Source of the DNA: a virus
IMG/VR virus record: IMGVR_UViG_3300034072_000966
Span: 1 to 42,861 of that record
Reading direction: 5' to 3' (one strand)
DNA: 42,861 bases
Shown: positions 1-42,861 of the stretch, in pieces
How positions within the stretch are numbered: position 1 is the first letter of the stretch
Layout: each line of letters begins with the position of its first letter
Notes under the pieces: model-generated
What the model was told of the DNA's origin: nothing
Databases searched by the model: none
What the model saw: only the letters and a program-made list of their open reading frames with translations
Translations under genes and position numbers: made by a program

Positions 1-127
1 CGACGCCAGCGCCGCAACCGTGTTCTGATGTACACTCGTACATCGACACTTTCAGAACGCGGCGCTAAATGATTGAAAACATGGTGGGCGGTAACGGGCT
101 CGAACCGCTGACCCTCTCGGTGTAAAC
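1..127. repeat. Left copy of exact 127-bp direct repeat (attP/attL-type end)
   Basis: Positions 1-127 are identical to 42656-42782. The repeat holds the last 28 bases of the integrase gene, a spacer with a TGTAC/GTACA inverted repeat, and the 3' half of tRNA-Val(TAC) at 82-127 on the minus strand. The match stops at 127/128 (c/t). In a singly integrated prophage the bases left of the tRNA core should be host DNA, but here they are the phage integrase end. The junction therefore has the structure of attP, from circular or tandem phage DNA, or of an assembly overlap. The repeat could extend left of the window. Confidence 0.95.
29..42. repeat. TGTAC-N4-GTACA inverted repeat, left copy
   Basis: A perfect 5-bp inverted repeat with a 4-base spacer (ACTC) lies between the integrase stop and the tRNA core. 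A related site, TGTAC-ATCG-GTACA, lies on the other side of the core at 222-235. Paired sites around a core are typical of integrase or excisionase arm binding. That role is inferred. Confidence 0.6.
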
Positions 128-221
128 TTGGGGTGGCACTGACAAATAAGGACTTTTTCGCCAACCTGCGTGACGATTTCCCCAATTTGGACCCGTTTCG
201 TTTCGCTTGCGCTCCGCTGCG

Positions 222-235
222 ATGTACATCGGTAC
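222..235. promoter_or_regulatory. TGTAC-N4-GTACA inverted repeat beside attachment core
   Basis: TGTAC-ATCG-GTACA is a perfect inverted repeat lying 95 bp inside the phage from the core and 28 bp upstream of the nuclease start. It may be an arm-type integrase site partnering the repeat at 29-42, or an operator for the nuclease gene. The rest of 128-263 shows no gene, only the nuclease ribosome binding site. Confidence 0.45.
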
Positions 236-263
236 ATCAGCCCAATTCTTGAGGATTGCTCAA

Positions 264-620
264 ATGTTGACCTTCGCAGCCGCCGCCCTTGCCATTGCCG
301 TCTGCCAGCCACCGCCCGCCCAGCGCGTCACCTGCGTGGTTGATGGCGATACCGTCTGGATCAACCGCGAGAAGATCAGGCTGCTCGACATCGATGCGCC
401 CGAAATGGACGGAAAGTGCGCGGCCGAGCGGGCGCTGGCAATCCGTTCGCGCGACCGGCTTGTCGTGCTGCTGCGCGGTCGCGAGGTGCGGATTGCGCGC
501 GAGGGGCTCGACCGATACGGTCGGACGCTGGCCCGCCTGGGCAATGTCGGCGATCAGCTGGTGCGCGAGGGGCTGGCGCGGCGCTGGGGCGATCGACGTG
601 GGTGGTGCGGAGTGAAGTGA
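264..620 (+). CDS. Secreted thermonuclease-like protein (SNase family)
   Basis: This 118-residue protein belongs to the staphylococcal nuclease-like (SNc) family, which cuts DNA and RNA using calcium. The start at 264 is preferred over 207 because GAGGA lies 8 bases upstream and the N-terminus then reads as a hydrophobic signal peptide (MLTFAAAALAIAV). The mature part has the family motifs in order: VVDGDT, IRLLDIDAPE, RYGRTLARL and LVREGLA. It therefore keeps the metal-binding Asp residues, the Glu and the two Arg positions of the active site. Two Cys in the mature part could pair after export. The gene is on the opposite strand to the late operon, just inside the attachment site, which is a usual place for lysogeny-expressed cargo. 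The phage role is unknown; nucleotide scavenging or destruction of free or competing DNA is possible. Confidence 0.85.
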   Translation: MLTFAAAALAIAVCQPPPAQRVTCVVDGDTVWINREKIRLLDIDAPEMDGKCAAERALAIRSRDRLVVLLRGREVRIAREGLDRYGRTLARLGNVGDQLVREGLARRWGDRRGWCGVK

Positions 621-934
621 TGGACTGGCAACCGATCAAGAGCGCACCGCGAGACGGCAACACGCGGGTCGATTTGTGGGTGCTTTGGCCAAGCGGCGAA
701 CAATCCCGGATTGCCGATGCCGTTTGGTGCAAAGGCGACCCCAAGTGCTCGGAACAAAACTTAGATCATGAAAATTGTCGGGATTACGGCAATCCCGGTT
801 GGGTCTGGGAAGGCGTCGGCTTTTCGGACGGAGGACGAAAAAGTCTGGAGTTTCACCGAGACGAGTATGACAGCGTCCACTGCACCATCACTCACTGGCG
901 GCCGGCCCCGCCGCCACCCAACTCGCCGACCTGA
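620..934 (+). CDS. DUF551-like small protein
   Basis: The start codon overlaps the nuclease stop (TGATG), so the two are translationally coupled. The 104-residue product begins MDWQPIKSAPRDG and ends with THWRPAPPPP, the hallmark pattern of DUF551-type proteins found in many prophages. The middle contains an aromatic block (GNPGWVWEGVG). The molecular function of the family is not known. The 3' end overlaps the convergent dNMP kinase-like gene by 47 bp with no terminator between them, so antisense interference between the two transcripts is possible. Confidence 0.7.
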   Translation: MDWQPIKSAPRDGNTRVDLWVLWPSGEQSRIADAVWCKGDPKCSEQNLDHENCRDYGNPGWVWEGVGFSDGGRKSLEFHRDEYDSVHCTITHWRPAPPPPNSPT

Positions 935-1412
935 TCCAGTCGTCCAGCTGCGCCTGCATCGCATCGAGCGGGCCGCCGTTGTCGATCCGCACCATCCACG
1001 CGGGATCGAAGGTGATTGTCATGCTGCTCGCATCCTCGGGCGGGAGGCCGCGCCCGCTGGCATCAATCCAGAAGATCACGTCGAACAGCGCCCGGCTCGC
1101 CCAGAACTCGCGCTCCATCCGCATCCCGACATAGCAATCGGACTGCGCCAGGATCGCCTTGGCGAGACGCGCCGGATCGTCGCGGTTGAAGTCCTCGATC
1201 AGCTCGCGCCAGAGGGCGCGGTGGTTGACCCGGTCGGCATAGCAGGCCTCGAGGCTGTCGTAGAACATCCCGCGCCCTGCCAGCGCCGGGCGGATGACAT
1301 TGGCGGCCAGAAACAGGCTCGACGAATGGAAGCTGATGCCGTGCCGATCGCGCAGATATTCGGCTGCGGTATCCTTGCCGTGGCGCGCATGGCCGAGGAT
1401 CAGGAGCTTCAT
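888..1412 (-). CDS. Deoxynucleoside monophosphate kinase-like P-loop protein
   Basis: The 174-residue product starts MKLLILGHARHGKDT, a P-loop of the GxxxxGKD(T) type seen in phage dNMP kinases and related adenylate kinase-like folds. Such enzymes phosphorylate dNMPs to dNDPs for phage DNA synthesis. Position 1412 is chosen because its ATG overlaps the stop of the upstream gene (ATGA); the longer frame to 1451 would run into that gene. The product then has helices rich in Arg and Asp (YADRVNHRALWRELIEDFN) that could form the lid. It is the last gene of the leftward late transcript. Substrate specificity cannot be read from the sequence. Confidence 0.7.
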   Translation of the reverse strand: MKLLILGHARHGKDTAAEYLRDRHGISFHSSSLFLAANVIRPALAGRGMFYDSLEACYADRVNHRALWRELIEDFNRDDPARLAKAILAQSDCYVGMRMEREFWASRALFDVIFWIDASGRGLPPEDASSMTITFDPAWMVRIDNGGPLDAMQAQLDDWIRSASWVAAGPAASE

Positions 1413-1675
1413 GGCTTGGCCTTCCCGGCGATCAGCCGTTGGTGCGTCCACATCGAGAGCGTGATGCCGCAGGCCCCGCTCAGTCCGTAAACCGCTGCGC
1501 TGGCGGGCGTCAGGTTGGCGAACAGTTGCCCCCAGAGCGTCGTCTGCATCATGGCGATCGCAAAGCTGGTGCCGGCCGCCCAGCCATAATTGCCGTGATT
1601 GACATTGCGAGACTGGAATCCGAGCAGGAACACCGATCCGAACCCGGCGGCAAAGATCAGGGCGAGATCGATCAT
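1409..1675 (-). CDS. Small integral membrane protein
   Basis: This 88-residue protein has three hydrophobic stretches: around residues 2-19 (DLALIFAAGFGSVFLLGF), 32-53 (the WAAGTSFAIAMMQTTLWGQLF region), and 58-75. A short basic C-terminus follows (HQRLIAGKAKP). It overlaps both neighbours by four bases (ATGA), so it is made together with the metallophosphoesterase and the kinase-like protein. No family is recognised. It lies just downstream of the lysis cassette, so a holin-related or superinfection-exclusion role is conceivable, but nothing in the sequence proves either. Confidence 0.7.
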   Translation of the reverse strand: MIDLALIFAAGFGSVFLLGFQSRNVNHGNYGWAAGTSFAIAMMQTTLWGQLFANLTPASAAVYGLSGACGITLSMWTHQRLIAGKAKP

Positions 1676-2877
1676 GCCTGAAACGCCCGTTTCGGCTCTG
1701 GCACGTAATGCCCGGGCGATGCCTCGCGGATGCGATCCCAGACCTTCTCGATCGGCATCTTGTGGCGCCCGAGGTCGCCGTAGGAGCGCGAGCGCAGCAC
1801 CAGCGTCATGGCCTGCTTGGAGCGCCAGCCCCCATCATGCGCGTGCTTATCAACCGGCGCGAGGTTGTTGAACGAGCACCACTCCGCGCCGCCCAGCTCC
1901 TTGGCGCTAAAGTGGTGGATGTGGCCGCCGTCGATATAGCGGAAGGTCGCCTCGCCCCAGTCGAGCGCGTAGTCCGTAGACATGATCTGCCGCAGGGTTT
2001 CGGGCTTCACCTTGTGGTCGTGGTGCACCAGAACGAAGGTCTTGCCCATGCGGTAGCCAATGAAGGGCGAGAGGTTGGGCAGCACCTTCACGCGGTCGTC
2101 GCCGAGGCGGCTGTAGAGCCGGCGGAAGTGCATCGCGGCCCAATAGTCGTTCGTCTCGGAGTGGTTGCCCTGGTTGATGATGACGTGCACCGCGCGGGCC
2201 TTGCGCAGCGCCTTCTCGATGATGGCTTCCATGATGTCGAGATAGGCCTCGATCATCTTGTAGAAGCGCCCGTCGTAGTCGAGCCGGTGGCCGGAGCGCT
2301 CGGTCTCGGCCTTCATGTTCTCGTAGTGCGTGCCGTCGCCGAGGTCGTTGATGACCATGGTCTCGCAGTCCGGCGCTTGGTCGATCAGGTCGAAGGCGGC
2401 TTGCAGGATCTCGGCTTTCGCAATCTTGAGGTCAAAGTTGGCGGCGGCCTCGACCTCGTGGGCCAGCATGCCGATGTGCGCGTCGCCGATGTTGAGCCAC
2501 GGCACGATGTCGCGGGCATCGAAGGTCTGGACGCGGGGTGGGGGGATTTCCAGCGCGCGGGCTGGACGGCTCTCAATCGCCGCGATCACGGCAGCGTAAT
2601 AGTCCTGTTCCGCCTTGACTGTTTTCAGCCAGATTGGCGTGCCGTGCTCGGTTTTCGTGAACTCCGAATAGCCTTTGAGCGCAAAGCCGTCCGCGACTTG
2701 ATCGGCGGGTTCGGGGGCTTTGATGTCGTTTTCATTGCACCATAGCCGATAGGTCGTGCGGTTGATGCCCAACTCGTCAGCGGCGCGCTTCACCCATCCG
2801 AAACCCTGCGCCATGTGGCGGCGAGCGGCCTCGGTGCGGCGCTCGACTTCTTCTGGTAACAGTCCGGGGTTTGGCAC
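1672..2877 (-). CDS. Metallophosphoesterase with N-terminal helix-turn-helix
   Basis: The 401-residue product has a helix-turn-helix-like segment near residues 20-48 (WVKRAADELGINRTTYRLW), then a calcineurin-like phosphoesterase domain from about 125. Metal-binding motifs are in the right order: GDAHIG (131-136), DLGDGTH (178-184), NQGNHSE (236-242), HHDH (285-288) and GGHIHH (317-322). These residues bind two metal ions in the family, whose members cut phosphodiesters including DNA ends (SbcD/Mre11 type). The GTG start at 2877 is supported by AAGGAG six bases upstream. Similar proteins are common in phages, but the substrate is unknown. The DNA-binding-like N-terminus suggests a nucleic acid target. 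Confidence 0.85.
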   Translation of the reverse strand: MPNPGLLPEEVERRTEAARRHMAQGFGWVKRAADELGINRTTYRLWCNENDIKAPEPADQVADGFALKGYSEFTKTEHGTPIWLKTVKAEQDYYAAVIAAIESRPARALEIPPPRVQTFDARDIVPWLNIGDAHIGMLAHEVEAAANFDLKIAKAEILQAAFDLIDQAPDCETMVINDLGDGTHYENMKAETERSGHRLDYDGRFYKMIEAYLDIMEAIIEKALRKARAVHVIINQGNHSETNDYWAAMHFRRLYSRLGDDRVKVLPNLSPFIGYRMGKTFVLVHHDHKVKPETLRQIMSTDYALDWGEATFRYIDGGHIHHFSAKELGGAEWCSFNNLAPVDKHAHDGGWRSKQAMTLVLRSRSYGDLGRHKMPIEKVWDRIREASPGHYVPEPKRAFQA

Positions 2878-2959
2878 AAGGTTCTCCTTGTCGGCCCAAA
2901 TTTAGCCAATGCCCGAGGCTTAACGCGCTGAAATCAGCGACAACCCGCCGCCGCCCGCA

Positions 2960-3490
2960 TCACTCGGTAGGCTTCTGGTTCGCCTCGATGGAAAGCCCCC
3001 ATTCCCGCCATGCCCGCGCCTTGACGGTGTTCTCGGTGCAGATCCGCACGTCCTCGGGCAGCACGGTTACGACTGGCACGTCATCCACGACGGGCAGCGA
3101 ACCGGCTCCTGCATCGAGGCCGGAGCCTTGACCGGCGGCGGGGGTGTCGGTTCGGGCGGGGGGGCATCGCCGCACGCCGCCGCGAGCGATGAAAGCATCA
3201 GCGCCAGCGCGCTCTTGAGCAAGGTTGCGGGTGACATCGGCATCGGCCTTTCGGGTGGTTTCAGCGTTGAGCGCGGCAAGGCGCAGGCTTTCGGCAATCG
3301 CGGCTTGGCGGGCGGCCTCTTTCGCGTCGATGATGGCTTGCATTTCGGCACGGGCGTCTGCCTCGCGCAGATCGGCATGGCGGTCGCGCTCCCAATACCA
3401 GACGACGAGGACGGCAAGCGCGGCCCATGCCTGCCACGGGATGCGCTTGAGGAAGCCGGTGATGCGGGCGAGGAGGAGGGCGGCGGTCAT
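2960..3490 (-). CDS. Inner-membrane spanin (Rz-like)
   Basis: The 176-residue protein has one N-terminal membrane anchor (about residues 10-30, PWQAWAALAVLVVWYW). A long charged Ala/Glu-rich coiled coil follows (about 35-95), then a periplasmic tail. This is the architecture of Rz-type i-spanins, which join the outer-membrane lipoprotein partner and fuse the two membranes at the end of lysis. Its start overlaps the stop of the upstream membrane protein (ATGA). A complete lipoprotein frame lies inside it at 3067-3237, exactly the Rz/Rz1 arrangement, and this is the strongest support for the call. Two Cys in the tail may form disulfide-linked dimers, as in lambda Rz. Confidence 0.85.
   Translation of the reverse strand: MTAALLLARITGFLKRIPWQAWAALAVLVVWYWERDRHADLREADARAEMQAIIDAKEAARQAAIAESLRLAALNAETTRKADADVTRNLAQERAGADAFIARGGVRRCPPARTDTPAAGQGSGLDAGAGSLPVVDDVPVVTVLPEDVRICTENTVKARAWREWGLSIEANQKPTE
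3067..3237 (-). CDS. Outer-membrane spanin (Rz1-like), embedded in i-spanin gene
   Basis: This 56-residue frame lies wholly within the i-spanin gene in another frame. It begins MSPATLLKSALALMLSSLAAAC, a classic lipoprotein signal peptide with lipidation Cys after SLAAA. A proline-rich mature part follows (PPPEPTPPPPVKAP). Short proline-rich lipoproteins nested in Rz are the defining feature of Rz1. AAAGG lies about nine bases upstream of the ATG at 3237; another ATG at 3243 would be too close to it. The gene is too short and too nested for most gene callers. The confidence comes from signal peptide, proline content and location combined. Confidence 0.85.
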   Translation of the reverse strand: MSPATLLKSALALMLSSLAAACGDAPPPEPTPPPPVKAPASMQEPVRCPSWMTCQS

Positions 3491-3759
3491 GGATGCTCCC
3501 CCTTGTCATCCACCGTCACGCCGTCGCGCGACACCGAGGCCATCAGCCGTCGCCCCATCTGCCAGCCCAGCGCGGTCATGCCGACGAGCACTTGCGCGTG
3601 AGCGGCAAGCGCGAGCCAGAACACGAAACCCGCGTGCCCCCGCAGCATCCACACCGACCAGATAATGATCGCGGTGAACACCATTGACCCGCCCATGATG
3701 GCGAGGAACGCCCAAGCGCGCCGCCCGTCGTGCGTGGCGATGTCAGGCAGACGCATCAC
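3487..3759 (-). CDS. Two-helix membrane protein of the lysis cassette (holin/antiholin candidate)
   Basis: The 90-residue product has two clear transmembrane segments: about residues 15-39 (AFLAIMGGSMVFTAIIIWSV) and 44-67 (FVFWLALAAHAQVLVGMTAL). It has a short N-terminus and a charged C-terminus. It overlaps the endolysin stop and the spanin start by four bases each. Two-helix proteins next to an endolysin are often holins or antiholins. A separate, T7-holin-like protein is encoded on the other side of the endolysin, so this one may be a second holin or its inhibitor. No specific family is recognised. Confidence 0.75.
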   Translation of the reverse strand: MMRLPDIATHDGRRAWAFLAIMGGSMVFTAIIIWSVWMLRGHAGFVFWLALAAHAQVLVGMTALGWQMGRRLMASVSRDGVTVDDKGEHP

Positions 3760-4502
3760 CAGCCCCCCGCGATCAGCGCCGCTTGGAAGTGCAGGGCCTC
3801 GTCAGCGATCTTGTCGGCGCGATCCATGCCGTTGATGATGCGCCGCGCTTGGCGGAACTGTTCGCGCGTGGCGATCTTGTCCGGCAGCGAGGTCGAGAAC
3901 TTGCGACCCGTGAACCAGCCTTCGATCATGCCCGCGCGCAGGATTTCGGCGGCGATGTCAGGGCGCATGGCGAGGTCAGGATTGCCGACCAGCGGATAGC
4001 CGACGGCCTTGCCCGCGCGCTCGTAATTGGTGCGCCCGGTCAACTGGACGTAGCCACGACCGGCGAAGCGCACACCATCCCCGGGCATAGTGTTGCCAAG
4101 GGCGCGGGCGACATGCGGGCGCTTGCCTTCGGGGTCATACATGCGCTTGAAATAGGCAGGCCCGCCCTTCTCAAGGATCGGCTGCATGGTGGCGGCGGTT
4201 TCGTGCCATGTGGTCGCCAGCGCATAGGCCACCCAGCTCGTTTGCAGGCCGTGCAGCTTGTCGAGCAGCATTTCTGTGCCTTCGACTTGTGGCGGCCTCT
4301 GGTGGCGCAGGTTCGTGCCGCGCAGGACGGCAAAGAACGCGGCGCGGTCGAATGCCGGATGCGTCACCGGCGGCAGGGCATTGATCGCCTCGTTTGCCGC
4401 CTTGACGGTGGGCGGGAGCGGAACTGCGGGCTTCGGGGGTGCCACGCTGGCATTGCGCGCGATCTCCTTGAACCGCCGCGCGAAGGCAGAGAGGAAGGTC
4501 AT
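3756..4502 (-). CDS. Endolysin, GH19 chitinase-like
   Basis: The 248-residue enzyme has a proline-rich N-terminal segment (residues 20-50) and then a lysozyme-like GH19 domain. The motif ALATTWHETAATM carries the expected catalytic Glu (E101). FAGRGYVQLTGRTNYERAG (about 147-165) is the conserved substrate-groove segment of GH19-type phage lysins. Such enzymes cut the glycan strands of peptidoglycan. There is no N-terminal signal anchor, so export should depend on a holin, matching the holin-like gene directly upstream. Start and stop overlap the neighbours by four bases each. Confidence 0.9.
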   Translation of the reverse strand: MTFLSAFARRFKEIARNASVAPPKPAVPLPPTVKAANEAINALPPVTHPAFDRAAFFAVLRGTNLRHQRPPQVEGTEMLLDKLHGLQTSWVAYALATTWHETAATMQPILEKGGPAYFKRMYDPEGKRPHVARALGNTMPGDGVRFAGRGYVQLTGRTNYERAGKAVGYPLVGNPDLAMRPDIAAEILRAGMIEGWFTGRKFSTSLPDKIATREQFRQARRIINGMDRADKIADEALHFQAALIAGGW

Positions 4503-4699
4503 TGCGCCCCATCCTTGTTCTTTCCGAGCAGCTTCTGCACGGTGTCGGTCTCGTAGATCCGAATGGCCGTCCAGATGATGGTGAGGACTGCTGCGACCGC
4601 AGGAAGAAGGCTCACAAGCGACCCCACCAAGGTTGCAATGGACAGAAGATCAGCGGCGGCCTTCACGCCCTCCGGCAGATCGTGAAACGGGTCGGTCAC
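4499..4699 (-). CDS. Holin candidate, T7-type
   Basis: The start is taken as GTG 4699, not the in-frame ATG at 4747. The GTG overlaps the stop of the 40-codon gene upstream (GTGA) and has GGAGG seven bases before it. The 66-residue product has a short acidic N-terminus, a weakly hydrophobic stretch at about 16-32, and one strong membrane helix (about 34-46, LLPAVAAVLTIIW). A charged C-terminus follows (LLGKNKDGAQ). Size, single strong helix and basic tail resemble the T7 gp17.5 class of holins. Position immediately before the endolysin supports a membrane-permeabilising role. Confidence 0.75.
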   Translation of the reverse strand: MTDPFHDLPEGVKAAADLLSIATLVGSLVSLLPAVAAVLTIIWTAIRIYETDTVQKLLGKNKDGAQ

Positions 4700-4818
4700 G
4701 CCTTGACCTCCACCATTGTTTTTCCGCCATCGCGCCAGACCACCCACTTGCCCGGTGCACAGATGCGCTGGGCGTGACCTTTGCGCACATCGGCAATGGC
4801 TTGTTCGAGTTCGCTCAT
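4696..4818 (-). CDS. Small 40-residue protein, first gene of lysis cassette
   Basis: A frame of 40 codons starts at ATG 4818 (MSELEQAIADVRKG) and ends GGKTMVEVKA, its TGA overlapping the GTG start of the holin candidate. It has an amphipathic N-terminal helix followed by a WVVW beta-like segment. The overlap, plausible composition and lack of any other gene in this interval make it likely to be real. Its translation would place ribosomes at the holin start. GGCGGGAA lies two bases upstream in place of a standard Shine-Dalgarno. The function is unknown. Confidence 0.6.
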   Translation of the reverse strand: MSELEQAIADVRKGHAQRICAPGKWVVWRDGGKTMVEVKA

Positions 4819-4865
4819 GTTTCCCGCCTTGCCTTGCGATTGCGAGCGAGTTTCCCGCCGCGCCA

Positions 4866-7800
4866 TCATCCGCCTGCCGTGGCCGTGCCTTGCGGATAGA
4901 TAATCCGCGTTGTGCCGCTTGAGATTCGCGCGACCAGACGGAATGTCTGGGCCGAACCTGCGGTCAGGCCGGTGGCGGTGCGGTTGCAGGTGATCGAGCC
5001 CGGAGTGGGATCAGGAAAACCGCCCGAATCCGCGACCGAGGGACTGGGGGACGAACTGGCCGCGCTTCCAATGTCCGTCCAGGTTCCGGGCGAGCTTTCG
5101 CGCTGCCACTTCATCTCGACATTGCTGGTTCCGGCAGGCAGCGAGAGCGCATCAAGAACAATTGCGCCGGTGTAGAGGCTCGCTTGCGTCACGCCAGACG
5201 GCAGCTGGATCGAAAGGTCGTTGGTAACGGCGGCAAAGGATGTTGTCTCAAAATCCTTGATAACCCCTGTCACCGTCGCACTGACACCTGCCGCCACGCT
5301 CGGCACATAAGTCACGTTCACGGGGAGGTCGGTGACGAAGGCATCGGTGTGGGTGTAGCGCACGGTGTAGCTGCCCGACTGGACGATGCCGGAAAGTGTC
5401 ACCGTGCCGGTGCTGGCGTTGATGCTGGCCGAGCCTGCGCCGAGGTTCTGGGCGGGCAGGCTCCACGTCCCGCCCGTCAGTGTCGCCGTGCCGCGCTTGG
5501 CTGCGTGGGTGACGGTGCGGTTGCCGGTGTGCCCCGCCTCGCCCTGCTTGATCTCGATTACCGGGAACTGCGGCTCGATCGTGCGCTGGGCGCTGGCGGT
5601 AATGTCTGCCGAGGCCCGCCAGTTGAACCCGTCCCACTGCGAAATCTCGCGCGTGTCGGTCGCGTGATACTCCTGCCCGATGAACTGGCCGGAAGCGGGG
5701 CGGGCCGAGGCGAGCCCTTGCAGCGCGGCGCGGCGGTTATCGACATTGATGCCAGCGGTGCCGATGCCGGAGATCAGGCCGTCCCCGCCAATAGTGATGA
5801 GATCGTTCGGCAGCGCCCCGTCAACCGCGTTAAGGCCGGGAACATAGGCGGGATGCACGGTCTGGCCGATGGCTGCGCTGGCGACCATCGGCTCGACAAT
5901 CGAGGAATACAACGGCCCCGCTGCTGCCGCATCCATGCGCAAGACCATGCGAGCGGCAACCGAGTTGGCCGGAACGGTGATAAAAGCCGCCCGGCGCACA
6001 TCAGCCAAGGCATTCCCTGACCCGCTGGCGATTTCGACAGAGCCAGTCGCTCCGCCTGCGGAATCGAAGAAATCCAGATAGAGCTGCCAGAAAGCAGGCT
6101 GTGTGTCCAAGCCCGTCAGGCGGCGCGCTTCAATCGCCGCCGAGGCCGACAACCGCTCTCCTGCGAAAACCCTGAAACGATTCGCAACGTCGATCTGCGC
6201 AAAGAGGCGTTGCCCGGCTGCTGTGGCGTTCGCGTCGGTGCGGATGAACACCCGCCCGCCAGACGAAACTGGTCGGATCGCCGTGGTGATGGGCATTTCG
6301 CTGAACGTGGCCCATCCGCGCCCGCCCTCCATCCGGCTGAACCGGATGCGGTTGGCGTTGGCGGGGGCGACCACATCGCGATCCACCCGAACCAGCGTGA
6401 CGCGATCGGTGATCCCGCCCAGTGTTGCCTCGATCGTCACCTGCCGGTTCGTGCCGAAGTTCGCCACGGTCAGCGTGCGCGTGTTGCCGGTGCCGCCCAA
6501 CGTGACCGCGGGCGTGGTTGACCAAGTGGCCGTGCCCGAAAGGTTGTTCAGCAGCGCCGTCAGCGTGATTGTCTGGCTGCCCGGATTGGCCGCGCCATCA
6601 GTGAACGTGAAAGCCTGCGCATCCGCCACCAGTGCCAGGCGCGGGCCGGTGACTCCCTGCTTGGACTTGGCCAGCGTGTAGGTGCGATCATAGTTCACGC
6701 CCGCCCAGGTTGCGCGGATTGTCGCCGTGGCCAGGTCAACGCCCGGATCGGTGACGGTGTAAACGCCGGTGCTGGCATTGATGCTGATCCAGCTTGGCGA
6801 TGCCGGTGTCTGCGCCGCGATCGAGAACGTGGGCGTCAGCACCGTATCGCCGCGCAGCAGTTGCATTGTGCCACCTGCGCCGTTGTAATCGCCGCCGCTG
6901 CCGTCTTGCGCCGTTGCGACGACATGCGCCTCATTCGAAACCAGCACGCTGATGCCCGGCAAGCCATCCGCGCCAGCGGGCCCAGCACCGGCCTGTGCGA
7001 CCAGAGCCCAGCGCAGCACATCGGGCGGGGAATTGCCGGTGCTGCTTTCGACGATCAGGCGATAGGTCGAGCCCGAGAAGATCACCTCGTCGCCGCGCAA
7101 GTAGGTGGTGCCGGCATCATACGTGCCGCGCGCGACATTGCGGGTCGCGCCAGACTCAAGGCCAACATCAGGCGGATCGAGCGGCGGGGTAAAGTTTTCC
7201 CAATAGGCGTTCGAGGTTGCCGGCCAGATTGGCAAAGCTTGCCCGGCGGCGGGCGTGGCATTGATGTAGCGCCACTGTGCGTTGCCCGGTCCCGTCACGA
7301 GGTCATCGAACGCATAGGTCGCGCCGGATGCGTACTCGCCGCGCCAGCGATTGATGCCCAGCACCAGTGGATTGAGCGCCGGGTCGAAGGGCGTCGAGAA
7401 AATCGGACTGATGGGGGCGGTCAGCGGAGGATCACCGTAGATCGCAGGATCTTCCTCGCGCAACTTGAGCGGCACGATGCCATCCTGCCGCACTTCCATC
7501 TCGGCCACACGGAAGAACTTGTTGCTGAATCCGGTTTGGCTGAACGACAGTCGGATCACGCTGTTCTTGGTGATTTTCCATGCGCTGGCTTGGAACTCGG
7601 CCTCGAACACGCCTGCATATTTTTGGCGCTGCAAGCGCAGCTGGGCGAGGCGCTGTGCCTGCCCTGCCGACTGCACCATGGGCAGATTGAACGTATCGAT
7701 GCGGTCGATGCTATCCGGGCTGGCTTCGCGCTGCTCCGGATAATCGACTTGCTGATAGAGGCTGTTGTTGCTGGGATCGGTGTAGACTCCGCGCACCACA

Positions 7801-8834
7801 TTGAACGTCGAATCGAGCGGCGCCTCGGGCTGCCACGTGAACGCATCAATGATGTCGATGTCGCTGAAATCGGCGACCGGCGTGGCGAGGTCGTTGTGGA
7901 ACACGGTCAGGCGCAGCTTGCCGCCGACATCGTCCAGATCGGCATTCATGCACGATTTGAGCATGTCGATCACGGTGGTGGGGCTGTCGCCCTCCGACCA
8001 AACGCCATCGCAGCGATAGCGCGGCTCGGTGCCACCGCCTGGTGCAGAGACGAGTTCGTCGCAGATGTTGGCCGCGGTGACGAAGCTGTCGAGATCGATG
8101 CGCTCGGGCGGGATGCCTTTGCCCACAGCCAACTTGCCGTTGATCTTGTAGCCTAGCAGATAGAACAGCAGGGCAAGGGCCGGATTGCGGCTTGCGCTGT
8201 CGCTCCACGTCCATGTGGTTTGATCCGCCATATCGTGGGCGGGGTTGCGCGGATCGGGTAGAGCGGCCCCCTTACCGCGAATGGTGATGCGGGTCGGGAT
8301 GGACTGCGCATAGGGGCTGTCGGTGCGCCTACTGTTGCCGGTCAGCTTGTAGCGCAGATAGACGTAGGCAAGGCCGGTATAGCGGCGGGTGCTGCCCATG
8401 CGCGCGCTGATGTTGATGGCATTGGCTGCGCTGCCCTCGGTGCGGGTTGTGACGGTAAGATAGCCCACCGCCTCGCCCTCAACGCCGCTGGTCGCTGTCC
8501 ACACGCGCTTGTCGTCGAACCAGATTTCATCGATCGACTGCACCTTGTGGCTGGCGCAAACGATGAAGCGGTGAAAGAACTCCTGATTGCCGGTAAACTC
8601 CTCATCGCGCACATCCGTCGCCATGGCAGTGTTGCCGATGACGGTTTTGCGCGGTGTCAGCGGATCGATGTTGGCGCGCAGGCGATCCGCGTTCGCGGGA
8701 CTGTTGCGTGGAGGCTTGGGCCGCAGAACGCTCGAACCGATAGAAATGCCGGCGGCAATTAGCCCGGGATTGAATGTGACGACACCGGCGACAATCGCGG
8801 CGACCGACAGAACCGCTTTGACGATTTTGCCCAT
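4866..8834 (-). CDS. Tail tip / host-specificity protein (lambda J-like)
   Basis: At 1322 residues this is the largest gene. The N-terminus (MGKIVKAVLSVAAIVAGVVT) is the hydrophobic start typical of J-type tail hub proteins. The next roughly 550 residues carry the hub region. A short collagen-like GAGPAGADGLPG stretch follows, then repeated Ig-like beta domains marked by NASTG motifs (INASTGVYTVTD, INASTGTVTLSG). The C-terminus is Ser/Thr/Gly-rich and is probably the receptor-binding part. It is encoded last among tail genes, after tape measure and tail-tip assembly genes, as J is in lambda. It should sit at the tip of the virion tail and choose the host receptor. The C-terminal half is the part most likely to vary between relatives. 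Confidence 0.85.
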   Translation of the reverse strand: MGKIVKAVLSVAAIVAGVVTFNPGLIAAGISIGSSVLRPKPPRNSPANADRLRANIDPLTPRKTVIGNTAMATDVRDEEFTGNQEFFHRFIVCASHKVQSIDEIWFDDKRVWTATSGVEGEAVGYLTVTTRTEGSAANAINISARMGSTRRYTGLAYVYLRYKLTGNSRRTDSPYAQSIPTRITIRGKGAALPDPRNPAHDMADQTTWTWSDSASRNPALALLFYLLGYKINGKLAVGKGIPPERIDLDSFVTAANICDELVSAPGGGTEPRYRCDGVWSEGDSPTTVIDMLKSCMNADLDDVGGKLRLTVFHNDLATPVADFSDIDIIDAFTWQPEAPLDSTFNVVRGVYTDPSNNSLYQQVDYPEQREASPDSIDRIDTFNLPMVQSAGQAQRLAQLRLQRQKYAGVFEAEFQASAWKITKNSVIRLSFSQTGFSNKFFRVAEMEVRQDGIVPLKLREEDPAIYGDPPLTAPISPIFSTPFDPALNPLVLGINRWRGEYASGATYAFDDLVTGPGNAQWRYINATPAAGQALPIWPATSNAYWENFTPPLDPPDVGLESGATRNVARGTYDAGTTYLRGDEVIFSGSTYRLIVESSTGNSPPDVLRWALVAQAGAGPAGADGLPGISVLVSNEAHVVATAQDGSGGDYNGAGGTMQLLRGDTVLTPTFSIAAQTPASPSWISINASTGVYTVTDPGVDLATATIRATWAGVNYDRTYTLAKSKQGVTGPRLALVADAQAFTFTDGAANPGSQTITLTALLNNLSGTATWSTTPAVTLGGTGNTRTLTVANFGTNRQVTIEATLGGITDRVTLVRVDRDVVAPANANRIRFSRMEGGRGWATFSEMPITTAIRPVSSGGRVFIRTDANATAAGQRLFAQIDVANRFRVFAGERLSASAAIEARRLTGLDTQPAFWQLYLDFFDSAGGATGSVEIASGSGNALADVRRAAFITVPANSVAARMVLRMDAAAAGPLYSSIVEPMVASAAIGQTVHPAYVPGLNAVDGALPNDLITIGGDGLISGIGTAGINVDNRRAALQGLASARPASGQFIGQEYHATDTREISQWDGFNWRASADITASAQRTIEPQFPVIEIKQGEAGHTGNRTVTHAAKRGTATLTGGTWSLPAQNLGAGSASINASTGTVTLSGIVQSGSYTVRYTHTDAFVTDLPVNVTYVPSVAAGVSATVTGVIKDFETTSFAAVTNDLSIQLPSGVTQASLYTGAIVLDALSLPAGTSNVEMKWQRESSPGTWTDIGSAASSSPSPSVADSGGFPDPTPGSITCNRTATGLTAGSAQTFRLVARISSGTTRIIYPQGTATAGG

Positions 8835-8835
8835 A

Positions 8836-9267
8836 TCAGACCGCCCACGCCCTCTGCCAATCCACGCGCGGCAGCATCACGAAACCGCCGACGCGCGGCG
8901 CTTCGAGCGCATCCATAAGCTCGGGGTCTGTGACGAATGCCGCCGCATTGCCGATGCACACGCCAACGCAGCCGGCATGCCAGATCAGATCGCCGCGCAC
9001 GGCATAGGCAACAGGCTTGGCCTCGAACTCATGGTCGACTGTGGCGAGTAGAGTGCCCTTGCCCAACCTGCGCAGGATCGCGCGCGCGCCCGTCTCGTCG
9101 CTGTACTGGCCGCGATAGGCCGCCGCCTTGTCTATGCCGGTGATAGCCGCGGCGGCGGCACAAGCGAACAGAATGCAATCCCACTCGCCCCATGCGAACG
9201 CGCGGTCGCGATTGGCAAGCATGAAGTCGTGCAGGCGGGTCTCCCAATCGGGCAGGCGCTCGGTCAT
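8836..9267 (-). CDS. NlpC/P60-like tail assembly protein (DUF6950 type)
   Basis: The 143-residue product contains AWGEWDCILFACAAAAAITG, with a Cys at the head of a hydrophobic helix, and later RGDLIWH. This is the Cys...His layout of NlpC/P60-related peptidoglycan peptidases, as in lambda gpK and the DUF6950 group. It probably helps the tail tip cross the cell wall at infection or assists tip assembly. It sits between the tail-hub gene and the J-like gene, in the standard position. Its stop is two bases from the J-like start and its start overlaps the upstream stop. Catalytic activity is inferred from the Cys/His pair only. Confidence 0.75.
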   Translation of the reverse strand: MTERLPDWETRLHDFMLANRDRAFAWGEWDCILFACAAAAAITGIDKAAAYRGQYSDETGARAILRRLGKGTLLATVDHEFEAKPVAYAVRGDLIWHAGCVGVCIGNAAAFVTDPELMDALEAPRVGGFVMLPRVDWQRAWAV

Positions 9268-9935
9268 CAGAATGCCCTCGTGTCGCGGCCACCGCCGCCC
9301 GGACCGCTACCGCCGCCAGCACCGCCGCCGCCGCCCGCACCGCTTCCACCGAGGCTTGCACCTCCATAATTCCCGTTCGCGATAGCGATCGAGGCCCGCG
9401 CCGACAGATCGCCTGCGTCGTATTCCGCCTGATTGAGGTAGGTGCGGTTCGAGGCGCTGGCGAATACCGCCAGATAGCTTTCGATCGTGACCCGAATGGT
9501 CTGGCTCTCAGAGTTTCCGCTGTGCGTCAGCGCCACCATCTTGCCGGTGTAATAGGCGTGATAGCCGCCCTGCTGGACGTTGGCCGAATTACGGACGATA
9601 CGCCACAGGCGGGCATCGCGCCCCCGCCAGTTGGCCGGATTATTGAGCAGGGCGAGGTCGGTCGCGTCGAGGCCTTGGATGCCGGAAATCTCTGCGGTGA
9701 CGGTTTCCGAGCCACCTTCGCGGATGCGGACTGGCGAAACTGAAACGAGCCTGGCTGTGACGCCAAGGAACTCGAAACCATCAAGATCCGCATCGCCCGT
9801 GCCGCTTGGCGTGATATTCGTGCCGCTGGTGTTCGCACGCACCGGATCCCCGACGAAATCGAGCCACCCGAACCAGATCGGATTGACCACCTCGGCGTCG
9901 AGAGCTGCAGCATGGGTTGCGTCGGGGAGGCTCAC
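9267..9935 (-). CDS. Tail-tip protein with glycine-rich C-terminus (lambda L-like position)
   Basis: The 222-residue protein begins MSLPDATHAAALDAEVVNP and has a beta-rich body with the segment NPANWRGRDARLWRIV. It ends in a run of almost only Gly, Ser and Ala (about 193-216). Proteins of this type lie between the distal tail protein and the NlpC-like protein in many alphaproteobacterial siphophages. They are thought to build the tail-tip hub (lambda gpL position). The glycine-rich tail may be a flexible linker or adhesive segment. Assignment is by position and general features, not a catalytic motif. Confidence 0.65.
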   Translation of the reverse strand: MSLPDATHAAALDAEVVNPIWFGWLDFVGDPVRANTSGTNITPSGTGDADLDGFEFLGVTARLVSVSPVRIREGGSETVTAEISGIQGLDATDLALLNNPANWRGRDARLWRIVRNSANVQQGGYHAYYTGKMVALTHSGNSESQTIRVTIESYLAVFASASNRTYLNQAEYDAGDLSARASIAIANGNYGGASLGGSGAGGGGGAGGGSGPGGGGRDTRAF

Positions 9936-10534
9936 AGCGCCTCCTCGAACTCAAAGCTGGTGCTCGAAACGCCCTGTGTGATTGCGAGGCCAAGAACAGG
10001 CTCGGTGGGCGCTGCGGCGATGAAGGGGGCGAGGGTTTCGACCGTCGCGCCGGTCGCCGGAATCTGGTTGAGCGCAGGCGCGAACGTCGCCGTGCCGTTG
10101 CCGGAGCTGTTGGCGACCAAATCGGCGGTGAGGCACACAGCGCGCTGGTGTCCGCTCGGCAAGGGTACGGTCATGAATTGGCCGGCCCGCAGGATCGTGG
10201 TGCTGGGCTGCATCCCGCTGAGCAGGAGTGTGTAGCCAGCGCCCGCTCCTGCCGCGACGGTAGGCTTGCCGCCGGGATGTTGGTTGCAAGGCAGGAGCGC
10301 CTTGAACCAGTTCTGCGGTCCCTTGAGCGCGAACAAGAAGGCCCGCCACTGCCGCTCTTGGTTCTCGGTGGTGATCGGCGCGATAGAGACGGAGCCGCGC
10401 CATGTCTCGACACCGGCAAGGCCGATGACTTTGCGGCGGCCCGTCCATGTCGAGCGATTGACCTGCGCGGGGCTGAAAAGCTCGAAGCGATCAAGCAACA
10501 GGTCGGCCGGAACGGGGACAGTGATTTCAGACAT
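9932..10534 (-). CDS. Minor tail protein, probable distal tail component
   Basis: The 200-residue product is beta-strand-rich. The N-terminal segment FSPAQVNRSTWTGRRKVIGL is followed by ERQWRAFLFALKGPQNWFKA and an Ala/Thr/Gly-rich C-terminal half. It lies between the tape measure and the L-like gene, where lambda has gpM and other siphophages have the distal tail protein. A structural role in closing the tail tube is therefore likely. No enzyme motif is seen. It overlaps the next gene by four bases. Confidence 0.65.
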   Translation of the reverse strand: MSEITVPVPADLLLDRFELFSPAQVNRSTWTGRRKVIGLAGVETWRGSVSIAPITTENQERQWRAFLFALKGPQNWFKALLPCNQHPGGKPTVAAGAGAGYTLLLSGMQPSTTILRAGQFMTVPLPSGHQRAVCLTADLVANSSGNGTATFAPALNQIPATGATVETLAPFIAAAPTEPVLGLAITQGVSSTSFEFEEAL

Positions 10535-10543
10535 GCGCGCGCC

Positions 10544-13288
10544 TCACAGGCTTGGCCTATTCGCACGACGCAGCGTTTCATTTGCCGCCGCATCGATGAT
10601 GGGGGCAGCCGATTGCTTGACCACTTCGATTGCCACGCCCGTTGCCTCTGCGCGGACAGTTGAAGCGAATCCGGGGGCCTCCTCGACGACGATCTTGACG
10701 ATTCCGCCCGGTGTCGTGCCGCCTTGAGCAATGGCATTCATGCGACCGAGCGGAATGATCTTCCCGCTGGTGTTGGGCACGAAAGCCTCGACGCGGCCAG
10801 AGGATGCGCCCTCGTTGACCCGGTAGGGGCGACCGGCCTGCACAAACCCACCAGAGGATCGCCCGAACAGCGACAGCCCGACCTGCGCTAGCGTTCCGAG
10901 GATTCCTCCACCTCCGCCGCCAAGCCCGCCGCCCTGCGACAATCCTTCGGCCAGTGGTCCGAACACGTTCTTGTCGAGGAAAATTTTGATAAGCTGCGAG
11001 AGGAATGGATCCTTGATCCCGAGCGCATTGGTCATGGCGTCGGTGATCGTCTGGTTCAACTCCTCGATGCGGCGGACGGCTGCCTCCTCGACCAGCGTGT
11101 CGGTATCGCGGGTTCCGCGGGCAAAGCGCTGCAACGGAGATTCGAACTGGCGTGCGACACTGGCTTGCTGGGCACCTTCCTGAGCGTCGAGCGCGGCGAG
11201 GGCGATCCGGGCGCGCTCGCGGTCAACCTCCGCCGCCGTCTCGCTGTCGATGACGGCCTGGAGCCGGGCGCGCAGCAACTCGTTCTCGGCATCAAGGATC
11301 TGCAGGGCAATGGCACGGCGCTGCTTCTCGGTGTCGGCAAGGTCGAATTGCAAGCGCAGGCCGTCAATCTGGGTGCGGCCGCGCTCGTCAAGCAGGTCGA
11401 GCTGCTCCCGCTCCAGTTCAGCGCGCTGACGAAATGCGATCGCATCGCGCTCAGCCTCGCCCAGGGCGAGCAATCGCCGGCGGAGTTCGGCCTTTTGCAC
11501 GTCATCAAGGTCTGCGTCGTTTTCGACGGAGCGCAAGGCTTGGGTTTCAGCCAGTTCAAGCTGGCGGCGCTCGAACTCGGCCCGCGCTTCTGCCGTGGTG
11601 GCGGTTTGGGCCTCGGCAGCCGCAATGCGCGATCGGATGCTGTCGAGCTCGTCGCGAAAGCGCAGTTCGATGCCTGCTGTGTCGCGGGTTGGGGTGAGGC
11701 TGCCTCCGCCGTTTCCTACAGCACCGCCGCCCACAGGCACGGGTGCGATGCTGGGCGGCGTGGCTGCAGAGATTGCTGCGTTCAAGCCTTTGAGCGTTTC
11801 GGCGAGCTGGTTGAGTTCGCCCGCCTGTTTGGCAACCCGTTCTTCGGCGGTGCGGATATTCGAAACGCCGCGGTTCGCAACCGTCAGCGCAGGGTCAAAG
11901 CCCGAACCGGCGCCGCGCGTCGATTGGGTTGCCTGTACCAGATTGCGGGTAGAAATGGTCCGCGCCCGCGCCAACTCGGCCTGCGCTTGTTGCAGCGATG
12001 CTTTTGCGCTGGCGATTTTCTGCAACGTCAACTGTTGCTCTGCCTTCGCCGCCGCCAGCGCCTCGGCGCGTGTGCGCCCATGAGCATTGGCAAGGCGCTC
12101 GGCCGCCTCCCGCGCTTTCGTGGTGGCAGATGCCGCGACCTCTTGCCCCTTGGCGTATGCGGCTGCAGCCCGCTCTGCATCGGTCGTGCGGGTTGCCACG
12201 AGCGTGAGCCCGATAGCAATTGCCCCGATCGCAAGGCCCACCGGACCGCCAAAGGCAGCTAGTAAAGAGCGTCCGGCCAGCGTGGCAGCCGCTGCAGTGC
12301 CGTTGAGCTGCACGGCAAGACCGAGGGCAACGACACGCAGGGCGGCAGCATTGGCAACCGAAGCTGCGAGGCCCACAGCAAACCGACCAGCGAGAATAGT
12401 GGCAATGGTTGCCAACGCCGGAATGAGTGTATCGAGGTTTTGCGCCAGCGTCTGGATGCCTGCAGCAAGCGCGCCGGTCACGCCGTTGGCGCTTGCGGCG
12501 CTGCCCACGTAGACCGTCAGGTTGCTAGTGAGGGCCGTGACTGCGCCCGAAAGGGTCAGCGTGGCATTGGCCGCCTTGGCTTCCAGCTCGGCGCTGCCGG
12601 AAAGGATCGCTCGGAAAAACTCCTGACTGGAAACTGTGCCTTCCAGCACCGCCTGCCGAAGCTGCGCCACTGAGCCACCGAACCGCTCGGTGTTAGCCGC
12701 GGCCTGCAACAGCGGGCGCAGGCCGCCCTCGTTGATCTGGTTGAACTCCTCGGCCCGAACCGTGCCGCTGGCGAAGGCCTGGACAAGACCCAGAAGTGCG
12801 CCCTGCGCTTCGGTCGCGCTGGTCCCCGTGATCTTGAGGGCCGCTGCGCTGTTCGCCGTGACTTGCAGCAATTCGCTTTGCGACGCGCCGAGTTCGGATG
12901 CCGCCTGCGAGGATTGCCCGAACAGCCGCGCCAATTCCTCGATGCTGACACCGTATTGCCCGGACAGACCTAGCAGCCGCTCTTGCACCTGCGCCAGAGC
13001 ATCGCCTTCAAGGCCAGCAACGCGCAGGCTGTTCTGCAATCGCGTGAAGCTGTCGATCAAGCCGACCAGCTGCTGTCCGGTGAATGCAGTCGCCAGTGTG
13101 CCGGCGAGCCCCTTGAGCGAATTGCTGATCGCGCTGCTGGAATTGCGGAACTGGCTTTCCAGCTGCTTTACGCGGCGCTCCTGGTTGCCCAGCTGCTGGT
13201 CGACAGTGCGGGTCGCGCGGCGCACATCGGCCTGGTAGCGATCGACCTCGGCGCGGAGTTGCAAAATTACGGGATCGATCTCGGCCAT
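10544..13288 (-). CDS. Tape measure protein
   Basis: The 914-residue protein starts with a coiled coil (about 1-50). A conserved tape-measure domain follows (about 60-250), including FASGTVRAEEFNQINEGGLRPLL, read here as AEEFNQINEGG near 179-189. Hydrophobic segments lie at about 288-328 and 344-366. Long Ala/Glu/Arg-rich coiled coils make up roughly 370-750. The C-terminus is Gly-rich, then basic. Such proteins set tail length, fill the tail lumen and are ejected into the cell. It follows the frameshifting chaperone gene by nine bases, the standard arrangement. GGCGGGAA is two bases upstream of the ATG. Confidence 0.9.
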   Translation of the reverse strand: MAEIDPVILQLRAEVDRYQADVRRATRTVDQQLGNQERRVKQLESQFRNSSSAISNSLKGLAGTLATAFTGQQLVGLIDSFTRLQNSLRVAGLEGDALAQVQERLLGLSGQYGVSIEELARLFGQSSQAASELGASQSELLQVTANSAAALKITGTSATEAQGALLGLVQAFASGTVRAEEFNQINEGGLRPLLQAAANTERFGGSVAQLRQAVLEGTVSSQEFFRAILSGSAELEAKAANATLTLSGAVTALTSNLTVYVGSAASANGVTGALAAGIQTLAQNLDTLIPALATIATILAGRFAVGLAASVANAAALRVVALGLAVQLNGTAAAATLAGRSLLAAFGGPVGLAIGAIAIGLTLVATRTTDAERAAAAYAKGQEVAASATTKAREAAERLANAHGRTRAEALAAAKAEQQLTLQKIASAKASLQQAQAELARARTISTRNLVQATQSTRGAGSGFDPALTVANRGVSNIRTAEERVAKQAGELNQLAETLKGLNAAISAATPPSIAPVPVGGGAVGNGGGSLTPTRDTAGIELRFRDELDSIRSRIAAAEAQTATTAEARAEFERRQLELAETQALRSVENDADLDDVQKAELRRRLLALGEAERDAIAFRQRAELEREQLDLLDERGRTQIDGLRLQFDLADTEKQRRAIALQILDAENELLRARLQAVIDSETAAEVDRERARIALAALDAQEGAQQASVARQFESPLQRFARGTRDTDTLVEEAAVRRIEELNQTITDAMTNALGIKDPFLSQLIKIFLDKNVFGPLAEGLSQGGGLGGGGGGILGTLAQVGLSLFGRSSGGFVQAGRPYRVNEGASSGRVEAFVPNTSGKIIPLGRMNAIAQGGTTPGGIVKIVVEEAPGFASTVRAEATGVAIEVVKQSAAPIIDAAANETLRRANRPSL

Positions 13289-13297
13289 GCTTCCCGC

Positions 13298-13959
13298 CTA
13301 TTCCTTTGCCGCCGCCACTTTCCCGCCGTGCGCCGCAACAAAGCGGGCAAGGTCGGGACTGGCTTCCTTGGGCTGCTTGCCTGCGTCGGGGTCGTGAGCC
13401 TCGTTGTGAGCCTCAAGCGCTTCAAGATAATCGGACAGGTCGGTCTGCCGCCAATCGAGCCCCAGCTGCCCGCAGTTCGCGATCAGCTGGCCTTTGCGGA
13501 ATGGCTCTCGCTGGGCGTCTCGCCCGTCACTTCCTCGGGCTTTTTTTTTGAGGAGAGCTGAACCCCATGGATGGCGGCGTGAAGGACGCGCCATGCCTGC
13601 ACTACGCCCTCGGCAAAGGGGCGGGCGGGGTAGACGTAGGCATCGACAAGTTGCCGCGCCATGTTCGGGCCAACCTCGATCTCCTGACCATCCACCAAGC
13701 CGCCGCCCCCGCCCCACAGCGCAAGCCGCAGGGTCTCCCGCACATCGGCGACGGTGGCGGAACCTCCGCCAAGGAACAGAAAATTGGGCTCAAGCTCGCC
13801 CTCTGCCGGATCGCCGACGCCGATAGCGCCACGCAGCCGCTCCTCGATCACTAGGATCGAGGAGCCGGTTTTGCGCTCCAGTTCCACCACCTGCGGCAGC
13901 GGAAGCCAGAAGCGATACTCGCCATCGGCGAAGGCAAAGGTGACGGCGGTGTCAGCCAT
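13298..13959 (-). CDS. Tail assembly chaperone, -1 frameshift long form (GT-like)
   Basis: Slipping back one base in the A-run yields a 220-residue product. The first part is the G-like protein; the extension reads KKKARGSDGRDAQREPFRK and continues to a TAG at 13298. The extension contains LGLDWRQTDLSDYLEALEAH and ends AAHGGKVAAAKE. It has no start signal of its own and ends nine bases before the tape measure gene, just like the T part of lambda GT. T domains recruit the tail tube protein onto the chaperone-coated tape measure. The frame data and gene order are direct; the frameshift frequency is unknown. Confidence 0.8.
13483..13959 (-). CDS. Tail assembly chaperone, short form (G-like, GTA TAC family)
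   Basis: The 158-residue protein matches the GTA-type tail assembly chaperone pattern. The N-terminus is MADTAVTFAFADGEYRF, followed by PLPQVVELERKTGSSILVIEERL and DVRETLRLALWGGG. It ends in the zero frame after SSKKKPEEVTG. These chaperones coat the tape measure protein during tail assembly. A run of nine A bases on the coding strand (13549-13541) near its end is a -1 slippery sequence, giving the longer product listed separately. The pair corresponds to lambda G and GT. Confidence 0.85.
   Translation of the reverse strand: MADTAVTFAFADGEYRFWLPLPQVVELERKTGSSILVIEERLRGAIGVGDPAEGELEPNFLFLGGGSATVADVRETLRLALWGGGGGLVDGQEIEVGPNMARQLVDAYVYPARPFAEGVVQAWRVLHAAIHGVQLSSKKKPEEVTGETPSESHSAKAS
13541..13549 (-). 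other. Programmed -1 ribosomal frameshift site (A9 run)
   Basis: On the coding strand the sequence is TCA-AAA-AAA-AAG-CCC in the zero frame. It contains both A-AAA-AAA and A-AAA-AAG heptamers; the latter is the efficient slippery heptamer of E. coli dnaX. Slippage by -1 opens the T-like extension to 13298. No downstream pseudoknot was worked out. Confidence 0.8.
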
Positions 13960-13975
13960 GGCGCTGGCCTAGGGC

Positions 13976-14425
13976 TTACGGCGCTGCCGTGTAGGTGATG
14001 GCCCCATCGCTGGCGAGGGTGATTTCCGCGCTGCCCGGCGTTTCGAGCGACATGTTGAGATTCGACGAGGTCATGACGAACGGGCCGGCAAAGGTGCCAA
14101 GCAGTTCGCCCGCATCGGTGCCGTCGCGCTTGTAGACTTCGACGCGGTAGTTCTTCGACACACCCAGCGCCGCTCGGACAACGGCGATGTTGTCGGCGTT
14201 GGTGAGGCCGGTTCCGGTCATGTCGGTCTGCTTGCCCGAAGGCTGCACGCGGCGCTGCGGAACCTCGCCGGGCTTGGCGCAGTCGCGCACAAAGCGATCG
14301 TTGGTGTTGACGGTCTCGTTGAGGGTCACGTCCTGCATGCCGCAGATCGTGGTGAACAGTTCGGTGGGGGTGGCGCCGTCGCCCATCTTGATGAGGGCGA
14401 AGTCGAACTCGACGGGCAGGGACAC
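13976..14425 (-). CDS. Major tail tube protein
   Basis: The 149-residue product starts at GTG 14425 with AAGGAG six bases upstream. It has the features of siphophage tail tube proteins. The N-terminus is MSLPVEFDFALIKMGDG, the middle strand is VSKNYRVEVYKRDG, and the C-terminal strands (FVMTSSNLNMSLETPGSAEI) alternate hydrophobic and polar residues. It lies between the tail terminator and the tail chaperone, the fixed position for this gene. It polymerises into the tail tube. A hairpin covers its ribosome binding site and could tune its high expression. Confidence 0.75.
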   Translation of the reverse strand: MSLPVEFDFALIKMGDGATPTELFTTICGMQDVTLNETVNTNDRFVRDCAKPGEVPQRRVQPSGKQTDMTGTGLTNADNIAVVRAALGVSKNYRVEVYKRDGTDAGELLGTFAGPFVMTSSNLNMSLETPGSAEITLASDGAITYTAAP

Positions 14426-14433
14426 AGGCAGCT

Positions 14434-14455
14434 CCTTCGCTTGGCTTTGCGAAGG
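14434..14455 (-). promoter_or_regulatory. Hairpin overlapping the ribosome binding site of the tail tube gene
   Basis: The coding strand reads CCTTCGC-AAAGCCAA-GCGAAGG, a perfect 7-bp stem with an 8-base loop. The 3' arm contains most of the Shine-Dalgarno AAGGAG that precedes GTG 14425. Folding would hide the site, suggesting translational control or coupling with the upstream gene. There is no T-run, so it is not a terminator. Confidence 0.5.
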
Positions 14456-14464
14456 GGCTAGGCG

Positions 14465-14707
14465 CTATTCCTCGCCGGATTTCCCGCCGCCGTCGATAGC
14501 GTAGATGTTCGACCGCATCACCTCGGGATCGGTAAGGGCATTGGATAGCGGCAAAGAGCGCACGCGATCGGCGAGATCGTCCTCGCCCACCAGTTCCAAG
14601 CGCCGGGCGATGCAAGCCAGATTGCCTACATCAAACAGACCGATGCGATGCAGCTCGGCAACAAGGATCATGGCCAGCGCATCCGGCTCTTTGGGCGGTG
14701 TTTCCAT
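14465..14707 (-). CDS. Small hypothetical protein in the tail module
   Basis: The 80-residue product (METPPKEPDALAMILVAEL...) is mostly helical and acidic. A leucine-rich helix at about 9-45 is followed by RSLPLSNALTDPEVMRSN and a short Gly/Lys/Glu tail. It sits between the tail terminator and the tail tube gene, separated by small gaps. No family is recognised. It may be a minor assembly factor. Confidence 0.6.
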   Translation of the reverse strand: METPPKEPDALAMILVAELHRIGLFDVGNLACIARRLELVGEDDLADRVRSLPLSNALTDPEVMRSNIYAIDGGGKSGEE

Positions 14708-14728
14708 GCCCGCCTTGTATCATCGGCA

Positions 14729-15169
14729 TCAGCCAGCGAGAACCCGCGCATTAAGCTGGGCGAACCAATGGAATGCATCCGGTTCCTGGTCTTGCAGCAA
14801 CCTGATATCACCCAGCTCGATATTCGCGGTCGGCCCCCCTTCGAGCGTGATGCGGTTGTCCGCCAGCGCCGCCTCGATCGCAGCACCGATTCGGGATGCA
14901 TGGTCCTCGGCTGTCTCAACCACTTGCCCACCGCTGACGCGCGCTCGGGCGAAGGCATGGACATCAACCGAGACCAGGCCGCCATTGACACAAGCGGCAC
15001 GCAAGCGAAGCGTACCGGTCGGACCCAACTTGATGAAAGGCCATGTCGGCTCCGAGGGTATGGCCTGCGGGTAGATCGAGTCCGCTGGCACAAGGGCGGT
15101 CAGTGCAGTGTCAGCCTTCAGCCTTTGCAGCACGGCGCGTCGCACGAGGCGTTGCAGTCCGGTCGCCAT
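14729..15169 (-). CDS. Tail terminator / completion protein (DUF3168-like)
   Basis: The 146-residue product begins MATGLQRLVRRAVLQRLKAD and contains SIYPQAIPSEPTWPFIKLG, the conserved block of DUF3168. Members of this group cap the tail at its head-proximal end and end tube growth. The start at 15169 is supported by AGGAG eight bases upstream, although this makes the gene overlap the preceding gene by 59 bp. It lies directly before the tail tube region, as expected. Confidence 0.75.
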   Translation of the reverse strand: MATGLQRLVRRAVLQRLKADTALTALVPADSIYPQAIPSEPTWPFIKLGPTGTLRLRAACVNGGLVSVDVHAFARARVSGGQVVETAEDHASRIGAAIEAALADNRITLEGGPTANIELGDIRLLQDQEPDAFHWFAQLNARVLAG

Positions 15170-15326
15170 CGGCGGTCTCCTGTTCGATGATTGCAGCTTG
15201 CGCCGCCGGGTCAGCCAATGCCGCGGCGGCGATCTCGTCGCTCACGTCATGCTCGCCCGCCGAAAAGTCGACAGTGGCCAGCGGGGTGCAGTATTTCCAA
15301 GGCTGGGCGAGGGTAATGGTAGGCAT
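15111..15326 (-). CDS. Small hypothetical head-tail module protein
   Basis: This 71-residue protein begins MPTITLAQPWKYCTPLATVDF and has an Ala-rich helix (DEIAAAALADPAAQAAII) and a basic C-terminus (ATPRATRRAAKAEG). A strong AAGGAG lies seven bases before its ATG. Its last 59 bp overlap the tail terminator gene in another frame, so the basic tail and the terminator N-terminus are encoded on the same DNA. The function is unknown. Short proteins with such N-termini recur in head-tail modules of alphaproteobacterial prophages. Confidence 0.6.
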   Translation of the reverse strand: MPTITLAQPWKYCTPLATVDFSAGEHDVSDEIAAAALADPAAQAAIIEQETADGDRTATPRATRRAAKAEG

Positions 15327-15337
15327 GGGGTGTCTCC

Positions 15338-15769
15338 TTAGCCGCTGCGTTTGTTCAATCGGTCAAGCTGCTGTGCAAGGCGCTGGCGGGAGGGCTCGAG
15401 CTCTTTGTCCCGCGCGGGCCGCATATAGGGGCGGGCGGCCATGCGCGATGTTCCGAACTCCAAGGGGGCGGCATAGGCGGCCTCGGATCGCACTTCGGCG
15501 CTGATCGGGCCGGTGGGCGCGGTCTTGAGCTTGGACTGCAATTCGCCGGTGTCGCGGTTTGGCGGCTCGCCCGGGCGGGACGGTACATGGCCGGCGCCCG
15601 AGACGCTGCCCGCGCTGATCGAGCGGAACGCCTCGGCCCTGATCGCATCGGCGCTTTCATAGACGGCAGCACCCACAGCGCGGACCATCTCGGGCCCGCC
15701 GAGCATCCGCATGCGGCGCAAGTGCCTATCGAGGCCGCGCGGGCGGGTCACAGCTTTCGTCCCCGGCAC
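15338..15769 (-). CDS. HK97 gp10-like head-tail protein
   Basis: The 143-residue product carries YAAPLEFGTSRMAARPYMRPA near residues 98-118, the diagnostic motif of HK97 gp10-like proteins. It also has a helical N-terminus with RPRGLDRHLRRMRML. This family is found between head-tail adaptor and tail terminator genes and is thought to act at the neck or in tail completion. The start overlaps the end of the upstream gene by 22 bp. Confidence 0.85.
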   Translation of the reverse strand: MPGTKAVTRPRGLDRHLRRMRMLGGPEMVRAVGAAVYESADAIRAEAFRSISAGSVSGAGHVPSRPGEPPNRDTGELQSKLKTAPTGPISAEVRSEAAYAAPLEFGTSRMAARPYMRPARDKELEPSRQRLAQQLDRLNKRSG

Positions 15770-16134
15770 TCATAGCCCACGCCTGCCGGATCGCGCTGGC
15801 AGGTCAGCAATGCCCAGCTGCCAGCATTTGGTCCGCTGGTGACGGTAATGGTGGCTGAGGTGTCGAGCGCAGGGGCTAGCGAGGTGTGAAGCGAAGCGGC
15901 GAGGACGAGGATCCGCACATCGGTCTGCAAGAAGCCTTCGGCCTCGCGCATCTGCTGTGTCGGCGCATCGAATTGTGCCTTGCAGGCGTAGCTGGCAGGC
16001 GTCCCTGGCGTTACGATCGAGCCGCCGTTGTCATAGGTGGGCGTGCCGGGCCACGACGCAGACGCATCGACGAATGGCCCGCCCGCCATGTTGGAGAATG
16101 CGGTGGCCAGTGAGGCGAAAGCCGCATCAAACAT
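15748..16134 (-). CDS. Probable head closure / head-tail joining protein
   Basis: The 128-residue product (MFDAAFASLATAFSNMAGGPF...) is beta-rich in its second half, with ITVTSGPNAGSWALLTCQRDP and GVGYECRGRKL. It lies between the DUF4054 adaptor and the HK97 gp10-like gene, where the head-tail stopper is normally found. The call is by position and size only. It overlaps both neighbours. Confidence 0.6.
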   Translation of the reverse strand: MFDAAFASLATAFSNMAGGPFVDASASWPGTPTYDNGGSIVTPGTPASYACKAQFDAPTQQMREAEGFLQTDVRILVLAASLHTSLAPALDTSATITVTSGPNAGSWALLTCQRDPAGVGYECRGRKL

Positions 16135-16492
16135 CGAGCGGCGGCGTCCATGCTAGGCGCGGGCCCGCAAAGCTACGGCGGGCCAGATCGAGGAACTCTC
16201 GCCCGTAAATCGTGGCGTGAAAGCCGGTGCGGTTGGCTTGGGCCTCGCTGACCTGCGCCGAAAATGTGCCAGACTTGAATCCGGTCACGCCTTGGGCGGC
16301 CGCGCCGCCATTGCCTTGCTCGGCCAGCTTGTGGGCGGCATAGGCCATGGCGCCACGCGGCTGATCTGCGTCAGCCCATGCGCTCACTTCGGCAAAGCCC
16401 TCAGTCAGCCAGACCTGCACGATGGTATCAGCCACTGCGGCAAAAGCCGGGTAGCGAGCGCGGAAATCGGCGATGGTCGGAGTTGTGGCCAT
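16127..16492 (-). CDS. Head-tail adaptor (DUF4054-like)
   Basis: The 121-residue product begins MATTPTIADFRARYPAF, followed by VQVWLTEGFAEVSAW and AMAYAAHKLAEQG. It ends TIYGREFLDLARRSF, the series of blocks typical of DUF4054 adaptor proteins. The family attaches below the portal ring and prepares it for tail docking. It is the first of the neck genes after the beta-helix gene. The 44 bp upstream contain one copy of the GGCGGGAA motif and no clear Shine-Dalgarno. Confidence 0.75.
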   Translation of the reverse strand: MATTPTIADFRARYPAFAAVADTIVQVWLTEGFAEVSAWADADQPRGAMAYAAHKLAEQGNGGAAAQGVTGFKSGTFSAQVSEAQANRTGFHATIYGREFLDLARRSFAGPRLAWTPPLDV

Positions 16493-16536
16493 GTCAGTTC
16501 AATGCCTGCCTAAGCGTGAGGTGTTCCCGCCGCTCA

Positions 16537-19062
16537 TCACGGAACACTCGTGAAGTTGCCGCCGCGCTTCCACGCATCCGCGTTGGCGCTGGTCGCATCG
16601 TTGGGCAGGGTCTTGTGTCGCACCCCGTTGAAGTCCACCGACATATCGGCGATGCGAGCGCCTGCGGGGATTGGTGAAACTCCGGTCGTGTTGGCGAGGA
16701 AGCTGACCTCGCGCCCCGTCTGGAACAGGCCGGTGCTGGTTGCGGTGAAAGCTCTCGTCCGCGACACGCCGTTGACCGTGCAGATAACCTGCTGCGTCAC
16801 TTGGTTCACGTCGAACTCGATCTCATACCACGTTTGCGCGGTCAGCGTGTTCGGCGGCGGGGCCACATCAAGATCGGTCATCATCTTGGCAGTCGTGCTA
16901 TCCTCGACCGTGGCGTTGAGCGAACCGGCAGAGTTGCGCACCTGCAAATCGCAGCCGGTGCTTTCCTGCGTGAACAGGTTGGCGAGGCCGTATCCGGTGG
17001 GGAGCCACAGCTTGCAGCGGAAGGTGATGCGGCTTGTCCCGCTCGGCACATTGACCGGATCGACGAAGTAGCTGGGGGTCGCACCCTGCACCAGATAGGC
17101 GGTCGGGGTTGAAGCAGTGGTGATGTTCACGCCTTGCGTGAAGCCGTTGATCGTCACCGAGGCCGTCACAATGCCGCTCGAACTGCCCGAACTGGTGCGC
17201 CTGATCTGGATGAACTGGCCGGGCTGGATCGTCCCGCTCGCAGTCGTCCATGCCTGAATGACGGTGACGCCATCGGTATCGACGCTCTGCCATTCGGTGC
17301 CAGCGCCGACGCTGACCGTCTGGTTGGCGCGCTTGTTGAGGATTTTGCGCAGCGGCAGGGTGATAAGCGTGCTGGCTGCTTGGTTGGTCAGCGCGTTCCA
17401 GTGCGCCCCGCTCGGCACGTTCTCCCACAGGATCACGGCTTCGGGGTCGCTCGTCGTCCAATCGATTGCGTTGGCCGTGGCAACCGCGCCGACGCCCGCC
17501 CCTTCGGCTGCGGTCGTCAGGGCCGTCTCGATCTGCGCGCGGGTGGTCGCTGTCGCCAGATTGGCGAAGTTCGGGAACACCGCCGCAGGGCTTGCCATGC
17601 CGCTCCACAGCACGTTTCCGTCCTGTTGCGGTTCTTCCGGGTCGAACAGCAGGCTCGGGAACACGCTCTTGCCGATATAGACCGAACCGCCCTGATCGGT
17701 GGCAACGCTGATGCGCGGGCTGGCATTGGCGACATTCGAGTAATCGGCAATGGTCGCCCCGTAGATCAGATAGTCGCGGACAGGGTAGGTCGCGCCCTCG
17801 CCGGTTGCGATCTGCGGAGCAGAGCCGCCCACCAGCGTTTCCGAAACCACGAACACATCGCTGTAGGACGGCAGAATGTCGTTGTCGGAAATGAAGATGC
17901 CCTGATGGGTCACGCCAGCGCGCAGCGGGCCGACGCGCATCCGGTTGCCCGCCACCCTGATGTTGCTGATCGTGCCAGCGCCCGTGCCGAACGCCTGATA
18001 CACGTCACCATGCGGATCGCCTGCATCGCCGTTGAGGTTCTCGGCAATGCCCGAGCGGCTGAACTGGACGCTGTAGATGTTGCGCATGATGCGGGCCGAG
18101 CCGCCCACAGCCGGAGCCGCCGAGACAAGATCGCCATAGATGCGGTCGAAGTCGTTATCCATGACGATCAGGCGCGTGGGCGTGCCAACGCCCTTCACCC
18201 CGTCGCCAAGATCGCGGAAGATGCAGTTGCGGATTTCGATGTCCTGAATGACCGCGCTGCCGCTCGCAAAGAAGGCGCGGCCCATGTAGTAGAGCAGCCC
18301 GATTTCGGTGCGGGCGTTGACCTCGCTGGTCGCGCTCGCGGCGAGGATGGCAAAGTGCGTGTCGGTGGTGGGATTGAGGCCCGTCAGCCGCACCCGCGCC
18401 CCTGCCGCACAGGCCGTGTCGCCGGTCGTTGCTGTCACGCCCGCGCCGCCCACCTTGACGTAAACGGTCTGCGCGCCCCGGTTGAAGAACTCGATCATCC
18501 CGCCAGTCGCGGTCGCGTCCTTCCACGTCAGGGCATAGGTCGCGCTGGTCGTGGTCGCGGTCTGCACGTTGTTGACGCGCTCGTATTCCGGCAGATCGGC
18601 GTCGGTGTCCACATCGAGCAGGCTCGCCCCATAGCCGTGCCGGAAGGTGGTGCCCTTGTTGAACCGCAGCTTGTCGAAGGTGCCGGTGTTGAACTCGACG
18701 CAGGCAAGCTCCGCCTTGGGCCAGCCCTGCAACTGGAAGTTGAGGCCCGAAAAGTCCACCCCGCGGACCAGCGTGAACAGGTCGAGGTGGCCGAGATAGG
18801 AACCGGCATTGGCGCTGCGGATGGTGACAGGCCCGCCCGCCGCCGTGAAGTCCCTGTTGCTGATCGCCACTGGATCGGGGATCGGCGCTGCTACCTCGAC
18901 GATCTTGTTCGCCAGGGTCGCGGCGCTGTTGGCGAACACCACGTTCCATTCCGCCACGCTGGTGACGGTGTAGTCGGCGGGGAGAAGTCCGCCACCACCC
19001 GCGCCGCGCCGATACCCGAAGGGCGAACCGAACCCGCTAAGCGGCGACACCATCTCACGCAT
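16537..19062 (-). CDS. Large beta-helix fibre-like protein inside the head module
   Basis: This 841-residue protein has a short anchor-like N-terminus (MREMVSPLSGFGSPFGYRR, then GAGGGG). A long region with the regular short strands and Asn/Gly/Asp turns of a right-handed parallel beta-helix follows (about 60-460; for example IEIRNCIFRDLGDGV and LIVMDNDFDRIYGDL). The C-terminal part (about 600-830) looks like a jelly-roll/lectin-type domain (FRCKLWLPTGYGLAN, TWYEIEFDVNQVTQQ). Beta-helix proteins on phages usually bind or cut surface polysaccharides. It lies between the capsid genes and the neck genes, so it may decorate the head or neck rather than the tail tip. No catalytic residues can be assigned. 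Confidence 0.7.
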   Translation of the reverse strand: MREMVSPLSGFGSPFGYRRGAGGGGLLPADYTVTSVAEWNVVFANSAATLANKIVEVAAPIPDPVAISNRDFTAAGGPVTIRSANAGSYLGHLDLFTLVRGVDFSGLNFQLQGWPKAELACVEFNTGTFDKLRFNKGTTFRHGYGASLLDVDTDADLPEYERVNNVQTATTTSATYALTWKDATATGGMIEFFNRGAQTVYVKVGGAGVTATTGDTACAAGARVRLTGLNPTTDTHFAILAASATSEVNARTEIGLLYYMGRAFFASGSAVIQDIEIRNCIFRDLGDGVKGVGTPTRLIVMDNDFDRIYGDLVSAAPAVGGSARIMRNIYSVQFSRSGIAENLNGDAGDPHGDVYQAFGTGAGTISNIRVAGNRMRVGPLRAGVTHQGIFISDNDILPSYSDVFVVSETLVGGSAPQIATGEGATYPVRDYLIYGATIADYSNVANASPRISVATDQGGSVYIGKSVFPSLLFDPEEPQQDGNVLWSGMASPAAVFPNFANLATATTRAQIETALTTAAEGAGVGAVATANAIDWTTSDPEAVILWENVPSGAHWNALTNQAASTLITLPLRKILNKRANQTVSVGAGTEWQSVDTDGVTVIQAWTTASGTIQPGQFIQIRRTSSGSSSGIVTASVTINGFTQGVNITTASTPTAYLVQGATPSYFVDPVNVPSGTSRITFRCKLWLPTGYGLANLFTQESTGCDLQVRNSAGSLNATVEDSTTAKMMTDLDVAPPPNTLTAQTWYEIEFDVNQVTQQVICTVNGVSRTRAFTATSTGLFQTGREVSFLANTTGVSPIPAGARIADMSVDFNGVRHKTLPNDATSANADAWKRGGNFTSVP

Positions 19063-19354
19063 GGCTGACGAACACCTCGGCGGCCTTGCCTTCTTCCGCG
19101 CTGCGTGCCCATACGCGGTTGACCCCAGAAACTCCGGGGAACAGATCGGCCAGCGCCGCCTTGCTTTCGCCCTGTCCCGGTTCGTAACGCAGCCCCACCG
19201 TCACGCTTGAAGCGTTGGGCGCGGTCGTCCCGTTGGTGCCCTGCAAATAAACAGGCACGCCGCGAATGAGCTGAAACGTAATGTCGGTCACATCGGCATT
19301 GGTCAGCTGAGTCCATGCCGAAGAATTGACGGCGATCGAAGTGTTCTGCGGCAT
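19055..19354 (-). CDS. Small beta-sandwich structural protein
   Basis: The 99-residue product (MPQNTSIAVNSSAWTQLTNAD...) is predicted to be all beta and rich in Thr, Ser and Val. The segment VPVYLQGTNGTTAPNA is followed by RYEPGQGESKAALADLF. Similar short proteins accompany phage fibres or capsids. It overlaps the start of the beta-helix gene by eight bases, so it may be its partner or base. It is the first gene after the intrinsic terminator at 19369-19401. Confidence 0.6.
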   Translation of the reverse strand: MPQNTSIAVNSSAWTQLTNADVTDITFQLIRGVPVYLQGTNGTTAPNASSVTVGLRYEPGQGESKAALADLFPGVSGVNRVWARSAEEGKAAEVFVSHA

Positions 19355-19368
19355 TGCTTGCTCCTATG

Positions 19369-19401
19369 AAAAAAGCCCCGCCCGGCTTCCCGAGCGGGGC
19401 T
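19369..19401 (-). terminator. Rho-independent terminator downstream of the capsid genes
   Basis: On the minus strand AGCCCCGCTC pairs with GGGCGGGGCT around an 8-base loop, followed directly by TTTTTT (19374-19369). The 10-bp stem has one G-T pair. It lies inside the leftward structural operon, after the 62-residue gene and before the fibre-associated genes. It should lower transcription of the genes beyond relative to the major capsid gene unless anti-terminated. Confidence 0.85.
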
Positions 19402-19425
19402 CCCCCTGACGCTGACGAGGCGCCG

Positions 19426-19614
19426 TCAATCCTTGGCCGGATCATCCTTGGCAGGCGCGGCCTTGGCCTTTCCCTTCGCGGGCTGCTCGACGACCTCGAA
19501 CCACTCCGGCTCGAAATCGTCGGCCTCGATCACCTGCCCCGGCTCGGCCATGACAAGGGTTGCCCCCTGCCATGCGCCGCGCGGGCCGGTACTGATGTTC
19601 TTGACCTTGGCCAT
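19426..19614 (-). CDS. Small acidic/basic-tailed protein next to major capsid gene
   Basis: The 62-residue product begins MAKVKNISTGPRGAWQGATL and has a short beta domain. The DDFEPEWFEVVEQP segment is followed by a Lys/Ala/Pro/Asp tail (KGKAKAAPAKDDPAKD). Small proteins of this form are common beside capsid genes in phages and are sometimes minor head components. The start is three bases from the capsid stop. It ends just before a strong terminator. The function is unknown. Confidence 0.65.
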   Translation of the reverse strand: MAKVKNISTGPRGAWQGATLVMAEPGQVIEADDFEPEWFEVVEQPAKGKAKAAPAKDDPAKD

Positions 19615-19617
19615 TGC

Positions 19618-20709
19618 TCAGATGCCGTCGCGGTAAACGATGGCCTTGGGCAGGCGCACATCCAGACCGCCCACGTTCATGATGCCCGCAACCTCGTAGA
19701 CGAGGCTCGACTTCTGGAACGCCGGGAGGAACTGGTGCGGGCCGGGCAGCAGGAAGCGCAGCACCTGCGGGTTGTTGTCGTAGGCGATCATGCGCTTGCT
19801 GTTGCTCTGGCCTGCGGTTTCGAGCGCGCGGCTCTTGAGGATGCGCAGACCGGCACCGGCCACGTTGTTCGCCTGCAGGAACGACAGGATCGTCGAACCA
19901 GTGTCCGAGAGGCGGGTGGTGGCGATGCGGTTGTATTCGCTGGTCGGCAGCACAACCGTGTTGGCGATGTGCGTTTCGCCGGTGCCAGTTTCGACAGCCG
20001 TGATCGCCTCGTTCAGATCGCGCAGGATCTGGTCAGCGGTCTTGCTGGCGAAAGTGCGGGCCGACCCGGTGCCATCGTTGGGCACGTTGGCAGCCGGGGC
20101 GTTGGCGTCGTTGGTGAAGCCGGTCCAGCCCTTCTCGCTTTCGCCGCGCGCGTTTTGGCCGGTCATGGCGATGCCGTAGATGAAGCGGTCAGCGGCCTGC
20201 ACAGCGGCCTGCGCCTTGTCAGCCGAGAGCGAGCGGCCCAGCTTGGCGGCACGCTGCAGCTCCTGCGTGTTCCACTCGTAGCCAATCGCGGCCAGGTGGA
20301 AGTTGCGGGTGGCCTGCGCCATTTCGGTCGAGGCATAAGGCACGTCGAACGCACCGCCGCCGAGGAACTCGGCCGAGCCGACGTTATCCATCGAGTAGAC
20401 CAGCGTGCCGACATCCCACATATCGCCATCGGTCACGACCGGCATGTAAGGCGCGATGTCGAACGAGGGATAGCGGGTCATGTAGACCTCGGCCTCGATG
20501 CGGTGCAGCTGCGGGGTCAGGAAGGCATAGCCGACCTGCTGGTCCGAGAAGAAGGCATCGGCCTTGTCGGCGAACGTGGCCGCATGGCGGGCATTGTCGC
20601 GCGACCAGGCAGCGATGACGGCCTTCTTCACGTCCGCATCGGCGGCCATGAACAGGTCGGCATCCTTGATCCCGGAGGCGCTGTCGTAGAGATTGGTGAT
20701 CGCGTTCAT
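19618..20709 (-). CDS. Major capsid protein (DUF2184, HK97-fold type)
   Basis: The 363-residue protein fits the DUF2184 major capsid group. The N-terminus is MNAITNLYDSASGIKDADLF. It contains SFDIAPYMPVVTDGDMWD (around 80-97), the long P-domain-like region SMDNVGSAEFLGGG, and ANTVVLPTSEYNRIATTRLSD. It ends in beta strands (GLDVRLPKAIVYRDGI). AAGGAGG lies nine bases before the ATG, a strong signal fitting a highly expressed shell protein. It lies between the decoration gene and a terminator. The protein assembles into the icosahedral head. Confidence 0.85.
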   Translation of the reverse strand: MNAITNLYDSASGIKDADLFMAADADVKKAVIAAWSRDNARHAATFADKADAFFSDQQVGYAFLTPQLHRIEAEVYMTRYPSFDIAPYMPVVTDGDMWDVGTLVYSMDNVGSAEFLGGGAFDVPYASTEMAQATRNFHLAAIGYEWNTQELQRAAKLGRSLSADKAQAAVQAADRFIYGIAMTGQNARGESEKGWTGFTNDANAPAANVPNDGTGSARTFASKTADQILRDLNEAITAVETGTGETHIANTVVLPTSEYNRIATTRLSDTGSTILSFLQANNVAGAGLRILKSRALETAGQSNSKRMIAYDNNPQVLRFLLPGPHQFLPAFQKSSLVYEVAGIMNVGGLDVRLPKAIVYRDGI

Positions 20710-20723
20710 TGTTTCACGCCTCC

Positions 20724-21185
20724 TTAGCGCTTGACGATGCGGATGAGACCGCCGCCGGTGATGGTCTGATCGGCAACCCAGCCCGTGGCGATGTTGCTGG
20801 CATCCGCAGCGGTCGAGCTGAGCGCGCCGGTCGAGTTGTTGACGGTGATCGCCGCGCCATCAGCCACGTTGCCGGTCACGGTCACGAAAATCGCGCCCGA
20901 AGTCAGGATCGTGGCGTTGTCGTACTGCTGATACTCGTCAGCGCCCTGCCCCGCGACCGGCTGCTGCGCCGAGGTGGCCACAGTGAAGCCGAGGAAGGTG
21001 CCAAGCGTACCCACGGTGCCGGTGCAACCGTGATCGCCGGAACCGCGATAGACGGGCTTGCCGAAGGCAACGCCAGCGGCATCCTCGACAGTGCGGGTGA
21101 TGCGGTTCGAGGTTTCGCCATTGGCGACCATGCCCGGATAGCCGAGCGCGAGGTTTTCGGTGTAGCTGTTCTGAAGAACGGGCAT
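20724..21185 (-). CDS. Head decoration / capsid cement protein
   Basis: The 153-residue product is beta-rich and Gly/Thr/Ala-rich (MPVLQNSYTENLALGYPGMV..., FLGFTVATSAQQPVAGQG, NSTGALSSTAADASNIATGW). It resembles the DUF2190/cement class that binds on the capsid surface and stabilises the shell. It sits between protease/scaffold and major capsid genes, the usual place for this function. AAGGAG lies eight bases upstream of the ATG. Confidence 0.75.
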   Translation of the reverse strand: MPVLQNSYTENLALGYPGMVANGETSNRITRTVEDAAGVAFGKPVYRGSGDHGCTGTVGTLGTFLGFTVATSAQQPVAGQGADEYQQYDNATILTSGAIFVTVTGNVADGAAITVNNSTGALSSTAADASNIATGWVADQTITGGGLIRIVKR

Positions 21186-21197
21186 TGGCTCGGCTCC

Positions 21198-21689
21198 TTA
21201 CGAGTAGCGGGCGAGGCGCAGGGCGCTGGAAACGCCGCGGGCATCGGAGAAGTTGGCGGGAGCCGGGGCGATGTTCACCACGGCCGGCTTGCTGTCGGCG
21301 GTCAGGGCATCGAAGCGCGCCTCGACATAGTCGTCGGACTTGTCGGCGACATCGATCTTGGCAGCATCGAGAGCCATACGGCGCACCTCGGCAACGGTCT
21401 TGCCCTTGGTGTCGCCCAGCTTGTCGCCGACCACGGCCTTGGCCTTGGCAACCACTTCGGCCTTGGCATCGGCGAGCGCGTCGATGGTCGCTTGGTCCAC
21501 AACCTTCTTCTTGAGGTCGTCGATCTCGGCGTCCTTCTCGCCCATCGCCTTGTCGTGGGCTGCCTGCGCGTCAGCCAGCTTGGCATCGCGCTCGGCGATG
21601 GCCTGGTCCTTCTTCTCGATCACGGCGCGGACCGCCGCTTCATCGGCCAGCGAAACCGGCAGGCCGTCCACGATGATAGTTCCTGCCAT
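21198..21689 (-). CDS. Nested scaffold protein from an internal start
   Basis: ATG 21689, inside the DUF2213 gene and in the same frame, is preceded by AAGGAG with a six-base gap, a better signal than most genes here have. It would give a 163-residue protein starting MAGTIIVDGLPVSLADEAAV. This is the coiled-coil scaffold region without the protease. Lambda uses the same plan (C protease with nested Nu3 scaffold). The signal is seen directly; production of the short form is inferred. Confidence 0.7.
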   Translation of the reverse strand: MAGTIIVDGLPVSLADEAAVRAVIEKKDQAIAERDAKLADAQAAHDKAMGEKDAEIDDLKKKVVDQATIDALADAKAEVVAKAKAVVGDKLGDTKGKTVAEVRRMALDAAKIDVADKSDDYVEARFDALTADSKPAVVNIAPAPANFSDARGVSSALRLARYS

Positions 21690-22301
21690 TGCTGGCTCCT
21701 TCTGGTTGATGAGATTCTTGAGGTCGTTGAAGGCGTCTGCTGTGATTGCGTCACACAGCGCTGCATCCTTGATCGCGCATTCCGAACCAGCGCGACCACG
21801 ATCGACGATCGCGACATGGTTGCCCGTCACGCTGGTCTGCCGCGCATCGCAGATCGTGCCGTCCGGTGCGGTGAAGCGCCCGAATTCGAGATCGGCGGCA
21901 TAGCCATTGGACAGCTCGCGCTTTCCGCCATCGACTGCCGCAATCGCCGCAGCGTCGGTCAGCAGAAGATCGAAGGCGAGGTAATCGCCGTCGCGCATGG
22001 CGCCCATGACGGTGCCGCGCGCGTGCTGCCGCCAGTTGTCGGCGGTGACGGGCTCGTCGGGGTGGTTGTCCGTGACGGGCTTGCCGATGAACGAGCGCGC
22101 GGCGCGGTCGTCGAACACGGTCTTTTCGTCGCGCAGCACCTTGACGACGGCCTTGTCGCGCAGACCATGCTTGTTCTGGGGGTCAATCTCCCGGCCAGCA
22201 TAATCGTAGACGCCGGTCCGGGCGGCGCGAGCGCGGACGGCGACATAGCCGCCGTTGAGGCGCTTCGGTGCGTCAAGCGTGAGGCGATCCGCGAAGTACA
22301 T
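21198..22301 (-). CDS. Head maturation protease with fused scaffold (DUF2213)
   Basis: The 367-residue protein has an N-terminal DUF2213 protease-like region (about 1-175). It includes DYAGREIDPQNKHGL, DNHPDEPVTADNWRQH, ELSNGYAADLEFG and VTGNHVAIVDRGRAG. The C-terminal part (about 205-367) is a coiled-coil scaffold (KKDQAIAERDAKLADAQAA). Such proteins direct capsid assembly and then cleave the scaffold. A strong internal start at 21689 lets the scaffold part be made alone (listed separately). The gene lies between the minor head gene and the decoration gene. Confidence 0.8.
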   Translation of the reverse strand: MYFADRLTLDAPKRLNGGYVAVRARAARTGVYDYAGREIDPQNKHGLRDKAVVKVLRDEKTVFDDRAARSFIGKPVTDNHPDEPVTADNWRQHARGTVMGAMRDGDYLAFDLLLTDAAAIAAVDGGKRELSNGYAADLEFGRFTAPDGTICDARQTSVTGNHVAIVDRGRAGSECAIKDAALCDAITADAFNDLKNLINQKEPAMAGTIIVDGLPVSLADEAAVRAVIEKKDQAIAERDAKLADAQAAHDKAMGEKDAEIDDLKKKVVDQATIDALADAKAEVVAKAKAVVGDKLGDTKGKTVAEVRRMALDAAKIDVADKSDDYVEARFDALTADSKPAVVNIAPAPANFSDARGVSSALRLARYS

Positions 22302-22348
22302 GGTGCCCGCGATAGGACGCGGGCGCGAGGGGAATTACCGCCGTGAGG

Positions 22349-22645
22349 TTAGCAGGCGAGAATGTCGTCGCCCGGCTTGGCGTTGTTGATGCAGTCGATC
22401 TGCTCGTCAGTCAGCTCTGTAGCGCTGTAATCGGCATTGGCTGGGCGCATTGGTTCGGGAAACGCCTCGCCCTGCGCGAGCAACCAGAATGCGAACACCG
22501 CGACCGCAGCCCATCCGAACAGCAGCGTGAAGCTGATCCCCGGAAGCAGCCTGTCGCCCTCGGTCTTGTAAGTCGGGTTCGCGCCAATCTCCAAGAGTTT
22601 GACGGCGAGGCAGGCGCAGATGAGAAAGCCGATGATCTGGATCAT
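22349..22645 (-). CDS. Small two-helix membrane protein in the head module
   Basis: The 98-residue product has two hydrophobic segments: about residues 1-20 (MIQIIGFLICACLAVKLL) and 35-57 (GISFTLLFGWAAVAVFAFWL). An acidic C-terminus with two Cys follows (TDEQIDCINNAKPGDDILAC). A membrane protein between head protease and minor head genes is unusual and is not needed for capsid assembly. It may be an inserted cargo gene acting in exclusion or in the envelope. No family is recognised. Confidence 0.65.
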   Translation of the reverse strand: MIQIIGFLICACLAVKLLEIGANPTYKTEGDRLLPGISFTLLFGWAAVAVFAFWLLAQGEAFPEPMRPANADYSATELTDEQIDCINNAKPGDDILAC

Positions 22646-22663
22646 GGGGCTGACATAGCGTGA

Positions 22664-23509
22664 TTATTCCAAAATCAAAACCGCCCTCGATGTGCATCCA
22701 CAGTACGGCAGCTCGCCGGGCTTGTCCTCGGGCACCTTGCGAATCGTGCGCCCCTCGTATTCCTGGCCGACGCGCTCGGCGTTCTCGCTGTAGAGCTTGC
22801 CGTCACGCGCCACATGCTCGGGTCGCGAATGCATCTTGCCTGAGTGCACCCAGGTGAAGCTATCGATCCCGGCCTGCCGCCTGCGCTCCTCATTCAAAGC
22901 ACTGCCCAGCTTGACGTTCTGATCAGCCGCGATCCGAAGTGCGCGCTTGCGGCCCATCGCCACGGCCTCGGCAATCTCGCGGGCCACAGTGCGCGGCGGG
23001 GTGCGCGCCTGCAAACCGCGGAACACAGCATCGGCAATGCGCTCCCTCGTCTGGTCGCTGACGCTGCGCACGAGGGCGACATTGCGCGCGATCACGGTTT
23101 CCAGCGTCTCGCGCACGTCCTGGGGACCGATCAGCGTGGCAAGGTCAATCGCAGTCGCGGTCTGCACGGTGCGCCGCCATCGGGCGCGGTGCCATGCCTC
23201 GGCCAAGCGGGCCCAGCCCTCGACCCGCGCCCGAACGGACAGGATGAACGCGCCGGCGGCGCTGTTCGCGCGCTCGATTTCCACTTCGAGGGTGGCGGCG
23301 CTGTCGGTCTGTAGCTCGCTTAGCGATCGTGCGTATTCGGCTTCGATCGCGGCAAGGGCGCGCTCCCAGACCTGGACGACCGGCAGATAGGCGGCGCGGT
23401 AGAGGTCGGTCGCGCGTGTGCCCGGCAGCTTGATCGATTGGAGCGTGATGGCTTTTCGCCGTGTACCTGGACGGGCGCGGCGGGTCATTGCTGCCAGAGG
23501 CACCTTCAT
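22664..23509 (-). CDS. Minor head protein (SPP1 gp7 / Mu F-like)
   Basis: The start at 23509 is chosen over 23539 because it is clear of the portal coding region and has GAGG seven bases upstream. The 281-residue product is helical in its N-terminal two thirds. It then has GSALNEERRRQAGIDSFTWV followed by SGKMHSRPEHVARDGKLYS and DKPGELPYCGCTSRAVLILE. The last two blocks, with H...R and CxC, are the signature of the phage Mu F-like domain. Proteins of this family are minor capsid components attached to the portal and often travel with the DNA. Confidence 0.85.
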   Translation of the reverse strand: MKVPLAAMTRRARPGTRRKAITLQSIKLPGTRATDLYRAAYLPVVQVWERALAAIEAEYARSLSELQTDSAATLEVEIERANSAAGAFILSVRARVEGWARLAEAWHRARWRRTVQTATAIDLATLIGPQDVRETLETVIARNVALVRSVSDQTRERIADAVFRGLQARTPPRTVAREIAEAVAMGRKRALRIAADQNVKLGSALNEERRRQAGIDSFTWVHSGKMHSRPEHVARDGKLYSENAERVGQEYEGRTIRKVPEDKPGELPYCGCTSRAVLILE

Positions 23510-23511
23510 GG

Positions 23512-25425
23512 CTAGGCCTCCTCGACCTTGGCCTTCCAATCCTCATCGATCGGCGCAAACACTTCCGGCCCGAACCGCAGTTCGCCCGCATAAGGGACGA
23601 TGCTGGCTAGGTCGATATCGTCTGCGCTGTAGCTAAGCGTCACGTGGGGCAGGTATTCGGGATAATCGTGGCTGGCACCCTCGCGCACCATCTGCTCATG
23701 GCGCGATTGCAGCGACCAGCTCGCAAACTGCAGCACCACAGCGCCGCCGTCGAAGCGCTCGAGCGCGCGCGGACCGCCGGGCTTGATGACAAGGCCGCCA
23801 TTGTCCTCGCCCGTCCACGTCTCTCCCATCTTCATGGGATCGACCGGGCGCTTCGAGTAGAGCACAGTGACGTGCATGTCCTCGGCGGGCAGGGTGGTCT
23901 CGAAGCCATTGGCCTTCGCCCATGCTATCAGATCCGCCCCGTTCAGCAGTTTGCGGCTGACGTAGAGCGGGCGCGGCATGGCATCAGCCGCAGCAAACGG
24001 ATCACCCCCTTCCTCGATTGCGCCGCCGTTACCTGGCTGCGTCTCCCCGTCCGGGTCGTCATCGCCATCATCGCCGCCCTGTTCGATCCCGAACCGCTCG
24101 TCGTCAGGCATGGCGAGCAGCGCGGCCTCAAGCGCGGGCAGATAGCCGCGTTCGATCATCAGCGATTGCACGCCCTCGGCCAAGGCGCGCTCGGGTACGG
24201 CACCGGTCATTTGCAGCTTCTCGACCGCTTCCATCTCGGTCTTGAAAATCGTCGCGCGTTCGGACTCTGAAGGCGTATCGAGCGGATCGAAGTCGTATGA
24301 CATGACGCCCAGCGGCTGACCGGCAGCGGCAAGCAAGTGCGGGTCGAGCCGGTCGAGCAGCGGAGCGAGTTCGATGGTCTGGCGGGCGCGAACGGCCTTG
24401 TTCCAGTCCTTCTGCTGGCTCTCACCGCTGCTGTTCATGCCCTCGGGCGCGCGCCCCAGCAGGCGGGTTGCCGGAATGTCGGAGATCGCAGCGGCCCACT
24501 CGCCATAGGCGTTGAGCACGTCCTTGACCCCGGCGAAGCTGTACTCGGCATCGCTGATCTGCTCGCCGCCCTTGCCGTCCTGTGCGGAACCGGCATCGAA
24601 GATCGTGGCATTGTGGATGCTCTCGGCAGCAGCAAGGATCGAGAGGCGCTTCATGACAGCGGCCTCGCCATCGCCGGTTGAGGCAAGGCTGATCAGGTCG
24701 GGAATGCCGATGCGAAGCAGGCGAGCCTTGTGGATCAGCGCGGCGAACGACTGGCGGGCGAGATCGCTGTCCTGCACAGCATCGAGCACTTGCTGCACGC
24801 GGCTCTCGCCCCAGAACTGGTCGTGACCCGTGATAGACGGCAGGAGCATCGCCGCACTGGTGTCGGCGCGGAACGGGATCACGCGAGACGGATGCAAGCG
24901 GACGTTTCCGCCCGACGAGGTCATCTCCCACATCTCGGGCTCACCATAGCCGGGGCTGGAGGCGTCGAGGTTCAATTGCCCAAACGAGAGGTGCCAGCGG
25001 GAAACGACATGCAGGAACGCAAGCGGCGCTGTCGGATCGGCAGGGGTGTCAGGATCGCCGGGCAAGCCCATGATGAAGGCCCCGCCGCCCAGACCGCGCA
25101 GGATTTCGGCCTGCATGACCTTGCGGCGCACATCGAAGCGCTTCTCGGCATCGAACACGGCGGCAATCTGGGTATCGTCGCCGCCCATCCATGTCCGCCA
25201 CTCGCGCACCATGTCCTCGGCGGGGATGCGGACGACTTTCCGCATCAGGCCCGATCCGGAATAGGCGGCGGCGATCTCATGCTGCGAGAGGATTCGGGCG
25301 GTATAGGTATTGTGGGCGCGCGGATCGCGGCGCGTGCCGGAGCCGGTCAGGGCATTCGTGAGCCGATCGGAGATGTAGCGGACGACACCCATGTGAGCGG
25401 CATGGCGGGGAAGGGGTTGAGGCAT
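23512..25425 (-). CDS. Portal protein with C-terminal Acb1-like 2H phosphoesterase domain
   Basis: Residues 1 to about 440 form a DUF1073-type portal, the ring through which DNA enters the head (YSGSGLMRKVVRIPAEDMVR, WGESRVQQVLDAVQDSD, PEGMNSSGESQQKDWNK). An acidic Gly/Asp linker (446-475) leads to a separate domain at about 484-637. It holds two HxT motifs, MHVTVLYS (H518, T520) and PHVTLSYS (H594, T596), the paired catalytic motif of 2H phosphoesterases. T4 Acb1, a 2H enzyme, destroys cyclic nucleotide signals of CBASS immunity, and Acb1-like domains are known at the end of DUF1073 portals. Anti-CBASS activity of this copy is inferred. The ATG at 25425 is one base from a GGCGGGAA motif; an internal ATG at 25392 is the alternative. 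Confidence 0.85.
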   Translation of the reverse strand: MPQPLPRHAAHMGVVRYISDRLTNALTGSGTRRDPRAHNTYTARILSQHEIAAAYSGSGLMRKVVRIPAEDMVREWRTWMGGDDTQIAAVFDAEKRFDVRRKVMQAEILRGLGGGAFIMGLPGDPDTPADPTAPLAFLHVVSRWHLSFGQLNLDASSPGYGEPEMWEMTSSGGNVRLHPSRVIPFRADTSAAMLLPSITGHDQFWGESRVQQVLDAVQDSDLARQSFAALIHKARLLRIGIPDLISLASTGDGEAAVMKRLSILAAAESIHNATIFDAGSAQDGKGGEQISDAEYSFAGVKDVLNAYGEWAAAISDIPATRLLGRAPEGMNSSGESQQKDWNKAVRARQTIELAPLLDRLDPHLLAAAGQPLGVMSYDFDPLDTPSESERATIFKTEMEAVEKLQMTGAVPERALAEGVQSLMIERGYLPALEAALLAMPDDERFGIEQGGDDGDDDPDGETQPGNGGAIEEGGDPFAAADAMPRPLYVSRKLLNGADLIAWAKANGFETTLPAEDMHVTVLYSKRPVDPMKMGETWTGEDNGGLVIKPGGPRALERFDGGAVVLQFASWSLQSRHEQMVREGASHDYPEYLPHVTLSYSADDIDLASIVPYAGELRFGPEVFAPIDEDWKAKVEEA

Positions 25426-25455
25426 TCCCGCCGCTACGCAGTGAAGAGGAAAGAC

Positions 25456-25536
25456 GTTGCGGGCTGGATTTGAACCAGCAGGCCCGTTTCAGGCAGGCAG
25501 TCGAAACCACCATCGCGCTCCAAGCGCCACCGCAAC
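25456..25536 (-). ncRNA. tRNA-like RNA A (perfect acceptor stem and T-arm)
   Basis: On the minus strand the ends GTTGCGG and CCGCAAC form a perfect 7-bp acceptor-like stem. GCTGG-TTCAAAT-CCAGC is a canonical T-arm at the right distance. GCGC-TTGGA-GCGC can form a D-like arm after TG (positions 8-9). The anticodon region is irregular: GGTGG/CTGCC closes only a 6-base TTTCGA loop, or GTTTC/GAAAC closes a 12-base loop. The 81-base length leaves room for a long variable arm. No CCA is encoded. It is tRNA-derived, but it is unclear whether it is charged, degenerate or repurposed. The amino acid is not assigned. Confidence 0.55.
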
Positions 25537-25543
25537 GTCATGA

Positions 25544-25666
25544 TGCTGCGGCGGGCCAGAAATGGGGATTCGAACCCCTTCGATCGCTCTGGTCTGGCGG
25601 CCAGTCACCGGTCCTCCGGAAGACGGGTTTCGATGCCCGCTCTGCTTTACCGTTTCCGCCGCAGCA
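25544..25666 (-). ncRNA. tRNA-like RNA B (11-bp closing stem, canonical T-arm)
   Basis: TGCTGCGGCGG (25554-25544 region) pairs perfectly with CCGCCGCAGCA (25656-25666) to close 123 bases. Inside, on the minus strand, is a canonical T-arm, GGGG-TTCGAAT-CCCC read as GGGGTTCGAATCCCC. There is also a GCGGG/CCCGT stem around CATCGAAA, and a 6-bp GCCAGA/TCTGGC stem that encloses the T-arm. The order of arms does not fit a normal tRNA; the segment between anticodon-like stem and T-arm is about 43 bases. It may be a decayed or rearranged tRNA, or a structured RNA built from tRNA parts. Confidence 0.45.
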
Positions 25667-25668
25667 TT

Positions 25669-25753
25669 TGCGAGAGTGCCCGAGCGCTTACAGTGTTGCG
25701 GGCTAGCCTCACCCTTCAACAGAGCACTGCGGCTTTCACGGGTCACTCTCGCA
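25669..25753. ncRNA. Structured RNA C (10-bp inverted repeat, tRNA-sized)
   Basis: TGCGAGAGTG and CACTCTCGCA are a perfect 10-bp inverted repeat 85 bases apart end to end. Inside are nested complementary pieces: CCG/CGG, CAGTG/CACTG, GTTG/CAAC and GGG/CCC, so the whole can fold as one long interrupted hairpin. The plus strand starts like a class II tRNA (GCGAGAG-TG-CCCGAGCG), but no T-loop consensus is present on either strand. It follows RNA B after two bases, and its inner GTTGCGGGCT repeats the start of RNA A. The rest of 25426-25780 has no gene. Confidence 0.4.
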
Positions 25754-25780
25754 TCCGCCATACCACACCCCGCGCCCGCG

Positions 25781-27112
25781 TCAAAGCTTTGAGAGGTCGT
25801 AGGAGCGCTGCGATCCAAGGGCGAGTTCGGTCAGCGCCCAGACAAGCGCATCGGCCCTGTCAGGCGAGCCCTCGCCGACATAGCCGCCAGCGGTGAAATT
25901 GCACATCTGGTCCTCAAGGTCCGGGAATGTGCCGACGTGGTGCACCTTCCCTTGCTCGTAGAGGGCGGAAACAGGTTCGGCACGCACGGCCTTGCCCCGG
26001 CTCGCCTTGACCGCACTGTAAGGCACCTTTTTATCGGCGGTCTGCACCGTGAAGCGCACCATGTCGCCGCCGAAGTTGGCCTCGCCCACGACGCGATCGG
26101 CGTCGTGGCGGTGATAGGTTTCAACAGTGCGCCGCCCCCACCCCTCGGGAGAAAGCTGGCAAGATGCGTCTTCAAGCACGTAGGCATGGCCGTCGATGCC
26201 AAGGCCTGCGGCGATAATGCCGATATCGTCGCCCCCGCCGTCGCCCTTTGTCCCGGACGGATCGACCGCTACCACGATGCGGCGCAAGTCCGGGTGCTGG
26301 GTGACGCGCAGGCTATCGATGCCGGGCATCTTGCGCCCATCCGGCGCATCGCGATCTTCGAGCGACCAGAGCGCGCCGTTGACCTCGCTCGCCCACTCGC
26401 CCGCCTCGAATCGCAGGCGCTTGGCGGCGGACATGCTGGCGAGGACATCGAAGTATTCGGCCGGCAGGTTCTCGGCATTGTCTGCCGGGTTGACCTTCAT
26501 CTCGGCGTAATCGTCTGGATTGGGCAGAGCCTCTTTCGTGCCGGGCTTCAGCTTGGCCCGGAATAGCTGATAGGACCAGTGCAGCTTCGATGGGGGATTG
26601 CAGTCGAAGTAGGCTTTGAGCGGCAGATGCGTGCGCCCCGTGGCCTTGGCGATCTCGGGAGCCAGCTCGCACTTCTGCGCGAGGCGGGACATGGCCGTTT
26701 CGATAGAGGCCCACGGAATCTGGCTGCTCTCGTTGAAGTAGAGGGTGACATACTCGGCCCCCAGGATCTTCTCGACGCGCTCTTTGTCATCGAGCCCGGC
26801 GATCCAGATTTGCGAGCCGTTGGGCAGCTCGACGTAGAAGTCGGTCTTGTCGAACCGGACGCGCAGGGCAGGAAAGCAGAGCTTGAGCACCTTGGGCAGC
26901 GTGTCGGCCCAGATGCTGGTCTTGGCGTGATTGAAGCGGAAGCGGAAAATCGCGTGGCGGCTGTTCGGCGCGTTGATGGCCCGCTGCACGATCGCGCGGC
27001 AGAGCAGAAACGTCTTGCCCGATCGGGAGCCGCCACGCAGCATGATGTTACGGGCCGGGCCGCCGAGAAGGCGGTTGGCCTCGCGCTGTTTGGGGGTGAG
27101 GGTAGCGGTCAC
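25781..27112 (-). CDS. Terminase large subunit
   Basis: The 443-residue motor protein starts at GTG 27112, coupled to the stop of the previous gene at 27114; the longer frame to 27259 would overlap that gene. The ATPase part has Walker A GGSRSGKT (about 26-33) and Walker B VTLYFNE. The nuclease part has VVAVDPSGTKGDGG and GEANFGGDMV, and ends with DRADALVWAL, the RNase H-like acidic residues. It cuts and pumps DNA into the head through the portal, which is encoded downstream beyond the tRNA-like block. Terminase type (cos or pac) cannot be told from sequence alone. Confidence 0.9.
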   Translation of the reverse strand: MTATLTPKQREANRLLGGPARNIMLRGGSRSGKTFLLCRAIVQRAINAPNSRHAIFRFRFNHAKTSIWADTLPKVLKLCFPALRVRFDKTDFYVELPNGSQIWIAGLDDKERVEKILGAEYVTLYFNESSQIPWASIETAMSRLAQKCELAPEIAKATGRTHLPLKAYFDCNPPSKLHWSYQLFRAKLKPGTKEALPNPDDYAEMKVNPADNAENLPAEYFDVLASMSAAKRLRFEAGEWASEVNGALWSLEDRDAPDGRKMPGIDSLRVTQHPDLRRIVVAVDPSGTKGDGGGDDIGIIAAGLGIDGHAYVLEDASCQLSPEGWGRRTVETYHRHDADRVVGEANFGGDMVRFTVQTADKKVPYSAVKASRGKAVRAEPVSALYEQGKVHHVGTFPDLEDQMCNFTAGGYVGEGSPDRADALVWALTELALGSQRSYDLSKL

Positions 27113-27113
27113 G

Positions 27114-27476
27114 TCAGGCAGCGCGGATTGCGCGGCACTTCTCAACGTTGCCCAGCATCCGGCGTCCGCGTTCGGCGCGCTGCGGGTCACCCGAGGCAAT
27201 GTCGAGGCGCGCAGTGTGCTCGACGGGGCCATACTTGTCCGTGAGGATTGCGCCAGCACCGATGGCCATAGCCTTCTTGCTCATGGCGATATCGAAGTGC
27301 ACCCATGATGCATTGCGATGCTTCCCGAACGAGAGCGTCGGATGGCCCTGTATCCACTTGCGCTGCACGCCGATCCGGTCGACCATGTCGAGCAGTTCAT
27401 CGAGCGTGTCGGCCCACAGATGGCACATGACCATGTTGCCGAACCGATGCCGAACGTCATCCACATAAACGCTCAC
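27114..27476 (-). CDS. DUF4031-like protein
   Basis: The 120-residue product begins [20 protein letters not shown], followed by [20 protein letters not shown] and [16 protein letters not shown], the conserved blocks of DUF4031. The function of that family is unknown. It lies between the small and large terminase genes and overlaps the small terminase stop by four bases, so it may be made during packaging. The extended C-terminus ([21 protein letters not shown]) is basic. Confidence 0.8.
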
Positions 27477-27985
27477 AGCGCTGCATCCTCCGGCAGGACG
27501 TTGAGCGTCATCTCGCCGCTGTGCTCGACCTTGTCTTTAAACGCCTGCACCGCAACATGCTTGCCGAGCAGCTCAAGGTTCTTGACCTTGTCCGGCCATT
27601 TGATCTTCTTGAGAATGCCGACCATCTCACGCTCCTCGCCGCGCCCCTCGAACATCTCGGCGAGGTCGAAGCCGGACAAGTAGCGCCGCCAAACCGCAGG
27701 CCATTCAGAGAGAGGCTTGAGCGCCATGTCCTCGCCCATGATGTCGAGCACGTCCATCTGGTCGATCTCGACGAGGCGGTTGAGCACGTAATCGGCGGTA
27801 ATCTCGGTGCGCTGCGAGCGGGCTTGCATGGCGGCGGCAATGGCGTTTGCGATTTCAAGTTTTTTCAAGAGCTGCTCGCCCTGCTGACCGGCGGTGCGCT
27901 CGCTATATCCCGCCCGAATGGCCGCTTGGGTCGCATTCAGGTCGATCAGGTATTCCCGGACAAAGGCTTCCTGTTTAGGGGTCAT
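27473..27985 (-). CDS. Terminase small subunit (Terminase_2 type)
   Basis: The 170-residue protein begins [20 protein letters not shown] followed by [16 protein letters not shown], the N-terminal DNA-binding helix-turn-helix of Terminase_2 proteins. The rest is helical ([20 protein letters not shown]) and should oligomerise. It recognises the packaging site and loads the large subunit. The packaging site often lies near this gene. GGCGGGAA lies 36 bases upstream of its ATG. Confidence 0.85.
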
Positions 27986-27997
27986 GGCAGCCTCGCC

Positions 27998-28198
27998 CTA
28001 CGCCTCAGCGCCCGAAATGCTTCCCGCCGCCCGCAACGCCCGCCGGGTCTGCGCTCCGGTCATGGCGATCCACTTGCGGATGCAGTCGGTGCGTGCGCCG
28101 TAGAGCAGCTCGACGCGCTCCCAGCCTCCGCGCTCGAATTGCTCGCGGAAGTTGGGCGGGGGCGGGGGGAAGCGGCGGGGTGTGCGGGGGGCGGTCAT
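27998..28198 (-). CDS. Small basic HTH-like protein
   Basis: The 66-residue product (MTAPRTPRRFPPPPPNFREQF...) has a proline-rich start and then GWERVELLYGARTDCIRKWI, which looks like a short helix-turn-helix. A basic end follows (GAQTRRALRAAGS). The start overlaps the upstream stop by four bases. An alternative frame (28005-28217) over the same DNA lacks such support. It may be a small DNA-binding regulator near the terminase genes. Confidence 0.6.
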   Translation of the reverse strand: MTAPRTPRRFPPPPPNFREQFERGGWERVELLYGARTDCIRKWIAMTGAQTRRALRAAGSISGAEA

Positions 28199-28509
28199 GT
28201 GTCGGCATCCCTGCCAAAGCGTGCCGCGATCATGTCGATATAGACTTTATGCAGTGAGCCACCGTTAGCGTTGTAGCTCTCGTATGCCTCTTCGATCATG
28301 GCCTCGGTCGCCCTTGCTGGTGCCAAGACCCATCCATCTGCTTCTCGCTGCGCCAGATAGGCAGCGACAGCGCGCTCAGCGGTATCACCATGATTTTTTA
28401 CGGCCTGAGCGCAACGGCCCGGCGAATGGCAAAAGCCCACACAAAGGCCGGTTCCACCATCACGGCAGAGAGCTTTTGCTGCCGCAGCAATCGCTTTTTC
28501 GTGGTTCAT
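28195..28509 (-). CDS. Hypothetical early protein
   Basis: The ATG at 28509 has AGGAGG eight bases upstream, better than the TTG at 28515. The 104-residue product begins MNHEKAIAAAAKALCRDGG and contains four Cys and His residues in LCRDGGTGLCVGFCHSPGRC, a possible metal-binding or disulfide cluster. A helical part follows (AERAVAAYLAQREADGW). No family is recognised. It overlaps the next gene by four bases. Confidence 0.65.
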   Translation of the reverse strand: MNHEKAIAAAAKALCRDGGTGLCVGFCHSPGRCAQAVKNHGDTAERAVAAYLAQREADGWVLAPARATEAMIEEAYESYNANGGSLHKVYIDMIAARFGRDADT

Positions 28510-28521
28510 CGTCAAATCCTC

Positions 28522-29058
28522 CTACGGCTCAATATCCTGCATGTGGCTCTCCGCCACCATTTCGGCAAAGTCCTCGCGCACATCGATCGGCGCCCGGTTC
28601 CAAGTCCGGACACAGGCCAGCATGGCGTCGTATTCCGGATCATCCTCACGCGGCAGGACGAGGCCCAGGTCGACCTTGCGCAGCATGGCGCGGATGCGGA
28701 GCTTGCTGGCCGGCAGCTTCTCCTCCCGGGCTTCCTTGAGAAGCGGCAAGGCCTCCTGGCGCGGCAGGTCGACGACCTTGGCGTGATGCTCGAAGGTGAG
28801 AGAGGCGTCGCGGACAGCGGGCGGGAAGGCGCGGGCGACCTTCTCGACGCGCTTCAGGGCGCGGGCCTGCTCGACATCGGCCGCAATCTCGCCAAGCGCC
28901 AATTCGATCTGTTCGGGGGCGAAGTGATCGCGGCCTTGGGCGAGCCAGTCGCCGAGCATCCAGTCGATTTCGAGACGGGTGCGCGCGAGGTCACGGCCCT
29001 GCGAGAGCCAAGTGTCGAACGTGGTGGGTGGGGCTGCAATCGTCAGTTCACTTGGCAT
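28522..29058 (-). CDS. Helical protein with ParB-like HTH character
   Basis: The start at 29058 is chosen because AAGGA lies eight bases upstream, and the 57 codons before it are low complexity. The 178-residue product is all helical. RVEKVARAFPPAVRDASLTF followed by EHHAKVVDLPRQEALPLLKE resembles the helix-turn-helix region of ParB/KorB-like or plasmid replication-associated proteins. It lies next to the iteron-rich segment at 29260-29530 and the VapE gene, so binding there is a reasonable but unproven idea. Confidence 0.65.
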   Translation of the reverse strand: MPSELTIAAPPTTFDTWLSQGRDLARTRLEIDWMLGDWLAQGRDHFAPEQIELALGEIAADVEQARALKRVEKVARAFPPAVRDASLTFEHHAKVVDLPRQEALPLLKEAREEKLPASKLRIRAMLRKVDLGLVLPREDDPEYDAMLACVRTWNRAPIDVREDFAEMVAESHMQDIEP

Positions 29059-29083
29059 TGTCAGCGTCCTTTCGGTCGGGAAA

Positions 29084-29242
29084 TCATTTGCCGAGCAGCT
29101 TGAGCCACCCGTCCACATGGTCGGCGCGGGGTCGTTCACCGGGTGGGCCGTATTCGCCGGCTTTCCACCGCTCGCGGATCTGCGACCGGGTGAGGCGTTG
29201 CGCGTCGAAGAGGAGGATGCCTGCGCCATATCCGGGCTTCAC
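29084..29242 (-). CDS. Possible small protein beside the iteron region
   Basis: From GTG 29242 a 52-residue frame reads VKPGYGAGILLFDAQRLTRS and continues QIRERWKAGEYGPPGERPRA to a TGA at 29084. The composition is protein-like, but there is no good ribosome binding site. The upstream extension to a TTG at 29269 enters the iterons. It could be a small early protein or a chance frame. Confidence 0.4.
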   Translation of the reverse strand: MKPGYGAGILLFDAQRLTRSQIRERWKAGEYGPPGERPRADHVDGWLKLLGK

Positions 29243-29259
29243 AGGGGGTGTCCGAGAGG

Positions 29260-29529
29260 TTGGGCACAATGCCCAACGTTGGGCATGTGGTTGGGCGCGG
29301 TATTTCTTAATGCCGTCAAGGCTTTAAGGCAGATTGCCCAACCTGCCCAACCGACTAACCCAACATTCTGAAACGCTGGCGGCTGCGCGGTGCTGGCCGG
29401 TGCCTGCATCTCCATATTAATAATATATAGAAATAGGTTAGGTAGGTTAGGCAGAGGGGGAATAAAGTCCGGAAAGCGTTCAGAAAATTTGCGCCCAACC
29501 AATCCCGCCGAGGATGGGCAATTGCCCAA
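29260..29529. other. Iteron cluster with AT-rich segment (candidate replication origin)
   Basis: TTGGGCA or its complement TGCCCAA occurs at 29260-29266, 29270-29276, 29279-29285, 29335-29341, 29344-29350 and 29523-29529. Near copies are at 29291 (TTGGGCG), 29492 (CGCCCAA) and 29514 (ATGGGCA), with one more exact copy inside the VapE gene at 29634-29640. The first two form an inverted pair three bases apart. A strongly AT-rich stretch (about 29411-29437) and a GGTTAGGTAGGTTAGG repeat lie between them. Iterons plus an AT-rich unwinding element next to a replication ATPase are the usual parts of a phage origin. No convincing gene fills 29243-29573. Confidence 0.55.
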
Positions 29530-29573
29530 CTTGGTTGGGAAAAAGCGGTGGTTTCGGGTGCGAATCGGGCGGA

Positions 29574-30755
29574 TCACGGCTTTGCGAACCCCCATTTGCG
29601 CCTCTGTCCGGGCATGGGAATCCGGCGTTCATGTGCCCAACCCTTTCCGGTCATGATGTCGCTGATCCGCATTTCGTCGGCTCGGGTCTGGCGCGAACCT
29701 TCCATGCGGATGGCGTCGGTCAGGAGCCTTGCGCTGGTCACGAAGTCGACCCCTGGGTTTTCGAGCAGCCATGCATCGATCATGTCCTCCCACGGGTCAT
29801 GCAGGGCGCGATCGGCTTGCACCACCTCGGCCTTGGCGAGGATCGCTTCGTCGGTGATCCACCAGGCCTCATTGGAGGTATAACGCGCAACGGCCTCGGC
29901 CCAGAGTTGGTCCCGGTCGCGGGTCAACCCTTCAATGTCAGCCTTTGTGCAGGGGACGGGCCAGAAACGGCGGTTGCCGGTCTGATCCTGAAGATACTTG
30001 TTCTCGTTGGTGGTGCCGATCATGACGCAACGCCGCGGCCTGTCGAGAATTCCGCGGCCGAATGGGGGGCGGTATTGGTCGACGGTCTCGGTGATGAACT
30101 TCTTGACATCGTTGATGTCGGTCTTTTTCAGCGCCGAAAGCTCGGCGATCTCGATAACCCAGCGGCCTTGCAGCGCGATGCTGGCTTCCTTGGTCTTGAA
30201 GTCGCTGATCGAGCTGATCATCAGGTCGCGACCGAACAGGGTTGCGACGGCTGTGGTTTTGCGGATGCCCTGTTTGCCCTCGAGGACGAGAGCGTTATCC
30301 ATCTGGCAACCGGGCTGGTAAACGCGGGCGACCGCGCCAATCATGAACTTCGCGCCGAACACCGACAGAATCTCATGCGCGGGCGCACCCATGTAGGTCT
30401 GCAACCAGCCGTCGAGGCGAGGCGTCTTGTCCCACTTGAGGCCGTCGAGATACTCGCGCACTGGGTCGAAGCTGTTGTCGTGGGCGTGGCGGATCAGCGC
30501 GGGGATAACGTCCGAAGTGTTCGGCTCGAAACCAGCGGCCTCAAGAATCAGCCTGATGTCGATGGCATCTTCATCCTGAAGAGGCTTGCCCCTCCATTCG
30601 ACGCGGCCGGCAAATTCGTTGTAGCGGATCGCCGCGCCAAGGCCGGGCAGGTTCCGCAGGTAGTGCATGAGGTTGGTCAGGTTCTTCACCGGGCCACCGC
30701 GGCCCATCTGAAGTTTGCCCTTCCATGCTTGAAGATCAATCACATCGGCCATCAT
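29574..30755 (-). CDS. VapE-type replication ATPase
   Basis: The 393-residue protein belongs to the virulence-associated E family, SF3-like ATPases used as replication helicase/primase partners in phages. Walker A is LEGKQGIRKTTA (about 159-170). It is followed by SDFKTKEASIALQGRWVIEI with the Walker B region, then the sensor segment CVMIGTTNENKYLQDQTGNR and RRFWPV. The N-terminal 100 residues are an accessory domain without the primase motifs. Start overlaps the previous stop (ATGATG). Its 3' end adjoins the iteron cluster, which fits a role at the origin. Confidence 0.85.
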   Translation of the reverse strand: MMADVIDLQAWKGKLQMGRGGPVKNLTNLMHYLRNLPGLGAAIRYNEFAGRVEWRGKPLQDEDAIDIRLILEAAGFEPNTSDVIPALIRHAHDNSFDPVREYLDGLKWDKTPRLDGWLQTYMGAPAHEILSVFGAKFMIGAVARVYQPGCQMDNALVLEGKQGIRKTTAVATLFGRDLMISSISDFKTKEASIALQGRWVIEIAELSALKKTDINDVKKFITETVDQYRPPFGRGILDRPRRCVMIGTTNENKYLQDQTGNRRFWPVPCTKADIEGLTRDRDQLWAEAVARYTSNEAWWITDEAILAKAEVVQADRALHDPWEDMIDAWLLENPGVDFVTSARLLTDAIRMEGSRQTRADEMRISDIMTGKGWAHERRIPMPGQRRKWGFAKP

Positions 30756-31504
30756 GCTGCGGCCCTATTCTGGCTTGCGTGGGCGCGGGGCAGTCGGGCC
30801 TGACGAATGATCGTGCGATTGAGCTCGGCGACATCGAAGCCCTGCGCTGCGAATTCGCGCGGGAGTTTGGTAAGGTCGACCTTTTCGGGATTGCCGATTA
30901 CCAACGCACCGGGGGGAGTGTCACGGTCCTCGGCGTCTGACCAGCGGTTCTTGCGCAGTTCCGTGATGCGAACATAGGCATGGGCGCGATTGATCGCCCA
31001 ATCGGTCAGGAAGGCCCGCGGGGACTGGTAGAGCGTGAAGGACTGGCCGGGTTCGCTCTCGGTGCCGAACAGGGCAGGCTGCGCTTCGCCGAGGATATGG
31101 GCCTCGTCGGTGATCGGGTTCCATGCCAGCACGGCCTCGATGTCGAGATGATCCATGTCGATCGGACCGAGAATGCGGGGTGCCGGGTAAGCGGCGAGGA
31201 TGAGGTGGCGCTCGCCGTCATTCCAGAGACGGAAAGGTGCGAGAGCGTAGACCCCGCCGGTTTGCTGGCGGTTGATCTTGAGCGCGCGCGCTATCGCCGG
31301 GTGATAGGGCGCGCAATCCCACCAGGTCTTGGCTGGGCACTCCTTGCGGATTGCGTGGGTGTATGACGCCACCAGATTATTGATCTCGAGCGCCGATTCC
31401 TCGCCAAGACATTGTGCAGGCGATTGGCCAGAAAGGGCGGCGAAGGAGATCGCCTCGATGCAATCTTGGAATGTCTGGAATCGGTCGGTGAAAAGGTCAG
31501 CCAT
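30752..31504 (-). CDS. Hypothetical replication-module protein
   Basis: The 250-residue product has a helical N-terminus (MADLFTDRFQTFQDCIEAIS). The central part contains CPAKTWWDCAPYHPAIARAL and FRLWNDGERHLILAAYPAPR. The C-terminus is basic and helical (IIRQARLPRAHASQNRAAA). It lies between the VRR-NUC and VapE genes and overlaps both. This suggests a partner of the replication ATPase, possibly taking the place of a primase domain. No recognised catalytic motif supports that. Confidence 0.6.
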   Translation of the reverse strand: MADLFTDRFQTFQDCIEAISFAALSGQSPAQCLGEESALEINNLVASYTHAIRKECPAKTWWDCAPYHPAIARALKINRQQTGGVYALAPFRLWNDGERHLILAAYPAPRILGPIDMDHLDIEAVLAWNPITDEAHILGEAQPALFGTESEPGQSFTLYQSPRAFLTDWAINRAHAYVRITELRKNRWSDAEDRDTPPGALVIGNPEKVDLTKLPREFAAQGFDVAELNRTIIRQARLPRAHASQNRAAA

Positions 31505-31823
31505 GCAGACCCTCCATCCGCAGGCGGTTGGCGACGTCCTCGACGCTCCACGCAGCGAAAGCGATACCGCCGGCGCGCTCTTGGGCCTCGCAGAATTTGA
31601 CCTGTGCGGGCTTGAGGCGGTCGCGGCCGATCTTCGCGTCGATCCAGACAGCGCGGCCCTTCACGGTCGCGGCGATGTCGAGCGTGCCCTTGGTGCCGAA
31701 CTTGGCCGGAACGCCTTGGCGGGTGTAGAGCAGGCCGGGCGTGTCGATGGGCACGGAGACAGCGCCGATGCCGGACAGGAACAGGCGGATTTCGTTCACG
31801 AGGTCGGTGTGAGGCTTGCTCAT
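31497..31823 (-). CDS. VRR-NUC domain nuclease
   Basis: The 108-residue protein is a minimal VRR-NUC endonuclease. The pattern GTLDIAATVKGRAVWIDAK followed by RLKPAQVKFCEAQERAG gives the PD-(D/E)xK-type core (D in LDI, D-x-K in IDAK, then K-x-x-Q). Such phage proteins cut branched DNA, for example Holliday junctions, during replication or before packaging. It overlaps the RecD-like helicase stop by four bases, a common helicase-nuclease pairing. Confidence 0.85.
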   Translation of the reverse strand: MSKPHTDLVNEIRLFLSGIGAVSVPIDTPGLLYTRQGVPAKFGTKGTLDIAATVKGRAVWIDAKIGRDRLKPAQVKFCEAQERAGGIAFAAWSVEDVANRLRMEGLHG

Positions 31824-32935
31824 TGGATCACCGTCACTTTCTCGGCTGCGCGCGTGATCGCGGTGTAAAGCCAGTTCGAGCGCGCTTCGCGGAATGCGCC
31901 ACTTTCGTCGAAGACGATCACATCATTCCATTGTGAGCCCTGCGACTTGTGGCAGGTGATCGCCCATCCGAACGTGAACTCGTCGTATTTGCGGCGCTCG
32001 CGCCAATCCATCTTGTGCTCGGCACCGACAAAGAACTCTTCGGCGACTTCAAGCGTCAACGGATCGCGAACTTCATCGAGCGAGGTCGCCTCAATGGACA
32101 GGCAACCAAACTTGTCGGTCACGCTGTCAGCGACCCACATGCCGCCATTGAAAATTTGCTTCTCGCGCTTGTTCTTGAGGCAGATCAGGCGGTCGCCAGC
32201 AGTCGGATGCCATTCCTCACCGACGCCGGTCAGGCCCTTGAGCGCACGGATGCGACGATTGTATGCGATGCGCGTTCTGTTCAGGCCGCAAAGCAGTTGA
32301 TCTGCGCCCAGCACCAATTCGCGCAGCCGGTCGCCGCCGATGGCAGCGCGGCTTGTAACGAGGCTTTCTCCATACTCGCCCGCTTGGAGCCTCTGCCCTT
32401 CGCGGATCATCATGGACATTCGGATGATGGGGTTGTCTTGCGCTTGCCGGTGAACCTCGGTCAGCATCACGTCGGGCGCACAGTTGATGAAAAAGCCTTC
32501 GTCCTTGACGGGCGGCAACTGCGCCGGATCACCGAGCACAAGGATGCGCTTGCCGAAGCTAAGGAGGTCTCCTGCCAACTCGGCACCGACCATCGACACC
32601 TCGTCCACGATCAACAGCGCCGCGTCTGCGAGATCGCTTTCATCGTTGAGAATGAATGTTGCCTCGCCGGTGCGCTCATTCACTTCGACCTTGTAGATCA
32701 GCGAGTGAATGGTCGATGCGCCGTCGCAGCCTTTCTTTCGCAGCACTAGCGCCGCTTTCCCGGTAAAGGTCGCGTAAAGCACGCGCCCGCGAACGGTGGC
32801 GGCGAGTTCCTTGGCCAGCGTCGTCTTTCCGGTGCCAGCATAGCCAAACAGCCGGAATACCTGCTTGCCGCGCGGGTCTTCCAGCCATGCCTTAACGTCG
32901 GCAATGGCTCGCTCCTGTTGAGGCGACCAGCTCAT
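31820..32935 (-). CDS. SF1 DNA helicase, RecD/Dda-like
   Basis: The 371-residue protein carries SF1B motifs in order: GYAGTGKTTL (I), LLIVDEVSMV (II), LVLGDPAQLPPV (III), VHRQA (IV), GWAITCHKSQGSQW (V) and LYTAITRA (VI). This is the layout of RecD2/Dda-type 5'-3' helicases and of phage AAA_30-UvrD_C_2 proteins. It probably unwinds DNA during phage replication or recombination. It overlaps both neighbours by four bases. Confidence 0.9.
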   Translation of the reverse strand: MSWSPQQERAIADVKAWLEDPRGKQVFRLFGYAGTGKTTLAKELAATVRGRVLYATFTGKAALVLRKKGCDGASTIHSLIYKVEVNERTGEATFILNDESDLADAALLIVDEVSMVGAELAGDLLSFGKRILVLGDPAQLPPVKDEGFFINCAPDVMLTEVHRQAQDNPIIRMSMMIREGQRLQAGEYGESLVTSRAAIGGDRLRELVLGADQLLCGLNRTRIAYNRRIRALKGLTGVGEEWHPTAGDRLICLKNKREKQIFNGGMWVADSVTDKFGCLSIEATSLDEVRDPLTLEVAEEFFVGAEHKMDWRERRKYDEFTFGWAITCHKSQGSQWNDVIVFDESGAFREARSNWLYTAITRAAEKVTVIQ

Positions 32936-34302
32936 GCCGCCCTCCGCGCTTGCCGCGAGGCCCAGACCTTGCGCGCCCAGAACTCGGGGTTCTTGTATCC
33001 GCGCTCGCGGCCCAACTGGACGAGCGCCTCAAAGCTGTTCGCTTTGCCCTGCTCGCGGAACTTGGCGCCGGGTTCGACCCGCTTGACCTCGGCCAGCGTC
33101 CCCTCGATCTGCTCCAGCTCGCGCACGGCCACAGGGGGCGCGTAACCACAGCAAGGGCATTTCGGCGCAGGGCGGTAGACGAAAAAGCACTCGGTGCACT
33201 GGCGCACGGGCGTGTCGAGAGCCTCACGCTTGGCGCGCTTTTCGCGATCCTCAAGACTCCACACCCGCTCGTCATCGGGCAGGCCGTGGCGTAGACTGTT
33301 GCCAGCGTGGTCAAGGATGATGGCAACGTCCTTGCCTTCCATCGGGCGCAGCGCGCGGCCCACCTGTTGGAGATACAGCGAGAGGCTTTTCGTCGGCCGC
33401 AGCAGGATCACCGCCTCGATGGCCGGAACGTCGAAGCCCTCACCGAACAGATCGGCGTTGGACAGGATCAAGGTTTCGCCGCGCCGGAAGCGCTCCACTA
33501 TCGCGTCACGCTCGACCGATGGCATCGTGCCATCGACGTGCTCGGCCGGAATGCCCGCGGCGTTGAACTGCGAGACGATGCTCTGGCTATTTGCAACGCC
33601 CGCGGCGAACACCACAGCGCGCTTGCCGGGGCACAGGTTCCGATAATGGCTGATCGCGTCACCGACCAAAGCCGGTCGATCCATGGCCTTGGCCAGCGCG
33701 CCGGATTTGAAGTCACCAGCGAGCGAGCCGACGCCGGAAAGGTCGGGCACAGACGGAGCGAACAGGCGGAAATCACAAAGGGAACCATCGTCGATCAGCT
33801 CGCGCACGGTCGGTCCTGCGACCATGTGCCCGAACCAGCGTCCAAGGCCCTGCCCGTCAAGGCGGCATGGTGTCGCCGAAAGGCCGAGGATCTTGGCGCG
33901 CTTGTGGTGGTTGAACACCTGATCCCATTGCGCCGCGCCGATATGATGCGCCTCGTCGAAAACGATCAGCGCGGGCTCGGGCAGCTTGTCAAGGCGGCGC
34001 GCGATGGTCTGGATCGAGGCGACCTGCACCAGCGCATTGGGGTCAGTCACAGTGCCAGCCTGGATGAGGCCGTGAGGGATGCCGAGCTCGTAGAATGTGC
34101 GCGATGCCTGCGCCGCCAGTTCGCGGCGATGGGTCAGCCACCAGACGCGGTTGCGCTTCTGTGCGGCGCCGTGGACAACTGTCGACGCGGTGACCGTCTT
34201 GCCGCCACCAGTGGGGAGCTGAAACAGGACGGCGCGCTCGGTGCGGAAAGCCTCGCGGGCCTCGTCGATGGCGCGCTGCTGATATGGTCTAAGCTGGATC
34301 AT
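32932..34302 (-). CDS. SF2 DEAD/DEAH-box helicase with C-terminal zinc motif
   Basis: The 456-residue protein has LPTGGGKT (motif I), FDEAHHIG (II), GLSATPCRLDG (III) and QQVGRALRPMEGK (VI), so it is a full SF2 helicase of the type found in many phage replication modules. After the helicase core there is a four-Cys motif, CTECFFVYRPAPKCPCC, probably a zinc ribbon for DNA contact. A C-terminal helical segment ends the protein (FEALVQLGRERGYKNPEFWA). It may act in origin opening or branch processing together with the RecD-like helicase downstream. Confidence 0.9.
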   Translation of the reverse strand: MIQLRPYQQRAIDEAREAFRTERAVLFQLPTGGGKTVTASTVVHGAAQKRNRVWWLTHRRELAAQASRTFYELGIPHGLIQAGTVTDPNALVQVASIQTIARRLDKLPEPALIVFDEAHHIGAAQWDQVFNHHKRAKILGLSATPCRLDGQGLGRWFGHMVAGPTVRELIDDGSLCDFRLFAPSVPDLSGVGSLAGDFKSGALAKAMDRPALVGDAISHYRNLCPGKRAVVFAAGVANSQSIVSQFNAAGIPAEHVDGTMPSVERDAIVERFRRGETLILSNADLFGEGFDVPAIEAVILLRPTKSLSLYLQQVGRALRPMEGKDVAIILDHAGNSLRHGLPDDERVWSLEDREKRAKREALDTPVRQCTECFFVYRPAPKCPCCGYAPPVAVRELEQIEGTLAEVKRVEPGAKFREQGKANSFEALVQLGRERGYKNPEFWARKVWASRQARRAA

Positions 34303-34385
34303 GGCTCACCGATGTCAGGTGGTGGTGTCCGGTGTTTTCCCACGCCCACCGGCAGGCGCTTCCACGCGCTCGCAGCGCGACAGGC

Positions 34386-34886
34386 TCAGAAGGGGATGTC
34401 GTCGTCGAGGTCGTCGTAGGTTCCGCCGGTCGTGCCGCCACTGGCACCGCCAGCCGCGCCGCCCGTGCCGCCACCGTGATCCCAGCCGCCACCGGATGCG
34501 CCCGATTGTGCTGACCCGCCGGACTGCCCATCCGAGCGCTTGTCACCCAGCAGGACGAGCGTGCCGTTGTAGGGCTTGAGAACGATCTCGGTCGAATAGC
34601 GGTCGTTGCCCGACTGATCCTGCCACTTGCGGGTCTGAAGCTGGCCCTCGACGTAGATCTTGGAGCCCTTCTTGACGAAGCGCTCGATCACGCCGACCAG
34701 CCCCTCGTTGAACACGGCGATCGAGTGCCACTCGGTGCGCTCCTGCTTCTCCCCGGTGTTCTTGTCCTTCCACGTTTCCGACGTGGCGATGCGCAGGTTT
34801 GCGACCTTGCCGCCGTTCTGGAAGCTGCGGATTTCGGGATCGGCGCCGACATTGCCGATCAGCATGACCTTGTTGAGGCTCGACAT
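34386..34886 (-). CDS. ssb: Single-stranded DNA-binding protein
   Basis: The 166-residue protein starts MSSLNKVMLIGNVGADPEIR and has the full OB fold of bacterial SSB (TEWHSIAVFN, KGSKIYVEGQLQTRKWQD). A Gly/Ser-rich flexible linker (about 118-155) follows, and the acidic tip DDLDDDIPF is used to bind partner proteins. AAGGAG lies seven bases upstream. It coats single-stranded DNA during phage replication and recombination. The 83 bp between its stop and the next gene (34303-34385) hold nothing recognisable. Confidence 0.97.
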   Translation of the reverse strand: MSSLNKVMLIGNVGADPEIRSFQNGGKVANLRIATSETWKDKNTGEKQERTEWHSIAVFNEGLVGVIERFVKKGSKIYVEGQLQTRKWQDQSGNDRYSTEIVLKPYNGTLVLLGDKRSDGQSGGSAQSGASGGGWDHGGGTGGAAGGASGGTTGGTYDDLDDDIPF

Positions 34887-35485
34887 TATTCGGCTCCTTC
34901 AAGGGTTGCGGCGTCGAGGATTGCGGCGTCGACCTGAGCCGAAAGGTCGGGGCGCTTCTTGGCCAGCCAAGCGCGCTGCTCTATCACCTTGGGGTCGGCC
35001 TCGAACGCATCGAGGTTTTCGGTGCGGGCGCGGTCGATCAGCGCGTTCGCCATCAGGACGGCGCGGTCTTCCTTGGGCGCGGCTTGCTCAACCTTGAGGG
35101 GCTGGACGGTGTAGGGTTTGCGCGCCGAGCGGGTTTCCGTCAGCGCCATGACCTCGGCCTTTTCCAGACCGGACATGTGGCTGATGCGAATGCCGCCCAC
35201 TTCCATCCCGCCCCATTTGACCTTGGGATCGCGGAACAGGGTCATGGATCGCCCGACATACTTGGACGCGTCGGGCCCCCACACCTTCACCATGACGCGG
35301 CGCATGGACTTGCAGGGGCGATAGGGCTTTCCGTTGTCGCCTTCGAAGAAGACGTTGACCGGCTGCTCAGCGTTGCCCTCGTTGCCGGTCACGCGCGTGA
35401 TCGTGATAGTGCGCGGGCCACCGATAAGGTCGTCGGCGTTGATCTGATCACTTTTGGGGGCAATAGTTTGGGTCATATCGACCAT
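34886..35485 (-). CDS. Early DNA-metabolism protein, OB-fold-like
   Basis: ATG 35485 is taken as the start because AAGGAG lies eight bases before it; the longer frame begins upstream of any signal. The 199-residue product has a beta-rich core, GGPRTITITRVTGNEGNAEQ, then RPCKSMRRVMVKVWG and YVGRSMTLFRDPKVKWGG. A helical C-terminus follows (ADPKVIEQRAWLAKKRPDLS). Proteins of this shape are found next to SSB and YqaJ exonucleases in many phages. They may bind DNA or the exonuclease, possibly serving as annealing partner. Function is inferred from context only. Confidence 0.6.
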   Translation of the reverse strand: MVDMTQTIAPKSDQINADDLIGGPRTITITRVTGNEGNAEQPVNVFFEGDNGKPYRPCKSMRRVMVKVWGPDASKYVGRSMTLFRDPKVKWGGMEVGGIRISHMSGLEKAEVMALTETRSARKPYTVQPLKVEQAAPKEDRAVLMANALIDRARTENLDAFEADPKVIEQRAWLAKKRPDLSAQVDAAILDAATLEGAE

Positions 35486-35543
35486 TTCGTTTTCTCCTTG
35501 TGTCCGGTCCCGGACCTTTCCGGGTGCGTCGGATTGGGTTGCG

Positions 35544-35834
35544 TCAGGCAGCGGCGCGTGAAAGCGCGGCCCGACCAAGCGGGGTGTCGGCCAACATGCC
35601 GAGCGCCGCCTTGTAGGTTTCGAGGAGCATGTCCTGCTCGGCGCGGTCGTCGAGCTTCATCTTCCGCAGCCGCACGATCTGGCGCATGATCTTGGGGTCG
35701 TAACCGACAGCTTTGGCCTCGGCGTAGACATCGCGGATGTCGTCCCCGATGCCCTTCTTTTCTTCCTCAAGACGCTCGATGCGCTCGATCAGCAGGCGCA
35801 GGCGGTCGTCAGCACTGTTGTGCCCAGCGGTCAT
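35544..35834 (-). CDS. GapR-like DNA-binding protein (DUF2312)
   Basis: The 96-residue protein matches DUF2312/GapR. It is a long N-terminal coiled coil (ADDRLRLLIERIERLEEEKK) followed by YAEAKAVGYDPKIMRQIVRL and RKMKLDDRAEQDMLLETYK. GapR of Caulobacter forms a ring around overtwisted DNA and helps topoisomerases in front of replication forks. Its presence in the early operon suggests that the phage carries its own version for replication. The family is typical of Alphaproteobacteria, which supports the host assignment. Confidence 0.9.
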   Translation of the reverse strand: MTAGHNSADDRLRLLIERIERLEEEKKGIGDDIRDVYAEAKAVGYDPKIMRQIVRLRKMKLDDRAEQDMLLETYKAALGMLADTPLGRAALSRAAA

Positions 35835-36523
35835 ACAAACATCTCCTCTTCGACACGTCTTTCAGTCGGGATCAGCCGCTCGTCCGCAGACAGGGCGGCG
35901 TGATAGTCGGCGATGACCTCCGCGATTTTCGCTTCGAAGGCCTCGCAAGCGGCGATGATGGCCGCCTGAATTTCGGGATCAGCCTCGCACCGCATTGGGC
36001 GCATCGGAAGACCGCCCGAATAGCTGATCAGGTCGCACCAGCGCCGCCCGGTGACGAGCAACGCGGTCTGCACCTGGAGCGTGAACTCGTCGGGAGTGAT
36101 GCCGTCGCGGTAGTATTCGACGATGGCCTGCACCTGGTATTTCTGGATGCGAGACTTGCACTCGATCATGCCATCCGCGCCGACCAACCCGTCAGGCGAG
36201 CATCCGAGCGTGAAGCCCCAACGGTCGTTCGTGACGAAGCCAACCTCTTGGACCGGCGCGAAATGTTCGGCGTAAAGAGCGCGGGCGAGTATTTCGTCCT
36301 CATGCCCGCGCAACATGGCCTCGCCGATGTAGGTCGGTTCGACGTATCCGGTGATGCGCTGGGCGGCGAGCTCCCATACATGGGCGCGGGTCTTGTCGTT
36401 GTTGGCGACCTTGAGCGTCGGCGTCAGGATCAGCTTCATTTCCGAAGCGGTGATCAGCCCACATCGGGCCTGATGCCATTCTTCGCTGCCTTGGATCAGG
36501 TCAGAGTGATAGGTGATGCTCAT
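35831..36523 (-). CDS. YqaJ-type exonuclease (lambda Exo-like)
   Basis: The start at ATG 36523 overlaps the upstream stop; the 55 codons before it lie in the previous gene. The 230-residue protein shows the YqaJ recombinase pattern. It has QGSEEWHQARCGLITASEM, a region with GHEDEILARALY, then LGCSPDGLVGADGMIECKSR, the D...E-x-K catalytic core, and LQVQTALLVTGRRWCDLISY. These enzymes chew one DNA strand for annealing-type recombination. A partner annealase may be the protein encoded at 34886-35485. Confidence 0.9.
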   Translation of the reverse strand: MSITYHSDLIQGSEEWHQARCGLITASEMKLILTPTLKVANNDKTRAHVWELAAQRITGYVEPTYIGEAMLRGHEDEILARALYAEHFAPVQEVGFVTNDRWGFTLGCSPDGLVGADGMIECKSRIQKYQVQAIVEYYRDGITPDEFTLQVQTALLVTGRRWCDLISYSGGLPMRPMRCEADPEIQAAIIAACEAFEAKIAEVIADYHAALSADERLIPTERRVEEEMFV

Positions 36524-37158
36524 GCCGCCAGCTCCCGCTTTGCAAGGGCTTCGTCGCGCAGCTTGACGTGGCGCTCGTAACAGGCGCGCACCTCGGGATA
36601 GAGGGCGGCATAGGCGTCGAACTTGTCCCGCTGGTGCAGGATGGTAGAGTGATCGCGGCCACCCATTTTGCGGCCGATCTGCGAGCATGACATTCCATGC
36701 TCAATGCAGAGCTTGGTCAGCACCAAGCGCGGCAGGATGAGTCGGCGAAACCGCTTGGGGCCAATGATGTCCGCAGCGGTGGCCTTGAAATCGCGCCCTA
36801 TCGAAGCGGCAAGCACCTTGAATTGGAACGGGCCTTCAAAGGGATTGATTGACGGCGCCGGGACAACCTTGGGCAGCGGCTCTCTGGTCTTGAAAACCGG
36901 CTTCGTGCGCGGCTTGACCGGTTCCACGACCTTGCGGATACCACTGCGATTGAAGCGCACATCATAGTCGAACGCATCAGAAGGGAGCGGTTCGGGGATC
37001 TTGGCCGGCGGGCGACCTTCGCTTTCCCGAAGGATGCGGTCAATCCTGACGAGCGGCACATTAAAGCCGTAGGTGTTGCGGATGCCAGCGCGCACTCGGT
37101 CGGGCGTCTTGAGGTATGCCAGCGCCCGCACGGCTCTTGTGATTTCGGTGGTCATCAT
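36520..37158 (-). CDS. DnaA domain IV-like DNA-binding protein
   Basis: The 212-residue protein has a basic, proline-rich N-terminal half. In its C-terminal half is a DnaA domain IV (about 112-190). VLAASIGRDFKATAADIIGP is followed by LVLTKLCIEHGMSCSQIGRK and GGRDHSTILHQRDKF, the DnaA signature that contacts DnaA boxes. The AAA+ ATPase domain is absent. It may bind origin DNA or compete with host DnaA. It overlaps both neighbours. Confidence 0.85.
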   Translation of the reverse strand: MMTTEITRAVRALAYLKTPDRVRAGIRNTYGFNVPLVRIDRILRESEGRPPAKIPEPLPSDAFDYDVRFNRSGIRKVVEPVKPRTKPVFKTREPLPKVVPAPSINPFEGPFQFKVLAASIGRDFKATAADIIGPKRFRRLILPRLVLTKLCIEHGMSCSQIGRKMGGRDHSTILHQRDKFDAYAALYPEVRACYERHVKLRDEALAKRELAA

Positions 37159-37634
37159 GCCACCAGCCTCAGGCGTTCGACCCGGCTGATGTAGGCGTCG
37201 AGCGCGGCGCGGGTGCGCTTCAAGTCGGGCAGGGCGTCAAGCTGCTCCTTCGGCGTTTCCTGCGAACCACCATCGCCGCGCGGGCAACGCATTTCGCACA
37301 GCATCGCCACGGCCCGCGCCATGTCCGGCAGGGGATCGCCAGCACTGGCCTCGATGGGCGCGGCGACCGAGCCATAGAGCCGGTGATAGGGGTCGACGTA
37401 GTGAGCACCATAGACCGCGCCGATGCGGGCGATGGTCACGGCATTCAGGTCGGCGCTTTCGTTCCTGGCATTGCGGACGGTGCCGATGGACACACCCAGC
37501 CGATCGGCGGTGCATTGGTCGCTTTCGGCGTGATCGCGCTGCACATCGCGGATGATGTGCGCGACTGCGCTGCGCAATGACTTTTGCGTTGGGAGCCGAA
37601 GGGGCAACAGGACATTGTTGCTGTCAGCGGGCAT
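37155..37634 (-). CDS. HTH regulator in the early operon (CII-like position)
   Basis: ATG 37634 is chosen because GGAG lies six bases upstream; ORF extension to 37880 reads through the neighbouring gene's DNA in another frame. The 159-residue product contains DQCTADRLGVSIGTVRNARN, a helix-turn-helix, and then ADLNAVTIARIGAVYGAHYV. The C-terminal half is helical with four Arg-rich segments. Its place after the Cro-like gene is where lambdoid phages carry CII-type activators, but it has no specific CII signature. Confidence 0.7.
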   Translation of the reverse strand: MPADSNNVLLPLRLPTQKSLRSAVAHIIRDVQRDHAESDQCTADRLGVSIGTVRNARNESADLNAVTIARIGAVYGAHYVDPYHRLYGSVAAPIEASAGDPLPDMARAVAMLCEMRCPRGDGGSQETPKEQLDALPDLKRTRAALDAYISRVERLRLVA

Positions 37635-38022
37635 TGTTGTCTCCATGGAAAAAGGTCTCGCCCTTCGCGTCCATTCCCAGCGTGCATGCTTGCCGCTTGT
37701 CCCCGCGCCGGTTGTCACTCGCAGCTGGACGCGCTTCGCAGCCGCGGGCGAGCGTCGGCTGTCGGGAGTACCGGGGGGCGGTGTGGGTGTGGGGGCCGCT
37801 CGGAAGGGGGGCGACCCCGACGCGCCGGGAGGGGGTGGCGCGATTGAAGGAAAGGTGACGGCGCGCAAGATCGCGCTCAATCGCCCGCGCAGTGCTACGG
37901 CTCATGGCGACATGCCGTACAAGCACCGGATCGGCCCAGATGTCAGCGAGAGCCTTGCGAACCGACGCAAGCAAGGCCTCGTCCTCCGGAGTGAGCGCTG
38001 CGCGGGCGATCATCGCAATCAT
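37624..38022 (-). CDS. Hypothetical early protein with basic tail
   Basis: The 132-residue frame starts at ATG 38022, overlapping the Cro-like gene stop (ATGA), and ends 11 bases into the next gene. The first half is helical (ALTPEDEALLASVRKALADI, then WADPVLVRHVAMSRSTARAI). The second half is Arg/Pro-rich and low complexity (RRVGVAPLPSGPHTHTAPR). The coupled overlaps at both ends argue that the whole frame is translated. Function unknown. Confidence 0.6.
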   Translation of the reverse strand: MIAMIARAALTPEDEALLASVRKALADIWADPVLVRHVAMSRSTARAIERDLARRHLSFNRATPSRRVGVAPLPSGPHTHTAPRYSRQPTLARGCEARPAASDNRRGDKRQACTLGMDAKGETFFHGDNNAR

Positions 38023-38222
38023 GCAGCGGCCTGCGGCAGTTCGGGAAGTTCGACGCCTTCCGCGCTGGCGAGCAGCTTGAGGTGTGACAGGCGCGAGGCC
38101 GGAATGCCGATCTTTCGCCAGCTATGGACGGTGGACACCGGTGCGCTGATGCGCTTGGCGACGGCAGTGGTGCCGCCCAAGGCGTCAATGACCCGATCCG
38201 CGTATGTGCCATGATTGCTCAT
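38019..38222 (-). CDS. Cro-like repressor
   Basis: The ATG at 38222 is preferred because the upstream DNA is filled with operator sites. The 67-residue product (MSNHGTYADRVIDALGGTTAV, then AKRISAPVSTVHSWRKIGIP) is a small single-domain helix-turn-helix protein of the type encoded divergently from CI repressors in alphaproteobacterial prophages. It is the first gene of the leftward early operon. A promoter-like pair (TTGCGA at 38258-38253, CATAAC at 38235-38230, 17-base gap) overlaps the operators. With so short a leader the mRNA may be nearly leaderless. Confidence 0.8.
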   Translation of the reverse strand: MSNHGTYADRVIDALGGTTAVAKRISAPVSTVHSWRKIGIPASRLSHLKLLASAEGVELPELPQAAA

Positions 38223-38233
38223 GCCGAGCGTTA

Positions 38234-38289
38234 TGCGATAATCGCAAGTCAATCGCAAGCCCAAATCGCAAAAATATGCGATAATCGCG
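38234..38289. promoter_or_regulatory. Operator region between Cro-like and CI-like genes
   Basis: TGCGATAATCGCA, a perfect 13-base palindrome, lies at 38234-38246, and TGCGATAATCGCG at 38277-38289. Two single half-sites ATCGCA lie between them at 38252-38257 and 38265-38270. The two full sites are 43 bases apart, about four DNA turns. The leftward promoter candidate overlaps the first site. These are the likely binding sites of the CI-like and Cro-like proteins. Confidence 0.8.
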
Positions 38290-38324
38290 CGGGCGACCTC
38301 GGTGACGGTGCATTAAAAGGCGCC

Positions 38325-38945
38325 ATGGACACCGAGACCGTGCAGGAAATCATGGACCGCCGCGGTTGGCGGCAAGTCGATTTGGCCGAAGCCTTGGGCA
38401 TCACCCAGGACAAGGTGAGCAAGGCAATGGCCGGCACGCGCCAATGGAAAGCCGCGGAGGTTGCCAAGTTGCAGGTGCTGCTGGGCGATCATGACGACAT
38501 GGCGCGCCTGCCAGATATTCCTCCACGCGGATACGAACGCGAATATGTCGATGTTGCTGTACTACCATCCTACGCGGGGATGGGCGGCGGCGGATTGGGC
38601 GAAGGCGAGCAAATCGTTGCCAAATTACCTCGTGAGCTGATCGAGGATTTGCATGGCAAGCCGGCCGACTTTGAGCTTATCGACGTTCGCGGCGACAGCA
38701 TGGAGCCCGACTTTCATCACGGCGATCAGATCTTGATCGATCGCCGCGACCGCGACCCGCGTCAGCCCGGCCCCTTCGCCCTTTGGGACGAGGACGGCTA
38801 TGTCATAAAGCTCGTGGAGCGCGTGCCTGGGCGGCGCGGATGGTATCGAGTATTCAGCGCGAACCCCCGTTATTCGGAATACGAGATAGAGGAAACCGAG
38901 GCCACGATTCGCGGGCGGCCCGTCTGGTTTGCGCGAAGGCTCTAG
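38325..38945 (+). CDS. CI-like repressor with S24 peptidase domain
   Basis: The 206-residue protein starts at ATG 38325 after AAAAGG. Residues 5-50 are an HTH (WRQVDLAEALGITQDKVSKA). The C-terminal half is a LexA/S24 domain with the active-site serine in GDSMEPDF (S125) and lysine in YVIKLVERV (K162). An Ala-Gly bond in SYAGMGGGG (A84-G85) is the likely self-cleavage site. It should keep the prophage silent and be inactivated by RecA after DNA damage. Palindromic operators lie on both sides of the gene. It is the only strong candidate for the lysogeny repressor. Confidence 0.92.
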   Translation: MDTETVQEIMDRRGWRQVDLAEALGITQDKVSKAMAGTRQWKAAEVAKLQVLLGDHDDMARLPDIPPRGYEREYVDVAVLPSYAGMGGGGLGEGEQIVAKLPRELIEDLHGKPADFELIDVRGDSMEPDFHHGDQILIDRRDRDPRQPGPFALWDEDGYVIKLVERVPGRRGWYRVFSANPRYSEYEIEETEATIRGRPVWFARRL

Positions 38946-38954
38946 CGATTAATT

Positions 38955-38989
38955 TGCGATAATCGCATTTTGCTCTTGCGATAGTCGCA
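38955..38989. promoter_or_regulatory. Second operator pair downstream of CI-like gene
   Basis: TGCGATAATCGCA (38955-38967) and TGCGATAGTCGCA (38977-38989) start 22 bases apart, two DNA turns. They repeat the palindrome found upstream of the CI-like gene. TTGCGA at 38976-38981 with TAAAGC at 38999-39004 (17-base gap) is a weak promoter candidate for the rightward small-gene chain. Repression of that chain, including the integrase, by the CI-like protein is inferred. Confidence 0.75.
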
Positions 38990-39032
38990 TAAAGCGCATA
39001 AAGCATCCCCCATCACCCTGATGGAGGACGCA

Positions 39033-39374
39033 ATGCCCAACCCGATCAACTGGCACCACAGCCCGATTGCCCAGCGCATCATTGCGCGGCTTTCTCCCAG
39101 CAATGTCGAGCGCACGACGCGCATCGCGATCCCGGCTGACTTCTGGGAATACACCGGCAAGGATCGCTGGTCGTCTGAGGCGCTGCTCGCGCTGTCGTAT
39201 ATCCGCACGGCCGCCATCGAGATCGAGCTCGGCTATGCGTTTGAGGAAACCGACACCGACAAGACCCTGACGCGCCGGGTTGCCTATCTGGCGGCGATGG
39301 ATCGGGCGCCCGATGTGTCGCAGGTTCTCGACGCTGCCTTCGACGCTCGCCACCCCGTGAAGGTGGCGGCATGA
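39033..39374 (+). CDS. Hypothetical protein, first gene of rightward chain
   Basis: ATG 39033 has GGAGG five bases upstream, so it is preferred over the ATG at 39021, whose own bases form that signal. The 113-residue product (MPNPINWHHSPIAQRIIARL...) has mixed helices and strands, with IAIPADFWEYTGKDRWSSEA and LSYIRTAAIEIELGYAFEET. No family is recognised. It is controlled by the operators just upstream and overlaps the next gene by four bases. Confidence 0.65.
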   Translation: MPNPINWHHSPIAQRIIARLSPSNVERTTRIAIPADFWEYTGKDRWSSEALLALSYIRTAAIEIELGYAFEETDTDKTLTRRVAYLAAMDRAPDVSQVLDAAFDARHPVKVAA

Positions 39375-39811
39375 CCGGCGGCGCAGGACAGCGCGGGCGG
39401 GTGGATGCCCATGTGCTGCGCCCGCAGCCGATCGACGCTTTCGGCATTTACCGCCAGCGTGGCGAGGGCGAGCTTGCCCACTTTCTCGGCACGGCGGCGA
39501 CGATGAAGGACGCGCAGGCAAAGGCCTCGCTGTCGCTGCAACACAAGGACACGCTCCTGATCTACGAGAACGACGAGCGCACCCGTCGCAAGGTGCTGCA
39601 CGTCTTCAAGGTGCGTCAGGGCGCGGTGCAGTGGCGCAGGAACGCCGAGACCGGGCTTTCGGAGCGCTGGCACCCGTTGAAGCTCGACCCGCTGTTCTCG
39701 CTGCCGGTGGATGAGTTTGCGCCCAAGCGCCCGTTCGACGCCTTCCGCGACGATCCGGTGGGCGTTGATTGTGGCCTTGTCGAAGCCACCGAGGGGAGGG
39801 CGGCAGCATGA
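39371..39811 (+). CDS. Hypothetical protein
   Basis: The 146-residue product begins MTGGAGQRGRVDAHVLRPQP. The middle region DAQAKASLSLQHKDTLLIYE is followed by NDERTRRKVLHVFKVRQGAV, suggesting a small alpha/beta domain. The C-terminus is Pro/Asp-rich. It has the usual four-base overlaps on both sides. No family is recognised. Confidence 0.6.
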   Translation: MTGGAGQRGRVDAHVLRPQPIDAFGIYRQRGEGELAHFLGTAATMKDAQAKASLSLQHKDTLLIYENDERTRRKVLHVFKVRQGAVQWRRNAETGLSERWHPLKLDPLFSLPVDEFAPKRPFDAFRDDPVGVDCGLVEATEGRAAA

Positions 39812-39924
39812 ACCCCGACACCGCCACCCGCCTCTGGATCGCCGCGATCATCCTGATCGTCGTCGCCGCATGGCTCGGCTTCCCGTGGCAGGCCTTCGCC
39901 CAACCCTTCCCGGTGACGCGATGA
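39808..39924 (+). CDS. 38-residue single-helix membrane peptide
   Basis: The frame MNPDTATRLWIAAIILIVVA followed by AWLGFPWQAFAQPFPVTR has one strong transmembrane helix at about residues 9-24. It overlaps the upstream stop (ATGA) and the downstream start (ATGA), good evidence that it is translated. Too small for most gene callers. Function unknown. Confidence 0.6.
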   Translation: MNPDTATRLWIAAIILIVVAAWLGFPWQAFAQPFPVTR

Positions 39925-40049
39925 CCCGCGCCGAGCTGCTCGAACTGATCCGCTGGGGCTGGACGAACGACCGCGAGGCCGCGCTGATCCCCCTTTTCAT
40001 GCTGGCGACCCCGACGATCGCCGCGCTTCTGCTGGAGGCTTTCCGATGA
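39921..40049 (+). CDS. 42-residue hydrophobic peptide
   Basis: The frame reads MTRAELLELIRWGWTNDREA followed by ALIPLFMLATPTIAALLLEA. It has an amphipathic helix and then one membrane-type helix. It is coupled by four-base overlaps to the membrane peptide before it and the next frame after it. The two hydrophobic peptides may work as a pair. Function unknown. Confidence 0.6.
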   Translation: MTRAELLELIRWGWTNDREAALIPLFMLATPTIAALLLEAFR

Positions 40050-40210
40050 CCATCCGCACCACCGGCAATTCCCGCCCGTGGGAACACCGCCCGTCCGATC
40101 ACCGCGCGGGGATGCGCGGCTACTGGCACGGCAGGCTCGAACCGATGCCCGAGCCCGGCCGCGACATCTTCGAGGGCCTGTTCGCCCGCCTGCTGGGGAG
40201 GGTGAAGTGA
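40046..40210 (+). CDS. 54-residue hypothetical protein
   Basis: The frame MTIRTTGNSRPWEHRPSDHR followed by AGMRGYWHGRLEPMPEPGRD is polar and His/Arg-rich, ending in a hydrophobic helix (IFEGLFARLLGRVK). Overlap with both neighbours supports translation. No family is recognised. Confidence 0.55.
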   Translation: MTIRTTGNSRPWEHRPSDHRAGMRGYWHGRLEPMPEPGRDIFEGLFARLLGRVK

Positions 40211-40452
40211 GTGACTTTGAAACTAAACTCGGCGCAATGGTGTCCAAGGAATTGTGCGGCGATGCCGAACAGATCGGCGCGCTGATCGAACGGCTGACCG
40301 ACGCGCTTGGCCTTGCCATTGCCGTCGCTAGTCGCGGCGATGGCAAGATTGCCGACACGCTGTTTGATGGAGCTACGGCCTATCTCACCGAGGCCATCGC
40401 GCATCATGAGAAACTGGCGCGGTTCATGGTTGTGGCTCGGAGAACGAGCTGA
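40207..40452 (+). CDS. 81-residue hypothetical protein
   Basis: GTG 40207 overlaps the previous stop (GTGA). The product (MSDFETKLGAMVSKELCGDA...) is helical, with DALGLAIAVASRGDGKIADT and YLTEAIAHHEKLARFMVV. It resembles a small four-helix bundle. The family is not recognised. The stop overlaps the next ATG by one base. Confidence 0.6.
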   Translation: MSDFETKLGAMVSKELCGDAEQIGALIERLTDALGLAIAVASRGDGKIADTLFDGATAYLTEAIAHHEKLARFMVVARRTS

Positions 40453-40709
40453 TGACCCCCGCCCGCCGCAAGCTGCTGACCGACGCGATCGACCTGATCC
40501 GCGCCGCCAGCAACGCCGAGACCTTCGACGCCGTTGCGATCCGCGATGCCCTGATCGGCATGGGCGCTCGCTTTTTTGATGTCCACCATCACGCGATGCA
40601 CCTCGGCGGCGTCACCGCCAGATGCGCCTGGTACAACGGCGAACACCTCCTCACCCGCTGGGCCGCCAACGCGCGCACAACGCTCGAACAGGATGATGGC
40701 AATGGTTGA
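40452..40709 (+). CDS. 85-residue hypothetical protein
   Basis: The product (MTPARRKLLTDAIDLIRAAS...) is helical with a His-rich centre, FFDVHHHAMHLGGVTARCAW. This could bind a metal, but no known motif is matched. It starts on the last base of the previous gene (TGATG) and overlaps the next by eight bases. Confidence 0.6.
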   Translation: MTPARRKLLTDAIDLIRAASNAETFDAVAIRDALIGMGARFFDVHHHAMHLGGVTARCAWYNGEHLLTRWAANARTTLEQDDGNG

Positions 40710-41043
40710 AGTGACGCAGGAAGATCGGAGGTTGTCCGCATGGCTTGCTCGCAGGTCAAACGCAATTTCGATACTCAACAAGACCGGCATCATCGACCGA
40801 ATGATCGCCCGCCACCGCACCACCGCCCTCGCGGCCAAGGAAGCCGAGAACGCCGAACTGCGGGCGAAGGTCGAGAAGCTGCGGGGGGCGTTGAAGCCGT
40901 TTGCAAAGTCTGGCGATTTGCTTGTGATGGCAGGCGATAGCGGCAACTTTTGGGCCTATCGTCCCGCTGGCGGCGATGAATATGGCATCACCGGCACGCA
41001 CCTGTTGGAAGCCCGCGCCACCCTCGCGGAGACGCAGCCATGA
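40702..41043 (+). CDS. 113-residue coiled-coil protein (Ead/Ea22-like context)
   Basis: ATG 40702 is preferred (AGGA eight bases upstream) over ATGs at 40693 and 40696. The product begins MVEVTQEDRRLSAWLARRSN and has a helix/coiled coil EAENAELRAKVEKLRGALKP, then a beta-like end (GNFWAYRPAGGDEYGITGTH). Proteins with a central coiled coil of this type lie near int/xis genes in many prophages. Function unknown. Confidence 0.6.
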   Translation: MVEVTQEDRRLSAWLARRSNAISILNKTGIIDRMIARHRTTALAAKEAENAELRAKVEKLRGALKPFAKSGDLLVMAGDSGNFWAYRPAGGDEYGITGTHLLEARATLAETQP

Positions 41044-41375
41044 GTAGGGATGATCTGATCGCGCGGCTTGAGGCGGCGACTGGGCCGGATCGGGAGTTGG
41101 ATGCAGTGATTGCGCTGGCAGTTGGGCTAGATATTGGCCGCAGCAGAGCTCATTCGCAAGACAGCCGTGTCCCCGCCTACACCGCCAGCATTGGCGCAGC
41201 CCTTACGCTGGTGCCTAATGGGATGCGCCGCCGAACCGTTGTTTACGAGGATGGCCGCGCTGGTGTTCAACTGTGGTGGCCCACTGACCCGCTGCCTGAC
41301 GCATGGGGGAAAGCCTACGACAGCGAACCCATCGCCACTGTCATCGCCGCCCTCCGTGCCAAAGGGGGCGAGTGA
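41040..41375 (+). CDS. Prophage hypothetical protein (LIARLEAATGPDRELD type)
   Basis: The 111-residue product begins MSRDDLIARLEAATGPDREL and contains VPAYTASIGAALTLVP and EPIATVIAALRAKGGE. This pattern recurs in hypothetical proteins of alphaproteobacterial prophages, often without known function. Four-base overlaps tie it to its neighbours. Confidence 0.65.
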   Translation: MSRDDLIARLEAATGPDRELDAVIALAVGLDIGRSRAHSQDSRVPAYTASIGAALTLVPNGMRRRTVVYEDGRAGVQLWWPTDPLPDAWGKAYDSEPIATVIAALRAKGGE

Positions 41376-41545
41376 TGCCTGACTTCATGATGTGCCGCGC
41401 CGTCGATTGTCCGGTTGCCACACGCTGCCGCCGGTCGGAACAAAGCGGCACCCGCCCTGACGAACATCGGCAAAGCTGGTGGGCGCGCGTGCCGCTTTCG
41501 CCGGTTGGCGAGGGTTGCCCACATTTCTGGGAGACCGGGCAATGA
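41375..41545 (+). CDS. 56-residue Cys-rich protein
   Basis: The product (MPDFMMCRAVDCPVATRCRRSE...) has Cys residues spaced C-x4-C-x5-C near the N-terminus and a fourth Cys in GEGCPHFWETG, a possible zinc site. It starts at the previous stop and overlaps the start of the HTH gene. It may be a small regulator of the excision functions downstream; this is inferred from place and size. Confidence 0.6.
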   Translation: MPDFMMCRAVDCPVATRCRRSEQSGTRPDEHRQSWWARVPLSPVGEGCPHFWETGQ

Positions 41546-41880
41546 CCCCCCGCCCGTTCTCCCCGCAGACCCTCGCGGCACGCTGGGATTGCTCCGACGA
41601 GCAAATCCGGCGATTGATCAAGTCCGGCCAGCTCGCCGCCTTCCGCATCGGCAAGCTGATTCGCATCCACGCCGCAGAGGTCGAACGCTTCGAATGTCAG
41701 GGCAACCCGCCGCAGGATACCGCCTCACCCGCCACCGCGGAAAGTGGGCGCTCACCTTCGACCGGCCCGGCGAGCGAACTCCGGGCCGAATCACGACTGG
41801 CACGGATCACCGCGGAGAGGCCGAGGCTGTCGCCCGTGCCATCTGGGCACGCCTCCACGCCGCGCGCAGCGAGCGGGTAG
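41542..41880 (+). CDS. Excisionase-like HTH protein
   Basis: The 112-residue frame starts at ATG 41542, overlapping the previous stop. Residues 6-52 form a MerR/excisionase-type helix-turn-helix (FSPQTLAARWDCSDEQIRRL, then IKSGQLAAFRIGKLIRIHAA). This group includes phage Xis and AlpA-like factors that steer the integrase. After residue 55 the sequence is Ser/Pro/Thr-rich and runs over the first 187 bp of the integrase gene in another frame. The C-terminal tail may thus be a by-product of the overlap. Confidence 0.75.
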   Translation: MTPRPFSPQTLAARWDCSDEQIRRLIKSGQLAAFRIGKLIRIHAAEVERFECQGNPPQDTASPATAESGRSPSTGPASELRAESRLARITAERPRLSPVPSGHASTPRAASG

Positions 41881-42683
41881 CCGATCTTTGGCCGCCCTAC
41901 GTTGCCGATCGCACCGCCGATGGCGCCCGCGCGGATCGCTTTGCCGCGCACTGGACCGCGCTCGCACCCGCATTCGGCCATCGCATCGGCAGCACCATCA
42001 CTCGCGAGGATTGCCGCGCCTATTTCCGCGAGCGCCAGAAGCTCGGCTACGCCAATTCGACGATCAAGACCGACCTCGAGCTGCTGCGCGCCTGCCTGCG
42101 CCGCCATTACGGCAAGACCGCGCCGGTGCTGTGGATCCCCCCGGCCAGCAAGCCGCGCGACATCTGGCTGACAAAGGAACAGGCGCGGACAATTGTCGAC
42201 GCCGCGAAAAGCCCGCACGTCCGCCTGTTCGTGATCCTCGCCCTGGCAACCGGGGCAAGGGCGGGCGCGATCCTCGATCTGACGTGGGACAGGGTGGACT
42301 TCGCGCAGGGCACGATCGACTATCGTCCGGCGGGCCGCGACGTGACGAACAAGCGCCGCACCGTGGTGCCGATGAACCCCGTCGCCCGCGCCGCGCTGGA
42401 GGAGGCGGAGATGGCGCGGCTGAGCGATCACGTCATCGAGTTCGGCGGCAAGCCGGTCGGCAGCGTCAAGAAGGCGATCCAACGCCTGAGCGAAGCCACC
42501 GGCATCCCCTTCTCGCCCCACACCTTCCGCCACAGCTGCGCCGTCTGGATGGCGCAGGACAACGTGCCGATGCAGATGATTTCGCAATACCTGGGCCACA
42601 CCAGCCTGCGGATGACCGAGCAGGTTTATGCGAGGTATTCCCCCGGCTTCATGGCCGACGCCAGCGCCGCAACCGTGTTCTGA
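41694..42683 (+). CDS. int: Tyrosine integrase
   Basis: The 329-residue recombinase has an N-terminal arm-binding-like region (HRGKWALTFDRPGERTPGRI), a core-binding helical domain (about 60-150), and a catalytic domain. Active-site residues are visible: R189 in GARAGAILDL, K220 in VTNKRRTVVP, H276 and R279 in HTFRHSCAVW, H302 in YLGHTSL, and nucleophile Y312 in EQVYARYSPG. It integrates the phage into the tRNA-Val gene directly downstream. ATG 41694 lies inside the HTH gene, so the two overlap by 187 bp. The last 28 bp belong to the terminal repeat. Confidence 0.95.
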   Translation: MSGQPAAGYRLTRHRGKWALTFDRPGERTPGRITTGTDHRGEAEAVARAIWARLHAARSERVADLWPPYVADRTADGARADRFAAHWTALAPAFGHRIGSTITREDCRAYFRERQKLGYANSTIKTDLELLRACLRRHYGKTAPVLWIPPASKPRDIWLTKEQARTIVDAAKSPHVRLFVILALATGARAGAILDLTWDRVDFAQGTIDYRPAGRDVTNKRRTVVPMNPVARAALEEAEMARLSDHVIEFGGKPVGSVKKAIQRLSEATGIPFSPHTFRHSCAVWMAQDNVPMQMISQYLGHTSLRMTEQVYARYSPGFMADASAATVF

Positions 42684-42782
42684 TGTACACTCGTACATCG
42701 ACACTTTCAGAACGCGGCGCTAAATGATTGAAAACATGGTGGGCGGTAACGGGCTCGAACCGCTGACCCTCTCGGTGTAAAC
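42656..42782. repeat. Right copy of 127-bp direct repeat (attR core and integrase end)
   Basis: This copy is identical to 1-127. It runs from the integrase C-terminal codons through the spacer and into the tRNA-Val gene as far as the anticodon stem/loop border. The tRNA-derived core itself is 42737-42782, so the phage restores the tRNA 3' half on integration. The distance between copies gives a 42,655-bp phage unit. Confidence 0.95.
42684..42697. repeat. TGTAC-N4-GTACA inverted repeat, right copy
   Basis: This is the second copy of the site at 29-42, directly after the integrase stop codon and 40 bp before the tRNA 3' end. It is a candidate arm-type binding site for the integrase. It is too short to be a terminator and no T-run follows. 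Confidence 0.5.
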
Positions 42783-42812
42783 GAGATGCTCTACCAACTG
42801 AGCTAACCGCCC
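42737..42812 (-). tRNA. tRNA-Val (anticodon TAC), integration target
   Basis: The 76-base gene on the minus strand has a perfect acceptor stem (GGGCGGT/ACCGCCC), D-arm AGCTCAGTTGGTAGAGCA, anticodon arm TCTCG-TTTACAC-CGAGA, T-arm CAGCGGTTCGAGCCCG and an encoded CCA. The loop gives anticodon TAC for valine. The 5' part comes from the host (42783-42812) and the 3' part from the shared core. The last 49 bases of the window (42813-42861) are host flank with no visible feature. Confidence 0.97.
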
Positions 42813-42861
42813 CACGCCGCGGGAGCGCTCTCTAGCGTGCCTCTGCGCAAATGCAATTGCT

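Follow-up and report, generated by a model that had tools for sequence, protein, structure and literature searches.

A tandem array of three closed-stem units, one of them tRNA-like, as a candidate small noncoding-RNA cassette between the terminase and portal genes of a prophage

The junction between the terminase large subunit gene (terL) and the portal gene in the virus record IMGVR_UViG_3300034072_000966, analyzed here as a single window of 42,861 bases, contains a block of three structured units on the minus strand, which is the strand of the late genes, and the structure of this block exceeds what is expected by chance. The interpretation that we prefer, at roughly even confidence, is that the block represents a phage-borne moron, a small noncoding-RNA cassette that lies as an insertion between terL and the portal start region. 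The core idea of the initial annotation, an array of structured, non-coding and partly tRNA-like elements at this position, is borne out by the analysis, and the contrary outcomes, namely all three units being ordinary tRNAs or a complete lack of conservation, are not observed.

The genes surrounding the block are arranged on the minus strand in the order terS (27473-27985), a DUF4031 gene located between terS and terL (27114-27476), terL (25781..27259, with matches to Terminase_6C, Terminase_3 and Terminase_6N), the block, the portal gene (23512..25425, Phage_portal_3, E 1.2e-88) and a gene for a Mu F-like head protein. The likely portal start assigned by homology is the ATG at 25392 (MGVVRY) rather than 25425, as related portal proteins begin at the equivalent of MGVVRY. 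One end of the window carries a tRNA-Val gene adjoined by an integrase-like gene, the latter being identified by eye.

Read along the minus strand, the terL stop is followed by a leader, unit A (25753-25669), 1 nt, unit B (25667-25543), 3 nt and unit C (25539-25453), after which a short pyrimidine-rich tail, TTTCCTCTTC, precedes the motif GCGGCGGGAA (25434-25425), with the portal ATG 32 nt later. The closing stems of A, B and C comprise 10, 12 and 10 bp, respectively, and all are perfect. As in the initial annotation, three inverted repeats are present in the stated order, and the T-loops TTCAAAT (unit C) and TTCGAAT (unit B) are found, both on the minus strand; the stems likewise exist but are longer than claimed, and the gaps given as 7 and 2 bases are in fact 3 and 1 nt. 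Stems of at least 10 bp with a span of 60-135 nt occur 12 times in the window against a mean of 6.9 per shuffle, so that a lone stem is unremarkable. A head-to-tail chain of three such stems is found in none of 300 dinucleotide shuffles of the window, and a chain of two is found in 2 of 300. Additionally, the folding z-scores of the units on the minus strand relative to shuffles are -3.75 (A), -2.4 (B) and -3.79 (C). Integron attC sites were considered as an identity for the block and ruled out, as the orientation of the core sites is opposite.

Among the three units, tRNA architecture is present in unit C only (25453..25539, minus strand), where ARAGORN, the predicted fold and a strict geometric scan reveal a tRNA-like cloverleaf with an extra variable arm and a 10-bp terminal stem, GACGTTGCGG/CCGCAACGTC. 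A 7-bp acceptor is formed by the pairing of CCGCAAC with GTTGCGG, and the T-arm GCTGGTTCAAATCCAGC (TTCAAAT loop, minus strand) stacks directly on CCGCAAC, which corresponds to the tRNA arrangement of a 7-bp acceptor followed directly by a T-arm with a TTCRANY loop. U8, a D-like arm with GG and a long variable arm are also present; CCA is not encoded. The folding energy is -43.0 kcal/mol. In the strict scan, this combination of acceptor and T-arm is not found outside ARAGORN tRNAs in 1.6 Mb of related loci, and it occurs in 0 of 300 window shuffles. The 7-nt anticodon loop of a tRNA, in which U33 and an interpretable anticodon are expected, is not found in unit C: a UUCG tetraloop replaces the anticodon loop in the minimum free energy (MFE) fold, and ARAGORN reports a tRNA-??? 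with a 6-nt loop and the anticodon 'tc', which is not usable. As judged from its sequence, unit C cannot decode. Its scores in Rfam are weak and below the gathering threshold, both for tRNA-Sec, the top match (21.8 bits versus a threshold of 47), and for mascRNA; a selenocysteine tRNA was rejected on the basis of this score and the lack of a UCA anticodon in the loop.

Unit B (25543..25667, minus strand) is a unit of 125 nt, closed by its 12-bp stem, that contains a canonical T-arm hairpin, GGGGTTCGAATCCCC, with the TTCGAAT loop on the minus strand. This hairpin is separated from the closing stem by other sequence, and ARAGORN, the fold and the strict scan agree that unit B is not a tRNA cloverleaf, the T-arm being unstacked on the acceptor. 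The initial description of three tRNA-like RNAs therefore holds for unit C and fails for B, by its unstacked T-arm, and for A, which contains no T-arm. Homologues of B and C were not found by searching IMG/VR with exact pieces of either unit or by searching the related loci, including locus L153.

Unit A (25669..25753, minus strand) consists of a single long imperfect hairpin closed by a 10-bp stem, TGCGAGAGTG/CACTCTCGCA, with an MFE of -41.9 kcal/mol, and its z-score on the minus strand compares with -2.24 on the plus strand. It is not tRNA-like, as neither a T-arm nor a cloverleaf with a T-arm stacked on an acceptor is found. A homologue of unit A is located at the same junction in L153 (L153:2750-2831), with 90.4% identity over 83 nt (E about 1e-24). 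The terL protein of L153 is 96% identical to that of the window, whereas fourfold-degenerate sites of the two terL genes are 66% identical overall and 60% identical in the part of terL closest to the junction. The conservation of unit A greatly exceeds that of this nearby unselected sequence, and the comparison of the two sequences thus shows the unit to be under constraint; kept far better than untranslated DNA should be, it probably has a function. Within the closing stem, the two sequences agree at 51 of the 52 columns that are paired and at 23 of the 30 that are unpaired (Fisher p = 0.003), a result that is supportive rather than independent because the fold itself comes from this pair of sequences. 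The sole altered pair changes from U-A to U-G and remains paired only in the minus-strand RNA. The two sequences thereby provide one one-sided change with the pair kept and no double-sided change; compensatory covariation is absent because A has a single homologue and B and C have none. Two different unit A patterns retrieved no IMG/VR contig other than that of L153, and conservation does not extend to the whole array. The fold of the whole L153 junction is no better than that of shuffles (z -0.87).

The initial annotation had stated that the block contains no open reading frame, which is not confirmed: several mechanical ORFs cross it, and one of these, on the minus strand, spans 109 codons when counted from a TTG or 90 codons from the ATG at 25761. 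The 90-codon frame is open over 25489-25761, directly after terL, and this position would suit a small protein gene for which the RNA folding is incidental. However, the block ORFs match no Pfam or PHROG family, and the alignment of unit A with its L153 homologue contains three single-base indels (-1, -1 and +1), which argue against a conserved reading frame and against translation. A protein-coding origin of the block is accordingly regarded as highly improbable.

The junction was examined in relatives of both flanking genes: those of terL came from IMG/VR and GTDB genomes, and those of the portal gene from IMG/VR and sphingomonad genomes. In these relatives, terL and the portal gene usually overlap or lie some tens of bases apart. 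The block is missing from locus L156, from the same contig as L083, in which the final 220 nt of terL are 96% identical to those of the window. The existence of near relatives without the block, in which terL and the portal gene abut, indicates that the block is an inserted cassette, and the presence of A in L153, where B and C were not found, suggests that the units are exchanged separately. Other cargo is present at the same junction: a tRNA-Met(CAT) gene (L145:1055-1128, L205:2555-2628 and L219:2519-2594) together with a small ORF in three loci, ORFs in L003, L046 and L074, and longer inserts in the latter three loci and in L098. By this comparison of gene layouts, the terL-portal junction is a cargo slot.

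The tRNA genes inserted at this junction in L145, L205 and L219, and the acceptor, T-arm and GG D-loop retained by unit C, would be consistent with a block of three former phage tRNA genes that have degenerated, as the initial annotation proposed among other origins. Decay is nevertheless a poor fit, as the terminal stems are perfect and, at 10-12 bp, longer than that of a tRNA, which is the opposite of decay, and unit A is constrained despite having no tRNA feature; we consider this origin quite unlikely. An element acting at the DNA level, such as a packaging site (pac/cos), recombination hairpins or the marks of cassette insertion, would also be compatible with inverted repeats, which could extrude as DNA, and with the adjoining terminase genes. 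The packaging role suggested in the initial annotation is unsupported because the block is absent from phages with closely similar terminases, namely L156 and other terL relatives, and is thus not generally needed for packaging. Additionally, folding favors the minus-strand RNA for units A and C, and the sole changed pair is kept only as an RNA U-G, all of which makes a DNA-level element very unlikely.

In the favored interpretation of the block as an RNA cassette, its transcription may start within a leader with promoter-like features (25754..25784, minus strand), which overlaps the stop of terL and consists of TTGACG, 16 nt (CGGGCGCGGGGTGTGG), TATGGC and 3 nt preceding unit A. The leader is shared with locus L163: in 1.6 Mb of loci, GGGGTGTNGTA occurs in the window and L163 only, and in both it directly adjoins the terL stop on its upstream side and a closed-stem unit on its downstream side, which in L163 comprises 120 nt with an 11-bp perfect stem. 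The whole L163 junction folds no better than shuffles (z -0.2). By eye, the window, L153 and L163 share a TTGA-type and a TA-type hexamer that are 16-17 nt apart and end 3-6 nt before the closing stem. The leader pattern has nine matches in IMG/VR, among which only the contig of L163 (L237) adjoins this kind of portal gene; some of the unrelated matches are flanked by promoter-like hexamers, as judged by eye. The leader agrees with the sigma-70 consensus at 8 of 12 bases, a weak match, and was not reported at the threshold of a promoter consensus scan; in light of both results, a promoter of the block's own is offered as a suggestion. The leader can also pair over a long range with the region of the portal start, as observed by eye and in one fold, but C-rich portal starts are general in these phages.

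The motif downstream of the block, GCGGCGGGAA (25425..25434, minus strand; consensus TGACGGCGGTAAC), was defined from sites in related loci and ends 32 nt before the portal ATG. Further copies in the window are located at 22335-22344, 16524-16533 and 13320-13329, all on the minus strand. In related loci, ACGGCGGTAA has 85 distinct exact sites, all on the sense strand (the three minus-strand matches sit in loci with minus-strand genes), and most are 31-34 nt before an ATG; for the portal genes of this group, the commonest distance is 32-33 nt. The motif is followed near the start codon by a CATATCC-like block, as seen by eye, and resembles a phage-specific promoter, which would serve late mRNAs with a short leader or none. 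Directly before the motif, L169, L205 and L219 each show, by eye, a hairpin and T-run resembling a terminator, which suggests that portal transcription starts at the motif. If so, the block would lie outside the portal mRNA rather than in its 5' UTR, and would either end the terminase mRNA or be an RNA gene of its own. As a separate observation, L192, L207 and L196 carry noncoding inserts of approximately 180 nt upstream of the portal gene and before the late-gene motif, with repeated GGCTATTT/GGCTAATT words that are possibly operator repeats.

The first of these two placements corresponds to a cis-acting 3' UTR or insulator at the 3' end of the terminase mRNA, which would block read-through or exonucleases, or would be cleaved by RNase P, RNase Z or RNase III and thereby uncouple terL from the portal gene. 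The products of these two genes are needed in different amounts, the block lies between them with the portal motif directly downstream, the stems are very stable, and that of unit C is followed by the pyrimidine-rich tail. However, no intrinsic terminator was found by a scan of the minus strand, near relatives with abutting terL and portal genes manage without the block, and the unpaired interior of A is also conserved (23 of the 30 columns noted above), beyond the needs of a mere stem. A cis-acting function is retained as a tentative possibility.

In the preferred alternative, the block would be transcribed on the late strand from the leader and/or by read-through from terL, the latter being equally possible, to yield an RNA of three independently closed structured units that are 1-3 nt apart. 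Host RNase P and RNase Z may recognize at least unit C and separate the units, as for the dimeric pre-tRNAs of phage T4, and the released stable small RNAs would act in trans. Unit C may serve as a processing signal, a stabilizer or a tRNA mimic, and a putative decoy role for it is possible. The T4 tRNAPro-tRNASer pre-tRNA dimers have 3-nt spacers, encode no CCA and are substrates of RNase P (PMC11143913); the block resembles them in its tandem units, few-nt spacers and lack of an encoded CCA. It also resembles phage tRNAs in that tRNA genes fill the same junction in related phages, and differs from them in that only unit C is tRNA-shaped, without an anticodon loop, and A and B are not tRNAs. 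M3 RNA and C4 RNA are small phage RNAs other than tRNAs that are matured by RNase P (PMC11143913); in contrast, the block has no Rfam match at the gathering threshold, and its processing by RNase P is a proposal.

None of 4227 Rfam families matches the block at the gathering threshold, and the evalue mode applied to the window, L163 and L153 gives no credible family. C4 antisense RNA, pRNA, ROOL and GOLLD were each rejected, as they have no covariance-model match at the gathering threshold and are absent from the evalue-mode list. ROOL and GOLLD are linked to phages and tRNA genes. They are described as ornate structured noncoding RNAs of unknown role (PMC12286853), whereas the block is about 300 nt long, is built of separately closed units and has no Rfam match. 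The array is not found in annotated phages by blastn, and plasmids yield only chance matches of 29-38 nt. Searches around Blastomonas natatoria (L092) found neither the array DNA in 398 genomes of its family, nor a unit A covariance-model match in 398 genomes of its order, nor the unit A DNA in 385 genomes of its class, absences that are weak as these searches had no positive control. Nothing recognizable as the block element was found in the open-access literature.

A broader proposal, which we regard as unlikely at present, is that the block represents a new class of phage small RNA. Members of this class would be tandem closed-stem cassettes that alphaproteobacterial phages swap one unit at a time at the terL-portal junction, and would include a tRNA mimic lacking an anticodon, which would titrate host enzymes directed at tRNA, such as anticodon nucleases or tRNA modification enzymes.

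Few small RNAs of phages fall outside the tRNA and antisense classes, and most of these are unexplained. A constrained, inserted RNA cassette beside the portal gene, with an anticodon-stripped tRNA-like unit, would make phage tRNA mimicry testable, and would mark the terL-portal junction as a slot for RNA cargo as well as protein cargo.

tRNA genes are also observed on the other side of terL in this comparison. In L006, L008, L016 and L037, tRNA-Met(CAT) genes are located upstream of terL, and the D-arm of several tRNA-Met(CAT) genes of the related phages presumably resembles that of initiator tRNA. In Lentisphaerota loci, tRNA genes are likewise found upstream of terL (L112:2315-2390, L113:2210-2381 and L115:2348-2520). 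Their occurrence near terL in phages of unrelated hosts suggests that tRNA cargo near terminase genes is widespread.

Additionally, an Acb1-like 2H phosphoesterase domain forms the C-terminal part of the portal protein. Residues 486-632 of the protein match the anti-CBASS protein Acb1 (E 1.3e-40) and contain two HVT motifs at residues 518 and 594, and the portal may thus be a structural protein fused to a putative counter-defence enzyme.
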